A DNA stretch of 64,000 nt from a virus. A program made the translations under genes and the position numbers. Where the stretch lies: the IMG/VR virus record IMGVR_UViG_3300034117_002447, positions 1 through 64,000 of that record, one strand, 5' to 3'. Below the pieces are notes generated by a model. The model saw only the letters and a program-made list of their open reading frames with translations, was not told where the DNA came from and ran no database searches. Below, one piece after another: positions 1-64,000 of this stretch (positions are counted from its first letter, which is position 1; each line of letters opens with the position of its first letter).

Positions 1-308
1 CCTTTCCTGATGGAATCGAAAAGGAGAGAGAGATTGCGAGCCGACTTGCTGAGCTTGACCTACAGGAAAGGCTTGATCAAGGCTTAATTTCTCAAGCTCA
101 ATTCAAAGCAATTTTATTAGATGTTGTTAATCCAGATAAAATGATGAATATTAATTCGCATGCAATCCTATTAGGATACGGCTCAGTTTATAGACGCTCA
201 GATTCTCCCAATATAAACTGGTCCTATGACTCTACCTCAAAACTGTATAAATTCTATGCAGTACAAGACATTATGCCCAACCAAGAACTTACATACTTTT
301 CAAACTAA
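1..308 (+). CDS. SET-domain protein, C-terminal part (5' end outside window)
   Basis: An open frame enters from the left edge (first full codon at base 3) and stops at 306-308, giving 101 residues. The last 55 residues look like the C-terminal half of a SET lysine-methyltransferase domain: GYGSVYRRSDSPNINW resembles the G-x-x-S-x-x-N-H-S-x-x-P-N block, and AVQDIMPNQELTYFS resembles the A-x-x-D-I-x-x-x-E-E-L-T-x-x-Y block. The usual NHS is RRS here, so activity is uncertain. The stop overlaps the gp46 start (TAATG), indicating translational coupling. No gp47 nuclease partner of gp46 is visible. Confidence 0.6.
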   Translation, partial: FPDGIEKEREIASRLAELDLQERLDQGLISQAQFKAILLDVVNPDKMMNINSHAILLGYGSVYRRSDSPNINWSYDSTSKLYKFYAVQDIMPNQELTYFSN

Positions 309-1969
309 TGAAGATACAAGAATTCTCATTCCGAAACATTTGTTCATACGGAAATAAATTACAGACGTTTAAATTTACTGACGAGCCTCGACTTGTTCTA
401 GTTCAAGGTAAAAACGGCTCAGGTAAATCTTCAATTTCTGATGCCTTAACTGTTTCTATCTATGGAAAATCGGCAATCCGAAAAACCAAGGAGATTCCTA
501 ATCGTATTAACAAGAATGCCTATACTCAAATTAAATTCTTAACCGATGGTGGTAAATTAATTGATATTGAACGTGGGCTTGAACCAAACTTTTCAAAAGT
601 ATCAGTAGACGGCGCTGAATATAACTTACCGGATAAACGCAGAGTTGATGAGTTCATAGAAGATGAATTAGCCAGAATCCCATTTAACGTATTCTCAAAT
701 ACAATCAGTCTATCAGTAAATGATTTTAAGAGCTTCGTTAAATTAAGTCCAGCAGATAAACGTCAAATTATCGATAAGATCTTTGGACTAGATATAGTTA
801 ATGACATGTCTAAAATCGTGAAAGAAGAATCCAAGAAAATTAAAGGGGATGTTTCTGCCCATGAAACGGCTATTTCAAGTAATCAGAGACTTCTTGAGTC
901 GTCTCTTCTTCAGCTTGAAAATCTAAAAGTTGAAATTGAAACTTCAAATGAGACTCGAATTTCTGAAATTACTGCTCAAATATCTCAATTAGAAATAGAC
1001 AAACAGGCTAAGAGAACTGAAGCAGCTTCTTTTAATACTAAAATAGAGGAAATCCGAACCTCAATCCGAACTAGTCAAGATAGCCAGTCTTCTACTCGTT
1101 TAAATATCTCAGAAATCCAAAAGAAGCTAGATATCTATGCAAAAAATAAATGCCCTCACTGTTTATCTGACTTAACTGACGAATTACACAGCCAAATTAA
1201 AGATAAGTTACAGGCAAAGAAGATTCAACAAGAGTCCCTAATTCCATCGATTACTGAATCGCTTGCAAGTCAGGCGACAGGTCTTAAAAAGATTGAGGAG
1301 TCTCAAAATACAGCAAAGGCCGATTACTATTCAATCGATGCAAATATTACATCTCTTAAGAGAGAACTCTCTGGATTAAAAACGCAAACAGTTAAAACAA
1401 CTGATCATCATTTAGCTGAAGTAATTAAAAACATACAGTCTGAAATTGATGATTCTAGTAAGACCTTAAAAGTTGAGCAAGAAAAGTTAAAAGTTTCGCA
1501 AGAAATGGAAATGATCTTATCGGATAACGGAATGAAACGTATGCTAATGAGTCAAATTATTCCACTATTAAATAAGAAGATCCTAAAAACCGCTAAAGTA
1601 TTAGAATTTAAGTTTTCGTTCGAGTTTGACCTAGAGTTCAATCCGATCATTACTCATTTAGGAATGCAAGTTTCACCAGACTCATTATCTGCTGGAGAAC
1701 AAAAGAAAATGAACTTAATCGTTCTGCTTTGTATACTTGAACTTATTAAACTTAAACATAATAAAGTAAACGTGTTATTCTTAGACGAAGTATTTTCTTC
1801 TCTTGACGTAGACTCTATTTTTAGAGTAGTTGACCTCTTAAAAACTTTCTCAAAGAAGTATAATATGACCGTGTTTGTTATCTCGCATGATCCATTACCT
1901 GAAGAATACTTCGATACTAAGATCCAGGTTGAAAATACTGACCATTTTTCAGATTTAGCTATTGTATAG
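308..1969 (+). CDS. 46: gp46-like recombination/repair ATPase (Rad50/SbcC family)
   Basis: ATPase subunit of the phage Mre11/Rad50-type complex, which resects DNA ends for recombination-dependent replication. Walker A GKNGSGKS is near residues 34-41, a single zinc-hook CPHC near 282-285 sits in a coiled-coil region, the ABC signature LSAGEQKKM is near 461, and Walker B FLDEVFSSLD is near 490. At 553 residues it is close to T4 gp46, much shorter than cellular Rad50. It starts on the ATG overlapping the upstream stop. The nuclease partner gp47 is not in the window. Confidence 0.95.
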   Translation: MKIQEFSFRNICSYGNKLQTFKFTDEPRLVLVQGKNGSGKSSISDALTVSIYGKSAIRKTKEIPNRINKNAYTQIKFLTDGGKLIDIERGLEPNFSKVSVDGAEYNLPDKRRVDEFIEDELARIPFNVFSNTISLSVNDFKSFVKLSPADKRQIIDKIFGLDIVNDMSKIVKEESKKIKGDVSAHETAISSNQRLLESSLLQLENLKVEIETSNETRISEITAQISQLEIDKQAKRTEAASFNTKIEEIRTSIRTSQDSQSSTRLNISEIQKKLDIYAKNKCPHCLSDLTDELHSQIKDKLQAKKIQQESLIPSITESLASQATGLKKIEESQNTAKADYYSIDANITSLKRELSGLKTQTVKTTDHHLAEVIKNIQSEIDDSSKTLKVEQEKLKVSQEMEMILSDNGMKRMLMSQIIPLLNKKILKTAKVLEFKFSFEFDLEFNPIITHLGMQVSPDSLSAGEQKKMNLIVLLCILELIKLKHNKVNVLFLDEVFSSLDVDSIFRVVDLLKTFSKKYNMTVFVISHDPLPEEYFDTKIQVENTDHFSDLAIV

Positions 1970-2022
1970 TTAACCTTTTTCCTTTTTTTGAGTATTATAG
2001 TTACTAGTTTAACACAATTAAT

Positions 2023-2913
2023 ATGATTACATTTAAAGGAAAGACTTTCGCTTCATGCTATGAAGACTCCATTAAGTATTTAATGGCTAACGGTCTTGTG
2101 AATAACGCTAGAGGAACTACCAGTAAAGAATTACTAGATGTTGCACTCGAAGTCGAAGATCCAACTCAATGCCTATACCTAAATCAGGCTAGAAGTTCGC
2201 AAATGAAATACATTGCAGCTGAATTCCTATGGTATTACATGGGTCGTAATGATGTAGCGTTTATTTCAAAATGGGCTAAATTCTGGGAAACAATTCAGAA
2301 CACAGACGGCACCGCAAACTCTGCTTACGGTAATCTAATCTTTAAAGAGACAAACTCTCATGATTTGACTCAGTATCAATGGGCAATTCAAAGCCTAATG
2401 AACGATTCGAACACTCGCCAAGCAGTTCTGCACTTCAATAAACCAGTTCACCAGCATTTTTCAAATAAAGATTTTGTTTGTACTATGTACGCAAATCTTC
2501 ATATTCGAAATAATAAACTTTACATGAGTGTTTTCATGAGAAGTAACGATGCAGTATGGGGTACACCAACTGATGTTGCTTTCTTCTGTTCTCTACAAAT
2601 GCAAATCCATTCTCATCTTAAGCAATTCTATCCAGAATTGGAATTAGGATCGTATACTCATGTCGCTAATTCATATCATGTTTACGATAGACACTACGAT
2701 CTAGCTGGCTACATGTTACAAAATGAATTTTCACCAGTAACTTTACCAGCTATCGTATCTGATTTAATCGAAATAGACGGAACTCCTAGTAAAGATTTTG
2801 AAATACTATTTGATTCTATTAATAAACATACAGACGATGTCCTAATTTTTCAAAATGGCGAAGACCTTTTGAAATGGATATTTGAAAAATCTCAAGGAAA
2901 TGTCAACTACTAA
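2023..2913 (+). CDS. Thymidylate-synthase-family enzyme, probably dCMP-specific (dCMP hydroxymethylase/methylase type)
   Basis: ThyA-fold enzyme of 296 residues that transfers a one-carbon unit from methylene-tetrahydrofolate to a pyrimidine nucleotide. The catalytic Cys is C153 (FVCTMYANL); the phosphate-binding block RSNDAVWG is at 173-180; the E of AAEFLWYYMG (E67) and the HVANSYHVY segment are present. The Asn that recognises dUMP in ThyA (E. coli N177, 31 residues after the Cys) is Asp here (D184, TPTDVAFF). Asp at this place is characteristic of T4 dCMP hydroxymethylase. Its neighbour is dCMP deaminase. Whether it makes hydroxymethyl-dCMP or methyl-dCMP cannot be seen from sequence. Confidence 0.9.
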   Translation: MITFKGKTFASCYEDSIKYLMANGLVNNARGTTSKELLDVALEVEDPTQCLYLNQARSSQMKYIAAEFLWYYMGRNDVAFISKWAKFWETIQNTDGTANSAYGNLIFKETNSHDLTQYQWAIQSLMNDSNTRQAVLHFNKPVHQHFSNKDFVCTMYANLHIRNNKLYMSVFMRSNDAVWGTPTDVAFFCSLQMQIHSHLKQFYPELELGSYTHVANSYHVYDRHYDLAGYMLQNEFSPVTLPAIVSDLIEIDGTPSKDFEILFDSINKHTDDVLIFQNGEDLLKWIFEKSQGNVNY

Positions 2914-3376
2914 CTCACTATCCGTACAGAGGCAACATAAGGTTGATGTCGCCTACATCAAAATGGCCCAAGTTTGGGCAGAATTATCTCATGCAACTCG
3001 TAAAAAAGTTGGAGCATTAATTGTTAAGAATAACACGATTATTGCAGATGGATTCAATGGTACTCCTTCTGGATTTGAAAATGAATGCGAAGAGGCCGTA
3101 ATGAACGAAGACGGTTCATTTAGAGAATACAAAACAAAATGGTACGTTCTACACGCAGAGTCTAATGCTTTAGCTAAAGTTGCTAAATCTACTCAAAGTT
3201 GCGATGGATCGACCTTATACATAACTTACTCCCCATGTACAGATTGCAGTAAATTAATACTTCAAGCTGGAATAAAAAAAGTTGTTTATCTAGAGGAATA
3301 TCGAGATATTGCTGGACTTGATTTTTTAAGAAGAGCCGGGGTAGACGTTAAAAAAATCAGCCTAGATTCAATATGA
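2900..3376 (+). CDS. cd: dCMP deaminase
   Basis: Zinc-dependent deoxycytidylate deaminase converting dCMP to dUMP. With the ATG at 2900 the protein has 158 residues. The zinc site is H85-A-E87 (VLHAESNAL) with C113 and C116 (SPCTDC). The N-terminal substrate region TRKKVGALIVKNN and GFNGTPSGF are typical of the family. A TTG six codons upstream (2882) is in frame but the ATG preceded by AAGGAA is the better start. The gene overlaps the end of the thymidylate-synthase-family gene by 14 bases, so the two are co-expressed and act in the same nucleotide pathway. Confidence 0.95.
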   Translation: MSTTNSLSVQRQHKVDVAYIKMAQVWAELSHATRKKVGALIVKNNTIIADGFNGTPSGFENECEEAVMNEDGSFREYKTKWYVLHAESNALAKVAKSTQSCDGSTLYITYSPCTDCSKLILQAGIKKVVYLEEYRDIAGLDFLRRAGVDVKKISLDSI

Positions 3377-3774
3377 TTGATACAGATGACAGAAGACTTG
3401 AAATCGTTTTCGTAAAAGACCAAAAACAATTTATTCAAACCTTTAGTAAGAAGCAGAAATGCGATTATTTACTAAACGTAAATAAAATAATCAAGGAGAA
3501 ATTTGAACAGGAAATTCTTGTGCCAAATAAGATCCAATCGTTCCTAATTAATTATGAGATTAAGAAATTAATCGATAAAGCAATTAACGTTAGAAACCGT
3601 AAATACAATAGAATCATTTACGTTAATTCTGGACTTAGTGCAAGTAGCGTAAATAATGCTATAAAATTCCTAAATACTGCGTATCAGTCAGTAGAGTTTA
3701 TCCCTCAATTAATAGATGGGGATCTTGAAATTGGAGAATTAACTGGAGTTGAAACAATAAAAAAGGGACTATAA
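3373..3774 (+). CDS. Hypothetical protein, 133 aa
   Basis: Not recognised. A mostly charged, soluble protein with no membrane segment. It starts on an ATGA overlapping the dCMP deaminase stop, so it is the last gene of the gp46-nucleotide operon. A strong hairpin follows directly. The segment RNRKYNRIIYVNSGLSASSV could be a beta-turn-alpha unit, but no family can be named. Confidence 0.7.
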   Translation: MIDTDDRRLEIVFVKDQKQFIQTFSKKQKCDYLLNVNKIIKEKFEQEILVPNKIQSFLINYEIKKLIDKAINVRNRKYNRIIYVNSGLSASSVNNAIKFLNTAYQSVEFIPQLIDGDLEIGELTGVETIKKGL

Positions 3775-3784
3775 AGTCCCTTTT
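3761..3784. terminator. Bidirectional rho-independent terminator
   Basis: A perfect 10-bp stem (AAAAGGGACT / AGTCCCTTTT) with a 4-nt loop is flanked by T-rich sequence on both strands. It lies between the convergent genes ending at 3774 (+) and 3809 (-), overlapping the former's last codons. Confidence 0.9.
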
Positions 3785-3808
3785 CTTTTTTATTAAGTTT
3801 CTAAAGAA

Positions 3809-4462
3809 TTACATCATTTCGTCTTCTTCTTCGTTCTCTTCTTCTTCGTTCTCGTCTTCTTCACCTTCTTCAGATTCTTCTTCTAAACAAAGTTTTTTAA
3901 CAGCTGCACAAAGTAGATTGCAAACTTCTTCTTTTTCAATTTCCATCTTTTCAGCGATATCTTCGATCATAGCTTCAAGATCTTCTCCGAAATCAGCCAT
4001 TAGATTTTCTAATTGCTCTTCGTCTACTTCAATTTCTTCTACTTCTGCTCCTTCTTCTGGAGTCTCTTCCATTTCTGGAGCTTCCTCTTCAGCTTCTGCG
4101 AACATGTTATAGCCTTCATTTTCGTTTACGAATTGTTCGAAACGTTTAATTTTTCCTTCTTCAACAGCGTCAACTGTTGCGATTGTTGGTTTTGCGTACA
4201 TAGGGTCAAATGGTTTTTTCTTAGCAGTTCTTGAGATTAAGTCACGAGTTACTGCTTTCCACGTCGTGTCATAATTATGATTGAATTTTCCACCTTCAAA
4301 ATCGGCATTTCTGTCGACTACTCGTTGGTATCCATCAAGTGATTTTCTTTTTGATTTATCAAAGTCTTCCTTCTCTTTGGGACCTCCGAATGCAGGCTTC
4401 TTCAAGTCACTGTATCGATCCATAGAAGGATTATCTCTGCGTTTTACGTTAAACATGTCCAT
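3809..4462 (-). CDS. Acidic-tailed protein with internal capsid-targeting-like motif
   Basis: 217 residues, function not recognised. The first 100 residues are basic to neutral. A motif IKRFEQFVNEN (about 105-114) matches the capsid-targeting pattern seen elsewhere in the window. The last 80 residues are extremely acidic (runs of E/D). It is the last gene of the minus-strand tail/head operon, directly after the tail tube gene. The motif followed by an acidic tail suggests a prohead-associated protein cut near VNE, which is inference. Low complexity makes the tail a poor homology target. Confidence 0.75.
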   Translation of the reverse strand: MDMFNVKRRDNPSMDRYSDLKKPAFGGPKEKEDFDKSKRKSLDGYQRVVDRNADFEGGKFNHNYDTTWKAVTRDLISRTAKKKPFDPMYAKPTIATVDAVEEGKIKRFEQFVNENEGYNMFAEAEEEAPEMEETPEEGAEVEEIEVDEEQLENLMADFGEDLEAMIEDIAEKMEIEKEEVCNLLCAAVKKLCLEEESEEGEEDENEEEENEEEDEMM

Positions 4463-4483
4463 AGTCAGTTAGCGATGATTTTT

Positions 4484-5068
4484 TTATTGTCCGATTCTAG
4501 ATTCAGTGTACATATCCGCTGTGAATTGTGCGGTTAGTTTATAAATACCGTCTCCTGCGTAATCTAGTGCAGTTTCAGTTAATTTATTTGGTCCAATGAA
4601 TACTGGTGAGAACATAAAGTCTCTGTAAATTACACCAGCTCTATTAAATTGCGTTACTTGAATGCTGGCATCCGCGTAGTCAACTTTTAAACCTTGACGA
4701 CCAGTTAATGGATCGTAAATTAAATCTGCCCATGCTCTTAGTGCATTGTAGATGTACATATCATTATTATTGTTTAAGTTAACCTCAAAATCAATATTAA
4801 ACTGATGATACGTCTGAGCTGGTTTAGCTGGAGCATAAGTTCTTTGAGCGAATTTATAGTTCTGCGTAATTACTGCTGAACCTGAACCTGCAAGCTCTGG
4901 TAAACTAGTTACCTTAAGAACGTGTTCAAGCATTAAGTTGTTACCGAAACCTATTTTACCAGCAACTGCTGGTGGAGGAGTAATAATTACCTCAAATTGA
5001 TTAAGGTACAACGGCTCGTACTTTCCAGGACCGGCTGTTGAGTTTTTAAAATGTGGTAGACCTGCCAT
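4484..5068 (-). CDS. 19: Tail tube protein, gp19-like
   Basis: 194 residues with the pattern of T4-type tail tube proteins: an N-terminal NQFEVIITPP strand, LEHVLKVTSLPEL, the ITQNYKFAQRTYAP loop, then NDMYIYNALRAWADLIYDP and a C-terminal DGIYKLTAQFTADMY strand. It would polymerise into the inner tube of the contractile tail. It is slightly longer than T4 gp19 (163 aa). A late-promoter-like element lies 19 nt upstream of the ATG. The sheath gene gp18, usually adjacent, is not in the window. Confidence 0.85.
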   Translation of the reverse strand: MAGLPHFKNSTAGPGKYEPLYLNQFEVIITPPPAVAGKIGFGNNLMLEHVLKVTSLPELAGSGSAVITQNYKFAQRTYAPAKPAQTYHQFNIDFEVNLNNNNDMYIYNALRAWADLIYDPLTGRQGLKVDYADASIQVTQFNRAGVIYRDFMFSPVFIGPNKLTETALDYAGDGIYKLTAQFTADMYTESRIGQ

Positions 5069-5087
5069 CTTGTCTCTTATTTTTTAG

Positions 5088-5096
5088 TTATTTATT
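5088..5096 (-). promoter_or_regulatory. T4-late-promoter-like element
   Basis: Reads AATAAATAA on the minus strand, 19 nt before the tail tube ATG. Its final TAA is the stop codon of the upstream gene. Confidence 0.55.
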
Positions 5097-6113
5097 CTTG
5101 TCCGAAGCAACTTGTTTATCGGATGATCCTTCTGATTGAGAAGGTTCCCTTGCTTCAATTTCTTTTTGTATTTGCTTTTGTAAAGCCTTAATTTCAGAAG
5201 TAGTTTTACTTCCCAGTGTAATATTTGTTGCTTTAATAACGTCTGCTATATCTAATTCAGGTTTCTCTTTTGAATATACTGAATTTTGATCAGGCGTAAA
5301 GCTTAATTCGATCGATGGTAATATTTGAGCTAACAAATTTCCACCAAACTTAAATTCCTTTTCGTCAAACTCTGGAAATTCCATTCTAAATGTTCTGCCT
5401 AATAGACCTGACATTGAAATTTCTGCATAAATTTTAGTTTTATTATCAATCGTTTCTCCCGATACTACTTTTGATAGATTATTTGATACTTGATATAGAA
5501 ACTTAACCCCTGCAGAGTAAGCTCCTCTTTCTTGCTGACCTTCTAAAAATCTAAGACGATCTCCTTTAACTACTACTGTGTATGCATAGTCGCTAACTGC
5601 AGCAGTTTCGTCAGGCGTCACATCTGGTACATCAATTTCCTCAGGCTTAGTATCAATAATCGCAGGTAATCCAGGTTCTTCTACCTTAACCAGGTCACCA
5701 CCAGGCGAGTATCCTGCTAATTGTTTAGGAGCGTCTGGCCCAGGAGGTAAAGCTTTTTGAGTTTCTTCATCCTCTTCCTCCTCTTCTCCAGACCCTAACT
5801 GTTTGGGTGCATTTGGCCCAGGAGGTAAAGCTTCAGTAGCCTCATTCTTTTTACTAGATTCACTTGCAATTCGTGCATCAATTATCTTATTGATTTCAGA
5901 TATTAGATCATTGAGTAGAGCCCCTGATGTGTACTTAACATACAATGGAGCTGCATAGGCAGACGTATATTGTAAATCAGGATACACGTCAGTCTCGTGA
6001 ATTTCGATTCCTTGCTTTGTTTGATCCCACTTAGACTGTTGACCTTTCCCTGGATTACTCCAAGTTATGTTAAAGCTAATTAGTGATTCTGATATAACTC
6101 CTTGTGCGCTCAA
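5088..6113 (-). CDS. Putative tail-associated structural protein with Pro/Glu linker
   Basis: 341 residues, family not recognised. The N-terminal 90 and C-terminal 170 residues look folded; between them is a low-complexity linker with a direct duplication (ALPPGPNAPKQL and ALPPGPDAPKQL) around an acidic GEEEEEDEE run. The C-terminal half has alternating strands (YAYTVVVKGDRLRFL, KIYAEISMSGLLG) and ends in a charged tail. Position next to the tail tube gene suggests a virion role (inference). Confidence 0.7.
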   Translation of the reverse strand: MSAQGVISESLISFNITWSNPGKGQQSKWDQTKQGIEIHETDVYPDLQYTSAYAAPLYVKYTSGALLNDLISEINKIIDARIASESSKKNEATEALPPGPNAPKQLGSGEEEEEDEETQKALPPGPDAPKQLAGYSPGGDLVKVEEPGLPAIIDTKPEEIDVPDVTPDETAAVSDYAYTVVVKGDRLRFLEGQQERGAYSAGVKFLYQVSNNLSKVVSGETIDNKTKIYAEISMSGLLGRTFRMEFPEFDEKEFKFGGNLLAQILPSIELSFTPDQNSVYSKEKPELDIADVIKATNITLGSKTTSEIKALQKQIQKEIEAREPSQSEGSSDKQVASDKNK

Positions 6114-6116
6114 TTA

Positions 6117-6422
6117 TTATCCTATTTCTTTTTCGCCTTGGAATTCTTTTCCGCGGTTGGATTTTTTCTTAGTTGGATCAACTGGCTTGTAATTTGCCCA
6201 AATCTCATTATAGATTCGGCATGAAGCTCCCATGAAATTGACAATCCCTACGAATTTCTTACGATCTTCGCCCTTCATACGTGAAATTTTCTTTCCGATG
6301 CTACGTGCATCATCTAAATCCAATTCCTCGTCGTCTGATTTTCCAACTAAATCCTTTATAGAATTCTCTTGAATTACGAACTGTTTAAATGGAGTTAGTC
6401 TGTTTTTATTTTTATCTGACAT
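6117..6422 (-). CDS. Small putative internal head protein with N-terminal capsid-targeting-like motif
   Basis: 101 residues. Near the N-terminus RLTPFKQFVIQEN fits the T4 internal-protein capsid-targeting pattern, with IQE as a possible gp21-type (L/I)-x-E cut site. The remainder is small, mixed-charge and helical (DDARSIGKKISRMKGEDRKKF), ending basic. It lies between a tail-associated gene and a repeat protein that carries the same motif. Packaging in the capsid is inferred from the motif only. Confidence 0.7.
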   Translation of the reverse strand: MSDKNKNRLTPFKQFVIQENSIKDLVGKSDDEELDLDDARSIGKKISRMKGEDRKKFVGIVNFMGASCRIYNEIWANYKPVDPTKKKSNRGKEFQGEKEIG

Positions 6423-6442
6423 GGTCGAGATTGATTTTTTAA

Positions 6443-6808
6443 TTACTTAGGCATTTTAGCCATGCTAGGCTCAACTTTCTTATTAATAGCATTTCCTTTA
6501 ATAACGATCTTCGCCATTTTAGAATCTACTACTTTATTAGAAGCCGTACCTTTGCTAGTAGGCAATTTAGAAGTTTTAGTATCAACTGTTTTTGTACTAG
6601 TTGTACCTTTACCTTTAGGAAGACTTGCCATTTCAGGTTTAACAGTTTTATTTGAGTTAGAACCTTTACCTTTAGGAAGTTCTTTCATCTCAGCATTAAC
6701 TGACTTGTTAGATTTAGAACCTTTACCCTTAGGAAGATCTGCCATTTCCTGGTTGATCGCTTTTTTCTCTAAAAGAAATTGTGCGTAATTTAAAACGGTG
6801 TTGCTCAT
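6443..6808 (-). CDS. Lys-rich repeat protein with capsid-targeting-like motif
   Basis: 121 residues. The N-terminus VLNYAQFLLEKK matches the capsid-targeting pattern; LLE would be the cut site. The rest is about five 19-residue repeats of the form EM-x-x-LPKGKG-x-x-SNK-x-V-x-x, very rich in Lys and Ser. A small, basic, repetitive protein delivered to the head would resemble the DNA-associated internal proteins of T4 (inference). A late-promoter-like element lies 35 nt upstream and a terminator separates it from gp23, so it is expressed on its own. Confidence 0.8.
   Translation of the reverse strand: MSNTVLNYAQFLLEKKAINQEMADLPKGKGSKSNKSVNAEMKELPKGKGSNSNKTVKPEMASLPKGKGTTSTKTVDTKTSKLPTSKGTASNKVVDSKMAKIVIKGNAINKKVEPSMAKMPK
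6490..6759 (-). repeat. Tandem repeats of 57 nt (19 codons) inside the basic internal-protein gene
   Basis: Four to five in-frame copies encode LPKGKG-type units; approximate boundaries. The copies diverge towards the 3' end (LPTSKG, then IVIKGN), suggesting old duplication. Confidence 0.7.
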
Positions 6809-6843
6809 TGTGCTTTATTATTTTGTTTATTGTTTTTAGATAG

Positions 6844-6853
6844 TTATTTATTA
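6844..6853 (-). promoter_or_regulatory. T4-late-promoter-like element
   Basis: TAATAAATAA on the minus strand, 35 nt before the ATG of the Lys-rich repeat protein and just downstream of the gp23 terminator. Confidence 0.6.
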
Positions 6854-6874
6854 GCGATTCTCCTATAAAAAAAG

Positions 6875-6901
6875 AAAAGGCTCCCTTTTGAGGAGCCTTT
6901 T
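6875..6901 (-). terminator. Terminator after the major capsid gene
   Basis: Stem AAAAGGCTCC / GGAGCCTTTT with a 7-nt loop, followed on the minus strand by a T-rich run. It lies 26 nt after the gp23 stop. Confidence 0.9.
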
Positions 6902-6927
6902 GCTTATGTATTTCCGTTTGCTTACGA

Positions 6928-8595
6928 TTAGTAAGATGCAGAAGGACGAGTAGAACCAGTCAATACACCTAGACCTGTTACGTTCAAGGTAATGTATTGA
7001 GTTTCTGGGTGCCATCCAGCTTCTGTAATAGCATAACGAGACTTCATACCAATTTTCGGAGAGAAAGTTCCCTCTGCGATTGTTTGAAGAGACTCTGCCA
7101 TGATATATGGAAGGAATTTAACACCTGGCTCTTCATCAGCGCCTTTACGACCGATATGGATACGATCGTCGCTGAATTTCAAGTTAGGATCTACGTACAC
7201 AGTTAAACCGTGAACTTTACCTGCAGGGTACAATTGACCAGCAGCAGATGGAAGATCGTTATTGAAAGGAGCGAACGAGTAACCAGCTACGTCTGCTAAA
7301 GCAGAAGCAACACGACCGTTAGTAACGATGTAAGTACCTGCACCGAAACGACCTCTATGATAAATCAAGTTAGCCATTTCAAGGATTTTAGTTACAACAC
7401 GACGTTGTAAAGTTGAGATGTTCTCGAAACCAGTTGAACCTACAGTTAAGTCCAAAGTAGTGATTCCTGCACCTTCAACTGCTGCGATAGCAGTGTTGTG
7501 AACAGAACCTAATTTGAATACACGGTCAACTAATTTTTTGTTGATTGATTGAGCAAGCTCGTTAACTGCTACGTTCTCTAACATAGAGATTACGTCGAAA
7601 TTCCAAACTCGGTTAAGATCTTGGATTTGCTCAACAGTTGCAGAGATAGCAACTTGGTCACCTTTAGCCTCAATGAATTTCGTAAACATACGAAGACCCA
7701 TTTGACGGAATTTAGAAACCTCAGCAACTTCTCTCTTCATTCCTTCGAATGGTAATTGAGAACCTGTGTCGCCTAAGAAAGGACCATCAAATGCAGTTGT
7801 TGCATAATCATCATCACTTACTGAAGTAAATCCAGAGATGTGGTTTTCTAAAGCAGATACCAAAGTAACTGTGTTAGCTGCGAATGCAGTTGTACCTAAA
7901 CCATCGTAAGGATCGCCTGTAGCACCAGTTCCAGAACCGATTGCTGTAGCACTAATTGATGCAAGGAAGTCAGCAACAGTAGTAGCACCATCAGTACCAG
8001 TTACTACTTTAAGGATTGGTTGACCATCAACACGTGATTTTCCAACCAATTGGAATTTCCAATCTGCGTTAGTACCGTCGATGAATTTACCAACTGCGAT
8101 AGATGCGCTGATTGAAGGAACTTTAACCATGAATGGCTCGTATGCTTTATCAGTGTTACCACCTTGGTATACGTAATCCAAATAAGGTAAGAAACCTACT
8201 GGAGAATCCATAGGAACTACACCAACTAGGTCGAAACCGATAGTTTTAGCAGCTACTTGGATAGCTACCGGTAAAAGGCTTGGGAATTTATCACCAGAAC
8301 CTGATGCAGAAGCACCGTAACCGTTTTTTACACCAGCAGATGAGAATGGAGTCATTGAGCTAGTTGGAGCAGAGATTGCACCGATTGAAGAGATAGAACC
8401 TGGTTGTTGTAAGAACAATCCTGGAGCTACCGCTGATTCATTGATTGAACCTGCGTTATCGAAAATTGCGTGGTTGTGAGCGTAGTCTACTAACCAAGGG
8501 CGAGCTTTTACGTCTGCACCGTAACCTTCTAAAACTGGAGTCCAAGTTTCGTTAATTGAAGCGTCGTTCAATTTTTTGAAAATTTTAGTTGCCAT
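6928..8595 (-). CDS. 23: Major capsid protein precursor, gp23-like
   Basis: 555 residues (T4 gp23 is 521). The fold-typical blocks are DLVGVVPMDSPVGFLPYLDYVY, the central MKREVAEVSKFRQMGLRMFTK region and the C-terminal FLPYIMAESLQTIAEGTFSPKIGMKSRYAI. A prohead-protease site of the (L/I)-x-E type occurs at INE (51-53), and another at INE (14-16), so an N-terminal propeptide of about 53 residues is plausible. The gene lies directly downstream of the protease-scaffold fusion, the T4 gene order 21/22/23 in condensed form, and is followed by a strong terminator. Confidence 0.92.
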   Translation of the reverse strand: MATKIFKKLNDASINETWTPVLEGYGADVKARPWLVDYAHNHAIFDNAGSINESAVAPGLFLQQPGSISSIGAISAPTSSMTPFSSAGVKNGYGASASGSGDKFPSLLPVAIQVAAKTIGFDLVGVVPMDSPVGFLPYLDYVYQGGNTDKAYEPFMVKVPSISASIAVGKFIDGTNADWKFQLVGKSRVDGQPILKVVTGTDGATTVADFLASISATAIGSGTGATGDPYDGLGTTAFAANTVTLVSALENHISGFTSVSDDDYATTAFDGPFLGDTGSQLPFEGMKREVAEVSKFRQMGLRMFTKFIEAKGDQVAISATVEQIQDLNRVWNFDVISMLENVAVNELAQSINKKLVDRVFKLGSVHNTAIAAVEGAGITTLDLTVGSTGFENISTLQRRVVTKILEMANLIYHRGRFGAGTYIVTNGRVASALADVAGYSFAPFNNDLPSAAGQLYPAGKVHGLTVYVDPNLKFSDDRIHIGRKGADEEPGVKFLPYIMAESLQTIAEGTFSPKIGMKSRYAITEAGWHPETQYITLNVTGLGVLTGSTRPSASY

Positions 8596-8612
8596 TTTTT
8601 AAAAATGTTTTT

Positions 8613-10634
8613 TTAGTTTTGTGCTTTTCTTTTAAGCATGTCTATGTAAGTATTTGAATAGCCTCTTAAGCTTTCGTGTACTTGATTTAACGACACATAA
8701 CCTTCTTTACCTTGGCTTTCGTTAATAGTGTTATTATTTATAATAGTCTCTGTTGCAATTCTTTCATTAATTCCTCTGAAGTCACGAGAATCCCAGAAAG
8801 ATTTAACTTGATATGCTGAATTAAGAACTAGTGTGTTTGCTTGAGCAGCAACCCAATTTCTTTCTCCTTCAGTCATACTTTCAAATACATTTTTGTAAGC
8901 AGCTGGCATAAATTTAATATAGTTAGGAGTGTTTTCAACCTGTTTGTTAAGAACTGCCTCCATGATATTAACTACCTCTTCTTCATTAAAGTAGATTGCT
9001 CCTCTAAGAGTTTCAACGATTGCGGTTTTAGTAGGTTGATCTAACTTGTAAAATGCTTGTTTACGGCCTTCGCTTAACAATTTTAAGAAAGGATATTTAC
9101 CTTCTAGAACTGCGTTTGCTGAATTAGATTTAATATGTGTTAAGATACCGTCTACTGCACCAACTAGGTCATCTACTGTAGAAGTTTCACTGATTTCAAA
9201 TTCAACACCTTCGTTTAATTTCTTAACTTCTCCAAGTAGAGAACGAGTCTTAGCTGTTGCTCCTGGAAGAACTTTTTCATTAAGTGATTCTGCGATATAC
9301 TCAGAGTATTTAATACCTTTATTTAAGTTTTCACCTAAGTAATCAGAATATTTAATAGCGGCTTCTAAGTTTTCAGCGATATAGTTAGAATAGTGGATTC
9401 CTTTTTCTGCATTTTCTCCAACGTATTCAGCGTATTGAATTCCTCTATCAACGTTCTCAGCTAAGTAATTAGTGTATTCGATAGTTTTTTCAACGTTTTC
9501 TGCAACGTATTCAGAGTAGTTAATGTTTTGGTTAACTTTTTCTCCTAAGTATTCAGAATACTGGATATTCTTTTCAACTTTTTCTCCTAAGTAGTCAGAA
9601 TAGTCAATAACATTATTAACTTTTTCTGCAACGTGCTCAGTGTAGTTGATACCTTTTCCTAACATTGCTGATAGGTAGTTAGAATATTCAACTAACTGCT
9701 CCATTTCACCTGCTAGGTAATTAACGTATTCTACCATTTTAGCAACTACTGGAGATTCACCAGCTGTGCTTTCGCTGATCTGCTTAAGACCTTTATTGTT
9801 TTTTGAAATACTCTCTTGTAAAGTTGAGAATTTCTTCTTAACCAATTCAGAGTATTGGTTCATTTCATCTTTTGTTACAAACTCATTAGCCATTTGCTGT
9901 GTATTATTTTGTTGGGTTGGAATTTCAGAATTATTTATTTTATAAATCTTTACAGAATCTGCAAAGTTGAAATTTTCAGAAATATCTGTTAGTTTGCTAG
10001 TTATAGCAGTTGTCTTTAGTGTATCCAATGATTCAAAGATAGAAGCAAAGTTACCTTGTAAACTTTCAGACACTTGACTTAATGATGCTTGAGAGAAACC
10101 AGGTTCTGCTACTAAATCATAAGTAAAGATTTTATGCAACTTAACTTTTCCGTTTTCAGAAACGTTACCTGCTGCTCTTGATGAAACTGCTGTTGTGCAA
10201 CCAGCTTCAACTAAGGTCTTAGCGATCTTTCCACAAGGAGTATCAAGAAGACGAAGTCTAATCTTTACGCTATTTGAACCTTCATCGTAAGTAAGTCCTT
10301 CTACTACGTGAGATACGTTAGCTAAAGAAACATCAAATTTTTGTGGGTGATCAAGTTCACCAAAGAGTCTGCGCTCTTCGATCTTCTTTTTTAGGTATTC
10401 TAGATGAGGTAAATACTCCTGTTTTTCGTAAACTCGATTATTCTCGTTCATTACTCCAAAAACAGCGGCAGTACCTTCAAGGATAATGTCGTTATCTTCT
10501 CTAGTTACAGTGACAGCTTCGTTGATTTTCTCAATAATGAATACTGAGTTGTCAGGAACAGATGTCTTGTTCAAACTTTGTATTTTAGGATTAGCCAATT
10601 GTATCAGACTTTTTTGATTATTTATACGCGCCAC
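8613..10634 (-). CDS. 21: Prohead protease fused to scaffold-like repeat domain (gp21-gp22-like)
   Basis: 673 residues. Residues 50-195 match T4 gp21: VFGVMNENNRVY, FGELDHP with the catalytic His near 96, and AVSSRAAG with the catalytic Ser near 151-152. A Gln/Asn linker (about 240-247) leads to a long helical region whose core (303-455) is eleven exact 14-residue repeats, Y-x-x-Y-h-(A/G)-E-x-h-x-x-x-I-x. The end is a helical C-terminal domain. T4 encodes protease and scaffold separately; here they are one frame. The start is GTG at 10634. A possible internal ATG at 9893 (MANEFVTK) could give a scaffold-only product. Most repeats contain L/I/V-x-E, the cut site type of this protease family. 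Confidence 0.85.
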   Translation of the reverse strand: MARINNQKSLIQLANPKIQSLNKTSVPDNSVFIIEKINEAVTVTREDNDIILEGTAAVFGVMNENNRVYEKQEYLPHLEYLKKKIEERRLFGELDHPQKFDVSLANVSHVVEGLTYDEGSNSVKIRLRLLDTPCGKIAKTLVEAGCTTAVSSRAAGNVSENGKVKLHKIFTYDLVAEPGFSQASLSQVSESLQGNFASIFESLDTLKTTAITSKLTDISENFNFADSVKIYKINNSEIPTQQNNTQQMANEFVTKDEMNQYSELVKKKFSTLQESISKNNKGLKQISESTAGESPVVAKMVEYVNYLAGEMEQLVEYSNYLSAMLGKGINYTEHVAEKVNNVIDYSDYLGEKVEKNIQYSEYLGEKVNQNINYSEYVAENVEKTIEYTNYLAENVDRGIQYAEYVGENAEKGIHYSNYIAENLEAAIKYSDYLGENLNKGIKYSEYIAESLNEKVLPGATAKTRSLLGEVKKLNEGVEFEISETSTVDDLVGAVDGILTHIKSNSANAVLEGKYPFLKLLSEGRKQAFYKLDQPTKTAIVETLRGAIYFNEEEVVNIMEAVLNKQVENTPNYIKFMPAAYKNVFESMTEGERNWVAAQANTLVLNSAYQVKSFWDSRDFRGINERIATETIINNNTINESQGKEGYVSLNQVHESLRGYSNTYIDMLKRKAQN
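9270..9728 (-). repeat. Eleven in-frame 42-nt repeats (14 aa) in the scaffold domain
   Basis: Each unit encodes two heptads starting with Tyr, for example YSEYLGEKVNQNIN and YTNYLAENVDRGIQ. The phase is unbroken for 153 residues. The first two units are the most divergent and one carries YLSAML instead of YLAEN. Confidence 0.9.
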
Positions 10635-10662
10635 CTGTCATACATGGTGAGCCGTACTAACA

Positions 10663-10672
10663 TTATTTATTA
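10663..10672 (-). promoter_or_regulatory. T4-late-promoter-like element before the protease-scaffold gene
   Basis: TAATAAATAA on the minus strand, overlapping the DnaJ stop and 28 nt before the GTG. A second copy, TATAAATAA, lies at 10618-10626 inside the first codons, so the true start might be further downstream. Confidence 0.55.
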
Positions 10673-11568
10673 ATGCTAATCAGTAAGTCTTTGAATTCCT
10701 TTAACTTTTCTTCACTTAATTTCGAAAAGTCCGGACGGTTCACAATTATTTTAAAGAGATGGCTTCCTCTTTTACCAAATGCGGATACGAGTCCTTGGTT
10801 GGGTATCTTAACTACTAAGTCACTAAGTGAATCCCGGTTAAATGATTTTATTCTGTACTTTTTACCCAATGGGCTCTCTAAAATGACTTCTTCATTAAAC
10901 AAAATATCATATAGGCTGATCTCAATCTCTTGAACTAGATCACTATCTTCAAGTTCAAGGCCCAGCATATCAACATTTATGCGAATAATTAAATCGCCAA
11001 CCACATTGCCTGCCCGCTTTCTGTTAAAGTAATCGACTTCCTCAGTTTCCTGACTGGACCCTCCTCCTCTGACTTTTAGGACTAAAAAATATTTACCGTT
11101 TTCAAAAGAAATTGGATAAGGGTTAATTGCTAAATTAACTTCTGCTCTAATTTGCTTGTCTTCGAACTTTAATGCACCGTCTTTTGACTTTTTTGATATC
11201 GGGTATCCAATATCAAATACCGAACCGTCCATTAATTCTTTGATGGTTGCCCATTTGTCAACAGTAACCGTTAAGTGCCTAAAGTCTTGAGTTCTTGCTC
11301 CAGAGAAAGAGAAATCATGAAACGACCCAAAGAATTCCGAATTAAATGAAGAATTTTTAGGTGCCCGGGCAGAATCGTATACTCGTTTCTTATCTTCTGA
11401 TCCAATATGTTCATACGCCTCAGCTACTTCTTTGAATTTTTCTTCAAATTCTTTACTTCCACCATTTTTGTCAGGGTGGTATTTAGAAGCAAGCTTTCTG
11501 TAAGCTTTCTTTATTTCAGCAGAGTCCGCTGTTTCGGGAACTTCGAGAATTTTATAATAATTTTTCAA
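10663..11568 (-). CDS. dnaJ: DnaJ/CbpA-type co-chaperone
   Basis: 301 residues. An N-terminal J domain (1-65) carries HPD at 31-33 within KYHPDKNGG, the motif that stimulates DnaK ATPase. There is no cysteine-rich zinc finger, so it is of the CbpA (class B) type. The C-terminal substrate-binding region includes [20 protein letters not shown] and [20 protein letters not shown], typical beta-sandwich domains. It is immediately upstream of the prohead protease, so a role with host DnaK in capsid folding is plausible (inference). It diverges from the glycosyltransferase island on the other strand. Confidence 0.9.
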
Positions 11569-11660
11569 ACGGTAAACCTGTCTTTTTGTTTCTAGTATAA
11601 TACTAGAAATCGTTAGTTAGTTTACTTTCGATTAAATAACCTTATAAAAAATCAATTTAT

Positions 11661-14225
11661 GTGAAGCCCATTGCTTTTACCTATTACTCAAATGCAGTCT
11701 CCGATATTTTCTTAAAAAATGTGGAAACATTCCTCTACTATTCAGGAAAATACGACAGCCTAGTCATTTGCTCCGATATACCTTTGCCTAAAACCATAAT
11801 ATCGGCATTATGCGAAATTATTCAAGTGATTAAGATCTCCCCAAACGAGCAATCTATCTCGTTGAAGAAGAAATTTTCAAGTAATTCTAACCCAACTATA
11901 GTTAACCCTTTCATATTAACAGCACTTTCTTATTCAGAAGCATCGGATATTACTGTATTCGACCCCCATGTGTTTTTAATAAAGGATATAGACTTAACCA
12001 ATAATTCCAATCAATTTTTCTTTTCCCAGAACTCATTAATATCTACGAGCTTTTTTAAATTTAAGCCTTCTTCTGAGATTAGTCGGCTTGCTAATCAAAT
12101 TCTAATAAACCAGGATTATACTAACATATCAATAATCCAGGCCTTTAATTTCTTTATAACGAACTCACTAGCCTTTTCTGAAAAGTCGATACGGTCTGAT
12201 CTTTTTATCTTTACCAGACCTAGTGATGAAGTTGAATTAAAGGAAGATAAGATACTCGGCTTTGATTTTTTAAATTTAAGTAGGACTTCACATTTCAAGG
12301 AAATTTCCGGAATTAGAGATAATCATGTTGCCAAAAAGAAAAAGCAGCTACTTGCCTTTATCAAGAAAAAATACCAATACCTAGATCAGTCACTAGTTAC
12401 TGCTACTCAAAATAATGCAGCAGTTCCAATATCTTACGAAAACTTTAAAAAGTATTCAGACAAACTCACCAATACGGTACAGATCAATCTGATCTACACA
12501 AAACAGGTAGCTAATCACGCTAAGAATTTAGAAAAGACCCTAACCGAATTAGGGTTTATTGTAAAGTCTTCAATTAAATCTCCAGGTAGTGCTCTAAACC
12601 CAAATGACCCTAACTTGCATATCGTCATGTGCCCAAATGTATTCACGGATTTCCCAAAGAATTACATAGCCTACCAATTTGAACAAGCCCATTCAAGCTG
12701 GTTCACTAAAGATTACATACACAGGCTAAATTGTGCGATTGAAATATGGGATTATTCAGAATACAATATCAATTATTTCAAAGGAAAATTTGGAAGACCT
12801 CATATATTTGTACCAATCGGTCGAGTTGAACATGATGTTGATATAGTTAACCAAGCTAGAGATATAGATGTCCTGTTTTATGGAGAATACTCAGGCAGCA
12901 GTCGAAGAACTGAATTTCTAGATAGTATGAGAGAGCTTAGGTCCATCAAAGTAGTAGACGGATTTAGCGTACATAAGTTTGGATCAGATATCGTAGATAT
13001 TCTCAAGAGAACTAAAGTTGTACTAAATCACCACTACTACGATAATGGAAATCTTGAAGTAGTTAGAGTATATGAAGCCTTAAGCTACGGGTGTAAAGTC
13101 GTTTCCGAAGTTTCAGTTGATGATAATTACCACGATTTACCGATTTTAAGATATTCCAGTGTTACTGAAGCAGATCGGCTTCTAAAATTGGCACTAGCTG
13201 ATAATCAGGTTCGTGAATTTAACAAAAGTAATAAAGCTGTTATTAAATCAGCGATGAGTCGACTTGGTTTTAATATGCACAATCGAATTGCAGTATTTGC
13301 TCATTATGATGTCCTTAACCAGATCGACGATTATGTAGTTGACTATTTAACTAAACTTAGTAAATTTTGTGACAAAATAATATTTGTGTCTGACGGTAAC
13401 GTAAATCCTTCTGAGCTGGAAAAAATCTCTCATTTAATATCTGATAGTATATGTGGAAGGCACGGTGAATCAAACGATTTAGGTAGTTACAAGAGAGGTT
13501 TCAATTTAATAATTGAAAAGTACAAGTCTGACATTTCTAAAATTGATCAATTTCTTTTTGTTAATGATTCAGGTTATTGTGTGGGCGATCTAACTCCAGT
13601 CTTTGACACTATGACTGGTGCATCCGTTGATGCATGGGCACTATGTGATCATGCGCCCGACCCAAAACTAATAGAGGGCAAGTGCTATTTACAAAGTAAT
13701 TTTTTCTCAGTTAACCGAGCAGTATTTACGGCAAAACCGTTCTCTCAGTTTATGAACAGTATAACAGTTTCTCATAATAAATCAGAAATAGTTGACAAGT
13801 ATGAGCTAGGTTTATCTGAGATGTTAATTAAGAATGGTTATAGGACCGGTTGTTACATAAGCACAGTCAGTCTAGATGAGTACATTAGATCGAATGATAC
13901 TCAATTAACAACTGAGGTCCTTTCGCTACTTTCCGGAAATTATTCAGGCATAACTAGCGATATAATGTCAAGAATATTTCATTCAAAAATAGGAGGAGAC
14001 TATGTCTATTCTGATCATTTTTATACTCTACTAAAAATAGGATTTCCGTTAATTAAATGCTTAGCACTAGTTCCAAATCAGGAAACTGGCCCATATAATA
14101 AACTAATTGACTATTGGAAGCCGATCCTCATTTCTAAATTGGGATCAGCTCAAGTTAATCAAATGCTAACTCATATTTCTAGAATCGGTAAGACTCCGAA
14201 ATCACCTAACAAAAATATACGATAA
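11661..14225 (+). CDS. Large two-domain glycosyltransferase with C-terminal rhamnan-synthesis-F-like domain
   Basis: 854 residues, GTG start. The middle part (about 270-520) resembles a GT-B transferase: VMCPNVFTDFP, YQFEQAHSSWFTKDY, DVLFYGEYSGSSRR, and the nucleotide-sugar-binding-like EVVRVYEALSYGCKVVSE. The C-terminal 300 residues follow the RgpF pattern: IAVFAHYDVLNQIDDYVVDYL, GRHGESNDLGSYKRGF, FLFVNDSGYCVGDLTP, DAWALCDH, YLQSNFFSV. The first 250 residues are not recognised. It heads a four-gene plus-strand island inserted between minus-strand virion modules. The acceptor (capsid, tail, modified DNA or host glycan) is unknown. Confidence 0.8.
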   Translation: MKPIAFTYYSNAVSDIFLKNVETFLYYSGKYDSLVICSDIPLPKTIISALCEIIQVIKISPNEQSISLKKKFSSNSNPTIVNPFILTALSYSEASDITVFDPHVFLIKDIDLTNNSNQFFFSQNSLISTSFFKFKPSSEISRLANQILINQDYTNISIIQAFNFFITNSLAFSEKSIRSDLFIFTRPSDEVELKEDKILGFDFLNLSRTSHFKEISGIRDNHVAKKKKQLLAFIKKKYQYLDQSLVTATQNNAAVPISYENFKKYSDKLTNTVQINLIYTKQVANHAKNLEKTLTELGFIVKSSIKSPGSALNPNDPNLHIVMCPNVFTDFPKNYIAYQFEQAHSSWFTKDYIHRLNCAIEIWDYSEYNINYFKGKFGRPHIFVPIGRVEHDVDIVNQARDIDVLFYGEYSGSSRRTEFLDSMRELRSIKVVDGFSVHKFGSDIVDILKRTKVVLNHHYYDNGNLEVVRVYEALSYGCKVVSEVSVDDNYHDLPILRYSSVTEADRLLKLALADNQVREFNKSNKAVIKSAMSRLGFNMHNRIAVFAHYDVLNQIDDYVVDYLTKLSKFCDKIIFVSDGNVNPSELEKISHLISDSICGRHGESNDLGSYKRGFNLIIEKYKSDISKIDQFLFVNDSGYCVGDLTPVFDTMTGASVDAWALCDHAPDPKLIEGKCYLQSNFFSVNRAVFTAKPFSQFMNSITVSHNKSEIVDKYELGLSEMLIKNGYRTGCYISTVSLDEYIRSNDTQLTTEVLSLLSGNYSGITSDIMSRIFHSKIGGDYVYSDHFYTLLKIGFPLIKCLALVPNQETGPYNKLIDYWKPILISKLGSAQVNQMLTHISRIGKTPKSPNKNIR

Positions 14226-14228
14226 TAA

Positions 14229-14978
14229 ATGAAACTTGCCATTTTTGCAATAGCATTAGACGAGGAGAGGTATTTAGCTGAATGGCTAGACTACCACAAG
14301 AGATTAGGAGTTACTGACTTTGTCATTTACGATAATTCAGCAAATAACAAACTACGAGACTTTGCCTCAGACTCAGTTAAGATCATCTATTTTCCTGGAA
14401 AAGGGATGCAAATTCCAGCATATAATAATTTTCTAGAAAATTTTGCTAGCGACTTTGACTATGCAATGGCACTCGATATTGATGAGTTTTTAGTAATTCA
14501 TAATGATTTATCAATTAACGAATTCATTCAAACCTACTTAACTTCAGCTGGTGTAGTAATCCATTGGCGATTCTTTGGGTCAAACGGTCATATTCGTTAC
14601 TCAGATCGACCAGTCTTGGAGAGATTCATTAAATGCCAAGACGATTGCTCTGACCATTTCAAAACAATCATCGACTGTAAAAAAGTAGTTAGGTATACAA
14701 ATCCTCACATGCCTGATTTGACAGTCGACGGTGAAATATTCGAGTTAACTGGTGAATTAGTAACAGGTCATGCGAGTCAAATAAATACAACTAGTATTGC
14801 ACAAATCAACCATTATTTTTGTAAATCATGGGAAGAATTCAACTGGAAGATCAATCGAGGCCGCATAACTCTCAATGTTGAACCTAGATCAACTGACGAT
14901 TTCTTTTGGGCGAATAGAAATGACGGTGTAGACAAGTCGGCTCTAAACTTAATAACTAATAAAAAAACTACAAAATAA
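14229..14978 (+). CDS. Glycosyltransferase, GT2/GT92-like
   Basis: 249 residues. The N-terminus FAIALDEERYLAEWLDYHKRLGVTDFVIYDN is characteristic of the family formerly called DUF23/Glyco_tranf_2_4 (nucleotide-sugar binding). The metal-binding DxD is within MALDIDEFLV near residue 80. The C-terminal part has AQINHYFCKSWEEFNWKINRG, also typical. It starts 4 nt after the previous stop, as one transcription unit with the neighbouring sugar genes. Confidence 0.85.
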   Translation: MKLAIFAIALDEERYLAEWLDYHKRLGVTDFVIYDNSANNKLRDFASDSVKIIYFPGKGMQIPAYNNFLENFASDFDYAMALDIDEFLVIHNDLSINEFIQTYLTSAGVVIHWRFFGSNGHIRYSDRPVLERFIKCQDDCSDHFKTIIDCKKVVRYTNPHMPDLTVDGEIFELTGELVTGHASQINTTSIAQINHYFCKSWEEFNWKINRGRITLNVEPRSTDDFFWANRNDGVDKSALNLITNKKTTK

Positions 14979-14980
14979 TA

Positions 14981-15619
14981 ATGTATTTACCAGTACCTTA
15001 CAAAGTTCAGTATGACACACAAAAATTTCCATTTAAGGAAATCGTCGAGTCAATTCTAGAAGTTGATAATCTATCTGAACTGCACAAATTAAAAGACTAC
15101 CTTTTCTTTTCTAGAGAAATGGATCAATCTACTGATTGGCACAAAGCTTATTACTCAAAATTCAGTGAGTTGTTTTACCCAACGTACGTTGAATTAGTTA
15201 AAGAATTAGCGAACTCATTCGAGTATGAATCAATCATTTATCAAAAAATCCCAACGTTTAGAACCCAACTCGTTAATAATTTAGCAGTCGGCGAATGGCA
15301 CAGGGACCGAGCATACAATCACGGAACTTCTGAAGTTAACTTTTGGATGCCATTTACTGATACTAACGAGACCAATACTATTTGGATGGAAAGTTCTGAA
15401 GGAAAGGAAGATTTCATGCCGTATACTGTAAAATACGGAGAAATTTTAGTATTTAATGGAGCTAATCTACTTCATGGAAATAAAACAAACACCTCTGACT
15501 CTACTCGAGTATCAGTTGACTTTAGATTAGTTGATCCAGCTAAATTTATTCCAACTAAAGCAGGCTCAATTAACATGAATTCGTCTTTTGAAGTAGGCGG
15601 ATATTTTGAAAAACTTTAA
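14981..15619 (+). CDS. Phytanoyl-CoA-dioxygenase-like Fe(II)/2-oxoglutarate oxygenase
   Basis: 212 residues. The iron triad is visible: H107-x-D109 in GEWHRDRAY and distal H165 in LLHGNKT, with the 2-oxoglutarate-binding Arg in TRVSVDFR about 15 residues later. NFWMPFTDTNETNTIWME is the usual strand pair before the distal His. Such enzymes hydroxylate small molecules or sugar/nucleotide substituents. Its position between two glycosyltransferases suggests it tailors the sugar or its acceptor (inference). Substrate unknown. Confidence 0.85.
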   Translation: MYLPVPYKVQYDTQKFPFKEIVESILEVDNLSELHKLKDYLFFSREMDQSTDWHKAYYSKFSELFYPTYVELVKELANSFEYESIIYQKIPTFRTQLVNNLAVGEWHRDRAYNHGTSEVNFWMPFTDTNETNTIWMESSEGKEDFMPYTVKYGEILVFNGANLLHGNKTNTSDSTRVSVDFRLVDPAKFIPTKAGSINMNSSFEVGGYFEKL

Positions 15620-15621
15620 TT

Positions 15622-16458
15622 ATGAAATTATCAGCAGGATACGTTGTCTTTGACGGACTAGAGACACTAGAGCAATCAATACGCTCAATCCGAGAATCAG
15701 TTGACCTTGTTCTCGTGTCATATCAAACTGTTTCTTGGGGAAACACTGAGTGTTCTCCTAACCTAGTTCCAATGTTAGAGAGACTCAAGAAGAAAGGATT
15801 AATTGACGCCATAATAGTATTCACAGACTTTGTACCATCATCCCTAACCACTGCTGAAGATGTGCTGAGAGCTAAGGTTTATGAGTGCAATAAACGTCAA
15901 AGCCTATTGGAAAAATCTCTTGAATTAGGAGCAACCCATTATCTTTCAATGGACGCGGATGAATTCTATGTTAAAGACGAATTTGACGAAGCTAAGCGAC
16001 AAATCATTGATAATAATTTACATGCGACTGCGGTTAAGTACATAAATTACGTAACGCCAACTCTACACCAAGGGTACTCCAAGTTTAAGGTCCCATTTAT
16101 CTACAAGATAGGATCGGCCAGTAGGCATCATTCAGTGCAATTCATGTTTTCTGATATAGACCCTACTCGCGGAATAGCGGATGACTCATACGAAAGATCG
16201 CGAGTATTTGACCCAGGAGTTATAACGATGCATCACATGGAAATGGTCAGAGAAGACTTGCTTGGAAAATACCAAGCGTCAAGTCGATATTTTAGAAATA
16301 GACAACAGTTACCTACTTTATCAGAAGATATTGACCGTGCTAAGAGCACCGGTAAACTTACCTATAATGCAATCCATTTCGGAGATGCAATTAGTCACTT
16401 AAATACTGAGCTTGAATTAGTTAAATGTGAAGATCAATTTGGATTAACGCCCAATTGA
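15622..16458 (+). CDS. Glycosyltransferase-like protein
   Basis: 278 residues. The N-terminal SAGYVVFDGLETLEQSIRSI and the DxD-containing THYLSMDADEFYV (near 110-122) fit a GT-A fold transferase. MHHMEMVREDLLGKY follows near 200. It is the last gene of the sugar island, starting 3 nt after the oxygenase stop, and its 3' end overlaps by 15 bp the 3' end of the convergent baseplate gene. Confidence 0.75.
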   Translation: MKLSAGYVVFDGLETLEQSIRSIRESVDLVLVSYQTVSWGNTECSPNLVPMLERLKKKGLIDAIIVFTDFVPSSLTTAEDVLRAKVYECNKRQSLLEKSLELGATHYLSMDADEFYVKDEFDEAKRQIIDNNLHATAVKYINYVTPTLHQGYSKFKVPFIYKIGSASRHHSVQFMFSDIDPTRGIADDSYERSRVFDPGVITMHHMEMVREDLLGKYQASSRYFRNRQQLPTLSEDIDRAKSTGKLTYNAIHFGDAISHLNTELELVKCEDQFGLTPN

Positions 16459-17244
16459 TACGGTTTCAGATAGGATCTGATCTTTCATGTTATTAATTAG
16501 AGATTGAGCTGCCGCTCCAGTAGAAGGCATTTTAGCATCAACCATTGCAGCTAATCCCATAAGAGCTGCAAACATTGAATCACCCATCACTGCACTTTCA
16601 ACAACATTTGACGAACCCAATCGGGTAGTCTTTCCATCTACGTGAACTGTTTGTGCGCTTGTTTTAATTGAATTGGAAATAACGTTAACTTGAGACTGGC
16701 TCATTACTGTGATTACGTTTCCATCTAATTCAACTGAGGAAAGGCCGTCTTTGTGATACAATTCAATTTTTGAATTTTGATCAATATTTAGGTAAGAGTC
16801 TTTCATTTCAAGAGTTAACCCTCGACCTTTATTAAACCAGAATTTTATCTGCTCATCTCCATCAAATAGGATATAGTGAGCTCCTTCGTACTCGTATTCT
16901 GTACTCTTCTTAAGCTCTTCCTTAATATCGTCGCCTATTTCCTGAACCTGTTCGTACTCTGGCGAATATAAGTCACCATTATTAAATCTCACATTAACAA
17001 TCGCTCCCTTTTTAGGAATTGATATTGATCCAGCCTTTGCGTCCTGCCCGAAAAATGCGGGCTTTTGAGATTGAACTGCCCATGGAATATCTTCAACTGG
17101 CAACGTATCAAATAGGCTAAATACTTTAACTTTACAGCGACCTTCTCTTAGAGGATCAGTCACATCAACGACTTCTCCTAAATACTTAGTAGTTAGGCGA
17201 TCCGACCCAGTAGGATCCTTCATTATATCGTGATTTGGATTCAT
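16444..17244 (-). CDS. Baseplate spike protein, gp5 OB-fold-like (no lysozyme)
   Basis: 266 residues. The N-terminal 130 residues look like the gp5/VgrG OB domain: YLGEVVDVTDPLREGRCKVKVF, a conserved IPWAVQ, GSISIPKKGAIVNVRFNNGD. The following region (140-210) has short repeated strands (LTLEMKDSYLNID, SSVELDGNVITVM, QVNVISNSIKTSA) resembling the beta-helical spike stem. The lysozyme domain of T4 gp5 is absent. Last gene of the baseplate module. Confidence 0.75.
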   Translation of the reverse strand: MNPNHDIMKDPTGSDRLTTKYLGEVVDVTDPLREGRCKVKVFSLFDTLPVEDIPWAVQSQKPAFFGQDAKAGSISIPKKGAIVNVRFNNGDLYSPEYEQVQEIGDDIKEELKKSTEYEYEGAHYILFDGDEQIKFWFNKGRGLTLEMKDSYLNIDQNSKIELYHKDGLSSVELDGNVITVMSQSQVNVISNSIKTSAQTVHVDGKTTRLGSSNVVESAVMGDSMFAALMGLAAMVDAKMPSTGAAAQSLINNMKDQILSETVSIGR

Positions 17245-17259
17245 TCGCTATTCTATATT

Positions 17260-18339
17260 TTATGGATAAACATCCCCCAATGAACCATCTGATACATTTG
17301 GTTTTACATCTGATCCTGGGTAAGTGTCATCTCCTACAGTCTGTCCTCCAACCGGCCCAACTGGCGATCTTCGCCCGAATACCTGATTAGTTGAAAGTAC
17401 TTCATTTGTTCTATTATACACATTTTGCGATAATGCGGTTTCAAGTCTAGTCTGTAATTGGTTAGTTAAGTCGCCTATTAATCTTGCAGGTAGACTTGCT
17501 GCACTTGATAAAAAGCGCTGAGCTCTTCCTTCTAGGCTATTTGCTAAACCTGAGAAAATACCAAGAGACTGATAATCAGATTGAGCTGAAGATTCTGATT
17601 CTTCGGTTACCCATCCAGCTTTAATCTTAAATGAAGTGTTAAATGGCTGATCTTGAGTGAACGCCTTCATTTCAAGCGAGGTTGGGCCGCTCATAAATCC
17701 ATCAAAATCAAACTCACAACGACTTAGTCTGTACTTTAACTGCTGTACTCCACTTTCTAAGCGGCCGTTATCATCCCTAATATCTCTTATTTCAAATAGA
17801 GTAATTGTCATGTCAAATGTTCTTAAGTTATCCGGAAGAGTATACGCTAATTTATCCTGATCGTATATAGCTCGTCTATAATTTTCTGCAAACTTAAGTA
17901 ATGGTTGCTGTATAGAATCAATGCAGTTAATTGTGATTTCAGCCTTTTTATTACCCTCCTTTATTCTACTTGCTGCTTTCCATAATGAATCTATTCCTGC
18001 TATTGACTGAAAATACCATGGAGAATTCTGTAGTAGTTGTAAATTAGCCTGCGCCGAGGTTAAGTGATGAGCGTATGCCCTTGTCCACGGCGAATCGTAT
18101 GCAGTTAAGAAGTCAATTGCTGACCATTCTACTACATTGTATGTATTTATTGTTTTATCAGTATTAGGATTTGCAAATAACTGGTCCCAATACAGAGCCA
18201 TTTCTCCATCATTTGAATATTTAGGTGGAAAAAAATCAATATCAAAAGTCAAGAATACTGGATCCTGAATATCGTATATGGAACTCTTTACGAACTGTTT
18301 CCATCTTCTTGGGCCGTTTGTTTTAAATTCTACTGCCAT
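17260..18339 (-). CDS. Baseplate/tail-tube-initiator-like structural protein
   Basis: 359 residues. NLRTFDMTITLFEIRDIRDD followed by QLKYRLSRCEFDFDGF is the pattern of tube-like proteins (an M-x-I-x-I-E strand then C-E-F-D), as in gp48/gp54 tube initiators. The N-terminus contains DPVFLTFDIDFFPP. The C-terminal 100 residues are Ser/Gly/Pro rich and probably flexible. It sits between a spike-like and a hub-like gene. The exact T4 equivalent cannot be fixed by eye. Confidence 0.6.
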   Translation of the reverse strand: MAVEFKTNGPRRWKQFVKSSIYDIQDPVFLTFDIDFFPPKYSNDGEMALYWDQLFANPNTDKTINTYNVVEWSAIDFLTAYDSPWTRAYAHHLTSAQANLQLLQNSPWYFQSIAGIDSLWKAASRIKEGNKKAEITINCIDSIQQPLLKFAENYRRAIYDQDKLAYTLPDNLRTFDMTITLFEIRDIRDDNGRLESGVQQLKYRLSRCEFDFDGFMSGPTSLEMKAFTQDQPFNTSFKIKAGWVTEESESSAQSDYQSLGIFSGLANSLEGRAQRFLSSAASLPARLIGDLTNQLQTRLETALSQNVYNRTNEVLSTNQVFGRRSPVGPVGGQTVGDDTYPGSDVKPNVSDGSLGDVYP

Positions 18340-18341
18340 AA

Positions 18342-19832
18342 TTAAACTTTATTTTCCATTTTTTGTGCAGGAATCCAATTTCTTCTACTTAATAAAATTT
18401 CAGTAGTGAACGATGTAGATTCGTTTAGCGGGTTGTATCGGTACACGATATCTTTAACATAATACGTATCAGTTAAATTTGTATCAAGTACTAAGTCAGT
18501 TGATCTAGCTTTATCTGCAATCTCTGGCTTTTGCGAATTAGTTTGAGTTTTATCGTCATTTAAACTATCGTCATACGCTTTTTTTGCACGACTTGAGTAA
18601 ATGTTAACCTTTATTCTACTTCCTCTTAGTATATTTTGATTGAATCCTGGAAGTTTTACCTTCAATACATTCTTTTCAGCTTCAATTTTATTATGTGTGT
18701 TTAATAATTTTGAGAATTTATAATTAGTGTGAGAGTTAAGGTAATCTGTCCCAGCCCATTTAACAATATCATTTTCCAAATAATCAGTTAATTCAGGGGC
18801 CTGATACACGCTTAATCCATCAGGTGAAGGCTCAGATAAAGGCTCAGAATACCAGTCTTTTACTGGAGATTCTTCTCCGTGGCGGTATAGAACAACCCTC
18901 TTTCGAAATCCTTCAGTTTTTAGGATATCACCATTGTCACCTATCATTGAGTACTCAAGAATCTTTAGATCTGACATAGTTGTTCCAACTTCAGCGTTTG
19001 ATAGAACTAATGAAATAGTCGATTCAGTCGAATCTAACTTTCCACCTTTTTCTGCACGGCTTACGTCTAAGTAATCAGTCGCGTACGATGGATAACTTTG
19101 AGGTATTTCAGCGTCATCTTTAAATTGTTTAAATTGCTTCTCTACGTTAATAAAATTTAAGACATAATACCTGTCAATAAAGCAGTCAAAAAACGTCTTT
19201 TCGTTCTTGTATGAATGATCTGTTACCTGTTTAATAAACGATTTATAATTTAGATTAGGATTAATCCAAGTCATTGCATCATTAGTTGAATCTTCATTAC
19301 TGGCAAAACCAAGGCCAAGTTCCTCTGCTATCTTTTTTAAAGCTTGAGCAGACGTCATATTTGAATAGGACTTTATAAAATTCCCATTTAACTTAGGGAC
19401 ATATAACTCTCCAAAGAATTCATATCTAACTGAAAAACCTCCGACTGGAATTGACTGAACTCCAGTAATCAGGAAAGTTTGAGAAAATGATTTAAGCTTA
19501 GGATGGCCAGTTGCAACGTACGCTGTTAATAGGGGCTTGGTTTTTGGGTACCCTACTGAGGTTAGCGAGCCAGTCGAATCTAACACACTGACATGAATGG
19601 TTGGAATTAATGAGTTTGTAAAAACCGTCATTCCTAAAATACTATCAGCTGGCATTCTAGAATTCCCAATCATTATTAATGGAGATTTTCTACCCAAATT
19701 CTGAGCAAAACCTGAAGCGTCCGGATTACGAATCTGTCTAGTAGAGTCTGGTGTTTCTAGGTCCAGTACATCAATACTTGGCGGAGTTATCTTTGGCTCA
19801 AGCGATAATAGTATTTGGTCGGACAATGCCAT
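18342..19832 (-). CDS. Baseplate hub protein, gp27/gpD-like
   Basis: 496 residues. The N-terminal half has hub-type strands (IPTIHVSVLDSTGSLTS, FLITGVQSIPVGG, VRYEFFGELYVPKL). MTSAQALKKIAEELGLGF and INPNLNYKSFIKQVTDHSY are the signature found in gp27 and phage late-control-D hub proteins, where a cell-puncturing complex binds. The C-terminal domain includes KLPGFNQNILRGSRIKVNIY. Located directly upstream of the tube-initiator-like and spike genes. The start overlaps the preceding stop. Confidence 0.7.
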   Translation of the reverse strand: MALSDQILLSLEPKITPPSIDVLDLETPDSTRQIRNPDASGFAQNLGRKSPLIMIGNSRMPADSILGMTVFTNSLIPTIHVSVLDSTGSLTSVGYPKTKPLLTAYVATGHPKLKSFSQTFLITGVQSIPVGGFSVRYEFFGELYVPKLNGNFIKSYSNMTSAQALKKIAEELGLGFASNEDSTNDAMTWINPNLNYKSFIKQVTDHSYKNEKTFFDCFIDRYYVLNFINVEKQFKQFKDDAEIPQSYPSYATDYLDVSRAEKGGKLDSTESTISLVLSNAEVGTTMSDLKILEYSMIGDNGDILKTEGFRKRVVLYRHGEESPVKDWYSEPLSEPSPDGLSVYQAPELTDYLENDIVKWAGTDYLNSHTNYKFSKLLNTHNKIEAEKNVLKVKLPGFNQNILRGSRIKVNIYSSRAKKAYDDSLNDDKTQTNSQKPEIADKARSTDLVLDTNLTDTYYVKDIVYRYNPLNESTSFTTEILLSRRNWIPAQKMENKV

Positions 19833-20431
19833 TATGAAAATATCTTATTTTTTACTAACGCTGCCTGTAGCTTGGTTCTAGAAATTGGATCAGGACAATC
19901 TTCTTTCTTAACTGACGTTACGTCGGTTCCAAATACAATTTTACCATTAACAACCTTCACTGAATTATCTTTAGCGATATTAGGCGGAGCCACCGTTGCT
20001 GCTGAATTAGCCTGTAGATAGTCAAGGCGATTCTTATCCTGTTTAGTTTTAGGAGAAATAAACGCAGTCTTTTTCTTCTTTCTAGTAGAAGTCTGCCAAT
20101 TCTCATTATTTCCATTAATATCAACCGGTTTGACCAACATCCCAGATAGAGCAGAGCCGTCTGGTACTTTTATTAAGTCATTAACGTCTAGCGAAAATGG
20201 ATTAGAGATTCCGTTGTATTTAAAAAGAACACATACGAAACTGGCAGTCTGATAAAATATTTTGGAAATCAAATCCCCTCGCATCTGAATTCCTTCTTCG
20301 ACTGCATACGTTCTTCCTTGGTTAACTAGAACTCCTCTAAACGAAACACTTCGCCGAGTTAAGTCGTTAACTACATCGCCGTTTGTTTTTGTAAAGTCGC
20401 CTTTTTGTTGTAAAACTTTTAAATCTAGCAT
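19832..20431 (-). CDS. Baseplate wedge/LysM-like protein (gp53-like)
   Basis: 199 residues. Residues 45-90 (YAVEEGIQMRGDLISKIFYQ, FVCVLFKYNGISNPFSLD, LIKVPD) match the LysM-like pattern of T4 gp53, in which a short helix-strand unit precedes I-x-V-P. The C-terminal half is basic and low complexity (TRKKKKTAFISPK) followed by KIVFGTDVTSV. It stops on the start of the hub gene. Assignment rests on pattern only. Confidence 0.55.
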   Translation of the reverse strand: MLDLKVLQQKGDFTKTNGDVVNDLTRRSVSFRGVLVNQGRTYAVEEGIQMRGDLISKIFYQTASFVCVLFKYNGISNPFSLDVNDLIKVPDGSALSGMLVKPVDINGNNENWQTSTRKKKKTAFISPKTKQDKNRLDYLQANSAATVAPPNIAKDNSVKVVNGKIVFGTDVTSVKKEDCPDPISRTKLQAALVKNKIFS

Positions 20432-20442
20432 ACTTAATCTTA

Positions 20443-22443
20443 TTAATTTTGTCCGTATTCTCTTTGGTAATAGTATAGAAGTAAACTATCATCAAGGCCT
20501 CCACTCTTATCTGCATCATTGAATTTAGCCTCATTTTGCTCAAATCCATATCCTCCGAGAAATCTATTTCTAAAGTTATGATAGCGACCTTTTGATCCCG
20601 CGCTTAGACTATTGTAATACTCAGTTAATTTTTCAGTAGACGCATCTCCACTTGTTCCAGCAATAGCATTCCATGTAGTATTATTCTGTTCGCCAAAGGT
20701 GTCTTCTAAAGTTGACGATTTTAGCATACCTGCCGTTAACTTAGTCTCACCAGCGTTAAGCATTCTCTCAATTGCCGTTTTATCTCTCGGCTTTCCTTGT
20801 TTTAAAGTAACCGTAAATGTTACGCCAGTAGGAAAATCGTCAGGGCCAATTTCTTGATCCCACTCCATTGCAGTATTCGTACAAATTAAATCCCCCATTA
20901 CGAAAATAGGGTTCATTGGATTTCCAACGACTAGATGCCACTCTCCAACCGGTCGGTCCGATAGTGCTGCCTTAATTGAAATTAGGTCAGGCACTGCTGA
21001 TCCAAGCTTAGTCATCAGCGCAGACTGTATTCCATCACTTAATAATTTAGCCGGGTCATTCATAAATTTACTACCGGCTAGGTCAACTGCTGACAACATA
21101 CTGCTTACGATCTTAGAAAATTCTTCTGAATTATTGCCTGAATAAGTCGACCCCCAGCTAGTCAGCATCTTTCCCAACGCCTCAGTCATTGTAGGGCTAA
21201 ACTTTAAACCTACTTTAGGGTAATATCTAGCAAGCTGCCCTAAAAATTGTGCATCATTGTAAGTTAAATTCATAAAATTAGAAATTAGGTCTAGTGCTGC
21301 TATTTTTGGACTTAATCCATTAAAAGACCTAAATGAATATGCGAATTTAATCGTCATTCCAGTTTGACTATTAGTTTCTTGCATACCGCGTTTTCTTCTA
21401 GAAGTCTTATCAATTACGTTAACTGGCCCGTATATTCTATTCCAATATGGACCAGTTGTATATAAGTTCTTTTGATACTGTTGCATTTTTGCATCGTATC
21501 CACTAAGCTCCTGGATGTTTTGATCCGACCCACTAAATGTTGCGTATGCTGCCTCAAGTGTAGTTTTTAATGCAGCTCCTCCAGGAAGACCCTGTATAGT
21601 TGATAATAATTCACTAAACGTAACCTCATTACCTGTGATTTCTTGTTCAGAAACAGTCAATGATTCCCATGGAATGTCCCAAGCAAATATTCCTAATTTA
21701 TTTAAGTCGTTAAGAGTGTCTGACCCAAACCAAGTAACTGCCTGTGCAATAGGTATTGCATTTTTACGCTGATCCGCTTGACCGAGTCTCAAGCTATCTG
21801 CAATTGGGAATGGGTATCTACGTAGGGTTACTAATCTATTATTCGGAACCTTTCCATAGTCTTTACAATACATAAAATCAGTTAATGCATAAGGCTGGAA
21901 ACCAACTGAGGTCCCCGCCGATATGTTTGCTCCCCACTGCTTTAATTTAGTAGCAGACGGATTCGATAAAATTCCTTCTTGATTAGTCTTAAAATTTCTA
22001 GCCTTCTGCCTAAGAGGGCCAGCCACTTTTTCCCATTGTGCAAGCTTTGCAAGTAGAGCTTTAGTCCTTTCTGCCGGGTCAGTTATTCCACTGGCATTAA
22101 TTCCAATAATCGCCAATTGTATGTCACTTGCTGCTTTATCTTCTGCTTCGTATTGGCTTGAATCTTTTAAATTACTTGAAAATCCAATAAAGTGACCTTC
22201 TGCTCGATATTTACTTCCTGCATTTAAAGGAGAGTACTGAAAAACTGTAAATTTATTAAATATCGAACTTACATTATGTTGGATTATTCCGTTATTCTCA
22301 GTTCCGATTAGAGATCCAAGTTCTCCAAAATCGCCTTTTAGAGTTCCAGTACCTCCAACTTTAGCTAAGGCCTCCATGTAATTAACTCCAGCGAATGCCG
22401 TATCGGTTACTAGATTAGTATGCGTTGTTATTTCGTCTGCCAT
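20443..22443 (-). CDS. Large baseplate/tail structural protein
   Basis: 666 residues, first gene of the baseplate operon. EWHLVVGNPMNPIFVMGDLI followed by DDFPTGVTFTVTLKQGKPRDK (near 515-570) is a block found in tail-tube-like structural proteins of contractile phages. The N-terminal 300 residues are unrecognised. A late-promoter-like element lies 24 nt upstream. The family could not be named with certainty. Confidence 0.65.
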   Translation of the reverse strand: MADEITTHTNLVTDTAFAGVNYMEALAKVGGTGTLKGDFGELGSLIGTENNGIIQHNVSSIFNKFTVFQYSPLNAGSKYRAEGHFIGFSSNLKDSSQYEAEDKAASDIQLAIIGINASGITDPAERTKALLAKLAQWEKVAGPLRQKARNFKTNQEGILSNPSATKLKQWGANISAGTSVGFQPYALTDFMYCKDYGKVPNNRLVTLRRYPFPIADSLRLGQADQRKNAIPIAQAVTWFGSDTLNDLNKLGIFAWDIPWESLTVSEQEITGNEVTFSELLSTIQGLPGGAALKTTLEAAYATFSGSDQNIQELSGYDAKMQQYQKNLYTTGPYWNRIYGPVNVIDKTSRRKRGMQETNSQTGMTIKFAYSFRSFNGLSPKIAALDLISNFMNLTYNDAQFLGQLARYYPKVGLKFSPTMTEALGKMLTSWGSTYSGNNSEEFSKIVSSMLSAVDLAGSKFMNDPAKLLSDGIQSALMTKLGSAVPDLISIKAALSDRPVGEWHLVVGNPMNPIFVMGDLICTNTAMEWDQEIGPDDFPTGVTFTVTLKQGKPRDKTAIERMLNAGETKLTAGMLKSSTLEDTFGEQNNTTWNAIAGTSGDASTEKLTEYYNSLSAGSKGRYHNFRNRFLGGYGFEQNEAKFNDADKSGGLDDSLLLYYYQREYGQN

Positions 22444-22467
22444 TTCTTTTGATTTGTTTCGTTATAG

Positions 22468-22476
22468 TTATTTATC
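22468..22476 (-). promoter_or_regulatory. T4-late-promoter-like element
   Basis: GATAAATAA on the minus strand, 24 nt before the ATG of the 666-aa baseplate protein. It would drive the five-gene baseplate operon. Confidence 0.55.
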
Positions 22477-22489
22477 GACCTAAATAAAA

Positions 22490-22515
22490 AAAGGAAGATC
22501 GACAGACCTTCCTTT
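22490..22515 (-). terminator. Terminator
   Basis: Stem AAAGGAAG / CTTCCTTT with a 10-nt loop and a T-rich run on the minus strand. It follows the gene ending at 22537 and precedes the baseplate promoter element. Confidence 0.85.
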
Positions 22516-22536
22516 CCAGTATTTCAGAGTAACTGA

Positions 22537-23034
22537 TTAGCTTCCGATCTGCACCGTGTATGTAAATTTACTTACGTCAAATCCACCGTGCATGTCTATT
22601 TCAATACCATGTGGATAAAAAGGCAAGCCTTCTATCTTAGCTTCAACTCTTCCTGAGAAATCTCCGCCGTCTTCTAATTCAATCTCGTGCCAAATTTCTT
22701 CATCGGTAGCCTCGTCCCAAATTGAATATTCTATCATAAGATAGAAGCCCTTAAGTTCAAAATCAATATCCTCAATTCCATGTCGTGAGTGAACTGCATC
22801 GATTTTATACAGTATCTTGCATGTTCCGTGAGAATGGTCGTTTATTTCCGCCATTGAGTCAAAACCTAAATCTTTCAGCTGGTCCTTATCTTCAGGAGAA
22901 ATACCAGCAGCCTTGTTTTCAATCTGTCTAGGAAAATTAGTTAAGTCAACGTCATATCTTTCCACTTCCATGGTCAATACATCATCTGCCCATGGATTTT
23001 TGTATTCTTCGTATAGAGCTACGTGTTTCTGCAT
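22537..23034 (-). CDS. Hypothetical protein, 165 aa, possible capsid-targeting-like N-terminus
   Basis: Not recognised. The N-terminus KHVALYEEYKNPW is a weak match to the h-x-x-(F/Y)-x-x-(F/Y) motif. The C-terminal 100 residues alternate acidic strands (DFELKGFYLMIEYSIWDEA, GRVEAKIEGLPFYPHG), suggesting a compact beta domain. Last gene of the 27.5-22.5 kb operon; it starts directly on the stop of its neighbour. Confidence 0.7.
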   Translation of the reverse strand: MQKHVALYEEYKNPWADDVLTMEVERYDVDLTNFPRQIENKAAGISPEDKDQLKDLGFDSMAEINDHSHGTCKILYKIDAVHSRHGIEDIDFELKGFYLMIEYSIWDEATDEEIWHEIELEDGGDFSGRVEAKIEGLPFYPHGIEIDMHGGFDVSKFTYTVQIGS

Positions 23035-23420
23035 TATTTAGCGAATTTTAATTTTTTCTTCTCTGAAACTGCTTCGGATTTAGCAATTACTGCTAATCTA
23101 TATTCCAGCTCCTTAAACGAAGACACTCGACGTTCATTAACTAATTTACTCTTAGCTAAATTACGTTTTTTAGACTCATCAACCTTCTTAACAAGGTCGA
23201 TATTATCTTGGTAAAGTCCTGGGACTACCACAATTTCTTCTCCGTTAAACTCAATTGGTCTAACTAATTCTACTTCAAAACGATCCACATCTGGTTCGTA
23301 ACTGTTTTGATAAATCTCGGTGATTACTGCTTCAAGGCCATCTACTAATTCCAACAGACCGTTTTGCATCTCCTCAACGTCCGTCTTGATTACCACCTTG
23401 TCTCCGACTGAAAATTTCAT
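23034..23420 (-). CDS. Hypothetical protein with SH3-like N-terminal barrel
   Basis: 128 residues. FSVGDKVVIKTDVEEMQNG, AVITEIYQN and FEVELVRPIEFNGEEIVVVP resemble a KOW/SH3-like barrel as seen in small phage proteins. The last 40 residues are basic and helical. It overlaps its upstream neighbour by 4 nt (ATGA). Function unknown. Confidence 0.65.
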   Translation of the reverse strand: MKFSVGDKVVIKTDVEEMQNGLLELVDGLEAVITEIYQNSYEPDVDRFEVELVRPIEFNGEEIVVVPGLYQDNIDLVKKVDESKKRNLAKSKLVNERRVSSFKELEYRLAVIAKSEAVSEKKKLKFAK

Positions 23421-23686
23421 ACTTTCTCTTTTTTAATTTTTAGGGTTAAGTCTTCGGTTCCTTTAATAAGGCGGTGCCAGTCATGTTTAGGAATCGTTAC
23501 TATATTATTTAACGACGTCGGCAGTGCATTATCCATTTGAATCATCCAGTCCGTGTCATTTTCTGAAATTAAATGTCGAGTTTCGTCGTCTCTATGCCAT
23601 TTTAACTCAATTGGATCTATGTCTTGTGAGAAGGTTCTAACAAGTTCAGTACCAACCTCATTAATATCAACATAAGGCTTTATCAT
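23417..23686 (-). CDS. Hypothetical protein, 89 aa
   Basis: Not recognised; a small soluble acidic protein (VRTFSQDIDPIELKWHRDDE, DWMIQMDN). It overlaps both neighbours by 4 nt, showing tight translational coupling in this operon. Confidence 0.65.
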   Translation of the reverse strand: MIKPYVDINEVGTELVRTFSQDIDPIELKWHRDDETRHLISENDTDWMIQMDNALPTSLNNIVTIPKHDWHRLIKGTEDLTLKIKKEKV

Positions 23687-24180
23687 TTCTTTCTTACCTT
23701 TTGAGCTAAGTCCTTATCCGCCTTTCCCCAAGTTCCACTTGATTTTGTAACAAAAGAGTTTACTCTAGCATGGGCCCATGCTTCTTGACTTTGACCTGGT
23801 CGGTGACCTGTCTTCCAAGCAGCCATTCCTCTATTAAATACTTGCTTAAGAATACCAAATGGCATCTTATATTTTTCAGCTTTCTTCTTTAGTGATTTGT
23901 CTGCTGGGCTAGACTCATTAATTTCTACCCATTCGGAAAATTTATAGACGAGAGTCTCATCCATTTCACGATTCACCTTTTTGGTAAATGAGCTTTTAAC
24001 TTTAGAGCCTTTAAATTTTCCTGATTTATCTAGGTCTCCGGGCATTGGTTTATATGCATTATCGTCCGAATCGCTCATTTTTGATTGACGATTCATTTGA
24101 TTCAGCTTTTTATTCTTTTGATCCTTAGCCAGTCCTTTAAAATACGGACCTGATTTTCCAGTTACCTTGCCTTCGTTCAT
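23683..24180 (-). CDS. DUF5824-like protein with internal capsid-targeting-like motif
   Basis: 165 residues. The C-terminal domain (about 100-150: KMPFGILKQVFNRGMAAWKT, GHRPGQSQEAWAHARVNSF) is a small domain I associate with the phage DUF5824 family. Upstream is a basic low-complexity region and, at 78-89, VYKFSEWVEINES, a capsid-targeting-like motif ending in INE, a possible prohead protease site. Cutting there would release the conserved domain (inference). Function of the family unknown. Confidence 0.65.
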   Translation of the reverse strand: MNEGKVTGKSGPYFKGLAKDQKNKKLNQMNRQSKMSDSDDNAYKPMPGDLDKSGKFKGSKVKSSFTKKVNREMDETLVYKFSEWVEINESSPADKSLKKKAEKYKMPFGILKQVFNRGMAAWKTGHRPGQSQEAWAHARVNSFVTKSSGTWGKADKDLAQKVRKK

Positions 24181-24196
24181 TTGTACCTATTTTATT

Positions 24197-25144
24197 TTAC
24201 CAAAATCCTGGGTAAGTTTTACCTCCCCATAAGTTAGCATATCGATTTATTCTACATGCCCAATAACCGGCAGTAAGTCTATCATTTTTTAGATGACATT
24301 GGTGCCTAGCCGCGAAACTTTTTCTAGCTTTCGGATCACTAACCTTTGCAGTTAGTCCACCGTGAACGTCTCCAAATGAAATCTTCTTTACCCTTTTTGT
24401 TTTTGGATTCATTACGTAAACGTGGTATTTCTTGGCTCCACCTCGAGCAGGTTTTCCAAGTTCAACCGATCTTCCTTGATACTCTGCCTCAAATAGAAAA
24501 TCTAATGGAACTAGTTCTCCACCGTATTCTCCAAATAAACCTAAATCCGTTTCTTCAAACAGAATCTGATCTATTCCAGACAGTGCTAATTCGCCTGACT
24601 CAAATCGACTTCGGGCTTCAGCTAATAGGCTAAAGTGAGCATCACTGGCTGGTCTATAAATAGACTCGCATACTGATAAATTATTTGTGATATGGTATTC
24701 TAAACCTTCAGACATTGGATCAAGATCCGGATTAGGAATCATTCTCCATCGTTTCTCTAGATTTGCTCCTTGACCTCTAGCTAATTTAACTTCTATTGAA
24801 TTTGCTTTTACTACCTCTAATGCATTAATATAATCCCCTGAATCCAATAGATCCTGAACCATTTCTGCATCGTCTGCTGCAAGTTTTGCCATGTAAACTA
24901 CTGGGTGTCTTTGTTGATTGAAGTGGCATCTCATACTCATCATACTTAGTGTATGATTGAACGATTTAGCTTGACCTCCAGTAAATCCCATGTCTTCAAG
25001 CTCTCCTAGTTCTTCTACGTTTGGAGCAGGCATAAAAGATTCAAGACCCTTGCAATCAGCGATCCCATAGTACCATTCACCATCTACTTCTTCAACTGAT
25101 TCATTGAATGCTTTAAATGGTTTAATATGGTTTTGCATTTGCAT
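24197..25144 (-). CDS. Putative head/structural protein with N-terminal capsid-targeting-like motif and Arg/Lys-rich C-terminal domain
   Basis: 315 residues. The N-terminus NHIKPFKAFNES fits the targeting pattern. The C-terminal 85 residues (YHVYVMNPKTKRVKKISFGD, ARKSFAARHQC, LTAGYWACR) match a basic Cys-containing domain that I have seen in structural-protein genes of marine T4-like phages. Between them is an unrecognised acidic domain. The combination suggests a packaged protein whose conserved domain is released inside the head (inference). Confidence 0.65.
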   Translation of the reverse strand: MQMQNHIKPFKAFNESVEEVDGEWYYGIADCKGLESFMPAPNVEELGELEDMGFTGGQAKSFNHTLSMMSMRCHFNQQRHPVVYMAKLAADDAEMVQDLLDSGDYINALEVVKANSIEVKLARGQGANLEKRWRMIPNPDLDPMSEGLEYHITNNLSVCESIYRPASDAHFSLLAEARSRFESGELALSGIDQILFEETDLGLFGEYGGELVPLDFLFEAEYQGRSVELGKPARGGAKKYHVYVMNPKTKRVKKISFGDVHGGLTAKVSDPKARKSFAARHQCHLKNDRLTAGYWACRINRYANLWGGKTYPGFW

Positions 25145-25157
25145 AATTTAATATTAT

Positions 25158-25583
25158 TTAAGCCTCTTCGCAAAGGTGTTCTTCGTTAACTGAATACCCA
25201 ACTCCGCAGTTTTCGCAAACCATAGAGTTTTCTTCCGACTCGTCGTTCTCGCGAATAGAGTCTTCTGCCATTTCATTGATTAAGAAATTTGCAACTTCTT
25301 CGATATCGTCCTTTGATGTAGCTATATGATCTGCTGCCCAATCGTGTCCATTCGTTAGAACCGCATCCACTTTTGATGGATCCATTTCCAATAAAATATC
25401 AACAAGTCTCTTAATTGTCTCTAGATTTCCAAAGAACATATAATTCTCAGCTCTATGATCATCATGATCAGTTGTGTGAGCTACTCGTTGTTCCATATCG
25501 TGATGAGGCGCTCTATGCGGCATCATTTCATGGTGTTCTGGTCCTTCTAGGAAATTTTCAAATGTTTTAACAATTTTATTCAT
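25158..25583 (-). CDS. His-rich protein with capsid-targeting-like N-terminus and C-terminal Cys/His cluster
   Basis: 141 residues. The N-terminus KIVKTFENFLEGP matches the targeting motif. Residues 17-45 are very rich in His, Asp and Met (HHEMMPHRAPHHD). The C-terminus ends with CENCGVGYSVNEEHLC, a probable zinc-binding knuckle. Metal binding is likely; function is not known. It sits among other motif-bearing genes. Confidence 0.65.
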   Translation of the reverse strand: MNKIVKTFENFLEGPEHHEMMPHRAPHHDMEQRVAHTTDHDDHRAENYMFFGNLETIKRLVDILLEMDPSKVDAVLTNGHDWAADHIATSKDDIEEVANFLINEMAEDSIRENDESEENSMVCENCGVGYSVNEEHLCEEA

Positions 25584-25585
25584 TA

Positions 25586-27142
25586 TTATAGGTTATTTTG
25601 TTCTTTTATAAAATCAGCGAAGCCTAATACAACGCCATACTTTTTCTTTTTGCCTTTTTTCTGAATTCCGAAATTATCTCCAGAACCAAATGATGTTTCA
25701 GTCGGTGGTGTAATAGCTCCCATTCCGCCAATTGATCCAGGTACCTGTGGAGAAACTCCAGGAGCTACTCCATCTTCGCTAACCTGTTTAGCCTTAGGTT
25801 CGTCTACTACAGAAGTATCGAATATGAATAGTCGACTAAACGCATCAGCTTTCATTTCTCCTTCTCGGCCTTTTACCGCTTTTCCTATTACTTTAGCTGC
25901 GCCGTTTAGGGTTTTTGCATAAATCGCATGTGCCCATTTACCAGTTCTTTCAAAAGCTTGTGCAGTTACTCCGCCGGTTTTTTCTCCACCGAATATCAAC
26001 TCCATTAACGATTGAGCAGCTTTTCTAAATTTCATTAATTTAGTTTCGTCTGCTATTTGTTTTCCATTTACTGGAAGAGAAGTTCTTTCGTATAACGGTA
26101 GTTTCTTATTAAAATCGTAATGGATTCCTTTATATTTCTTGGTATCGAATTGCTTATTCTTAGCCTTTTCAATTAACGCTACTTGAATCTGGTCAATTAG
26201 TCGCAATAGGTATTCCTTTGCTTCAGTCGATACGTCCGGAAATCCATTAACGCTTGTTCTAAGCTTATTCGCTTCCGCTAAAATATCATTCTCGTTTGTC
26301 CAATTTGTGTATTGAAATTCAAATATTCGTCTAATTAAAGAGGCAACGTTCTTATTTACGTAAACTCCAGCCTTAATGTCAGAGGTTACGTCATTTCCAA
26401 GTTCTGATGATATTTGAGAAGTGTACGTTGCTGTAGCATCTTCAATTCCGGCTGAAACTTCCTCCGGCATTTCCGCTGCTAAGATTTCAGCTGCTTCTAA
26501 ATTTGAAAATACTTCCTGTGCAGCAGCTTCTTTTTCTTCTTGATTTTGAGCTCCTTGAAATTTAGAATAAGACTGTTTAGTTTTCTCTGCTGGTATAATT
26601 ACCATTAGTGAATACAAATTATAGAGTTCATCGTTTATTTCAGAAACCTTTTTATTAATTTCTTCACTAAAATCAGGCTCGTCACCAGCTTTCTTTTTAG
26701 AGGCTTTGTTTTGATAAATTAGCTCAATTACTCTAACTCTACAAACAAATTTTGTAATTTTATCTGTAATTTGACCAACTTTTGCTTCATTTACCGGAAC
26801 CTCATTTAGAGCTTTCATTAACTCTTCTCTAAAGACTTTGATTCTTTCCTGTAAATATGCAAAATACTCCTCAAGAGTTTGCTTCATTTTAGGATCCGAA
26901 AATATCTTTGACAGAGTCGGATCATCTAATTTTCCAGTAAGCTCATCTTCTCCTAAATTAAATAGCATATCAAGAAGACGATTTAGGTCCTCGTTATTAT
27001 CGCCAGTAGGCCCAGATCCAGTCGTATCATCTTCGGACTTTACTTTATTGAGAATATCGTTAGCCTCATCGCCGATCTGAATCAGGTCAGTTTCAAGAAT
27101 TAAATTCTCAATTGATTGTAATTTTCTTACTTTTAAAAACAT
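25586..27142 (-). CDS. Large helical protein with C-terminal capsid-targeting-like motif
   Basis: 518 residues, not recognised. The bulk is predicted helical with coiled-coil-like stretches (EEYFAYLQERIKVFREELMK) and acidic Asp/Glu-rich segments. The last residues, VVLGFADFIKEQNNL, repeat the targeting pattern at the C-terminus, with IKE as possible cut site. Size, helical character and location suggest a prohead core component (inference). Confidence 0.65.
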   Translation of the reverse strand: MFLKVRKLQSIENLILETDLIQIGDEANDILNKVKSEDDTTGSGPTGDNNEDLNRLLDMLFNLGEDELTGKLDDPTLSKIFSDPKMKQTLEEYFAYLQERIKVFREELMKALNEVPVNEAKVGQITDKITKFVCRVRVIELIYQNKASKKKAGDEPDFSEEINKKVSEINDELYNLYSLMVIIPAEKTKQSYSKFQGAQNQEEKEAAAQEVFSNLEAAEILAAEMPEEVSAGIEDATATYTSQISSELGNDVTSDIKAGVYVNKNVASLIRRIFEFQYTNWTNENDILAEANKLRTSVNGFPDVSTEAKEYLLRLIDQIQVALIEKAKNKQFDTKKYKGIHYDFNKKLPLYERTSLPVNGKQIADETKLMKFRKAAQSLMELIFGGEKTGGVTAQAFERTGKWAHAIYAKTLNGAAKVIGKAVKGREGEMKADAFSRLFIFDTSVVDEPKAKQVSEDGVAPGVSPQVPGSIGGMGAITPPTETSFGSGDNFGIQKKGKKKKYGVVLGFADFIKEQNNL

Positions 27143-27143
27143 A

Positions 27144-27563
27144 TTACTTTTGTTGTAGCAAATATTGCGTTTTGTTTTTAAGGACTAGTACCTCATCTAT
27201 TAAATTATACAGATCAGAATCTTCCTCTCTATCAAATATTTCTGCAAATGTTCCACGTAATGCTTCATCTACTAATTTAAAGAATTCCATGTAAGCCATA
27301 TCATAATCGTAAACCATAATAGCTGCTTCTCCGAACTTAAGATTTTGTGATCCGTATTTACCAGCAATCGCTTCAACTATTGTGTCCATGCTCTCAATAA
27401 AACCTTCGTAGAAAGCTCCAAAGTGACGGTGTTCAGTATCGTATCCAGTTTGCCAGTGAATTATTTTTGCCTGATCCGCGATCTGCATTAGAGATAGCAC
27501 GAAATAGGCGATTGTTTTGTCTTCACCCGTATGTGGTTCAGTAAGGTCTTCTAGTCCAAACAT
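27144..27563 (-). CDS. Dps/ferritin-like protein (DUF5856-like)
   Basis: 139 residues, four-helix-bundle pattern. QIADQAKIIHWQTGYDTEHRHFG followed by FYEGFIESMDTIVEAIAGKYG resembles Dps/ferritin-like proteins, where H-W and D-x-x-x-E-x-x residues surround a ferroxidase site. Known relatives in T4-like phages are uncharacterised. It is the second gene of an operon of presumed virion proteins and starts 17 nt after its neighbour's stop. Iron or DNA binding is not proven. Confidence 0.65.
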   Translation of the reverse strand: MFGLEDLTEPHTGEDKTIAYFVLSLMQIADQAKIIHWQTGYDTEHRHFGAFYEGFIESMDTIVEAIAGKYGSQNLKFGEAAIMVYDYDMAYMEFFKLVDEALRGTFAEIFDREEDSDLYNLIDEVLVLKNKTQYLLQQK

Positions 27564-27580
27564 TAGTTTTTAAAGTATTT

Positions 27581-27826
27581 TTATCTGTCATTATCTCCAC
27601 GGCCAAGCGGACCAAGATAGTCGTGATCCTGCATATAGTCATTCGCTTTATTATTATATTTTTGGATTTTCTGCCATTTCTTAAACGGTGTAACCCAAAA
27701 GTCGCGATTCACTTTTTTCTGTAAAAAATCGTATACTTCGTTCCCGGTTGGATGCTGCATCACAGCATTCTTTAAAGGTTCTTTACCCTTCCGGTAGTTA
27801 TCTACGTTTTTAGCGCTCTTTTCCAT
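27581..27826 (-). CDS. Small basic hypothetical protein
   Basis: 81 residues from the ATG at 27826; the frame is open further upstream to a TTG at 27871 but that extension contains the late-promoter-like element. Basic and aromatic (NRDFWVTPFKKWQKIQKYNN). It is the first gene of the 27.8-22.5 kb operon. Function unknown. Confidence 0.65.
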   Translation of the reverse strand: MEKSAKNVDNYRKGKEPLKNAVMQHPTGNEVYDFLQKKVNRDFWVTPFKKWQKIQKYNNKANDYMQDHDYLGPLGRGDNDR

Positions 27827-27830
27827 AGGG

Positions 27831-27840
27831 TTATTTATTA
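27831..27840 (-). promoter_or_regulatory. T4-late-promoter-like element only 4 nt from the start codon
   Basis: TAATAAATAA on the minus strand, then CCCT and ATG. If it acts as a T4-type -10 element, transcription would start at or within the start codon. Confidence 0.55.
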
Positions 27841-27926
27841 GGCAATCTTCCACTACTTTGGAAGTTCTCAAGTAAAACTTTATCCAAGTATTAAATATAA
27901 TTAGTTAACAAAAACTGTATACATCA

Positions 27927-29495
27927 ATGAAGTTTAACGAATTAACCCCAGAAGATGTTTCCAACCTATCTAATCTCTATTGGAATAAGGATTTAAGTTG
28001 GGACACCAGAATGAAAGAATTAAGCTCATTTCTAAATAAGTCCGAGAGAACTGTTCAGAAATGGTTAGCCAAATTAGGAATAACTGAAAGTTCAATACAA
28101 GAATCACCGCAATTAATTAAAGCCCGAGAGCGAAAATTCAATAAAAAGAAGAAACGTTTCATTATCACCTGGGCCCAAAACGATACGCCAGTTCATGAAG
28201 ACTTTGTATCCAATATCGAAAAGTACGCAGATCACATTAATGCAGATATCCACGTAATCGCAGGTCGCTATAAAAACCCAACCTCCGTTTTCTCTGATAA
28301 AAATTACGAAACGTGGTCTAGTCGAATTGAAACATATTTAGATGCAAATAGACATGAGGTTCACAAACACATGTGGATCATGTCAGATATTAAAATTCAG
28401 CCAACCGCAGTTGATCCAATGACTGGTCTTCAGGGAATGACTGGTATTAACTCATGTGTCTTTGGCTCTCCGAAAGTTCATTTAGAAACAGTTCCTGTAC
28501 TTGAAGGAAATCTTCCAAAAATGATGATGACTACTGGAGCATGCACCGTTTCTAACTATACTGATTCTAAATCAGGTAAGAAGGGAGAATTCCACCATAC
28601 TCTTGGTTTTGTAGTCGTTGAAATAAAAGACTCTAATACATTCTTCGCTAGACAAGTAACCGCAACCGACGATGGTAATTTCACTGACCTATACAATCGA
28701 GTTGAATACAATGACGATACTGAATCAAGCGAAATCTCTGAAGTAACTTCAGTAGCTGCCGCGATCCTAGGCGATCTTCACTATGGTCAACACGATCAAC
28801 GTGTAATTAATAAAACCCTAGACCTATTTAAGAAACTTCATCCTGAAAATGTTATTCTACATGACGTATTTGATGGACTTTCAATTAATCATCATGAAAT
28901 AAACGACCCATTCATTCAATATCACAGAGAGCAGGACGGGTCTAACTCATTGAGAAAAGAGGTCGATGCAATGCTAGTCGGGCTTGAGGATTTTAGAGAC
29001 TATAATGTAGCTATCGTTAGAAGTAATCATGACGATTTTCTAGACCGTTGGTTAAAAACCACTGACTGGAGAAAAGCTGCAACCATAAAGAACTCTCTTG
29101 AGTACATGGAATACAGTTCTCTACTGCTTAGGGGAGTTGCACCAAATGGAGTTATTCCGTACCTAATCAACGAGAGATTTCCAAGTTTCAAAACATTAGG
29201 CCGAAGTGATAGCCTTGTCGTAAATGGCTGGGAGCTTGCTCAACACGGAGATGTAGGTTCAAACGGATCACGCGGATCTCTGCTTCAATTTAGAAAATTA
29301 AATACAAAAATTGTAGTTGGACATTACCATTCTCCTGGAAGAAAGGACGGCGCGTTAGCTGTAGGGACTTCAACTAAATTAAGAGTTAACTATAATGTCG
29401 GACCTAGTGGATGGCTCCAGTCACACGTAATCATCCACCATGATGGTAAAGCGCAACATATCAATTTTATAAAAGGAGAATTTACAACTCTGTAG
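27927..29495 (+). CDS. Metallophosphoesterase with N-terminal helix-turn-helix (possibly phage T5 A1-like)
   Basis: 522 residues. Residues 1-50 form a probable HTH (MKELSSFLNKSERTVQKWLA). The calcineurin-like phosphoesterase motifs follow: GDLHYG near 282, HDVFDG near 310, RSNHDDFLDRW near 365, QHGD near 430 and GHYHS near 465. The HTH-plus-phosphoesterase order and NHDDFL recall the T5 A1 DNase family, but that link is by eye only. A single-gene plus-strand unit closed by a terminator. A nuclease or phosphatase role is likely; the substrate is unknown. Confidence 0.75.
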   Translation: MKFNELTPEDVSNLSNLYWNKDLSWDTRMKELSSFLNKSERTVQKWLAKLGITESSIQESPQLIKARERKFNKKKKRFIITWAQNDTPVHEDFVSNIEKYADHINADIHVIAGRYKNPTSVFSDKNYETWSSRIETYLDANRHEVHKHMWIMSDIKIQPTAVDPMTGLQGMTGINSCVFGSPKVHLETVPVLEGNLPKMMMTTGACTVSNYTDSKSGKKGEFHHTLGFVVVEIKDSNTFFARQVTATDDGNFTDLYNRVEYNDDTESSEISEVTSVAAAILGDLHYGQHDQRVINKTLDLFKKLHPENVILHDVFDGLSINHHEINDPFIQYHREQDGSNSLRKEVDAMLVGLEDFRDYNVAIVRSNHDDFLDRWLKTTDWRKAATIKNSLEYMEYSSLLLRGVAPNGVIPYLINERFPSFKTLGRSDSLVVNGWELAQHGDVGSNGSRGSLLQFRKLNTKIVVGHYHSPGRKDGALAVGTSTKLRVNYNVGPSGWLQSHVIIHHDGKAQHINFIKGEFTTL

Positions 29496-29515
29496 ATTCC
29501 TAACCTAATCACATA

Positions 29516-29541
29516 AAAAAAGCTCCTTATGGAGCTTTTTT
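29516..29541. terminator. Bidirectional terminator
   Basis: Stem AAAAAAGCTCC / GGAGCTTTTTT with TTAT loop between the convergent genes ending at 29495 (+) and 29549 (-). Confidence 0.93.
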
Positions 29542-29548
29542 AGTTTAG

Positions 29549-31417
29549 TTAGTCTTCTATTTGAATTATAGGAGTTGGGTTAGGTTTCTTAATTTCATCT
29601 TCGATCACATTCTCATGACTAATAGATTCAGTTAATGATTCCATTAGATCTTTATTTAAGTTATAGAATTCTGAATGTATGGTGATCGGGGTAGCTTCTT
29701 TAAATGAAGCAAAATCTCTGTTTTTAATTGAGGTCATAATTGATTCTCCAATACTTGTAGTAGGTACTTCAATTAACGAAGTCTCTCTCTTAATATTTAG
29801 GTTTCTTGATCTCTTTTTTGCTAAGTCTAATTGTAGTGCGATATCTTTAATTCGGCTAGGTTCTGCTGCGATGCTAACTGGCTCAAAACCAGGTTTTATT
29901 GCTTTAAGTATAGATTCAATATTTCCATCTCCAACCATTACGTGACCTGCTATATTAGGTTTCTCGTTTGCCGTTAATTTAGATAGGGCGTTATTAATAG
30001 TTTCTTTCTTAAACGGGAAGATTTTTCCTGATTTTCCAGGATGTACGCATATTAATAGAGTAGGAAGTCCGTTTTTCTCAGTAAGGATTTTTGCATTCTT
30101 TAGGTGTCCTTTATGGATCGGTTGAAATTCTGAAATCAGTAAATTAACTTTCTTTACTTTACGCTCTTCATTTTGCGCGATATCGTATGTTTCAAAATAG
30201 CCAGGATTCTTATCGTCTCCTACAAATTCATTGAATGAAGGAAAATAGTTTTCAAATAATTGATCTCCCATTGCAACCTGTCCAAGTTTATCGATTTGTG
30301 CTAATAAATTAGTCTTCATTGCATCAGTGAATAGATTTGAATTTACTTTAACTTTCTTTTTTCTAAAAATATTAATGAATATTCGGTAAATTTCTTTATA
30401 ATTAGGATTCTTTGCAATTATAGTAGTTACGAATGGATCATTAATTAGGTCTAAATTAATATCAAACTCAGGTTTTTGTAGAAACGCTGGGACCTGAATA
30501 TCTAGATCTCCGTATTTGTCGCCGTACTCTTTAATAAACTCAGCAAACAGTCGATTTATCAGAGAAACGTATCTCTCCTCTGGAGTTTCTCCAGCCTCAA
30601 CGAATTCCCTAAGCTCTGATATTCTGTAGCCTTCAATAAAATTCATTAAATCAATAACAATAATCCAAATATAATCATCACTCTTCCTTTGAACTTTCTC
30701 AGGCGATAGCTGTTTTGCATTATCGTAAAAAACGGGATCAACTAATTTCGCTAGTACTGAAGCTTCATTCGCTGTTTTATTATCATCAAAGAATCTAAAT
30801 ACAATTTCGTCAATTGATCTCTCATACTCTTTAGTTTGAGCCGTTTCGTCAACAGTTGGATCCAATACTGCCATAATGTGTTTAGTGAATGAGATCGTTT
30901 TGAACTTTTCAATCAATGAAGCTGCTGGAGTAAACAGGAATTCCTGTATCTTTACCTTTTGTTCGTCATTAAGTTTACCTTGAAATAGAATCGCTGGAGG
31001 ATTTACTCCAAGCTTACCAGCCCATTCGTTTAATTTACCGAAATCATGAATAATCTCAGATAATTGGTAATTTTCATCCAATACCTTAATGTGACTTAGG
31101 GTTAGAGGAGTTTCACGATTCGGAGTATAATCCATTCCAAACACGTAATTTTCAGGAATTGCTGAAATTACATCAGTCCCAAGACTCTCAAAATGTCCAA
31201 TGCCCGGCTCGTAGTAGCGACTAAGAACTCGGTCGATGTAACCAATTTTGCTGTCTTTTTTAAAGAAGTTAAAGTTATTCTGTTGTGCATCTTTCTTGGC
31301 ACCAAAATAGGCACCGTCAATTTTTTCGTTGATGATAACTGTCTTATTTAAAAGACTGTCAAGGAAGTCCTTTCCACGCTTTTCATAAACGTCTCGTAAG
31401 TGTGATAATCCTGCCAT
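29549..31417 (-). CDS. Fusion of a ligase-type nucleotidyltransferase and an NMNAT-like (HxGH) nucleotidyltransferase
   Basis: 622 residues. N-terminal half: NEKIDG with Lys32 is the covalent-AMP motif I (KxDG) of DNA/RNA ligases; VFGMDYTPN resembles motif III, DEIVFRF motif IV, and AKLVDPVF motif V. C-terminal part (about 420-590): LISEFQPIHKGHLKNAKIL carries HxGH of cytidylyl/NMN-adenylyltransferases, and TTSIGESI stands in for the ISSTxxR motif. The two modules use related adenylyl chemistry. It lies downstream of kinase and HAD phosphatase genes, as in an RNA or nucleotide repair operon. A late-like element lies 5 nt before the ATG. Substrates unknown. Confidence 0.75.
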   Translation of the reverse strand: MAGLSHLRDVYEKRGKDFLDSLLNKTVIINEKIDGAYFGAKKDAQQNNFNFFKKDSKIGYIDRVLSRYYEPGIGHFESLGTDVISAIPENYVFGMDYTPNRETPLTLSHIKVLDENYQLSEIIHDFGKLNEWAGKLGVNPPAILFQGKLNDEQKVKIQEFLFTPAASLIEKFKTISFTKHIMAVLDPTVDETAQTKEYERSIDEIVFRFFDDNKTANEASVLAKLVDPVFYDNAKQLSPEKVQRKSDDYIWIIVIDLMNFIEGYRISELREFVEAGETPEERYVSLINRLFAEFIKEYGDKYGDLDIQVPAFLQKPEFDINLDLINDPFVTTIIAKNPNYKEIYRIFINIFRKKKVKVNSNLFTDAMKTNLLAQIDKLGQVAMGDQLFENYFPSFNEFVGDDKNPGYFETYDIAQNEERKVKKVNLLISEFQPIHKGHLKNAKILTEKNGLPTLLICVHPGKSGKIFPFKKETINNALSKLTANEKPNIAGHVMVGDGNIESILKAIKPGFEPVSIAAEPSRIKDIALQLDLAKKRSRNLNIKRETSLIEVPTTSIGESIMTSIKNRDFASFKEATPITIHSEFYNLNKDLMESLTESISHENVIEDEIKKPNPTPIIQIED

Positions 31418-31422
31418 ATCTG

Positions 31423-31432
31423 TTATTTATTA
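31423..31432 (-). promoter_or_regulatory. T4-late-promoter-like element 5 nt from the start codon
   Basis: TAATAAATAA on the minus strand overlaps the stop codon of the kinase gene and is followed by CAGAT and the ATG of the ligase fusion. Confidence 0.5.
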
Positions 31433-32031
31433 GGCTCTATTCCTAATAATGTATAACACTCGGCATTAAATGAATTAACCGAATCTTCATCAAACTTATT
31501 AAAAACGATGCTTAGTTTGTTATTTTTTTCTGAATTTACAAGATCTTTTACACCAAGCTCAATTAGATGAGCCATTAGTTGCTGTTCTTCTAGTGTAGAA
31601 TGTGCTCCATCCCAAGTATCTTTAACTCTGCTAGAATCACCAGTTTGACCTGCAACTGAAACTACTAACGTTTTTGAATTTGCATATAAATTAGTTTTCA
31701 ATAGAGTTAAGAATTCAAGCTCAGCTTTAGTTCGAGTTAATCTTTTTCTTAAGATTGCCCAAGTGTATGCAGATATGATAGCTCGATCAAATATCCAAAT
31801 TTTATCTGAATATTCAGGTCTAAGATTCATTTCCATAATGGTCATGATATTTCCCAAGCTAAAATAATGAAGACTTGGATCAGTGTCTAATCCAACTAAT
31901 CCTAACGTTTTAATATGATCTGCGAAATAGAATTTGTAGTACTCAATTCTTGGATCATTTGCCTTCTCGATAAATTGATTAATTAAAAATGTTTTGCCAC
32001 AGTGCCTGGCGCCTTCTACGAATAATATCAT
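31423..32031 (-). CDS. P-loop kinase (polynucleotide or nucleoside/nucleotide kinase-like)
   Basis: 202 residues. Walker A GARHCGKT is at 7-14. IWIFDRAIISAYTWAI is the D-R-x-x-x-S-x-x-Y block of deoxynucleoside and thymidylate kinases, and may be the equivalent Asp-Arg of polynucleotide kinases. The ATG overlaps the stop of the HAD phosphatase gene. T4 Pnkp joins a kinase and an HAD phosphatase in one chain; here adjacent genes would supply the two activities. Whether it acts on RNA ends or free nucleosides cannot be decided. Confidence 0.7.
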   Translation of the reverse strand: MILFVEGARHCGKTFLINQFIEKANDPRIEYYKFYFADHIKTLGLVGLDTDPSLHYFSLGNIMTIMEMNLRPEYSDKIWIFDRAIISAYTWAILRKRLTRTKAELEFLTLLKTNLYANSKTLVVSVAGQTGDSSRVKDTWDGAHSTLEEQQLMAHLIELGVKDLVNSEKNNKLSIVFNKFDEDSVNSFNAECYTLLGIEPNK

Positions 32032-32567
32032 TGTATGCTTAATTTTTCAATTTGAGATAGTTCAGCAATGGACCTAGCGGTTTCCCATGCGATTGTAATT
32101 ACTCGACTCTTATCAACAAAGATGAATTCAATATCAATCATTAAGCCTGCATCCAAGAATGCTTCTGTGTACTTAATGATTTCCCATAGTGAATCTTCAA
32201 ATATTGTGATTGAATTAGCTTCGTGAGTTCTAATCAATTTAAGGGCAACCTCAGCCTTAGCAGATTCTCTTCCAAGAAAGAACGTTTTATCGAATAAGAT
32301 TCCGCCATTATCTCTAAGTATTTCAAGAACTCTTTCTTGACAGGCTTTAACTCGGTGAGTTATTAAAAAACTAAGAACGTCTGGTTGCGCTTGAGTTTGC
32401 TCGCAAGTATTTAAGATTGCTCGAATGTTGAACTCCGGTGATAAAGACTCAGGCGAGTCAAACCAGTCGTAGGGCGTAATTCCCTTTGCTTCTTTGCATG
32501 TGTAACCTGGCACTCTAAAGAGAGTTTCGTCAAAGTCGAATATGTTAATATGAATATGATTTTCCAT
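32028..32567 (-). CDS. HAD-family phosphatase, RNA-repair (Swiss-Army-Knife)-like
   Basis: 179 residues. The four HAD motifs are visible: FDFDETLF (DxDxT nucleophile and acid), FLITHR, a Lys region near KTFFLGRESAK, and TIFEDS with the acidic pair. The start and spacing resemble the HAD_SAK type of phosphatase known from RNA-repair proteins. It opens the operon phosphatase-kinase-ligase and overlaps the kinase by 4 nt. The predicted role is removal of 3' or cyclic phosphate ends or of nucleotide phosphate (inference). Confidence 0.75.
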   Translation of the reverse strand: MENHIHINIFDFDETLFRVPGYTCKEAKGITPYDWFDSPESLSPEFNIRAILNTCEQTQAQPDVLSFLITHRVKACQERVLEILRDNGGILFDKTFFLGRESAKAEVALKLIRTHEANSITIFEDSLWEIIKYTEAFLDAGLMIDIEFIFVDKSRVITIAWETARSIAELSQIEKLSIQ

Positions 32568-32579
32568 AGAGTATTTTAC

Positions 32580-32589
32580 TGATAAATAA
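32580..32589 (+). promoter_or_regulatory. Late-promoter-like element
   Basis: TGATAAATAA on the plus strand, 29 nt before the ATG of the gene at 32619. It lies in the divergent region between the repair operon and the recombination genes. Confidence 0.4.
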
Positions 32590-32618
32590 CCTAGTAGTTT
32601 TATCTAATATACTAAATT

Positions 32619-33089
32619 ATGAACAGATCGCTAAGAAAAACAAGAGAATACGATGGAAACCATTATCAATTGGTTAGAGACTGTGTGCAGGCGCAAAAAC
32701 CTTTCGTAATTTATAACTTTACTAATTCAAAACAGTACAATCAAGTCCTAAAAGACCTAGATGACTATGGCAAGCTGCCTTATGTGCTACAAATACTAAA
32801 TTCAATAGAAAATAGCGGCCACCGGATCAAGAGATCATTTCCTAGTATCTTTGTTACTAATGAGGGTTCTGACGTATCTCATGAGCAATTCAAGGAGATG
32901 GTTAGAGGGTCAATTCAGCACTATAAATTAGACTCAGTTGTATGCCTTTACGATGGAGGCGTCTCTGTCTTCTACACAAACGGTGATCATCATGAACTTG
33001 GGGATTCAATTTACTCAAGTAATATAATTCAAGAGTTCAATAGTGACTTCTATCAAATCGAAAGTCTATATTATTGCTTTATCAGTTAA
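32619..33089 (+). CDS. Hypothetical protein, 156 aa
   Basis: Not recognised. Mixed alpha/beta (RDCVQAQKPFVIYNFTNSKQ, SVVCLYDGGVSVFYTNGDHH). It leads the plus-strand group with the UvsY-like and UvsW genes and diverges from the HAD phosphatase. Confidence 0.65.
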   Translation: MNRSLRKTREYDGNHYQLVRDCVQAQKPFVIYNFTNSKQYNQVLKDLDDYGKLPYVLQILNSIENSGHRIKRSFPSIFVTNEGSDVSHEQFKEMVRGSIQHYKLDSVVCLYDGGVSVFYTNGDHHELGDSIYSSNIIQEFNSDFYQIESLYYCFIS

Positions 33090-33121
33090 AACTTACTGCA
33101 AGTTTTTGATAAAATATAGGT

Positions 33122-33562
33122 ATGGAAGAAACTACCCCAAAAAGAACTATTGCTGAAGTTTTTAGAGAGAAACGAGAATCGTTCTCTGGCGAAATCTATG
33201 TAGGAATCAAACTTCTCGAGCACATTCGTAAGATTCCTGAGGCTCAAGTGACATTTCTTAGCTTAAGGCAGAGAATGCTTGAGGAGAATCACACTCTTAT
33301 TGAGCACTTTACTCAACTTAAGAAGACTTTCCGTGAAAAGAAGGGTGAAGAGTGGATCGATGCATCAAAGAATCATCAAATGAGGTATGGCGCTAATGAA
33401 AAGAATACAATAGTTGATGGAAAGACCGCCTCGCTTAAAGAAAAGATCGAACAGGTTGAAAATCAGATAACTTTTTACTCAGATTCCATTAAAACAATTG
33501 ACGCAGTTCTATTTGGTATTAAAACCAGATTAGACGTACAAAAGCTCCTAGACGGGCATTAA
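33122..33562 (+). CDS. uvsY: UvsY-like recombination mediator candidate
   Basis: 146 residues, largely helical and charged. The C-terminal helix pair (KIEQVENQITFYSDSIKTID, AVLFGIKTRLDVQKLLDGH) resembles the end of T4 UvsY, which loads UvsX recombinase onto gp32-coated ssDNA. Length is close to T4 UvsY (137), and it lies directly before uvsW, as the T4 uvsW-uvsY cluster suggests. Sequence identity is low, so context carries most weight. Confidence 0.5.
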   Translation: MEETTPKRTIAEVFREKRESFSGEIYVGIKLLEHIRKIPEAQVTFLSLRQRMLEENHTLIEHFTQLKKTFREKKGEEWIDASKNHQMRYGANEKNTIVDGKTASLKEKIEQVENQITFYSDSIKTIDAVLFGIKTRLDVQKLLDGH

Positions 33563-33577
33563 AAATATTTTAAATGC

Positions 33578-35128
33578 TTGTTAACCTTTAAATTATCAAA
33601 CGATCGACAATTTCTTGTACTTGTAAGCCATGACACAAAGGGCGAACTCAAAGATCTTCAATTCTATTTTAAAAAGAGGCAAAAAGGCTATCTTTTTAAT
33701 CGTCTATATAAACGAAAGTTATGGGACGGATACGACCATTTTGTTGTAGTCGATAAAGAAACCGGCGCTCACAAAATCGGAGTCGGCCTTTGGAAAGAAC
33801 TATTTAATTTCAGTAAGAAATTTGAGTATGAGGTTCATATCGAAGATTATGAGAAATTATTTAACTTAAATTTCACAAAGGATCAACTTGCAAAGTTTAC
33901 GTCAGTTATGCTGGATGGTTCAAACATTGAGGCTAGAGACTATCAATTAGAGGCAGTATTTCGTGCCTTAAAATACAAGTTCTGTTCTCTTGAACTTGCA
34001 ACATCTGCTGGTAAAACAATTATTTTCTTTTTATATTTAGCCTTTCTTAAGAGAAAGGGTATTCTCGCCGGAAATGGCAAAAAAGCCCTAATCGTAGTTC
34101 CTAGAGCTGGACTAGTTAGTCAAACTGCTGAAAAATTCACAGACGATTACAATACCGGTCTGATGAGCTTTAACGTAATGACGATCGGCGGAAAGAGTAA
34201 GTACACAGACAAAGCATTTGCTGAATCTGAGATAGTTATTTCAACTTACCAAAGTCTAATTAACAGACCTCCTGAATTCTTCAAGGAATTTAGCATTGTT
34301 TGTATCGATGAGTGTCACACAAGTAGAGGAAACTCTGTTCGGGATATTTTAATACAGTCAGTTAATGTCGAATACAAACTTGGACTTTCCGGAACAATTA
34401 AAATAGAAGAAGACTATTCGGATTTCTTCAGAATTCAAGAATTTCTTGGTCCATTAAGTATGACTCTATCCGCAAGTCACTTAATTGAGAATAACTACTC
34501 ACCTGATGTCTATATTAAAATGGTTTACTTAGAATATCCTAAAACTGAACCTTTTGTTGAGAAATACATGGCTCTGCGAGAAGAAGGAAAGTCCGGTAAA
34601 GAGATGTACGACTCTGAAAAAGCGTTCATTGTCTCTTACGAACCTAGAATTGACTTCATTTCTGCATTCGTTAAGAAACTTGAAGGAAATACTTTGATTC
34701 TATACATAAACGTTAAGGATCAGTACGGCCAGCGTATTTGTGATAAGATTAAGGAATGGAGAGAGCACGTTTATTACATAGACGGTGGTGTTGATAGCTC
34801 AGATCGTGATGAATATCAAAGAATTATGGAAGCTGGTCCTGGCGTTACACTAGTCGCATCATACGGAACTTTCTCTACTGGAATTGACTTAAAAAACGTT
34901 AATCACATTATCTTGGCCGAGAGTTACAAATCTGAGGTAACAATACGTCAATCTATTGGTAGGGGAATGCGTGGATTAAAAGGGAAAGTTAAGGTAACGA
35001 TTTACGATCTAATAGACGATCTTAATGGCTACATCGTTAAGCACGGTCATGCTAGAGAGAAAATTTATAAGAGTCAGAAATTCATTGTGTCAAAACACAA
35101 ATTTGACTTAAATAGATTCGTTAATTAA
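33578..35128 (+). CDS. uvsW: UvsW-like DNA/RNA helicase
   Basis: 516 residues, same architecture as T4 UvsW: an N-terminal double-stranded-nucleic-acid-binding domain with GYLFNRLYKRKLWDGYDHF, then a superfamily 2 core with LATSAGKTII (Walker A), IDECH (DEAH-type box), LGLSGTI (motif III) and, in the second RecA domain, VASYGTFSTGIDL and QSIGRGMRG (motif VI). It resolves R-loops and branched replication intermediates. The start is TTG at 33578 because the only nearby ATG (33574) is in another frame. Its 3' end overlaps the next convergent gene by 4 bp. Confidence 0.95.
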   Translation: MLTFKLSNDRQFLVLVSHDTKGELKDLQFYFKKRQKGYLFNRLYKRKLWDGYDHFVVVDKETGAHKIGVGLWKELFNFSKKFEYEVHIEDYEKLFNLNFTKDQLAKFTSVMLDGSNIEARDYQLEAVFRALKYKFCSLELATSAGKTIIFFLYLAFLKRKGILAGNGKKALIVVPRAGLVSQTAEKFTDDYNTGLMSFNVMTIGGKSKYTDKAFAESEIVISTYQSLINRPPEFFKEFSIVCIDECHTSRGNSVRDILIQSVNVEYKLGLSGTIKIEEDYSDFFRIQEFLGPLSMTLSASHLIENNYSPDVYIKMVYLEYPKTEPFVEKYMALREEGKSGKEMYDSEKAFIVSYEPRIDFISAFVKKLEGNTLILYINVKDQYGQRICDKIKEWREHVYYIDGGVDSSDRDEYQRIMEAGPGVTLVASYGTFSTGIDLKNVNHIILAESYKSEVTIRQSIGRGMRGLKGKVKVTIYDLIDDLNGYIVKHGHAREKIYKSQKFIVSKHKFDLNRFVN

Positions 35129-35925
35129 TAGTCTTCTGAATCAGAGGTCCATACGTAAAAATCAGCTAATGCAGTCTGTCTAAATCTATTAATATCATCT
35201 TTAATTGCATCAAGATCCCTTTCTATTTGATACAATTCATTCAGTTTTTCACGTAACCAGTTTTCAACTTCATCTCGAGCTTCAATAATCTCCTCTGCTT
35301 TAGCAGCAGTCTCTTCATCAATTATTCCAAACTCAATGAGCTCAGCAGTCTCTTCTGGATTTTCAATGATTTGTTTTAGTAACTGAATTGATCCAGCATT
35401 TGCGTCTGCTACTTCTTCTAAGTACATATCGAATTTATCTTCTAGAATTCTTTCCAAGTCAGAATGACTGTCCTCCATTGCTAGTAATAGCCAGCCTCCG
35501 CTTTGGCCCCCTACTCCAACTTTAGTTAACCAGTCATACGTATTCATATAGTCTTCTGAATTAACTTCGTAAGTCTCTTCCATGAATCTACCCCACTGAT
35601 CCCACATTGCTGATTCTAATGACGACTCATCTTCTTCAATTTCCTCAGCTGAATATCCTTTTAGTGCTGCCCATTTCTGTACATCTGGGTATGAGTGGAT
35701 TTTCATGTCTAGTGCATAATGGTCGTTTCTAAAATTTCGACTTTCTCTATTATACCAGTAAGTATCCTCCAATTCATTAACCTGTTTATCAAAGTCTTTA
35801 AGTAGATCCAATATAACAGAATCTTCTGTGAACTTATTTAGGTATTGAGCATAGTGATTTGCGTAATTCCAATCACCTCTTTCTAGAATAAATTGTGAAA
35901 ATGTATGGAGTCTTTTACCTAGCAT
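35125..35925 (-). CDS. Acidic protein with N-terminal capsid-targeting-like motif
   Basis: 266 residues, not recognised. The N-terminus KRLHTFSQFILERG fits the targeting pattern, with ILE as a candidate cut site. The rest is highly acidic and helical, with coiled-coil-like regions (KAEEIIEARDEVENWLREKL) and a WGRFMEETYEVNSEDYMNTYDW block. The start overlaps the preceding gene by 11 nt. Possibly an internal head or core protein (inference). Confidence 0.65.
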   Translation of the reverse strand: MLGKRLHTFSQFILERGDWNYANHYAQYLNKFTEDSVILDLLKDFDKQVNELEDTYWYNRESRNFRNDHYALDMKIHSYPDVQKWAALKGYSAEEIEEDESSLESAMWDQWGRFMEETYEVNSEDYMNTYDWLTKVGVGGQSGGWLLLAMEDSHSDLERILEDKFDMYLEEVADANAGSIQLLKQIIENPEETAELIEFGIIDEETAAKAEEIIEARDEVENWLREKLNELYQIERDLDAIKDDINRFRQTALADFYVWTSDSEDY

Positions 35926-36187
35926 TCTTTGCTTTAGTTGTTTCTTTTAACTCCATGTAGTTTGAGAAGCTTTGAACCTTATTTTCAGCTAACTGTAATT
36001 CCATTGATCGTACTTGAACTTGGGGTTGGCTTTGAGGCTGGGCCGGTTGAGGCGTTTGAATTTTATTAACTAATTCACTTACTTTAGTTTGAATTGACTG
36101 TAGCTTTTTTACTTGATCTGTCGTTAGTTGAGTTAAGTTCTCTTCTACCGTATACAGATACTCAATGAATGAATCCAATTGTTCCAT
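35915..36187 (-). CDS. Small coiled-coil protein with C-terminal capsid-targeting-like motif
   Basis: 90 residues. A helical N-terminal half (DQVKKLQSIQTKVSELVNKI), a Pro/Gln linker (PQPAQPQSQPQVQ), and the C-terminal motif VQSFSNYMELKE resembling the targeting pattern. It starts next to its neighbour's stop, in one operon with two other late genes. Confidence 0.6.
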   Translation of the reverse strand: MEQLDSFIEYLYTVEENLTQLTTDQVKKLQSIQTKVSELVNKIQTPQPAQPQSQPQVQVRSMELQLAENKVQSFSNYMELKETTKAKNAR

Positions 36188-36790
36188 TTAGATTGATATT
36201 TTTGAGGCAATTACAATGCCAAGTATTAGCTTTGCATAAATCAGTCTAAAATGAAGAAACGTGAAAATCACGTCACATTCTGCCTTTGATAATTTAACCA
36301 GACCAGTTTTAGTGTAAAGCTTATTCAAATTATTTATTAGTGTCACAGTTTGGTTAACTGACCTATTTCCTACTAGACCTGCCAGCACTTCGTTAAACGT
36401 TTCCTGGCTAAGAGAGCTCTTGCGATCTGAAACAAGAGTCATCCATTCATCCGCTTCTAAAGACATGTCGCGTTTTACTAAAAGATCCTTGGTTTTAATA
36501 CCTCGGTCAATTCGCTTAGCTATCCTGTCAAGTTTTGTGATGGATTCAGCAATTTCACCGATCCAAATAAGTTCATCCTTTACAATTGAGATACTTGCGT
36601 TGATTGGAGATCCGGTGTGTCTAAAATTGATAACATACGGAGTTGATGATCTGCTTGTTTCAAAATCGTCATCGAACATCACAGCAGCGACTGGAGAAGT
36701 TGATATTTGAATATCAAAGTCTTTATCAAATGGAAAATTGCTTAAAAATGGATAAGCTCTATTAATTACAGAGCGATCAGTGTTTACCAT
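36188..36790 (-). CDS. Hypothetical late protein, 200 aa
   Basis: Not recognised. The N-terminal half has strands (DFDIQISTSPVAAVMFDDD, STPYVINFRH); the C-terminal half is helical, ending in a hydrophobic stretch LRLIYAKLILGIVIASKISI that could be a membrane or buried helix. First gene of a three-gene operon with a late-promoter-like element 16 nt upstream. Probably virion-related by context. Confidence 0.6.
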   Translation of the reverse strand: MVNTDRSVINRAYPFLSNFPFDKDFDIQISTSPVAAVMFDDDFETSRSSTPYVINFRHTGSPINASISIVKDELIWIGEIAESITKLDRIAKRIDRGIKTKDLLVKRDMSLEADEWMTLVSDRKSSLSQETFNEVLAGLVGNRSVNQTVTLINNLNKLYTKTGLVKLSKAECDVIFTFLHFRLIYAKLILGIVIASKISI

Positions 36791-36806
36791 GTTTTCAACT
36801 TTTTAG

Positions 36807-36815
36807 TTATTTATT
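36807..36815 (-). promoter_or_regulatory. T4-late-promoter-like element
   Basis: AATAAATAA on the minus strand, 16 nt before the ATG of the 200-aa gene, in the divergent region opposite the polymerase fragment. Confidence 0.55.
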
Positions 36816-36861
36816 TGGTAAATTAAACCCAAATGAATATTCACAAGTACAATACTCGTAT

Positions 36862-38487
36862 ATGTCAAAACAGTTAGAACAGCAAATTAAATCACTAGAT
36901 TTAAAGCAGAATGCAATTAAAATCTTAATTAACTCATTCTATGGTGCCTTCGGTAACCGATATTTCTATTTTCATAATAACGAAATAGCTAAATCTATTA
37001 CTCTACAAGGTCAAGATTTAATTAAATTCTCAATCCGGGCAGTAAATCACTACTTTCAGCACAAGTGGCACCTAGATACTGAACTTCATGAAATTTTAGG
37101 AATTTCAGACAAAAAAGTTTCTCAAATTGAAAAAGAAGCTGCAATTTACACAGATACTGACTCTGTGTATGTCTGTTTTGATTATGCAATTCAGTCAGTA
37201 GAAGGATTAGACTTAGATAATAAAGAGTCTCTTGAGTTCTGTTTGGCAATTAACCGAAACCGATTAAAGGATTATTTTGAACAAGCTTTTGAGAAATACG
37301 CAGTTCATTTCAACACAGACAATCGCCAAAATTTTGAGCTTGAAAATCTTTCTAGTTCAGGAATCTGGCTCGCTAAGAAGAAATACATCTTAAGCGTATC
37401 ATATAAAGATAATAAGCACGAACGACTACTTGATAAAGAATCATTAATCATTAAGGGTCTTGAAGCAATTCAAGCTTCCTATCCAATTTGGGCAAGACAG
37501 CACTTACAAAAGCTGTATTCATATCTTTTAGGAATCGGGTATAACTTGGATCTTGAAGAAGACTTGATTCCGAAATTACAGGCTCTAAAAGACGAGTGTA
37601 ATTCGCTAACGGTCGATGAGATTGCTTTTAACTTCTCAGTTCGAGTTTACGAAGATTACCTAAAGAGCCTAAATCCATTAGTAATGGAGAAAGGAATGCC
37701 GATTTACGGTAGAGCTGCTGCATATCACAATCACGTGATAAAGAAAACCAAAAATCAAAAGTATGCATTGATACGAAGCGGTTCAAAGATTAAATTTTAC
37801 TATGCTTCGCCGAATGAGTATGAATTTGATATTTTTGCGTACGCTCCAGGCTCTTATCCAGAAGAATTCGCAGTGCCTATGGATAGAGATCAACAGTTCT
37901 TCCGATTAATCATTGAGCCAATTAATAAATTATTAGTTGCAATGGGTTATCCGGAATTAACTTCAGCCCTTGTTCGTAAAGTTGAACTTGTTAAATCAAG
38001 AAGCCGTAGCAAAGAATTCACAAACGAAGAAACTTTCCCACTGTATGCAGTTGACTCAAAAACTCTAGCCTATTCTGAAATTCCGGAAAGCTGCCAAGAA
38101 TACATTGGTAATCCAGACAAGCCGGTACCTGCGAATTTATTCCCAGTTTACATTTCAGCAATTTCTAAATTTGGCCTAAATACAGTAATCGTTCCAAAAC
38201 ACGAACTTACTAAGTATCGCGATCGAGTAGCAAAGAAATTAGGAATTGAAGTAGAAGATCCATTTGCAATTCCAGTTGAAGTGATGCAAGAATACTTAAG
38301 ATCGAATGGCTGGAGCGAAATAATCAATACTCCGTCTGGTGGTTCATGGTTGCAAACTGACAAGTACGAAAAAGCTGTTAAAACCGGAAAGGATTACTAC
38401 AAAATGGGATACGATCTTGACAAAGCTTACAAAAACGCAACTAAACCAAAACCTGTAAAGAAGGTAACTATAACTGATGAGAATTGA
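36862..38487 (+). CDS. 43: DNA polymerase gp43-like, C-terminal fragment (split gene)
   Basis: 541 residues covering only the C-terminal part of a family B polymerase. Motif B (KQNAIKILINSFYGAFGN) begins near residue 15, motif C (YTDTDSVYV) is near 96, and thumb-like sequence follows. The 3'-5' exonuclease and motif A (D-x-x-SLYPS) are absent here and nowhere else in the window. Upstream the frame stays open for about 60 nt but runs into a divergent gene, so the missing part cannot be adjacent. Split polymerase genes are known in Rhodothermus phage RM378 and Aeromonas T4-like phages. The primase gene overlaps its end by 11 nt. Confidence 0.92.
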   Translation: MSKQLEQQIKSLDLKQNAIKILINSFYGAFGNRYFYFHNNEIAKSITLQGQDLIKFSIRAVNHYFQHKWHLDTELHEILGISDKKVSQIEKEAAIYTDTDSVYVCFDYAIQSVEGLDLDNKESLEFCLAINRNRLKDYFEQAFEKYAVHFNTDNRQNFELENLSSSGIWLAKKKYILSVSYKDNKHERLLDKESLIIKGLEAIQASYPIWARQHLQKLYSYLLGIGYNLDLEEDLIPKLQALKDECNSLTVDEIAFNFSVRVYEDYLKSLNPLVMEKGMPIYGRAAAYHNHVIKKTKNQKYALIRSGSKIKFYYASPNEYEFDIFAYAPGSYPEEFAVPMDRDQQFFRLIIEPINKLLVAMGYPELTSALVRKVELVKSRSRSKEFTNEETFPLYAVDSKTLAYSEIPESCQEYIGNPDKPVPANLFPVYISAISKFGLNTVIVPKHELTKYRDRVAKKLGIEVEDPFAIPVEVMQEYLRSNGWSEIINTPSGGSWLQTDKYEKAVKTGKDYYKMGYDLDKAYKNATKPKPVKKVTITDEN

Positions 38488-39601
38488 GGAAATAACCGCA
38501 TTCATTGAAACCTTATTACGTAAGAGATTCCACGATGTTCCTGAGAAACAAAAAATTGATGGAGAGACTGGCCGTAAGCTAAATTTCGCGTGTCCAATTT
38601 GCGGAGACTCGGACAAGAAGGTTTCAAAGAAGCGTGGTAACCTCTATTTAGATACTGGGGCTTATAAATGTTTTAATGATGGTTGTATGGCATATATGAC
38701 CATGGGAGAATTTGTTGCCAGAATGAGTAAGGAACATGGAATCATGCTTCCAAGCTTTATCCTAGATACAGAATACTCACCAGTTGCAAAACCCAAAAAG
38801 ACAGAGAATCAATTAATTAGATTCTTAACATCCGATACATCAAGTCTTGTTACAATAACTGAAGTAATCAATAGGTTCTCGTTAAAGAGACTTGATATGG
38901 TTTCAGAAGAATCTAGAGCGTATCAGTACATAAAGGGCCGAGCGATCAACTTAATTGAAGATTTCGGAGATTGTCTCTATACTGATTCATCCGATAATAA
39001 AGTCTATATTTTTAATTTCGATAGAAGATCCGGTAAAATACTAGGATTCTCAATTAGAAGTCTCGATCCAAATTCCGAACGTAAGTACATAATCAAGTCA
39101 TATTCCGATATTATTCATATCTTCTCTCAGATAGGACTCTCGAAGGATCTGGTGGAAGATGCGAACTTTCTTAATAACTACTTCAATATCTTGAACGTTG
39201 ACTTCAGCAAGCCAATCAGAATGACTGAGGGTCAATTCGATTCAATGTTCATAACTAACGCGATTGCAACCTCTGGTGCATCTAAAGCCAGAAGTATTTT
39301 CTCTAATCTAGGGTCAAAGGGTGCTACTCAAGTTATATTTGACCGAGATAAGGCAGGCAAGACTCAAATGATGAATTTTATCCAGCAAGGATACTCTGTG
39401 TTTTTGTGGAATAAAGCAATCGGTGACCTAAAGAGAAAATTTAGTTCTACTGAAGATATGATGGCTCTACAAAAAGTCAAAGATATTAATGACCTTTTCT
39501 GTTACATGCATGACAGAAATTCAAATACTTCAATTGAAAGCTTTAATGAATGGATCAATAGTTATTTTAGCGATTCCGTGTTTGACATGGCGTACCTATA
39601 A
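38477..39601 (+). CDS. 61: DNA primase, gp61-like
   Basis: 374 residues. An N-terminal zinc ribbon (CPICGDSDKK near 39 and KCFNDGC near 64) is followed by a TOPRIM core: MTEGQFDSMFITNAIAT near 250 contains the catalytic Glu, and VIFDRDKAG near 290 the DxD. It makes RNA primers for lagging-strand synthesis with the phage helicase. The gene overlaps the polymerase fragment, so both belong to one replication unit. Its stop codon lies inside the next late-promoter-like element. Confidence 0.88.
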   Translation: MRIEEITAFIETLLRKRFHDVPEKQKIDGETGRKLNFACPICGDSDKKVSKKRGNLYLDTGAYKCFNDGCMAYMTMGEFVARMSKEHGIMLPSFILDTEYSPVAKPKKTENQLIRFLTSDTSSLVTITEVINRFSLKRLDMVSEESRAYQYIKGRAINLIEDFGDCLYTDSSDNKVYIFNFDRRSGKILGFSIRSLDPNSERKYIIKSYSDIIHIFSQIGLSKDLVEDANFLNNYFNILNVDFSKPIRMTEGQFDSMFITNAIATSGASKARSIFSNLGSKGATQVIFDRDKAGKTQMMNFIQQGYSVFLWNKAIGDLKRKFSSTEDMMALQKVKDINDLFCYMHDRNSNTSIESFNEWINSYFSDSVFDMAYL

Positions 39602-39605
39602 ATAA
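39597..39605 (+). promoter_or_regulatory. T4-late-promoter consensus TATAAATAA, 4 nt from the gp4 start
   Basis: TATAAATAA overlaps the primase stop codon and is followed by CTAT and the ATG of gp4. It separates replication genes from late head genes on the same strand. Confidence 0.65.
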
Positions 39606-39609
39606 CTAT

Positions 39610-40116
39610 ATGAAACCGAAAGAGCAGAAGAGCATCAAGACTTTCTTAAAACCGCGAGCTGGAACAATCCGTCAGGGATACTTTAAACCAGCGTTCCCTG
39701 AGAAGTACGTTGGCGATACTTCGCAAATAATATTCAGATCAAGCTGGGAATTCAAATTCCTAAAATGGTGTGATCACAGCCCGACTGTTATTAAATACTC
39801 AAGCGAACCAGTAGGAATTCCTTACTATTCTCCTCTTGATAAACGCGGACACACATATTATGTTGATTTTTATATCGTAACCAAAGATAGCTCAGGAAAG
39901 GAGCAGTCTTGGTTAATTGAGGTAAAGCCTGACAAGTATACCAAACCACCTACTGCCCCAGCAAGAATGACTGACAAGCAAACTGCAAGTTATGTATATG
40001 CAGCCAAGCAATACATTGTAAATCAGGCAAAATTTGAAGCAGCTAAAGAGTTCGCTTCAGTAAGAGGTTTAAAATTTGGGATAATAACCGAAAACTTTCT
40101 GTTCAAATCAATATAA
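39610..40116 (+). CDS. 4: Head completion nuclease, gp4-like
   Basis: 168 residues. IIFRSSWEFKFLKWCDHSP, VIKYSSEPVGIPYYSP, YYVDFYIV and WLIEVKPDKYTKPP follow T4 gp4 (RSNWE, IPY, MDIW, IEIKP). The E/D/E-x-K arrangement is that of PD-(D/E)xK nucleases such as TnsA. T4 gp4 is needed to finish filled heads before tail joining. Upstream is a perfect late-promoter consensus. A 9-nt gap separates it from the next gene. Confidence 0.87.
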   Translation: MKPKEQKSIKTFLKPRAGTIRQGYFKPAFPEKYVGDTSQIIFRSSWEFKFLKWCDHSPTVIKYSSEPVGIPYYSPLDKRGHTYYVDFYIVTKDSSGKEQSWLIEVKPDKYTKPPTAPARMTDKQTASYVYAAKQYIVNQAKFEAAKEFASVRGLKFGIITENFLFKSI

Positions 40117-40125
40117 AAGATATAA

Positions 40126-40791
40126 ATGACGCAATTAGAAACTATACAAGACTTTTATCAAAACGGAACAGACCCGGACTTTAGTCCAAACCCAAATCAC
40201 GTATTCATAAATATGACTCGTGGTGGAGACCGTACTATTCTGATTCCTGGTCATTTTTATACTCATACTGAACTTGAACCAATTGGGCCAGATCAGGTTC
40301 CAACTTGGGACGAATACGAATTACTTAAATATCCTTCCGTAAAAGATGTGGCCCTTGCTGCAAAATATCGAGTAAAGAAGCCGTATTATGATAACCGCCC
40401 CATATTTCTAGCATTAAGCCCTGATGGATTGGGCCTAAATGTTAAATTAATGTCCCAACCTCTAAGAAAACGGTTTATTCGGACATACTTAAATAAAATG
40501 AGTACTCCATTAGCTAACTGTTTTGAAGACGGCAACCTAATGGAATTTAATAAACGAATCAGGGAACGAGCAGTTGCTCCATTTTTTACGGTCGATACGA
40601 CATTTATAAAGACCCTACTTGGAATGCCGGACATTAAATTCAATCTTCTGGTGAATAAATACAATAGAGAAAAGATGCGAAACTTAACCCTTATCGACTG
40701 GGATACTGTTCCTAACTTACACTTAGCGAACTATTCAACTGACAGGACAATATCGGCTAGATCAAGTTTCTCTCTATTTGAAATAAAATAA
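40126..40791 (+). CDS. Hypothetical protein, 221 aa, between gp4 and portal
   Basis: Not recognised. The sequence mixes aromatic and proline-rich loops (GHFYTHTELEPIGPDQVP, YYDNRPIFLALSPDG) with a basic helix (PLRKRFIRTYLNKM). The position of gp53 in T4 is here taken by this unrelated gene. A late virion or assembly role is likely from its place in the gp4-gp20 operon only. Confidence 0.65.
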   Translation: MTQLETIQDFYQNGTDPDFSPNPNHVFINMTRGGDRTILIPGHFYTHTELEPIGPDQVPTWDEYELLKYPSVKDVALAAKYRVKKPYYDNRPIFLALSPDGLGLNVKLMSQPLRKRFIRTYLNKMSTPLANCFEDGNLMEFNKRIRERAVAPFFTVDTTFIKTLLGMPDIKFNLLVNKYNREKMRNLTLIDWDTVPNLHLANYSTDRTISARSSFSLFEIK

Positions 40792-40799
40792 ACAATTAA

Positions 40800-42482
40800 A
40801 TGGCAGGATTTTTAGACAGTAACCCAATGAAAGGGCTTAGATCAAGCTTAACCGCACTAAGTCGATTTGGTATGAAATACGATGACCTTCTTGTGAAGAA
40901 CTCACAAGCGATAGGTTACATTGAAGGTCAGTTAACGGGTTTCAACAACGCAATGGGAGATGATCTGATGAAGGCTACTCTTGCTCTATCCGATACGACA
41001 TCCTCATTAAAGAACAAGTCAATCGCGTTCTTTCAATTAGACTATGTTCAGAAAAGAGAGAGACTTAGGGATCTTGCATCAAATGGCGAAATTGAATTCG
41101 TTATTGAAACTATTGCAGATGATGCAATTGTATACGATGAAGATAATCGATTCTGTTATCCAAATGACCTAGTTGGAGAAATTAATTACCGAGGAAAGAA
41201 TAAAGACCAACGTCTTAACTATCAAGAAAAAGTAATTGAGAAGTACCAAGAAAATTTTGCAAAGATCTATAGTGCATGGAGTTTCGACAGAGGAATTTCA
41301 GCATGGCAGTACTTTTACCAATGGTTAATTGAAGGTCACTTGGCATTTGAAATCATTTACGACAATATCTCAAATCCAAAAGATATTATTGGATTTAAGG
41401 AATTAGATCCATCTACTCTTTATCCTGAAGTAAAAAAAGATTCAGGCGGAAAAATTTATCTGCAATGGTCTCAACGTGATCCCATTAATAAGATGAATCG
41501 TACCTTAACTGATTCACAAATTATCTACATTTCATATTCAAATGAATTTAGAACCAAGCGAGTTAGTTTCGTAGAGAGACTACTTCGTTCATTTAACCTA
41601 CTTCGTTTAATTGAACACTCTAAGATTATTTGGCATACAATGAATGCGCCAATTCGTTTAAAAACAAGCGTACCAGTTGGAACAAAATCAATGCAAAAAG
41701 CCAAAGAAGATGTTCGTGAGTTTACCAATACCTTAAAAGAAGATATAACATTCGATGGTAGCTCTGGAGAATTAATGGTTGATGGAAAACCTAATATTCT
41801 TTTCTATAAAAACTACGTTCTTCCAGTAAACGATAGAGGCGAGAAAATCGATATTGAAGCACTTGAATATCCAGGCCCAAATTTATCAGGCTCTGAATTA
41901 TTAAAATACTTTCAAGATAAACTAAAGCTTGACTCTAAACTTCCATATTCACGTTGGTCAGAAGGTCAAGGTGCATACACTATGAATGCGGAAGGTATTT
42001 CAAGAGAGGAGATTCGCTACAATAAATTCATCAAGAGATTAAGATCAGCCTTCAAAGAGTTAATCACCAAACCTCTGTATTTGCAAATGTGCTTAGATAT
42101 TAAGGATTTAAAAACGGATCACCGTTTCTCAAATGCAGTAGGTATGCTATGGCACAATGATAATGTATTCGAGGAGATTAAAACTCAGGAATTACTTAAT
42201 AAACGTCTTGCTACCCTTAATGCAATGAAAGCGGTAGTGAATGATGATGCTAAACCTTACTTCTCAACCGAATACTTAATTAAAGAATACTTGAAATTAA
42301 GTGACGAGGATATTGCTAAAAACCGAAGCTACCAAGCAACTCAAGACAATGATGCTAAAGCTGACGGTGGCGCCGCTGCTGGTGGAGCCGCTGCTGCTGG
42401 TGGAGCGCCTGCTGCCCCAGCTGGAGAAGAACCGGCTGGTGGAGAAACCTCATCTGAAGTAGGAACACCAGGACAACTTTAA
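40800..42482 (+). CDS. 20: Portal protein, gp20-like
   Basis: 560 residues (T4 gp20 is 524). Family blocks: FVIETIADDAIVYDEDN, GHLAFEIIYDN, FKELDPSTLYPEV, ERLLRSFNLLRLIEHSKIIW, ITFDGSSGELMVDG, YPGPNLSGSELLKYFQDKL. The final 45 residues are an Ala/Gly/Pro-rich extension (GGAAAGGAAAAGGAP) with high-GC codons, unlike the rest, probably an unstructured tail. The dodecamer forms the DNA entry vertex and connects to neck and terminase. Confidence 0.95.
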   Translation: MAGFLDSNPMKGLRSSLTALSRFGMKYDDLLVKNSQAIGYIEGQLTGFNNAMGDDLMKATLALSDTTSSLKNKSIAFFQLDYVQKRERLRDLASNGEIEFVIETIADDAIVYDEDNRFCYPNDLVGEINYRGKNKDQRLNYQEKVIEKYQENFAKIYSAWSFDRGISAWQYFYQWLIEGHLAFEIIYDNISNPKDIIGFKELDPSTLYPEVKKDSGGKIYLQWSQRDPINKMNRTLTDSQIIYISYSNEFRTKRVSFVERLLRSFNLLRLIEHSKIIWHTMNAPIRLKTSVPVGTKSMQKAKEDVREFTNTLKEDITFDGSSGELMVDGKPNILFYKNYVLPVNDRGEKIDIEALEYPGPNLSGSELLKYFQDKLKLDSKLPYSRWSEGQGAYTMNAEGISREEIRYNKFIKRLRSAFKELITKPLYLQMCLDIKDLKTDHRFSNAVGMLWHNDNVFEEIKTQELLNKRLATLNAMKAVVNDDAKPYFSTEYLIKEYLKLSDEDIAKNRSYQATQDNDAKADGGAAAGGAAAAGGAPAAPAGEEPAGGETSSEVGTPGQL

Positions 42483-42494
42483 TTTTAGGTATAC

Positions 42495-43418
42495 ATGAAT
42501 CGTAAAGTAACAGTAATAGGTGGGGCCGGATTTATCGGATCTCACCTTGTTAAATCACTCGTAGAGCAAGGGTTCCGAGTAACCGTAATCGATAATCTAT
42601 CGACCGGTAAGAAAAGCAACATTAAAAACTTAGCGATTGACCTAAGAGTCTACGATATTACAGGGGATCCCAAGAAGATCGCCGCCATCATTAAAGGTTC
42701 AGAATGCGTATTCCATTTAGCCGCATTAACTTCTGTCCAGGAGTCATTAGAATCACCTACTCTATATAATTTAGTAAATGTAATAGGAACCTCAAACGTG
42801 CTTGAAGCGTGTCGAATCGCTGGTGTATCGGAATTAGTGTTTAGCTCAACTAGTGCAGTATACGGAAACACTGAGTTATTTCCAACTAATGAATCTGTAC
42901 CGCTTGATCCAATTTCAACCTATGCGTTAACTAAACAGATTGGGGAAAATTATTGCAAATTATATTCTTCAATTTACAGAATAAAAACGACGTGCCTTAG
43001 ATATTTCAATGTTTACGGTCCAAATTCAAATCCTGACAGTTCATACCGCTCAGTCATTCCAATATTTTTAGAAAAAGCTAAGGCTGGCAAACCTTTACCA
43101 ATCACAAATGACGGAGAACAGCGAAGAGATTTTATTCACGTATCAGATGTAGTTAGAGCAAATATTGCTGCATTACACTCACCAGCATACAATGCGCTCG
43201 CTAACGCTTCAGATAAGTATCACCGAATTATTAATATAGGAAGTGGAGAAAATATCAGCGTAAATCAAATCGCTGAAATGGTTGGCGGAAAAACGGTAAA
43301 TGTAGGTTTTAGATTAGAGCCGAAGATTAGTTTAGCTGACGTCACTGCCGCTAAATCGTATCTTGATTGGAACCCGTTAATTAAATTAGAAGATTGGCTT
43401 AAAGGTCAAACATTGTAG
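42495..43418 (+). CDS. NAD-dependent sugar epimerase/dehydratase (UDP-glucose 4-epimerase-like)
   Basis: 307 residues, extended short-chain dehydrogenase fold. Nucleotide-binding GGAGFIGSH at 9-17, DNLSTG near 34, FSSTSAVYG with the active-site Ser/Thr, YALTK with catalytic Tyr and Lys, RYFNVYGP, and DFIHVSDVVRAN. It would make or interconvert a nucleotide sugar. It follows the portal gene directly and overlaps gp25 tail to tail by 20 bp. With RfbC at 62.6 kb and the glycosyltransferases at 11.7-16.5 kb it suggests a phage glycosylation pathway (inference). Confidence 0.88.
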   Translation: MNRKVTVIGGAGFIGSHLVKSLVEQGFRVTVIDNLSTGKKSNIKNLAIDLRVYDITGDPKKIAAIIKGSECVFHLAALTSVQESLESPTLYNLVNVIGTSNVLEACRIAGVSELVFSSTSAVYGNTELFPTNESVPLDPISTYALTKQIGENYCKLYSSIYRIKTTCLRYFNVYGPNSNPDSSYRSVIPIFLEKAKAGKPLPITNDGEQRRDFIHVSDVVRANIAALHSPAYNALANASDKYHRIINIGSGENISVNQIAEMVGGKTVNVGFRLEPKISLADVTAAKSYLDWNPLIKLEDWLKGQTL

Positions 43419-43788
43419 CAAACGCAGACTGTCCGTCTATCTTAATGTCCAAGCCTAATCCTACTTTATATGGATCAGATATATCGTCCATTTTAAATGC
43501 ATTAGCTGCAATTGAGTAAGGTCGACTGAATAAAACATATTCATTAATTTGATCGTTTGCCTCCTTTTCCATAGCGCTAATGTCTGATTGCTCAAATTCA
43601 AAAAGATACTTTTCGGCATTGAATCCAATATCTTCCCCAAGAACTTCACCTGCTCTAGTAAGTAGCGTCATTCTAATTTGTTGAAGAGCATTTTCAATTG
43701 AGTCATTTGATTCATAAATACCTTCTTGGTAGTTTGGATCGCCTGGTGCTCGTAAGTATAGGTCTTTTCCTACTGGTTGTGTTGCCAT
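43399..43788 (-). CDS. 25: Baseplate wedge protein, gp25-like
   Basis: 129 residues. SIENALQQIRMTLLTRAGEV, LGEDIGFNAEKYLFE and EANDQINEYVLFSRPY follow the gp25/IraD fold pattern (SIKNSLLGIITTRKGSR and DPEFGCDLSDQLFE in T4). gp25 is a conserved wedge component that initiates sheath polymerisation. It is the last gene of a minus-strand operon starting with the neck-like protein. Confidence 0.8.
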   Translation of the reverse strand: MATQPVGKDLYLRAPGDPNYQEGIYESNDSIENALQQIRMTLLTRAGEVLGEDIGFNAEKYLFEFEQSDISAMEKEANDQINEYVLFSRPYSIAANAFKMDDISDPYKVGLGLDIKIDGQSAFATMFDL

Positions 43789-43795
43789 GTCTTAA

Positions 43796-44536
43796 TTACC
43801 ATCTTGCAAAGTACAAGAAGTCTGGAGTATTTTCGCCTTTCATCATTTCAAGTACTTGAGTAAGCTCATTTTCAGCTTTAGTGACTAGATTTGTGTAGTT
43901 AGGTTTGATTCCGCCTGGAAGATTATAATCGAATGTCGTTAACAGATCACCAAGTCTCAATTTAGCCTTTGCTCTTACGTATCTTTGAAACAATTCATCA
44001 TTATACAGATCATCAGCTGGGATTTTCTTAGCGATCGTTAGAACAATACCGTTTTGTCTAGGGGTTCTTCCGAGTATTGTTAGTTTTCGAGTATTCTTAT
44101 TGTAGTCGTATGCAAAAGTGTCAATGGTAAAGCCTTTAACTAGGTCAAGAAACGAGAAGATAATCGTTCTGTACATAATAGATTCCCCAATGAATGGTGT
44201 TAAAAATACCTCTGACCCAATGAACTTATTATCCGCAAAATCCGCATCCATTGTTCCAAACATTGAGCCTGAAGAATTGGGCTGCTTAACATCATGAACG
44301 AAACCTACGCACTCAGGTAACTGAATCGTTCTGTGCTGCTTAAATCCAGTAGACGTAAAAACTTCTTGAGGAATCAGTAAATATCGCGGTTCAACTGCAT
44401 GTTTCCAGTTATCATAAAAATATCTCTCAGAATTAGTGATGATACGTTTAATCTCTGGTTCTGGAATAGAATAAGGTAGCGCTTTTGCAAACGTTAATTC
44501 ATCCTGGATGTCTAATATTAACTCGTCTAACGTCAT
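43796..44536 (-). CDS. Putative neck/connector protein
   Basis: 246 residues. A helical N-terminus typical of head-tail connector proteins (LDELILDIQDELTFAKALPY), a central beta region, and FQRYVRAKAKLRLGDLLTTF followed by LPGGIKPN and a helix near the C-terminus. This resembles neck-type virion proteins (T4 gp13/gp14 class), but the specific match is uncertain. It starts 15 nt from the next gene and precedes gp25. Confidence 0.55.
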   Translation of the reverse strand: MTLDELILDIQDELTFAKALPYSIPEPEIKRIITNSERYFYDNWKHAVEPRYLLIPQEVFTSTGFKQHRTIQLPECVGFVHDVKQPNSSGSMFGTMDADFADNKFIGSEVFLTPFIGESIMYRTIIFSFLDLVKGFTIDTFAYDYNKNTRKLTILGRTPRQNGIVLTIAKKIPADDLYNDELFQRYVRAKAKLRLGDLLTTFDYNLPGGIKPNYTNLVTKAENELTQVLEMMKGENTPDFLYFARW

Positions 44537-44550
44537 TTCGTTAAGTAATT

Positions 44551-44916
44551 TTATGCAGTCTTAGTAGCCTTTGCTTTCTGCTCAGCTTGTTGTTCAATCT
44601 GCTTGATTTTAGTCAATAGCTGAATCTTTTCTGCATCAGTTGCAGCAGCTGCGACTTGGTCCCTAAGTGCTTTGGTCTGATTAATTATATCGATCTGTGC
44701 TTGAGTATCAGCTGAGCTCTCTTGAATAGGAGTTTTAGATACTTTCGTGTAATCAGGCTCAGTTACCTTAACTTGAGATAGATCAGCACTCTTAACTTGA
44801 TCAATTGTTTTTTCTTTCTTAACTTGATCAGGTTTTGAGGCCGTTGCATGTTTCTTGGGATCGCTTAAGTTAGACCCTTTATGAAAATCGTCGAAGTTTA
44901 AAATTTTGTTACTCAT
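44551..44916 (-). CDS. Small putative internal head protein with capsid-targeting-like N-terminus
   Basis: 121 residues. SNKILNFDDFHKG resembles the targeting motif, without the final Glu. The rest is Lys/Gln/Ala-rich with a long C-terminal helix (KIQLLTKIKQIEQQAEQKAK) and an IQE tripeptide near 65. A late-promoter-like element lies 15 nt upstream, overlapping the previous stop. Packaging is inferred. Confidence 0.65.
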   Translation of the reverse strand: MSNKILNFDDFHKGSNLSDPKKHATASKPDQVKKEKTIDQVKSADLSQVKVTEPDYTKVSKTPIQESSADTQAQIDIINQTKALRDQVAAAATDAEKIQLLTKIKQIEQQAEQKAKATKTA

Positions 44917-44931
44917 AGTAGTTACTTTTTA

Positions 44932-44941
44932 TTATTTATTA
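44932..44941 (-). promoter_or_regulatory. T4-late-promoter-like element
   Basis: TAATAAATAA on the minus strand, overlapping the stop of the 85-aa gene, 15 nt before the next ATG. Confidence 0.55.
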
Positions 44942-45189
44942 GATTCCATATACTCGTTAAATCGTAGGACTTTATAAACTCTAGGATTTGAGCCGATTCT
45001 GGATGGAGTCGAATTAGTTGTCATATCTCGCTTAGAATACGGCGCTGTATTCAACCAGTGCTGAGGAAGCCCACCCACAGCCACATTTACTGGAGTAGGT
45101 TGAATATTCATATCAGTTCTTTGTTGAAATGAACTGGCTGGTACAGTAATTTCACCAGATGACATTTTATTATTATGTGGATTGTCCAT
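44932..45189 (-). CDS. Small protein with C-terminal capsid-targeting-like motif
   Basis: 85 residues. Polar and Pro/Asn/Ser rich, probably disordered, ending in KVLRFNEYMESNK, which repeats the targeting pattern at the extreme C-terminus. A late-like element lies only 5 nt before the ATG. Not otherwise recognised. Confidence 0.6.
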   Translation of the reverse strand: MDNPHNNKMSSGEITVPASSFQQRTDMNIQPTPVNVAVGGLPQHWLNTAPYSKRDMTTNSTPSRIGSNPRVYKVLRFNEYMESNK

Positions 45190-45194
45190 ATTGA

Positions 45195-45203
45195 TTATTT
45201 ATT
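45195..45203 (-). promoter_or_regulatory. T4-late-promoter-like element 5 nt from the start codon
   Basis: AATAAATAA on the minus strand, then TCAAT and ATG. It lies just after the terminator of the preceding gene. Confidence 0.5.
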
Positions 45204-45223
45204 CACGGCCTAACCTAAATAAA

Positions 45224-45247
45224 AAAGCTCGGAATGTTCCGAGCTTT
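45224..45247 (-). terminator. Terminator
   Basis: Stem AAAGCTCGGAA / TTCCGAGCTTT with a 2-nt loop and a T run on the minus strand, following the gene that ends at 45270. Confidence 0.9.
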
Positions 45248-45269
45248 AGTTTTATATTTAATTATGAAT

Positions 45270-46238
45270 TTAAGCTTTAGTAAAAATAGCTTTGCCTAAT
45301 GCTCCGCCTAGTTCAATAACATTACTTCCTTCTTTTTTAACAAGTGCAGCAATTTCGCTTTCATCAAAGTCTTTAGTTTGTCCTTTACTATCAGTTACCG
45401 TATAGTAATTTCCCATCCAACCTTCTTTTGGACCGTCTATGTGTTGAATAATGATAGGGCCGCTGTAGATCGGAGACTTCACCGTTACTTTATATGGGGT
45501 TTTTCCTACATATACTACGTATTTACTCGCATCTGGTGTTACCCATTTTCCTCCAGCCTTTGGATATTGAATAGCTCTTTCGTTAATCGGCTCTTCCACA
45601 TCAACCTCAGCCGCTGCTTCCATCATACACTTACTCATGTACGAGCCAACTTCATTTAAGTAATTCTCGTATGTATGGTTAGGATCTGCGTCTTCATCGC
45701 ACATTTGAGCCTCTTTAATTAGAATTTCTTCGCATACTGATTTAACTGCATTCTGTGCTTCTTCTGACATTGCTGGGCTGTAGCCTTCGGTCATTGGTGA
45801 CCAACACTCATTAACGAAATTTTCAAATGTGTTAGAAGCTTTACCTTCAGTATCCTCTTTCGACTTATTAAGTAATTTAAAATCGCCTGAATCAATTTTT
45901 CCATTTCGATTCTTATCTAAGTTCTTTTGTTTACCTTTAAGTTTTTCGTCAATTTCATCAGATACAACTTCAAGTTCTACTGGAATAGAGTACTCATGAT
46001 CTCCGTGCATTGCCGTTAGCATGCCGTTACCGTCATAGTCGAATCTAAGCTCAAGCTCTTCACCTGATTTACTTCTAATAACGATCATTGCATGGTCGTC
46101 TCCATGATCTCCCAATGAAACTATTTCTACTGGATGCATTTCATCCAAATTTTCATCAGCTACTCTTGGATTAGCGCCAATTGCATCTTCTTTACCTTTC
46201 ATGAAATTAGGCACTCTGTTTTTACCAAATCTTCCCAT
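45270..46238 (-). CDS. Multi-domain putative head protein with EF-hand-like loop and internal targeting motifs
   Basis: 322 residues. The N-terminal domain (35-95) has strands HAMIVIRSKSGEELELRFDYD. Residues 108-120 read DKNRNGKIDSGDF, a canonical EF-hand calcium loop, and 67-72 (DYDGNG) is a partial second. NTFENFVNECW (136-146) and YENYLNEV (near 190) are targeting-like motifs; LNE and INE could be prohead protease sites. A C-terminal beta-rich domain (230-320) is separate. Bounded by its own late element and terminator. Function unknown. Confidence 0.7.
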   Translation of the reverse strand: MGRFGKNRVPNFMKGKEDAIGANPRVADENLDEMHPVEIVSLGDHGDDHAMIVIRSKSGEELELRFDYDGNGMLTAMHGDHEYSIPVELEVVSDEIDEKLKGKQKNLDKNRNGKIDSGDFKLLNKSKEDTEGKASNTFENFVNECWSPMTEGYSPAMSEEAQNAVKSVCEEILIKEAQMCDEDADPNHTYENYLNEVGSYMSKCMMEAAAEVDVEEPINERAIQYPKAGGKWVTPDASKYVVYVGKTPYKVTVKSPIYSGPIIIQHIDGPKEGWMGNYYTVTDSKGQTKDFDESEIAALVKKEGSNVIELGGALGKAIFTKA

Positions 46239-46257
46239 TATGTATGGTTATTTTTGA

Positions 46258-46266
46258 TTATTTATC
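46258..46266 (-). promoter_or_regulatory. T4-late-promoter-like element
   Basis: GATAAATAA on the minus strand, 19 nt before the ATG of the EF-hand-like protein. Confidence 0.5.
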
Positions 46267-46275
46267 TGCAGACGT

Positions 46276-48258
46276 TTACTTAAATGATAAGTTTTCTTCT
46301 TTGGCTTTATGAGTAATCACCAATTTATCACCATCTTTAATCTTTCCGTCGATAAAGGCCTCTGCTATAAGATCTTCTACGTGATTTTGAATAACTCTCT
46401 TTAGTGGACGAGCTCCAAATTTAGGGTCATAGCCATTTTCAATTAAGAATTCTTTTGCCTGTTTAGTCAACTCAACAGTGTATCCATTTTCCTTAACTCT
46501 AGCATACAGGTCTAAAAGTTCAATTTCAACGATCTTAGTAATATCTTCTTTCTTAAGAGTCTCGAAGATAATAATATCATCTAGTCGATTGATAAACTCT
46601 GGTGCAAACTGCTTACTAACAGCCTTCTTTAGAACGCTTGCTGCGATCTCTTTCTGCTTTTCAAATTGATCAACAGCTGACGAGAATCCAATACCTCCTC
46701 CAAAATCTTGCAATTCCTTAACTCCCAAATTAGAAGTCATAATAATCACAGTATTTTTAAAATCTATTTTACGACCAAGCCCATCAGTTAAATGGCCTTC
46801 ATCCAATACTTGAAGTAGAGTGTGAAAAATATCAGGATGAGCTTTTTCGACCTCGTCCAATAGAACTACTGAATAGGGTTTACGCTTAACTCTCTCAGTA
46901 AGCTGACCACCTTCATCGTATCCAACGTATCCTGGAGGAGCTCCTATTAATTTAGTCGACGTAAATTTTTCTCCAAACTCAGTCATGTCTATTCTGATTA
47001 ACGAGTCCTCTGAGTCGAACATGAATTTTGCAAGCTGCTTTGCCAATTCGGTTTTACCAACACCAGTTGGGCCGAGGAACATGAAAGTCCCAATTGGTCT
47101 ATTTTTAGACTTAAGCCCTGCTCTTGATCGCTGGATTGCTTTTGTTAATTTGACCACTGCTTCAGGCTGACCGATTACTCGATCCTTTAACCAGCTTGCC
47201 ATATTAGCAAGTCTTTCAAGCTCAGAACCTTTGAGTCTAGTAATTGGAATTCCAGTAATTGCGGCAACTACTGATGCGATATCTTCTTCTGAAACATTTA
47301 GGCGATTCACCTTTAATGATTCTTCCCATTTTGATTTTTCTTCGTCAATTTCTGACATTACCTTAAGTGCTTCGTCTCTCAATTTAGCAGCCGCTTCGTA
47401 CTGTTGTCCATCTACTGCCTTTTGTTTGCGTTCGCTTACCTCAACTAATTTTACCTCAAGTGACTTAATTTCTTCAGGTACAACTACTCCGTTTATGTGA
47501 ACTGCTGAGCCAGCTTCGTCCATTAAGTCAATCGCTTTATCCGGTAGAAATCTGTCCTGTAAGTATCGATCACTGTAGGTAACGCAAGCATCAAGTGCTT
47601 CGTCAGTGTATCTTACTGAGTGATGGTCTTCGTACTTCTGGCGTATATTCTGGATGATCTGGCGAGCTTGTTCTGGCGTAGATGGATCTACCATCACTTG
47701 CTGAAATCTACGATTCAGGGCACCATCTTTTTCAATAGATCCTCTAAATTCGTCAAGCGTTGTTGCACCAATACACTGAATCTGTCCACGAGAAAGTGCA
47801 GGTTTCAGGATATTCGCCGCATCCAATGATCCGCTAGCTGAGCCAGCTCCAATTAGGGTATGAATCTCATCTATGAATAGGATAACATGCGGATTTTGTT
47901 GAACTTCGTCAATTATTTGTTCCATTCGCTCTTCGAATTGACCTCTGTACTTTGTACCTGCTACTAAATTCGCAAGCTCAAGAGTAACGATCTTTTTATC
48001 GAATAGAACTCGTGGACAAGTTTTGTCAATGATCATTTTTGCAAGACCTTCGACGATGGCAGTTTTACCAACTCCAGGCTCTCCAATCAAGAGAGGATTG
48101 TTCTTTTTTCTACGTGCGAGTATTTGACTGCAACGCTTTATTTCTTTTTCCCTACCAACGACTGGATCTAACTTTCCCTCAATAGCTAATTGAGTAAGAT
48201 CTTTCCCGAACGAATCGAGCATTGGAGTTTTTCCGGTTTTGTTGTTTTGTTTTGCCAT
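46276..48258 (-). CDS. ClpC-type AAA+ unfoldase without N-domain
   Basis: 660 residues, Hsp100 family. First AAA+ module: GEPGVGKTAIVEGLA (Walker A) and FIDEIHTLIG (Walker B). The middle region contains a UVR-like pair of helices (QQYEAAAKLRDEALK), the ClpC hallmark. Second module: GPTGVGKTELAKQLA, LLDEVEKAHPDIF, and GGGIGFSS, a possible ClpP-contact loop. The N-terminal adaptor-binding domain is missing, as the protein begins with LDSFGKDLTQLA. It could unfold proteins alone or with host ClpP. Terminal gene before the small-gene block; no promoter element seen. Confidence 0.92.
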   Translation of the reverse strand: MAKQNNKTGKTPMLDSFGKDLTQLAIEGKLDPVVGREKEIKRCSQILARRKKNNPLLIGEPGVGKTAIVEGLAKMIIDKTCPRVLFDKKIVTLELANLVAGTKYRGQFEERMEQIIDEVQQNPHVILFIDEIHTLIGAGSASGSLDAANILKPALSRGQIQCIGATTLDEFRGSIEKDGALNRRFQQVMVDPSTPEQARQIIQNIRQKYEDHHSVRYTDEALDACVTYSDRYLQDRFLPDKAIDLMDEAGSAVHINGVVVPEEIKSLEVKLVEVSERKQKAVDGQQYEAAAKLRDEALKVMSEIDEEKSKWEESLKVNRLNVSEEDIASVVAAITGIPITRLKGSELERLANMASWLKDRVIGQPEAVVKLTKAIQRSRAGLKSKNRPIGTFMFLGPTGVGKTELAKQLAKFMFDSEDSLIRIDMTEFGEKFTSTKLIGAPPGYVGYDEGGQLTERVKRKPYSVVLLDEVEKAHPDIFHTLLQVLDEGHLTDGLGRKIDFKNTVIIMTSNLGVKELQDFGGGIGFSSAVDQFEKQKEIAASVLKKAVSKQFAPEFINRLDDIIIFETLKKEDITKIVEIELLDLYARVKENGYTVELTKQAKEFLIENGYDPKFGARPLKRVIQNHVEDLIAEAFIDGKIKDGDKLVITHKAKEENLSFK

Positions 48259-48285
48259 ATACAGTTATTATACTCTTTTTAAGTG

Positions 48286-48909
48286 TTAATCCCACCAACC
48301 TTTCATACCTGATCCATCAAACCAATTGTCCCAAGCTGAATCTTTGTCAGTTGACTTGTCTGCAAACATGGTAAATTGAGTTCGGTTTTGCCCTTGTAAG
48401 ATGGCCCATAGTTCAGACCATTCAGTATCTTCGATTTCACGTGCTCTATTGAAAACTTTACGATTGTGCTCTTTTTCCTCTGGAGTATCGTTGTCGACTA
48501 ATTGAGAATATCCAGGTTTGTCTGGAACCGCTTCGAACTCCCATTCATGATGAATAATTTCGCCCAGTTCAGCCTCAGCCATTTCAATATAATTATCTTG
48601 ATTGTAATTCTTAATAAGTTCAACTGCTCTACGCATCTTAGCAACCTTCTTTAGCCTAGGCCCGTCTACTTCAAGACCTCGCTTCTCAAGATTGTCAGCT
48701 ATGTGAGTTAACGCAATCTCCATGAACTGTAGAGAGCCATGATGGTCCCACCAGTAATGACCGTTTAGTGCCTTTTTAAAACGCCAAACGTTTTTAACGA
48801 AACGCCCGATATCGTACCGAAAAAACGAGTAGAATTTATAAATTTTACTTTCATGCCACCTGAGACGCTTTAAGCTATCTCCGAATGTATCTGCGAATTT
48901 TACTTCCAT
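48286..48909 (-). CDS. Hypothetical protein, 207 aa
   Basis: Not recognised, but aromatic-rich with conserved-looking blocks (KIYKFYSFFRYDIGRFVKNV, YWWDHHGSLQFMEIAL, HHEWEFEAVPDKPG) and a Trp-rich C-terminus. It reads like an intracellular alpha-helical protein. It begins at the stop of the small membrane protein and is the last gene of the 53-48 kb small-gene block. Confidence 0.7.
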   Translation of the reverse strand: MEVKFADTFGDSLKRLRWHESKIYKFYSFFRYDIGRFVKNVWRFKKALNGHYWWDHHGSLQFMEIALTHIADNLEKRGLEVDGPRLKKVAKMRRAVELIKNYNQDNYIEMAEAELGEIIHHEWEFEAVPDKPGYSQLVDNDTPEEKEHNRKVFNRAREIEDTEWSELWAILQGQNRTQFTMFADKSTDKDSAWDNWFDGSGMKGWWD

Positions 48910-49175
48910 TATTGTATTGAGTCTATTTTTGGGGGTTTAACTGATTCTGTATCGCAATGTGATTTTTTACAAGGTTTAATAAAATATACGGTGTCAGGCT
49001 TTACTTCAACCTCAACTCGCTTTTCAACGTAAACTGTGTCAATTTTAGAAGAGCTCGCGAATGGAACTTCTTTAGAGTTTCTTGATCTAGCTAATACAGT
49101 TCCAATAGCAACCATTAGTATGATCGTAATAACTGGAGATAGTCCAAGTAGTGATAGTTTTGTGTATTTAGTCAT
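48909..49175 (-). CDS. Small membrane-anchored protein
   Basis: 88 residues. One N-terminal membrane segment (LLGLSPVITIILMVAIGTVLA), followed by a short basic stretch and a soluble tail with VEVKPDTVYFIKPC and two Cys (CKKSHC). N-in topology is expected from the flanking charges. It could be an inner-membrane spanin-like or accessory protein, but no lysis gene is nearby. Confidence 0.6.
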   Translation of the reverse strand: MTKYTKLSLLGLSPVITIILMVAIGTVLARSRNSKEVPFASSSKIDTVYVEKRVEVEVKPDTVYFIKPCKKSHCDTESVKPPKIDSIQ

Positions 49176-49611
49176 CTAATCTTTGAATTAACGTTTGTAA
49201 TGAGTGCTTTACATTTTTACTAAAAGTTCTTTCCATCTGCTTTCTACGGTCCTCCACTTCATTTACGAAAGCTGTGTATAATTGACGGTAAGCCTTTTGT
49301 GAAAGTTTAATGTTGTATCCAAATACATGATTAATAATAACTAATTCGTATTCTTCTAAGATTAATAGGATGTTATTTGCATCATTTTTTACAAAGTATC
49401 GGTTGCTAATTGGACTTATTAGTAATTCGCTGTCCTTTTGTAAAATCATCTTTCTAAAAAGAATTGAGGCATCTCGATCCGATGAATTTTCTTCAGCTCT
49501 TATTACATCAAGTGGATTAAATAATCGGGTCATTTTAATACCGACTCTTTGAAAAATGCGCTTAGCTCTATGTTTAATAGCACCGACTCTATCTGAATTG
49601 TGTGTTTTCAT
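49168..49611 (-). CDS. Hypothetical protein, 147 aa
   Basis: Not recognised. Basic N-terminus (HRAKRIFQRVGIKM) and a C-terminal helical, basic half (RQLYTAFVNEVEDRRKQMER). No membrane segment. It overlaps the small membrane protein gene by 8 nt. Confidence 0.6.
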   Translation of the reverse strand: MKTHNSDRVGAIKHRAKRIFQRVGIKMTRLFNPLDVIRAEENSSDRDASILFRKMILQKDSELLISPISNRYFVKNDANNILLILEEYELVIINHVFGYNIKLSQKAYRQLYTAFVNEVEDRRKQMERTFSKNVKHSLQTLIQRLDD

Positions 49612-49634
49612 AAGATTATTATACTACTAATTTA

Positions 49635-50018
49635 TTAACCTAGTCCGTTTACTATATGATTTAACAAATCATCAGCGGTCGCTCTTGATTTAGGAAGCTC
49701 ATATTCAACAAAATCAGTTGAACATCGACTCTCCTCAACACATTTCCATAAACTTGGAATATCGTAACAAATAGGTGTTCCATCTTTGTCCCATGCTTGA
49801 TTAGGATCGGCTCCTACTGAACTGTCTCTTTCATAAAGAAACCACGAAATCCAGTCTTCGCCTTCTTCTCCATAATAGGCTCTAAGCAGTAGAGACCGTA
49901 ATGACGAATATGAATCGCTAAACTCGATTAAATCAACTCCCATTTTGTACAGGGCACTGATTTTTTCGTCTTGTTCTTTAATTTGGTTTATTACCTTCTC
50001 GAATACTTCCAGCTTCAT
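49635..50018 (-). CDS. Hypothetical protein, 127 aa
   Basis: Not recognised. Acidic and aromatic, containing YYGEEGEDWISWFLYERDSS and ELPKSRATADDLLNHIVNGLG. The segment GADPNQAWDKDGTPICYDIPSLW is a type of Trp/Cys-containing loop seen in small phage proteins of unknown function. Its start overlaps the previous gene by 41 nt. Confidence 0.6.
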   Translation of the reverse strand: MKLEVFEKVINQIKEQDEKISALYKMGVDLIEFSDSYSSLRSLLLRAYYGEEGEDWISWFLYERDSSVGADPNQAWDKDGTPICYDIPSLWKCVEESRCSTDFVEYELPKSRATADDLLNHIVNGLG

Positions 50019-50226
50019 TTAGGATAATTTTAGATTGGTTTTCTATTTGTTGAACGTATTCTTCAAGGATCGTCTCCATTCCTGCTGCAATTAATTCAGT
50101 TAATTCTTCTTGTGAATTGACCATTCCCATTTGTTGAGCAAGTGCTAGGGCTTGAACTGTTTCGATTGCACCAGTTCTAGCTATTGTTTGGATTAATCCA
50201 AGTTCGGCATTTGTGTTTTCTGACAT
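49978..50226 (-). CDS. Small hypothetical protein, 82 aa
   Basis: Not recognised; helical, acidic (QTIARTGAIETVQALALAQQ). It overlaps the downstream gene by 41 nt, so one of the two starts may be misassigned. Confidence 0.5.
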   Translation of the reverse strand: MSENTNAELGLIQTIARTGAIETVQALALAQQMGMVNSQEELTELIAAGMETILEEYVQQIENQSKIILNEAGSIREGNKPN

Positions 50227-50251
50227 AGTATTTGTTTTTTATATTGTACTC

Positions 50252-50824
50252 TTAATCCTTTAAAAATTTTAAGATTTTATCCTTTATTCCAGACTGCTTA
50301 ATGCCTTCCATTCGCTTTGGTGTAAGTACGAAATTATCTAAGGCCCACACATCTTTCCAACTCTCGCCGCTTTTACCCATGTTTAAGTCGTCAATTGCAA
50401 CCCAATGAGTTATTTCAGGATGATCGTGTAAGTACTGCTTAATTTCAATAGATCTTACTTGTTCAAGATCCCAATCCGGTGACCAGATAAAAATACTTCC
50501 ATGCACAGTACAGTCCTTTAGGTCTGGGGTAAATGCGATCGGCTTTTTACAGATGCCCTTTGATTCATAATACTCGCCCATTTCTTCAACGGTCGCCCAA
50601 CGTGTCCAATCTGAACTTACTACAATTTCAGCATCAGTCTGCTTTATAATATCGTTAAGTATTGAAACTGCTTTCTGATTAAAGTTGTCAAATCTAAACT
50701 CAACTGGATTGTCTTTAGTATTAATTTGCATCGCAGTCTTAGACCTTTTAGTCTTCTTAAATCGACTTCCCCATTCAGTAGCTAGGCAAATAACTCCATC
50801 ATGGTCTAAAAAAATTACCTTCAT
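50252..50824 (-). CDS. HAD-family hydrolase, RNA-repair-type HAD-like
   Basis: 190 residues. FLDHDGVI (DxDG nucleophile motif) at the N-terminus, VVSSDWTRW (motif II) in the middle, and HWVAIDDLNMG (DD motif IV) near 155. The motif spacing and S-S-D-W type fit HAD domains linked with RNA repair (Swiss-Army-Knife class), though other HAD phosphatases look similar. It lies in a block of small accessory genes and its stop abuts the next gene. The substrate is unknown. Confidence 0.7.
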   Translation of the reverse strand: MKVIFLDHDGVICLATEWGSRFKKTKRSKTAMQINTKDNPVEFRFDNFNQKAVSILNDIIKQTDAEIVVSSDWTRWATVEEMGEYYESKGICKKPIAFTPDLKDCTVHGSIFIWSPDWDLEQVRSIEIKQYLHDHPEITHWVAIDDLNMGKSGESWKDVWALDNFVLTPKRMEGIKQSGIKDKILKFLKD

Positions 50825-51081
50825 TAGTTACCTTGATTTGCATCATTTTTGACGTACTCCAGCATTTGAGGAGTCGCTGCGATTAATTCAAATTCCTGAT
50901 CAGTTAATCCAAATTCAGGATCCTCTTCTAATTCTTTTCGTAGGTGGTCGTAGTCTGCAGCGCTAGGCTCTTCAAAGAACCCACAAAAATGCAGAACGTA
51001 CATTTCATTCTTTTTATCGTCTCGTCTTACTGCAACTATTCCGTGAGTAATGTCCTGGACGGTTTTATCCTCTGAGCTCAT
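50824..51081 (-). CDS. Hypothetical protein, 85 aa
   Basis: Not recognised. Acidic helical C-terminus (DYDHLRKELEEDPEFGLTDQ) after a beta strand segment HGIVAVRRDDKKNEMYVLHF. Its stop overlaps the next gene, as usual in this block. Confidence 0.6.
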   Translation of the reverse strand: MSSEDKTVQDITHGIVAVRRDDKKNEMYVLHFCGFFEEPSAADYDHLRKELEEDPEFGLTDQEFELIAATPQMLEYVKNDANQGN

Positions 51082-51361
51082 ATACTGAATTTTCTGTTTT
51101 AAATTTTACAAACTCAAACCTGCCGTCCGAGTCTTTGCGCTCTTCTAGAATTTCAGTTACTACAGTAGTCAACCAATAGTCTTGAGCTGAATAGGATCTG
51201 GCAGTAACTGATCCAACTAGGAGAGAGCATCCAACTACTGGAATTGAGTCAACTACCTCTTTGTAGGTACGATCTTCGTTCCATGCGATTGCTTCAACTC
51301 GAGCTCCTCGTTCTTTGAACTCTTCTCGTCCGTCTGGGTGTATTTTAATTAAAGTCGGCAT
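51065..51361 (-). CDS. Hypothetical beta-rich protein, 98 aa
   Basis: Not recognised. Predominantly strands (VVDSIPVVGCSLLVGSVTAR, YWLTTVVTEILEERKD, FVKFKTENSVYELRG), consistent with a small barrel. It overlaps its neighbours by 17 nt on both sides. Confidence 0.6.
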   Translation of the reverse strand: MPTLIKIHPDGREEFKERGARVEAIAWNEDRTYKEVVDSIPVVGCSLLVGSVTARSYSAQDYWLTTVVTEILEERKDSDGRFEFVKFKTENSVYELRG

Positions 51362-51593
51362 TGTTTTCTAGATTTTTTTGTATTCGGTCGTACATTTTAT
51401 CGTCAATCTTATCTCTAAGGTTACGGTAAATAAGTATTCTTAAACTGGTTGGATACTTTGTTCTTTCGAGCTTTTTGTCAAATAGATCAATTAACTTTCT
51501 AGCAACACTTTCCTGCATGGGATGCGTGCATGATGCAATAATATTTTCTATCCAGACAATAATATCCCCAGGTTGGTTACTTCTTGCGGCCAT
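51345..51593 (-). CDS. Hypothetical protein, 82 aa
   Basis: Not recognised. Helical, basic (RKLIDLFDKKLERTKYPTSL) with HPMQESVA; no membrane segment. It overlaps the downstream gene by 17 nt. Confidence 0.55.
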   Translation of the reverse strand: MAARSNQPGDIIVWIENIIASCTHPMQESVARKLIDLFDKKLERTKYPTSLRILIYRNLRDKIDDKMYDRIQKNLENNADFN

Positions 51594-51611
51594 AATTAAT
51601 GGATTTTTTTT

Positions 51612-51953
51612 TTAATTAACTGAGGTCGTTAAACCGTCAGCCTTCTTTGAAGCGATAGGTTTTCTTGAGTGGCGAAATTTAACACCTTCGTCAGTAATCG
51701 TTACGTAGCACTGTTGACCTTCCAAGTTTTCAACAACCCAGCCAAAACAGCCTTGATCTGCGCACTCTACCAATATTTTGCGAGCATCCGCTGATTCAGG
51801 TAATTCTACAATTTCTCCAGTTTGATAGATTAACCATTTTCCAGGTTTATCAACAAATACGGTCTTTGAATTTTCTGCCGTTATTATCGGCATTTGTGCA
51901 CTTGCTGAGATGGTGATAATTGCACATACCATCGATAAAAATAAATTTTTCAT
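51612..51953 (-). CDS. Secreted protein with Bacteroidota-type signal peptide
   Basis: 113 residues. The N-terminus KNLFLSMVCAIITISASAQ is a Sec signal peptide with a typical A-x-A cleavage site, the SASAQ ending common in Bacteroidota. The mature part (about 95 residues) contains FVDKPGKWLIYQTGEIVELP and GCFGWVVENLEGQQCYVTI, with two Cys. It would be exported to the periplasm or surface of the infected cell. Confidence 0.7.
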   Translation of the reverse strand: MKNLFLSMVCAIITISASAQMPIITAENSKTVFVDKPGKWLIYQTGEIVELPESADARKILVECADQGCFGWVVENLEGQQCYVTITDEGVKFRHSRKPIASKKADGLTTSVN

Positions 51954-51955
51954 GT

Positions 51956-52168
51956 TTACGAGTTTAAATTGTTAATTGTGTCTACTAAGTCGTTGATAAC
52001 GCTCTTTGCTCCATTTAATCTTACCATTTCCTGGAAAATTGGGCCGTTGCAATTCTCTTCAAAAAAGACTATTATATTTTCTTTGCCTGAACTCATGAAG
52101 TCGTATGCTTGCTTAATAAGCACTGCCTCATACAAGTCTTCTTTGTAGTCTATTTTATCTAGTCCCAT
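51956..52168 (-). CDS. Hypothetical protein, 70 aa
   Basis: Not recognised. Starting at the ATG at 52168; an in-frame TTG at 52177 adds three residues. Alpha/beta character (NIIVFFEENCNGPIFQEMVR). Its stop is 2 nt from the signal-peptide protein gene. Confidence 0.55.
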   Translation of the reverse strand: MGLDKIDYKEDLYEAVLIKQAYDFMSSGKENIIVFFEENCNGPIFQEMVRLNGAKSVINDLVDTINNLNS

Positions 52169-52400
52169 AATATTCAAATGTTATTGTGTCTCCAGCCTTG
52201 CAGTGTTCTCTGCATGCAACCGTATCTCCATTCGTCAATACTGCTCTATATCGTGGAGACATTTCATCGTGAATTGATATTGGGGTCTTTTTAAAGGTAC
52301 GTACCACCTTGTACTTTTCAATTCGAATTGGTTCCGGTTTGTTATAACCGCAGCTTGTTACCAACAAAGCCACGATTAAGAGACTAGTGTAGTATTTCAT
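52155..52400 (-). CDS. Small lipoprotein
   Basis: 81 residues. YYTSLLIVALLVTSCGYN is a lipoprotein signal with lipobox VTSC, so the mature protein is about 66 residues anchored by the Cys. The mature part is basic with strands (KYKVVRTFKKTPIS, RAVLTNGDTVACREHC, ITFEYYG). It is part of the export-linked trio 51.6-52.4 kb. A superinfection-exclusion or surface role is possible but unsupported. Confidence 0.65.
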   Translation of the reverse strand: MKYYTSLLIVALLVTSCGYNKPEPIRIEKYKVVRTFKKTPISIHDEMSPRYRAVLTNGDTVACREHCKAGDTITFEYYGTR

Positions 52401-52669
52401 TGCTCAACGAAGTTTTCTTTTGTGATTGCTAGGATTCGGTTTCTTTGAGAGGTCGTCAGCATATTGCGGTATTCCCACATCCAAGCCAAAGCCTTTCCAA
52501 TTTCCTGTTCCATGTAGGAGGTGCCGCTGTTAAATAGATCCTCAGGATTTTTTGAAACATCGTCCTCTTCAAGTTCTTCTTTTAAATCTTCGTACATTTC
52601 TCGCTTTTCACGAGATGATAATTCCGATAAGATATCAGAAACGTCTACGTCTACTTCGAATGTTGCCAT
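52397..52669 (-). CDS. Small acidic hypothetical protein
   Basis: 90 residues. Very acidic (REMYEDLKEELEEDDVSKNP) with a helical, Trp-containing second half (MEQEIGKALAWMWEYRNMLT). It overlaps the lipoprotein gene by 4 nt (ATGA). Not recognised. Confidence 0.6.
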   Translation of the reverse strand: MATFEVDVDVSDILSELSSREKREMYEDLKEELEEDDVSKNPEDLFNSGTSYMEQEIGKALAWMWEYRNMLTTSQRNRILAITKENFVEQ

Positions 52670-52717
52670 AAGTATATTTTTTGTTTATTACTTATAATAT
52701 ACTAATAAAAACAAAAA

Positions 52718-52739
52718 AAGTCCCACAAAAGTGAGACTT
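52718..52739 (-). terminator. Terminator (stem with one mismatch)
   Basis: Stem AAGTCCCAC / GTGAGACTT with an AAAA loop and one internal mismatch, followed by a T run on the minus strand. It closes the gene ending at 52763 and isolates the small-gene block beginning at 52669. Confidence 0.75.
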
Positions 52740-52762
52740 CAAAAAAAAAAAATGATGAATCG

Positions 52763-53155
52763 TTAATTTGACTTAAAAATCATACCCACTGCAATTCCGA
52801 CAACTGCCGTTACTATAATCCATAGTATTTTAGTTACAGTAGATTTCCATGACATAAGCTCCTTATGTTCATCCAATATTACTTGATAAATTCTAGCCTC
52901 CTCTTCCTTCCTTTTACGAAATTCAGTGTTCTTATTTACTCTAACGACAATACCGTCTTCAGGATCAAGCAGCTGCTTTTTGATCTGTCTCAGATCTTCG
53001 TGCATGTCCTCTTGGGAAGATTCTAAACCTTCCATTCTCTCTTGAATTATCTTAAGTTCGCCATTTGGCAATTTGGCCTTGATTACGTCGAGCGCATCAA
53101 GTATGTCGTTCATCATAGTATCGACATCTTGGTTATTTCTAGTTCTACCGCTCAT
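52763..53155 (-). CDS. Coiled-coil protein with C-terminal membrane anchor
   Basis: 130 residues. A helical N-terminal region, an acidic segment, coiled-coil residues 40-110 (LESSQEDMHEDLRQIKKQLL, KRKEEEARIYQVILDEHKEL), then one C-terminal membrane helix (VTKILWIIVTAVVGIAVGMI). The architecture resembles small phage membrane proteins of holin/anti-holin or spanin type, but no lysozyme is nearby, so no function is assigned. First gene upstream of the terminator. Confidence 0.65.
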   Translation of the reverse strand: MSGRTRNNQDVDTMMNDILDALDVIKAKLPNGELKIIQERMEGLESSQEDMHEDLRQIKKQLLDPEDGIVVRVNKNTEFRKRKEEEARIYQVILDEHKELMSWKSTVTKILWIIVTAVVGIAVGMIFKSN

Positions 53156-53176
53156 TTGATTAGCAAGAAAAGTTTT

Positions 53177-53473
53177 TTAGAATCCGCCGTTTTCGTCGGT
53201 GTGTGCTTCAATATCGTTAGCTGATGTTTCAACTTCAATATTAGGTTCATTGTCAGAAGTTCCTTCTTCTGAATCATCTTGCATGTGGTTTGGAACGTTG
53301 TGTTCAGTTTCTCCGCCTTCTACTTCTTCAGCTGGTGCTGGTAATAGTGCTTGATCTTCTCCGCCCTGTGGCATTTCAGCAGTATGGTCCATTTCGTGGC
53401 CCATTTCCTGACCCATTTCGCCTGTTCCTTGTTGAACGAATTCTTCGAAACTTAAAATTTTATTATTATGCAT
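53177..53473 (-). CDS. Acidic repeat-like protein with capsid-targeting-like N-terminus
   Basis: 98 residues. NNKILSFEEFVQQG fits the targeting motif. The remainder is acidic and low complexity with an MGQEMGHEMDH run, suggesting a disordered protein. A late-promoter-like element lies 19 nt upstream. Likely a packaged or core protein by motif. Confidence 0.6.
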   Translation of the reverse strand: MHNNKILSFEEFVQQGTGEMGQEMGHEMDHTAEMPQGGEDQALLPAPAEEVEGGETEHNVPNHMQDDSEEGTSDNEPNIEVETSANDIEAHTDENGGF

Positions 53474-53492
53474 TTGTTTGAATAATTTGAGT

Positions 53493-53501
53493 TTATTTAT
53501 C
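53493..53501 (-). promoter_or_regulatory. T4-late-promoter-like element
   Basis: GATAAATAA on the minus strand, 19 nt before the ATG of the acidic motif-bearing protein. Confidence 0.5.
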
Positions 53502-53541
53502 TGTATAACTGGAACATTTAGAGCCCCGCTCAGGACTAATG

Positions 53542-54348
53542 TTACTCAGTTATGGAGGTTCCGCAATTAGGGCAGAATTTCCAACTTGATTTTTTGTGGC
53601 GAGTACCGCAACCTGTGCAATAAGAGCGAATTTCTCCCATTTCAACAGGTTTTTTACTTTCCGGTAGAATCTGCCACCTGACGGTTGTACAGCTCCATGA
53701 ATTGTATTGGCCGTCTGCATATTCGAAGTTTTGACTAGAGCTTTCGCCCTTTTCAATTCGACCCGTTTCCATCGACCCCGGTATTCCGGCTGGACCTTGA
53801 GGGCCGTTTGAACCTTGTGGACCTAGCGAACTTGCGCAGTAAAATGCATTAGCTGAACCTCCAATATTAGAAGTTAGCGTATGACCTGGCCACTGGTGAG
53901 TCGTGTACGTAAATGGCTGTTGCCAAATATTCGTACCTGAATTGCCGTTTAGCTGATAAGACGATTCATCATAGAACTGTACTTCGACCTTGCCGTTATC
54001 GGCGATTGCTCGAACAGTTCCAGTTGACGTATCAACGTCGTAAGTTTCAAACTTGAATTTTTTAGCAACATCCATAAATCTTTCAAGATAGACTCTCTGG
54101 CCTGGTTTCACGATAATTCCTGCATTCGATAACAGTTTCCCATTTATCCAGATTTTTGCAAGAACTGGTGTTGTTTTTGGATTGTGCAGTTCAATTTCAA
54201 AATGTGAACTGTCTTTTAGATAGACTGACTGACCGTAGGTCTTTAGTCTTCCCCTGCCCTTTGTTATGTGGGCAGTAGGTTGGGGTTGGCTGCTGAAAGT
54301 ATTAAATACTGCAGTTGAACCACCAGTTGTGATTGTTTGTTGGTACAT
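53542..54348 (-). CDS. Virion-like protein with collagen-like segment and C-terminal zinc ribbon
   Basis: 268 residues. A beta-rich N-terminal domain (FEIELHNPKTTPVLAKIWIN, IVKPGQRVYLERFMDVAKKF, GKVEVQFYDESSYQ) resembles a family found in phages and large DNA viruses. Around 175-190 there is a short collagen-like Gly-x-y tract (GPQGSNGPQGPAGIPG). The last 28 residues form a zinc ribbon (CTGCGTRHKKSSWKFCPNCG). The association of these parts is unusual. The role, possibly surface decoration, is inferred. Confidence 0.65.
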   Translation of the reverse strand: MYQQTITTGGSTAVFNTFSSQPQPTAHITKGRGRLKTYGQSVYLKDSSHFEIELHNPKTTPVLAKIWINGKLLSNAGIIVKPGQRVYLERFMDVAKKFKFETYDVDTSTGTVRAIADNGKVEVQFYDESSYQLNGNSGTNIWQQPFTYTTHQWPGHTLTSNIGGSANAFYCASSLGPQGSNGPQGPAGIPGSMETGRIEKGESSSQNFEYADGQYNSWSCTTVRWQILPESKKPVEMGEIRSYCTGCGTRHKKSSWKFCPNCGTSITE

Positions 54349-54487
54349 AGTAGTTATGTTATTTTTTGCTCATCTATTTGTAACCTTTCGCGATTACTCA
54401 AGGGCTCGTAAACCCTAGACGAACAGAGCGAGGCTCTATGTTCCAGTAATATTTAACTCAGAAAATTTAGAAAGTTTCTCGAGAAGA
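54349..54487. other. Intergenic region with hairpin
   Basis: About 140 nt without a gene. An imperfect hairpin at 54418-54443 (GAACAGAGC, GAG loop, GCTCTATGTTC with a 2-nt bulge) is visible. No T run follows it directly, so it is not called a terminator. Confidence 0.4.
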
Positions 54488-55384
54488 TTAAGCGATTGCT
54501 TTAAGTGAAATAGGTTCAGCAGTTCTCTTATCGTATACGTAAAGTGAATCTGCGATTTTTGTCTTTACCCAGTCCCCATTTTCTCCAATTGGGAGCTCGA
54601 CTGTATCTCCAGGATTTAGAGTTTTGGCAATCTTTCTGCCATCCGGTAAAATAATTCCCAATTTCAAGAATCGGTCTTCTCTAAAAGAATCACGGTTTAG
54701 GACACCATCAATTGTGCATTCAGTGAACTCTTTTAGGAATGGAATAAACACCTTAATTTTTCTACCAGCTGCGACTGAGTATTGTTGTTCTCCGCTAATA
54801 ACTGCTGGAGTATAGGCAGCTCTTCTTTCTGGGATTACTTGACCGTCTTCTGTAAGTTCAAATACGCTATTTACTGTCTCTTCTGGTAATTCATATACGG
54901 TAACTGATCCAGTTTTACCCTTTCTAGAAAGATGATTTTCCAAATCCATTTGAATATCTTTATGAGACATTCTGTGAGGGAGCACCTTGATTGTTGTAAG
55001 AACATCATCTGAAATATAGGCGAAAACTCGCTCGCCGATGTGAATTTTTTCAATCTCTCCACTAAATGATTTTACAGACATTGTTACTGGATAAGAGGTA
55101 CCCTCTATCTTTAAGAATGGTGCAACTACTGGTAGGGCTTTATGGCCTGATGGAAATTGAGTTCTCTCAATATGGTCTTGGCTCTTTTTAAATTCAGATT
55201 TAATAGCATCAATGAGTTGAGAGTAGACTTCGTTTATTTCAAATCCAGCTTCTCGAATAAATTGTCTCGCTGGCTTAGGTAAGTTAATTGACTCTAGATT
55301 ATAGATTCGTTGATCTATACGACCCTCTCCGTGAGAAGAGATTCGGGCTTCAGTTATGAATTGTGTAAATTTAAGTAACTTCAA
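54488..55384 (-). CDS. Putative head protein with strong capsid-targeting-like N-terminus
   Basis: 298 residues. The N-terminus LLKFTQFITEARIS is the closest of all to the T4 internal-protein leader (MKTYQEFIAEA), with ITE as predicted cut. The start is TTG at 55384; an ATG eleven bases upstream is out of frame, and the motif supports the TTG. The remainder is an unrecognised alpha/beta protein (IKVFIPFLKEFTECTIDGVL, DTVELPIGENGDWVKTKI). A TATAAATAA element lies 22 nt upstream. Confidence 0.7.
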   Translation of the reverse strand: MKLLKFTQFITEARISSHGEGRIDQRIYNLESINLPKPARQFIREAGFEINEVYSQLIDAIKSEFKKSQDHIERTQFPSGHKALPVVAPFLKIEGTSYPVTMSVKSFSGEIEKIHIGERVFAYISDDVLTTIKVLPHRMSHKDIQMDLENHLSRKGKTGSVTVYELPEETVNSVFELTEDGQVIPERRAAYTPAVISGEQQYSVAAGRKIKVFIPFLKEFTECTIDGVLNRDSFREDRFLKLGIILPDGRKIAKTLNPGDTVELPIGENGDWVKTKIADSLYVYDKRTAEPISLKAIA

Positions 55385-55406
55385 AATTAATCATTCTATT
55401 TGAAGT

Positions 55407-55415
55407 TTATTTATA
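55407..55415 (-). promoter_or_regulatory. T4-late-promoter consensus TATAAATAA
   Basis: On the minus strand, 22 nt before the TTG start of the targeting-motif protein ending at 54488. Confidence 0.6.
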
Positions 55416-55423
55416 CGACTCGA

Positions 55424-55636
55424 CTACTTCCCTACGTATTCTGAAGGCAGATCTGCAGGTTTAAATACTCTACAGAAACCAAAATGGACCCATCGATTAA
55501 GGAAATCTACTGAGTATTCCTGCTTGTCGGTAGTGACCATTCCATTAATTGGATCGCTTGAGCCCTTAATTATAGTTTCATTAGGTTTGTCCTTTCTAGA
55601 AAAGACTATGATATTACCCTTTTTTAAATTTGCCAT
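55424..55636 (-). CDS. Small hypothetical protein, 70 aa
   Basis: From the ATG at 55636. The frame extends upstream into the tRNA-Arg gene, which is not coding. Beta-rich (KKGNIIVFSRKDKPNETI, VDFLNRWVHFGFCRVFKP). Not recognised. Confidence 0.55.
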   Translation of the reverse strand: MANLKKGNIIVFSRKDKPNETIIKGSSDPINGMVTTDKQEYSVDFLNRWVHFGFCRVFKPADLPSEYVGK

Positions 55637-55651
55637 GTTGATTAAGTTAAG

Positions 55652-55724
55652 TACCCCAGGAGGGATTCGAACCCCCATCTCACGGTCCGTAGCCGTGTGT
55701 TCTGATCCATTGAACTACCGGGGC
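55652..55724 (-). tRNA. tRNA-Arg (ACG)
   Basis: Cloverleaf on the minus strand: acceptor GCCCCGG pairs with the 3' CTGGGGT (terminal G-U), anticodon stem CACGG/CCGTG with loop CTACGGA, T-loop TTCGAAT. No CCA encoded. Confidence 0.93.
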
Positions 55725-55733
55725 AGGTACTAA

Positions 55734-55964
55734 TTAGTTTCGGTTATGTGCAGCTTTCCAGCGCTCTTGCAGACCTTCCCAGTAGCCACTTTCGTTTTGA
55801 AAACGTTGAACCACTTGAACATCTTCGGGAAAACCTAGTGCAAGCTTAGCCTGATTACGAATATCAGCCTTCATAATTGTCTGAATCAAGGCTGTGTGAA
55901 ACGATCCAGCTGTTCCAATCTTATAGAACATGAATTCTCTTTCTGCGTTTGTTATTTCTTCCAT
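55734..55964 (-). CDS. Hypothetical protein, 76 aa, between tRNA genes
   Basis: Not recognised. A helical protein with blocks FMFYKIGTAGSFHTALIQTI and LGFPEDVQVVQRFQNESGYW. It lies between the first and second tRNA genes. The pattern suggests a conserved small phage protein but no function is apparent. Confidence 0.7.
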   Translation of the reverse strand: MEEITNAEREFMFYKIGTAGSFHTALIQTIMKADIRNQAKLALGFPEDVQVVQRFQNESGYWEGLQERWKAAHNRN

Positions 55965-55988
55965 AGCTATATTGTACTAAATAATTTG

Positions 55989-56062
55989 TAATCCAGGCAG
56001 GACTCGAACCTGCGACCTACCGCTTAGAAGGCGGTTGCTCTATTCCACTGAGCTACTGGACT
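55989..56062 (-). tRNA. tRNA-Arg (TCT)
   Basis: Anticodon stem ACCGC/GCGGT, loop CTTCTAA; T-arm GCAGGTTCGAGTCCTGC; acceptor AGTCCAG pairs with CTGGATT. CCA not encoded. Confidence 0.93.
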
Positions 56063-56063
56063 A

Positions 56064-56151
56064 TGGCGGAGAGTGGAGGTCTCGATCCCCATTCCCTTTC
56101 GGGAACCGCTCGCTTAGCAGGCGGCGACAACACCTTGTTGCTTCACTCTCC
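56064..56151 (-). tRNA. tRNA-Ser (GCT), slightly irregular
   Basis: Type II tRNA: acceptor GGAGAGT/ACTCTCC, anticodon GCT in loop CTGCTAA, strong variable arm TTCCC-GAAA-GGGAA, CCA encoded. The anticodon stem needs a bulged A, and the T-loop reads ATCGAGA instead of TTCGANN. Confidence 0.8.
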
Positions 56152-56156
56152 ATTAG

Positions 56157-56237
56157 TACTCCCGGTGGGACTCGAACCCACAAGCATTGCGCACTCGATC
56201 TTAAGCCGAGCGTGTTTACCAGTTTCACCACGGGAGC
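56157..56237 (-). tRNA. tRNA-Leu (TAA)
   Basis: Anticodon stem CTCGG/TCGAG with loop CTTAAGA; variable arm; T-arm GTGGGTTCGAGTCCCAC; acceptor GCTCCCG. CCA not encoded. Confidence 0.92.
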
Positions 56238-56244
56238 ATTTTTG

Positions 56245-56320
56245 TACCTCTGGTGGGATTCGAACCCACAAAATCTCTTGATCCTAAGTCAAGCGGCTTT
56301 ACCAGTTTACCCACAGAGGC
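56245..56320 (-). tRNA. tRNA-Leu (TAG)
   Basis: Anticodon stem CTTGA/TCAAG with loop CTTAGGA; T-arm GTGGGTTCGAATCCCAC; acceptor GCCTCTG/CAGAGGT. A second Leu(TAG) gene lies at 62462. Confidence 0.9.
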
Positions 56321-56323
56321 AGT

Positions 56324-56401
56324 TGGGGTAAACGATCGGGATCGAACCGACGACCTCCTGAACCACAATCAGGCGCTCTAACCAACTGAGCTACGTCTAC
56401 C
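56324..56401 (-). tRNA. tRNA-His (GTG)
   Basis: Anticodon stem CCTGA/TCAGG with loop TTGTGGT. The extra 5' G (G-1) pairs with C73, and CCA is encoded, so the typical His acceptor end is genomically specified. Confidence 0.93.
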
Positions 56402-56416
56402 ATGTAAAAGAACGAG

Positions 56417-56500
56417 CGGAAGAGTGAGGTATCGATCCCCATACCCGAAGGTACCACTAGTTTTCAAGACTAGGTCCAGCGCCAGCTGAATTACTCTTCC
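56417..56500 (-). tRNA. tRNA-Ser (TGA)
   Basis: Type II: acceptor GGAAGAG/CTCTTCC, anticodon stem CTAGT/ACTAG, loop CTTGAAA, variable arm TACC-TTC-GGGTA. The T-loop again reads ATCGATA. CCA not encoded. Confidence 0.9.
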
Positions 56501-56508
56501 AGTTTTTG

Positions 56509-56578
56509 AGGTCAATGTTGGAATCGAACCAACTCCTCAGATTTTGCAGACCTGACGGCCTCCACGACCAAACTGACC
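56509..56578 (-). tRNA. tRNA-Cys (GCA)
   Basis: Acceptor GGTCAGT pairs with ATTGACC; anticodon stem CAGGT/ATCTG with loop CTGCAAA; T-arm GTTGGTTCGATTCCAAC. CCA not encoded. Confidence 0.92.
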
Positions 56579-56586
56579 AAAAACAA

Positions 56587-56616
56587 AAAAGGCTTAAACG
56601 TTAGTCTAAGCCTTTT
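56587..56616 (-). terminator. Terminator between head-protein operon and tRNA cluster
   Basis: Stem AAAAGGCTTA / TAAGCCTTTT with a 10-nt loop and a T-rich tract on the minus strand; it lies just upstream of the tRNA-Cys gene. Confidence 0.85.
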
Positions 56617-56749
56617 CAGTAGAAGTTTTCTTATCTTACATCACGGCCTAGACACATCGAGACTTAATCTCAACGAACGTAAACAAAGTGAATGTAAGGA
56701 TAATGTTTTCATGTTAATAATATACTACAATATTTCTAATTGGTTTTAT
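56617..56749. other. Short intergenic region
   Basis: About 130 nt with no gene seen. An AATAAATAA element (56746-56754) overlaps the stop of the next gene and points towards the tRNAs, but it is separated from them by the terminator. Confidence 0.4.
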
Positions 56750-58081
56750 TTATTCTTTTCTTTTTGCTAATTTTCTTTTAACTGCTTCCCGAGTCGACTC
56801 CATTTTCTTGGCATAACTTGGATTTTTTCGCTTGTTAAAATTAATTTGTTGATTTAGCGATCCAGTAATCTTTTGCATGTTACCACCTCTTGTTCTGATT
56901 AACCAATCCGCTAATTTATTAACTCCAAGGTCTCTGAATTTTCCATTTGCATCAGGTGCATCAGAATCGTGCCATTTAAGTTTTTTCTTTTCTGAAATTT
57001 CATCTTCATCAGCTTCATCATCTTCTTCGTCATCCCATCTGTGATACTGTTCCTCAATTGCCTTATTTAAAAGATCTTGAATTTTGTCGTACATTCCAAG
57101 CGAGTCTTCGAAACCAGTTACGGCACTCATAAAGAGTTCAATATCTTCAGCTATCTCATTAGACTTCATTGAAACTGGATCTCCATTTTGGAATAGGTCA
57201 GACCATTCATAGTCTTCAAGTTCAGCATCTTCGTAAAGTCCGATATCTTTTTGTGCGACACTAACTGACGACTTAACAGTTTCATCGATAAAGTTTATTC
57301 TGACTTCAAAATCAGTCCATACGTCTCTTTCTATATCCGGATATTCGGATGAATCTATTCCGTAATCATCTATAGATTGATTGAACTGGCCTGAAACAAT
57401 AACGATTTGATCTTCTGCAGTTGCTCCATTGACTAGTTCTGCGATTGCATCAGTGTCAACTCCACCAAAACCCATTGCTCTTAGTTCTGCAGCTTCTTCA
57501 TCAGATAAGTTCTCAATTATGAATTTTCCTTTTGTGTTAGGCTCATCAGAATCATGCCATTTAAGTTTCTTCTTTTCTGATACTTCTCCAAGACGTCTAT
57601 CGATTATGTCATTTACTATATCGACTGCCATGTCTACAAACATGCCTTCGTATTCAATTCGCTGCAAAATCTGAGTTAACTCATCAGCGATTCCTTGAGA
57701 ATCGTGATTTTCTGAATCCAGTTTAAAATCAACTTCATACGCATTACCTGCACCGTCAAAATCAATCCCAGAATTTAAGACTGCCACTTGTACTTTAGAT
57801 TTCATTGTCTCAAAGTCGAAATCAACATAGTACTGAACAAGGAACACGCTATCTAATTCAGCAGCCTCTGCTCTTTCTGGATCAAGTCCTAAATCATCAG
57901 CTGTCATATCAAATCCCAAATCGAAACCTAATGTCGTGTCGGTCTTCTCCTCTGGGTTGTATTCGGCCATTAATCCTTGAATTTCATCCGTGTCAATCTT
58001 TGAATTAAAACCTAATGCTGCTAATTCTTCAGCATCATCAGTATTTTCATTAACGAATTGTGTAAATCGTTTAAGTCTCAT
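56750..58081 (-). CDS. Duplicated-domain acidic protein with capsid-targeting-like N-terminus
   Basis: 443 residues. The N-terminus RLKRFTQFVNENTD is a clear targeting motif. The two halves are a duplicated domain: each starts with AAEL/EELAALGF, has an acidic beta region, and ends with EKKKLKWHDSD followed by GKF. The C-terminal 70 residues (NKLADWLIRTRGGNMQKITG, NFNKRKNPSYAKKMESTREA) form a basic domain. It resembles proteins seen in T4-like phages. Probably packaged by motif; function unknown. It starts on the neighbour's stop (ATGA-type overlap). Confidence 0.7.
   Translation of the reverse strand: MRLKRFTQFVNENTDDAEELAALGFNSKIDTDEIQGLMAEYNPEEKTDTTLGFDLGFDMTADDLGLDPERAEAAELDSVFLVQYYVDFDFETMKSKVQVAVLNSGIDFDGAGNAYEVDFKLDSENHDSQGIADELTQILQRIEYEGMFVDMAVDIVNDIIDRRLGEVSEKKKLKWHDSDEPNTKGKFIIENLSDEEAAELRAMGFGGVDTDAIAELVNGATAEDQIVIVSGQFNQSIDDYGIDSSEYPDIERDVWTDFEVRINFIDETVKSSVSVAQKDIGLYEDAELEDYEWSDLFQNGDPVSMKSNEIAEDIELFMSAVTGFEDSLGMYDKIQDLLNKAIEEQYHRWDDEEDDEADEDEISEKKKLKWHDSDAPDANGKFRDLGVNKLADWLIRTRGGNMQKITGSLNQQINFNKRKNPSYAKKMESTREAVKRKLAKRKE

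Positions 58082-64000: not shown

Follow-up and report, generated by a model that had tools for sequence, protein, structure and literature searches.

In the herpesvirus UL26/UL26.5, phage lambda C/Nu3 and phage P2 gpO systems, a protease and a scaffold are obtained from one reading frame, and in the cases of UL26 and lambda C the free scaffold arises by way of an internal start. In phage T4 the sorting of proteins into the prohead core has been called mysterious and the structure of the core itself described as unresolved; T4 gp21, the head protease, is also a precedent for N-terminal self-cleavage (PMC9958956). The motif cut by this protease is L/I-X-E (PMC9026906). The T4 proteins ipII and ipIII share the N-terminus MKTYQEFIAE/A (here and below a slash marks the cut or putative cut), in which residues 4 and 7 direct targeting and residues 8 and 10 direct processing, such that Asp at residue 10 stops processing, not targeting (PMC9026906, a review of Black's work). 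The proteins that T4 packages by means of such leaders are injected and inhibit type IV restriction (PMC12373910).

The window considered here (the whole stretch of viral DNA analysed, 64,000 nt) contains a gene in which a protease of the T4 type runs on into a long helical protein with a tandem array of 14-residue repeats. The fusion and the dense LxE sites are features already known from other phages. What is new is that the array matches the T4 capsid-targeting sequence, a point that, like the candidate internal start described below, was not part of the sequence-only reading of this DNA which the present analysis followed up.

The open frame, its protease domain and its starts

As the sequence-only reading had it, protease and repeats belong to one gene. 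The frame of 673 codons (Table 1) encodes an N-terminal protease domain and then, without an intervening stop, a long helical part that includes the repeat array and ends just before the major capsid protein (MCP) gene. The fused protein matches Pfam Peptidase_S77 (4.1e-9) and S80 (2.5e-6), both above the cut-off, and the 519-position profile phrog_207 matches the protease domain with E=1.7e-37. The catalytic residues H96, S151 and D173 are invariant among 46 aligned sequences, and the top fold match of the domain is the crystal structure of T4 gp21 (5jbl, Foldseek E=3e-9), with herpesvirus proteases turning up among the weaker matches. The protease half of the fusion, in other words, is well supported as a T4 gp21-type enzyme by profile, by catalytic His, Ser and Asp, and by fold. 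Cleavage of head proteins after Glu by this enzyme is putative, and is backed by a conserved hxE near the N-terminus of the MCP, which in the window clade is INE or LNE with S or A after it, and in other clades INE/N, MNE/N or LYE/N; at the level of sequence this site is of the same type as the (I/L/V)-x-E of the repeats.

Independent IMG/VR contigs carry the gene complete and with identical sequence, others carry it at 70-84% identity, and every complete copy among these contigs has 11 units; the fused repeat gene is therefore not an assembly artefact. Directly upstream lies the gene of a DnaJ-like protein with DnaJ and DnaJ_C domains.

We infer that the C-terminal part is the scaffold because nothing else lies between protease and MCP and because the fusion recurs in PTm1, pT24, MA9V-2 and Lak, such that its identity rests on synteny. 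It has the gp22-like traits of lying between these two genes, of being helical and of being rich in LxE, and its C-terminal helical domain is recognised in PTm1, pT24, Lak and MA9V-2 (1e-15 to 9e-10). A search for sequence homology of the fused C-terminus to T4 gp22 gave no significant match: the comparison returned E=0.007 with an eight-sequence set of biased composition, which is not counted as homology. Of the proposal that T4 genes 21 and 22 are fused here, then, the gp21 half stands, whereas the scaffold half is suggested by synteny and by the other fusions, not by similarity to gp22.

The annotated start of the gene, GTG at 10634, is probably wrong. At this position several close relatives lack a start codon, and in L022-L027 the stretch is interrupted by a stop; what the relatives conserve here is the octamer TATAAATA, the T4 late promoter consensus. 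The true start is likely the TTG at 10598, conserved in the relatives that lack the GTG (TTA-GTG in L022/L027). Elsewhere in the phage genome (G000), TATAAATA stands exactly 13 nt before the ATG of four genes (39597, 58678, 115528 and 132671), where it would act as a T4-type late promoter and leave only a very short leader.

In the window clade, silent-site conservation peaks at three places along the gene. Two coincide with TATAAATA, at 10626 and at 8742, the latter copy being a candidate promoter of the MCP gene that is present in most of the window clade and missing from L022-L027. The third covers codons 246-254, around an internal ATG whose Met248 is conserved in 18/18, 45/45 and 9/9 sequences of three clades; the element upstream of it, ATAAATAAT, a candidate internal late promoter, reads ATA-AAT-AAT (once ATA-AAT-AAC) in 18/18 unique relatives. 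In the giant relatives a silent-site peak is found about 45-55 nt before the internal ATG, at the place homologous to ATAAATAAT, and contains ATATAT, a hexamer which also occurs before the protease and capsid genes; a peak exactly on the internal ATG was looked for in these giants and not found (57th percentile). T4 genes 17 and 21 are likewise annotated with internal starts. It is likely, judging from the sequence, that free scaffold is also made from ATG 248, probably in excess of the protease.

Table 1. Positions of the features discussed, in window coordinates unless G000 is given
Feature	Position	Strand	Remark
Fused protease-scaffold gene	8613..10634	-	One frame, 673 codons counted from GTG 10634
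TATAAATA, T4-type late promoter	10619..10626	-	Within first codons of annotated frame
TTG, likelier start	10596..10598	-	aa 13 of annotated frame
I-N-E/A, putative N-terminal self-cleavage site	10518..10526	-	aa 37-39; hNE/A or hNE/G kept in window clade
Serine protease domain	10083..10514	-	aa 41-184; Pfam S77/S80, phrog_207, alignments, fold
V-S-E190/S, putative protease-scaffold release site	10065..10073	-	E190 invariant in 46 sequences
ATAAATAAT, candidate internal late promoter	9930..9938	-	Codons 233-235
Internal ATG, candidate free-scaffold start	9891..9893	-	Codon 248, MANEFVTK; predicted product 426 aa
Eleven head-to-tail 14-residue units	9267..9728	-	aa 303-456
All-helical C-terminal domain	8733..9176	-	aa 487-634; mostly pLDDT 62-84 from residue 510 on
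TATAAATA in 3' end of gene, candidate MCP promoter	8735..8742	-	147 nt before MCP start
Major capsid protein (Gp23)	6928..8595	-	Pfam Gp23 E=3e-41
I-N-E53/S of MCP, conserved putative maturation site	8437..8445	-	
Lys-rich 121-aa protein	6443..6808	-	N-terminal targeting-like NYAQFLLE/K; directly downstream of MCP gene
101-aa protein	6117..6422	-	
DnaJ-like protein	10663..11568	-	
Tagged genes (relaxed pattern)	G000: 6443-6808, 35125-35925, 56750-58081, 79678-80241, 80268-80819		
Tagged genes (relaxed pattern)	G000: 101769-102914, 104813-106249, 108703-109548, 109552-110910, 110897-111121		
Tagged genes (relaxed pattern)	G000: 133930-135183, 135844-137463, 141570-141758, 141779-142240, 142292-143089		
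Tagged genes (relaxed pattern)	G000: 158422-159012, 162568-163038, 255194-255919, 259092-259664		

The 14-residue repeat array

The eleven repeats counted previously are borne out by the lag-14 self-similarity of the fused protein (326, against a shuffle maximum of 33) and, at the DNA level, by nine 42-nt copies spaced exactly 42 nt. Their consensus is Y-[ST]-[EN]-Y-[LVI]-[AG]-E-[NK]-[VL]-x-x-x-I-x. The accompanying claim that each repeat bears an (L/I/V)-x-E tripeptide holds in part: in units 3-11 (9/11) residues 5-7 read (L/I/V)-(A/G)-E in register, unit 1 (YVNYLAGEMEQLVE) has an LVE shifted to residues 12-14, and unit 2 (YSNYLSAMLGKGIN) has no such site.

In the P0002 clade, position 7 is Glu in >99% of the 599 units; the share is 96% in the P0003 clade and 74% in the window clade, where the first two units lack this Glu. 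Asp hardly ever takes the place of Glu, whereas the acids at positions 3 and 10 vary: Glu/Asp exchange at position 7 as against position 10 occurs in 20/2310 versus 162/511 pairs in the 11-unit set of P0002, and in 44/1194 versus 105/677 pairs in the window clade. The two tyrosines, Y1 and Y4, are conserved as strongly as the Glu, and more strongly in the window clade.

It was suggested in the sequence-only reading that the activated protease chops the scaffold at regular intervals and so clears it. Such self-clearance is plausible and compatible with the data, and is not unique to this phage. It could be the whole purpose of the array, in which case the repeats would serve to set protease sites at 14-residue intervals and the aromatic residues would merely keep the helix. 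The near-invariance of the position-7 Glu in the giants and its reluctance to be exchanged for Asp fit this well, as do the MCP site of the same type and the 14-residue steps of hxE that run on upstream of the array (residues 274, 288, 302 and 316). Set against this, cutting alone leaves the conservation of Y1 and Y4 unexplained, two units in the window have no site in register, and T4 gp22 has an equal density of sites without any 14-residue repeat. We regard clearance as the sole role of the repeats as unlikely. The comparison with T4 also agrees with the earlier remark that its scaffold lacks such regular spacing. For [LIV]xE the excess is z=4.8 here, comparable with T4 gp22 (4.0), 121Q (6.4), PTm1 (5.8) and pT24 (5.0), as against z = 0.2-1.5 in T4 gp18, gp20 and gp23; since this excess is a general trait of these scaffolds, the site density here is ordinary, and the distinctive feature is the fixed 14-residue spacing of the sites, not their number.

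The hydrophobic period of the repeats is 3.5 residues, with position 7 on the polar face, off the hydrophobic stripe, and the best AlphaFold2 model has the repeats as one continuous helix of about 160 residues; this confident helix came from 1/5 models, the remaining four scoring about 31-36. In the full-length model the packing of the repeats was not resolved (pLDDT 30-40). The period and the single helix are what would be expected were the 14-mer simply an amphipathic two-heptad unit of a rod or coiled coil, the LxE being a by-product of the helix's acidity that is left uncut within the repeats, and the unrelated 16-residue repeat in the scaffold of PTm1 may be counted on the same side. Yet a purely structural role does not account for the residue on the polar face being the most conserved in the P0002 clade, with Asp hardly replacing it, nor for its differing in this from the acids at positions 3 and 10. 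This explanation, too, we consider improbable.

Scans of IMG/VR turned up 38 loci that are close to the window gene, together with 80, 16 and 22 that are near the phages LR756502 (642 kb), LR756501 (735 kb) and LR756500 (462 kb), respectively. Nearly all complete proteins of the window, LR756502 and LR756501 clades, jumbo phages of up to 735 kb, have 10-13 regular units, and in the LR756500 clade the array is degenerate with the 14-residue lag still visible. Within the annotated phage collection the array was found only in six uncultured huge-phage records. The fusion of protease and scaffold without the array is present in PTm1, pT24, MA9V-2 and Lak, and in PAU the two remain separate; the fusion is thus an arrangement already on record, and it is the array that marks this lineage. 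A literature search, in which few subscription journals were covered, found no earlier description of a protease-scaffold fusion with repeats. Assignment to the bS21 phage clade (PMC9723584) was set aside, the genome record having no S21. LR756501 (W02) has, in addition, another short frame that is protease-like, as well as an isolated repeat-like stretch (11437-11781 and 620138-620266).

A tandem rod with a defined number of units would be a natural ruler, with the number of repeats setting the length of the core and hence the size of the capsid, and the head shape of T4 is held to be set by its core (PMC3012670). Repeat number does not, however, follow genome size: 10-13 units are found at about 270, 640 and 735 kb, and only degenerate units at 462 kb. 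A role as a ruler of head size is accordingly very improbable, and repeat number as a ruler of genome size was rejected.

Likeness to capsid-targeting sequences

When aligned on the Glu, residues Y4, F7, I8 and E10 of the T4 tag correspond to repeat positions 1, 4, 5 and 7 (Y, Y, I/L/V and E). The core of the repeat, Y-x-E-Y-(I/L/V)-(A/G)-E, thereby fits the T4 capsid-targeting sequence in the pattern aromatic-x-x-aromatic-(I/L/V)-x-E, with Glu and almost never Asp at the last place. This match was spotted post hoc, and, given 14 registers, a random 14-mer repeat would fit in about 0.4% of cases (internal rate). A capsid-targeting sequence proper stands N-terminally in the protein that is packaged; since the repeats are internal and in tandem they are targeting-like and not targeting sequences as such.

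The N-terminal location is instead found in other proteins of the same phage. With the pattern [YFW]xx[YFW][ILVM]xE within residues 2-26, and with gene calls from a simple greedy ORF picker instead of a trained gene finder, 19/351 other genes are tagged, as against 1.1 +/- 1.06 with shuffled N-termini (2000 trials, never >6); the tags include MKLKRFTQFVNE/A, MQHIKLFEQFIAE/F and MKIKAFSEFLAE/S. In the 642-kb relative the count is 33/1022 genes, as against 4.3 +/- 2.0 expected. Moreover, when internal 7-mers are ranked with a matrix trained only on N-terminal tags, the repeats that have the Glu come within the top 0.04-0.4% for the window phage and the array units within the top 0.02-0.5% for the giant, and the fused gene holds more sites of this matrix than any other gene. 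There is nonetheless a systematic difference, in that the tags mostly have F or W as their second aromatic residue and N just ahead of the Glu, as against Y or H and A or G in the repeats. The resemblance of the repeats to the phage's own tags, read from the sequences, is the point that deserves a test.

One case is the Lys-rich protein encoded next to the MCP, in which the tag is present in all relatives seen (NYFEYIAE/K, SYEEYLFE/K and NYNEFLLE/K among orthologues), the form NYFEYIAE/K of L024 and L028 being the repeat motif itself. This protein also has repeats of about 19 residues (LPKGKG) and is a candidate DNA-binding internal head protein. Relatives of the neighbouring 101-aa protein carry FSSYIQE/N or FESYMYE/A near the N-terminus, such that it, too, is possibly a tagged head protein. 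The products of the tagged genes of G000 are candidate injected head proteins; among them are a phage lysozyme and a NUDIX protein, and others weakly match a nucleotidyltransferase, an M78 peptidase or a HAD hydrolase.

The reading that we prefer, and to which we give an even chance, is that of a protease-scaffold which processes itself and whose rod strings together helical modules, each of them cleavable and similar to a targeting tag. The gp21-type serine protease would be joined to a long helical core protein, the repeats of which would make up a rod some 160 residues (about 24 nm) long and help to build the prohead core. The aromatic half of each module would mediate association within the core, separate internal proteins with a single N-terminal tag being recruited by the same kind of contact, and the (I/L/V)-x-E half would be the protease site. 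At maturation the protease may free itself, by N-terminal self-cleavage at INE39 and release at the invariant E190, and would cut the MCP at INE53; the rod would be severed module by module at position 7, so clearing the core and releasing the tagged cargo. It is possible, if less probable than the foregoing, that the rod is in effect a polymer of the phage's own tag, in which case tagged proteins would enter the prohead core because their single N-terminal tag packs like an extra repeat unit, and the same (I/L/V)-x-E cut would free both. Were this true, the recognition of T4-type targeting sequences would be accounted for.

A scaffold with tandem copies of a tag-like motif offers, at all events, a concrete and testable model for both recognition and release. 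The motif also names 19 proteins in this phage, and 33 in the 642-kb relative, as candidate head-internal and possibly injected proteins.

Comparison with known systems

The UL26/UL26.5, C/Nu3 and gpO systems have different scaffold sequences from that of the present locus, where, moreover, the internal product is putative. Other jumbo phages with the fusion are Tenacibaculum PTm1 and pT24, Chryseobacterium MA9V-2 and Prevotella Lak, in which the domains stand in the same order and the C-terminal helical domain is related, and which differ in having no 14-residue repeat. PTm1 has a 16-residue repeat of its own, independent of the present one and with LSE sites, in the scaffold part of its fused gene (L050, 3998-5692).

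T4 gp21 (MEROPS S77; 5jbl) is alike in fold, in its His-Ser-Asp residues, in its place before the MCP gene and in its (L/I)-x-E-type sites, but in T4 it is a separate protein of 212 aa, whereas here the protease runs on into the scaffold. T4 gp22, the scaffold that gp21 cleaves to peptides, similarly lies between protease and MCP and has 20 [LIV]xE in 269 aa; unlike the present scaffold it has no 14-residue repeat, and a scan of gp22 for the targeting-like motif found none. The tag of T4 ipII and ipIII, lastly, agrees with the repeats in spacing and in residue class at four positions. The repeats depart from it in their second aromatic, which is Y, in having A or G before the Glu and N or K after it, and in arrangement, the one N-terminal copy of T4 being represented here by tandem, internal modules.

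Follow-up and report, generated by a model that had tools for sequence, protein, structure and literature searches.

A three-gene operon of a phosphatase, a kinase and a ligase-fold/HIGH fusion protein in a large T4-related phage, and its possible role in polynucleotide end repair

Described systems and the organization of the locus

Phage T4 provides a phosphatase, a kinase and a ligase in one phage, the first two as Pnkp, in which a Pnk-type kinase domain is fused to a HAD phosphatase, and the third as Rnl1. In jumbo phages, members of the SAK HAD family have been described as standalone RNA-repair phosphatases (PMC7824862). Genes for a DUF6267 protein and a HIGH cytidyltransferase lie next to each other in many cyanophages, and further phages carry NAD-synthesis fusions of the NadR or NadM type. 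For SAK repair proteins, the key reference is Burroughs and Aravind (2016).

The locus described here lies in a window of 64,000 nucleotides, the first part of the 271-kb virus record IMGVR_UViG_3300034117_002447. Three open reading frames are present on the minus strand, to which all coding coordinates of the operon refer: a gene for a HAD phosphatase of the SAK type (179 aa; 32028..32567), a gene for a P-loop kinase (202 aa; 31423..32031) and a gene for a fusion protein (622 aa; 29549..31417) composed of an RNA-ligase-fold nucleotidyltransferase, a helical middle and a HIGH (NMNAT-like) domain. The HAD and kinase genes overlap by 4 nt (ATGA, 32028–32031), an overlap seen again in the listed loci of relatives, and the ATG of the fusion gene follows the kinase stop after a gap of 5 nt, in agreement with the preliminary description of a translationally linked unit. 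A symmetrical intrinsic terminator (29516..29541; 11-bp stem, T tails) ends the operon, and plus-strand genes flank the three-gene unit on either side. The neighbours are not limited to genes of nucleotide metabolism; the gene that adjoins the operon, in convergent orientation (27927–29495), encodes a large protein like a metallophosphoesterase, a 'DNA transfer protein' by its match to phrog_1745 (E 1e-148).

The portal protein of the record is nearest to those of metagenomic huge phages and Prevotella Lak phages. A Shine-Dalgarno sequence is found at 2 of the 57 gene starts in the window (background about 9%) and the leaders are mostly A-rich, which together indicate a host of the Bacteroidota type, since non-use of Shine-Dalgarno sequences is usual in that phylum. 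A relative with 74% identity was binned with a Bacteroidetes MAG, and the host of this large, T4-related phage is probably a member of the Bacteroidota.

A late-type promoter had been proposed directly before the fusion gene. The element present there is AATAAATA (31431–31424), not TATAAATA; it begins 14 nt before the fusion ATG and coincides with the last kinase codons, Asn-Lys-stop. In the window, similar NATAAATA sites are found 24–44 nt before gene starts and are enriched there relative to random positions, a control under which A-rich leaders alone may account for the enrichment. As most leaders are A-rich at the same place and Shine-Dalgarno sequences are not used, AATAAATA is explained more simply, probably as an A-rich translation leader together with the kinase's Asn-Lys-stop, and the promoter reading was set aside.

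Several further features of the record were observed. The DNA polymerase gene (window 36862–38487) matches the C-terminal part only of a phage polymerase profile (500–838 of 856), an exonuclease-domain match lies near the opposite end of the record (G000:C1:263753-264106), and the polymerase of this phage seems to be split. Tags resembling KRFxQFVNE, like the capsid-targeting sequences of T4, occur at the N-termini of products encoded at window positions 6443–6808, 35125–35925, 54488–55384 and 56750–58081, and also in L082-L091; judged by these tags, the proteins are candidate injected internal proteins, from which the prohead protease would cut the tag. An RNA ligase, an HD protein and a CCA-adding enzyme are encoded together near a large tRNA array (L082:687-3200; G000:C1 about 63687–66200), and a tmRNA with a readable tag peptide is located at L088:3300-3666 (G000:C1 about 186300–186666; Rfam RF00023, 129 bits).

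The fusion family and its ligase half

Scanning IMG/VR with profiles of the fusion, kinase and HAD proteins returned 68 distinct proteins of the fusion family. For 39 of these, down to about 40% identity, the HAD and kinase genes are at the same locus in the same gene order and the ligase motifs are the same, a conservation that far exceeds chance; kinase or HAD loci without the fusion, or lacking one of the three genes, are all cut by a contig end. The operon-bearing proteins form one clade (40 rows including the contig-cut L034 and L046; support 100/99) and mostly span 602–1013 aa. A second group, clade B, comprises 27 distinct proteins of about 440 aa that have neither the HIGH domain nor the operon and retain the ligase and helical core. 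Proteins of both kinds are represented in BFVD, A0A6J5NWC5 having the architecture of the window protein and A0A8D9CFY4 the size of clade B members.

In many lineages a fourth small gene is inserted between those for the kinase and the fusion, and its product starts with MxxFxxFLNE, which we take to be like the T4 capsid-targeting tag. Relatives of 964–1013 aa have an extra C-terminal domain of ~360 aa (L027:6001-9012, L032:6001-8895, L043, L123, L125 and L126) that matches no Pfam family above cut-off; in L027 and L043 it contains a GDI..IEVK signature that recalls PD-(D/E)xK nucleases.

When searched alone against Pfam, PHROGs, NCBIfam and the PDB, the window proteins gave sub-threshold matches only, so relatives were required for family assignment. 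In the single-sequence Pfam search the window fusion protein has no match to RNA_ligase (PF09414), the cut-off of which (27) is passed by its relatives L027, L028, L037 and L041 with 27.2–34.2 bits; the match in relatives is full length, covering profile positions 1–170 of 171. The window fusion protein was modelled from a 33-row alignment (pLDDT 77), and the best PDB match of the model is adenylated T4 Rnl2 (PDB code: 2hvq; E 8.7e-8 over 374 columns). On the basis of the relatives' Pfam scores and this match, the N-terminal half of the fusion (residues 1–235; 30713..31417) has the RNA-ligase fold. The proposed union of a ligase fold with a HIGH domain is thus borne out, and the motifs first noticed in the sequence (K32-x-D-G, DEIVFRF, AKLVDP and H435-K-G-H438) are all contained in the 622-aa protein.

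Motif I (E31-K32-I-D34-G35; 31313..31327) provides the predicted AMP-acceptor lysine, K32, and follows the pattern EKx[DE]G in 39/39 operon-bearing members and in L034, whereas the lysine is absent in 28/28 family members without the operon. This contrast suggests that the lysine may be required because of the operon; it corresponds to a single change on the tree and is accordingly suggestive, not proof. An early alignment with few relatives had given the impression that the lysine is dispensable, which was abandoned when wider sampling revealed that its loss accompanies loss of the operon. Motif V (AKLVDP, residues 223–228; 30734..30751) has the consensus AK[LMI][VI]DP in all 39 operon-bearing fusions, with K224, D227 and P228 invariant in operon-bearing members. 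In the motif IV region (DEIVFRF, residues 203–209; 30791..30811) the canonical EG is replaced by DE. Position 203 is Glu in 19/25, Asp in 5/25 and Ser in 1/25 of the non-redundant operon-bearing members, and the motif reads EG or ET in the majority of sister lineages. The clade of the window protein has DE, SE or EE instead and, from these residues, may have lost an essential metal-binding Glu. Because motif IV is altered, ligase activity of the window's own protein is uncertain.

The damaged motif IV, together with the retention of the ligase and helical core in the lysine-less and HIGH-less clade B, would be accommodated if the fusion were a non-catalytic scaffold in which this core is kept for binding nucleic acid or protein. 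A scaffold would not need K32 and K224, and both are invariant in all operon-bearing members to about 40% identity, making such a role very unlikely.

Helical middle and HIGH domain

The ligase domain is followed by a helical middle domain, defined by the secondary structure of the model (residues 236–420; 30158..30712) and common to clade B, and then by the HIGH/NMNAT-like domain (residues 421–598; 29624..30157). For the latter, Foldseek matches include NaMNAT (PDB code: 8aih; 2.8e-5), NadM (PDB code: 2qjo; 1.6e-4) and also FAD synthetase, and the Pfam cut-off of CTP_transf_like is passed by the relatives L044 and L017. The fold is that of an NMN/NaMN adenylyltransferase; of the motifs HxGH and ISSTxxR, the window protein has only the first. 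In the first of these (H435-K-G-H438; 30104..30115), H438 is the sole invariant residue among operon-bearing members, position 435 being His in 12/25, Thr in 10/25 and Ser in 3/25; several lineages that still have the HAD, the kinase and the ligase lysine read TNSH or SKEH. None of the operon-bearing members has the second motif, ISSTxxR, in place of which the window protein reads SIGESIM. Overall, 45/235 positions are invariant in the ligase part versus 7/170 in the HIGH part. An intact pair of HIGH motifs is confined to L021/L044 (LR756500), one lineage among the 68 family proteins, in which the ligase lysine is lost. Just upstream of this HIGH-intact relative, a separate gene (L021:4704-5969) encodes a ligase-like protein (KLDG, SEGIVF, RYKLTG) with a capsid-targeting-like N-terminus.

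From these alignments, the two nucleotidyltransferase sites appear to decay in opposite lineages. With ISSTxxR lost and HxGH often broken in addition, the operon is unlikely to make NAD as a conserved function, and the earlier suggestion that the fusion could make NAD-type dinucleotides is not supported as a conserved property of the family. The corresponding rival reading is nucleotide or NAD salvage, in which a NadR-like kinase would make NMN from nicotinamide riboside and the HIGH domain would adenylate NMN to NAD, while the HAD would act as a regulator resembling 5'-nucleotidases and the dinucleotide would be used or sensed by the ligase-fold domain. It draws on the NadR kinase domain, which ranks with the kinase's closest structural matches (PDB code: 6gye; TM 0.65), on the likeness of the HIGH domain to NaMNAT and NadM, and on weak likeness of some of the HADs to 5'-nucleotidases. 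We nevertheless regard it as rather unlikely: the HIGH motifs fail as described even where the HAD and kinase are intact, the feature that is conserved is the ligase lysine, and a nicotinamide phosphoribosyltransferase (NadV) was looked for in the record and not found.

A further comparison arises from BFVD, where the fusion model finds a protein of Synechococcus phage S-PM2. S-PM2d138 is a DUF6267 domain (KWDG..PEGFVAI..KLVDR) fused to a HIGH domain; at LN828717 93485-95260 (L096:43485-45260) and in many cyanophages, DUF6267 with ligase-like motifs (KWDG, EGFV, KLVDR) is fused to or adjoins a HIGH cytidyltransferase. DUF6267 is not named in the literature searched. At least 80% of the fused S-PM2d138 query is covered at one place in 201 of 547 matching phage records, mostly by adjacent genes. 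Taken with the separate KLDG..SEGIVF gene in LR756500, this would fit a module in which a ligase-like and a HIGH enzyme act in turn, by a so far undescribed route, on a small molecule, a protein or a nucleic-acid end, the HAD and kinase preparing the substrate. The window fusion has no PF19782 match, hhalign aligning the HIGH part only (E 2e-4), and as the profiles join only the HIGH parts, the ligase parts need not share an ancestor. No HAD/kinase pair was present in the cyanophage loci inspected, and the HIGH domain decays in operon-bearing members. On balance such a module is quite unlikely to explain the operon.

A broader version is that ligase-like and HIGH proteins constitute an unrecognised two-enzyme module across T4-related phages, taking in this operon, huge phages of the LR756500 type and the cyanophage DUF6267 and cytidyltransferase pair. 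An activated dinucleotide or NDP-compound made by the HIGH enzyme would be transferred by the ligase-like protein to nucleic-acid ends or protein, and the HAD/kinase branch would have switched to direct end repair with loss of HIGH activity. We consider this a long shot. The link of the operon to so common a pair makes the cyanophage genes testable too, and the opposite decay of the two sites in sister lineages offers a clean comparison for the role of each half.

Phosphatase, kinase and polynucleotide end repair

The HAD protein of the window scores 12.5 bits against HAD_SAK_1, below the cut-off of 25.6, and its relatives L139, L192 and L145 score 31.5, 31.0 and 33.0 bits, respectively. The catalytic residues DxD, K and ED are invariant in 15 members; in the window protein these are contained in DFDETLF (32517–32537), K104 and E124-D125. 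In the kinase, the Walker A motif (31990–32013) and a DR motif (D82-R83; 31783–31788) are both invariant. The kinase model (pLDDT 89) finds, as best PDB matches by Foldseek, TMP, adenylate and deoxynucleoside kinases besides that of NadR, and no Pnk is among the best 50 structural matches. Searches with the kinase and HAD matched no informative annotated phages.

The best explanation, to which we give about even credence, is that the three genes form an operon for the repair of polynucleotide ends, most probably of RNA, with tRNAs cut by host anticodon nucleases as an example of the substrate. The SAK-type HAD would clear 3'-side ends of their terminal phosphate. The 5' phosphate would come from the P-loop kinase, which might instead supply a nucleotide co-substrate, and the ligase-fold domain would accept AMP on Lys32 and then seal the ends. 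The HIGH domain would be a relic, or an accessory for nucleotide or RNA binding or for dimerisation, and as an enzyme would not be needed across the family. The RNA substrate, the order of the steps and the substrate of the kinase are what we infer, as is ligation by the window's own protein.

End repair is favoured by the presence of relatives of the fusion in RNA_ligase and of the HAD in HAD_SAK_1, both above curated cut-offs, by the T4 Rnl2 match of the fusion model, by the co-occurrence of HAD, kinase and fusion wherever a contig end does not cut the locus, by the constancy of the ligase lysines in operon-bearing fusions and the stronger conservation of the ligase part, and by the 26 tRNAs of the phage. 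It is opposed by the altered motif IV of the window clade, by a kinase that resembles nucleoside, NMP or NR kinases and not Pnk, by the single origin of the lysine contrast and by the sub-threshold Pfam scores of the window's own proteins. The link to RNA repair, offered as inference in the preliminary description, is strengthened for the ligase and phosphatase through their relatives; a kinase comparable to that of T4 Pnkp is not supported. The operon need not be the RNA repair of this phage, as a second, canonical RNA ligase with an OB domain (L082:687-1889; PF09414, 57 bits) is encoded at about 64 kb, next to the gene for a CCA-adding enzyme. Since one jumbo phage can have several RNA ligases (PMC7824862), a second repair unit would not be odd. 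A search of the record for PF09511 (Rnl1) gave no match, and the control also matched nowhere.

If the operon does serve end repair, huge Bacteroidota phages would have a second compact kit besides the canonical RNA ligase and tRNA set, and the pairing of a SAK phosphatase with a non-Pnk kinase would add to the known ways in which phages counter host defences that cut RNA. Compared with known systems, the fusion resembles T4 Rnl2 and PF09414 in its fold, KxDG motif I and AK-containing motif V, and its sister lineages have the canonical motif IV EG; it differs in the altered motif IV of the window clade, in a C-terminal half of helical domain plus HIGH, and in its HAD and kinase neighbours. Where T4 combines Pnkp and Rnl1, the phosphatase, kinase and ligase parts are here in one operon, with separate phosphatase and kinase genes, a TMPK/NadR-like kinase, a SAK-type HAD and an Rnl2-fold ligase. 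The HAD belongs to HAD_SAK_1 through its relatives and is standalone as in jumbo phages, but the window copy is divergent and there is no fusion to other SAK domains. As in the cyanophage DUF6267 and cytidyltransferase pair, a KxDG ligase-like domain is fused to or adjoins HIGH, at similar length, although the DUF6267 sequence and the position of the helical insert differ, HIGH is intact there and no HAD or kinase was seen. The HIGH domain and a P-loop kinase resembling that of NadR recall the phage NadR/NadM fusions, from which the locus departs in its separate kinase gene, degenerate HIGH and a ligase as partner in place of Nudix or kinase. We see this locus as a novel form of a known type of phage repair system.
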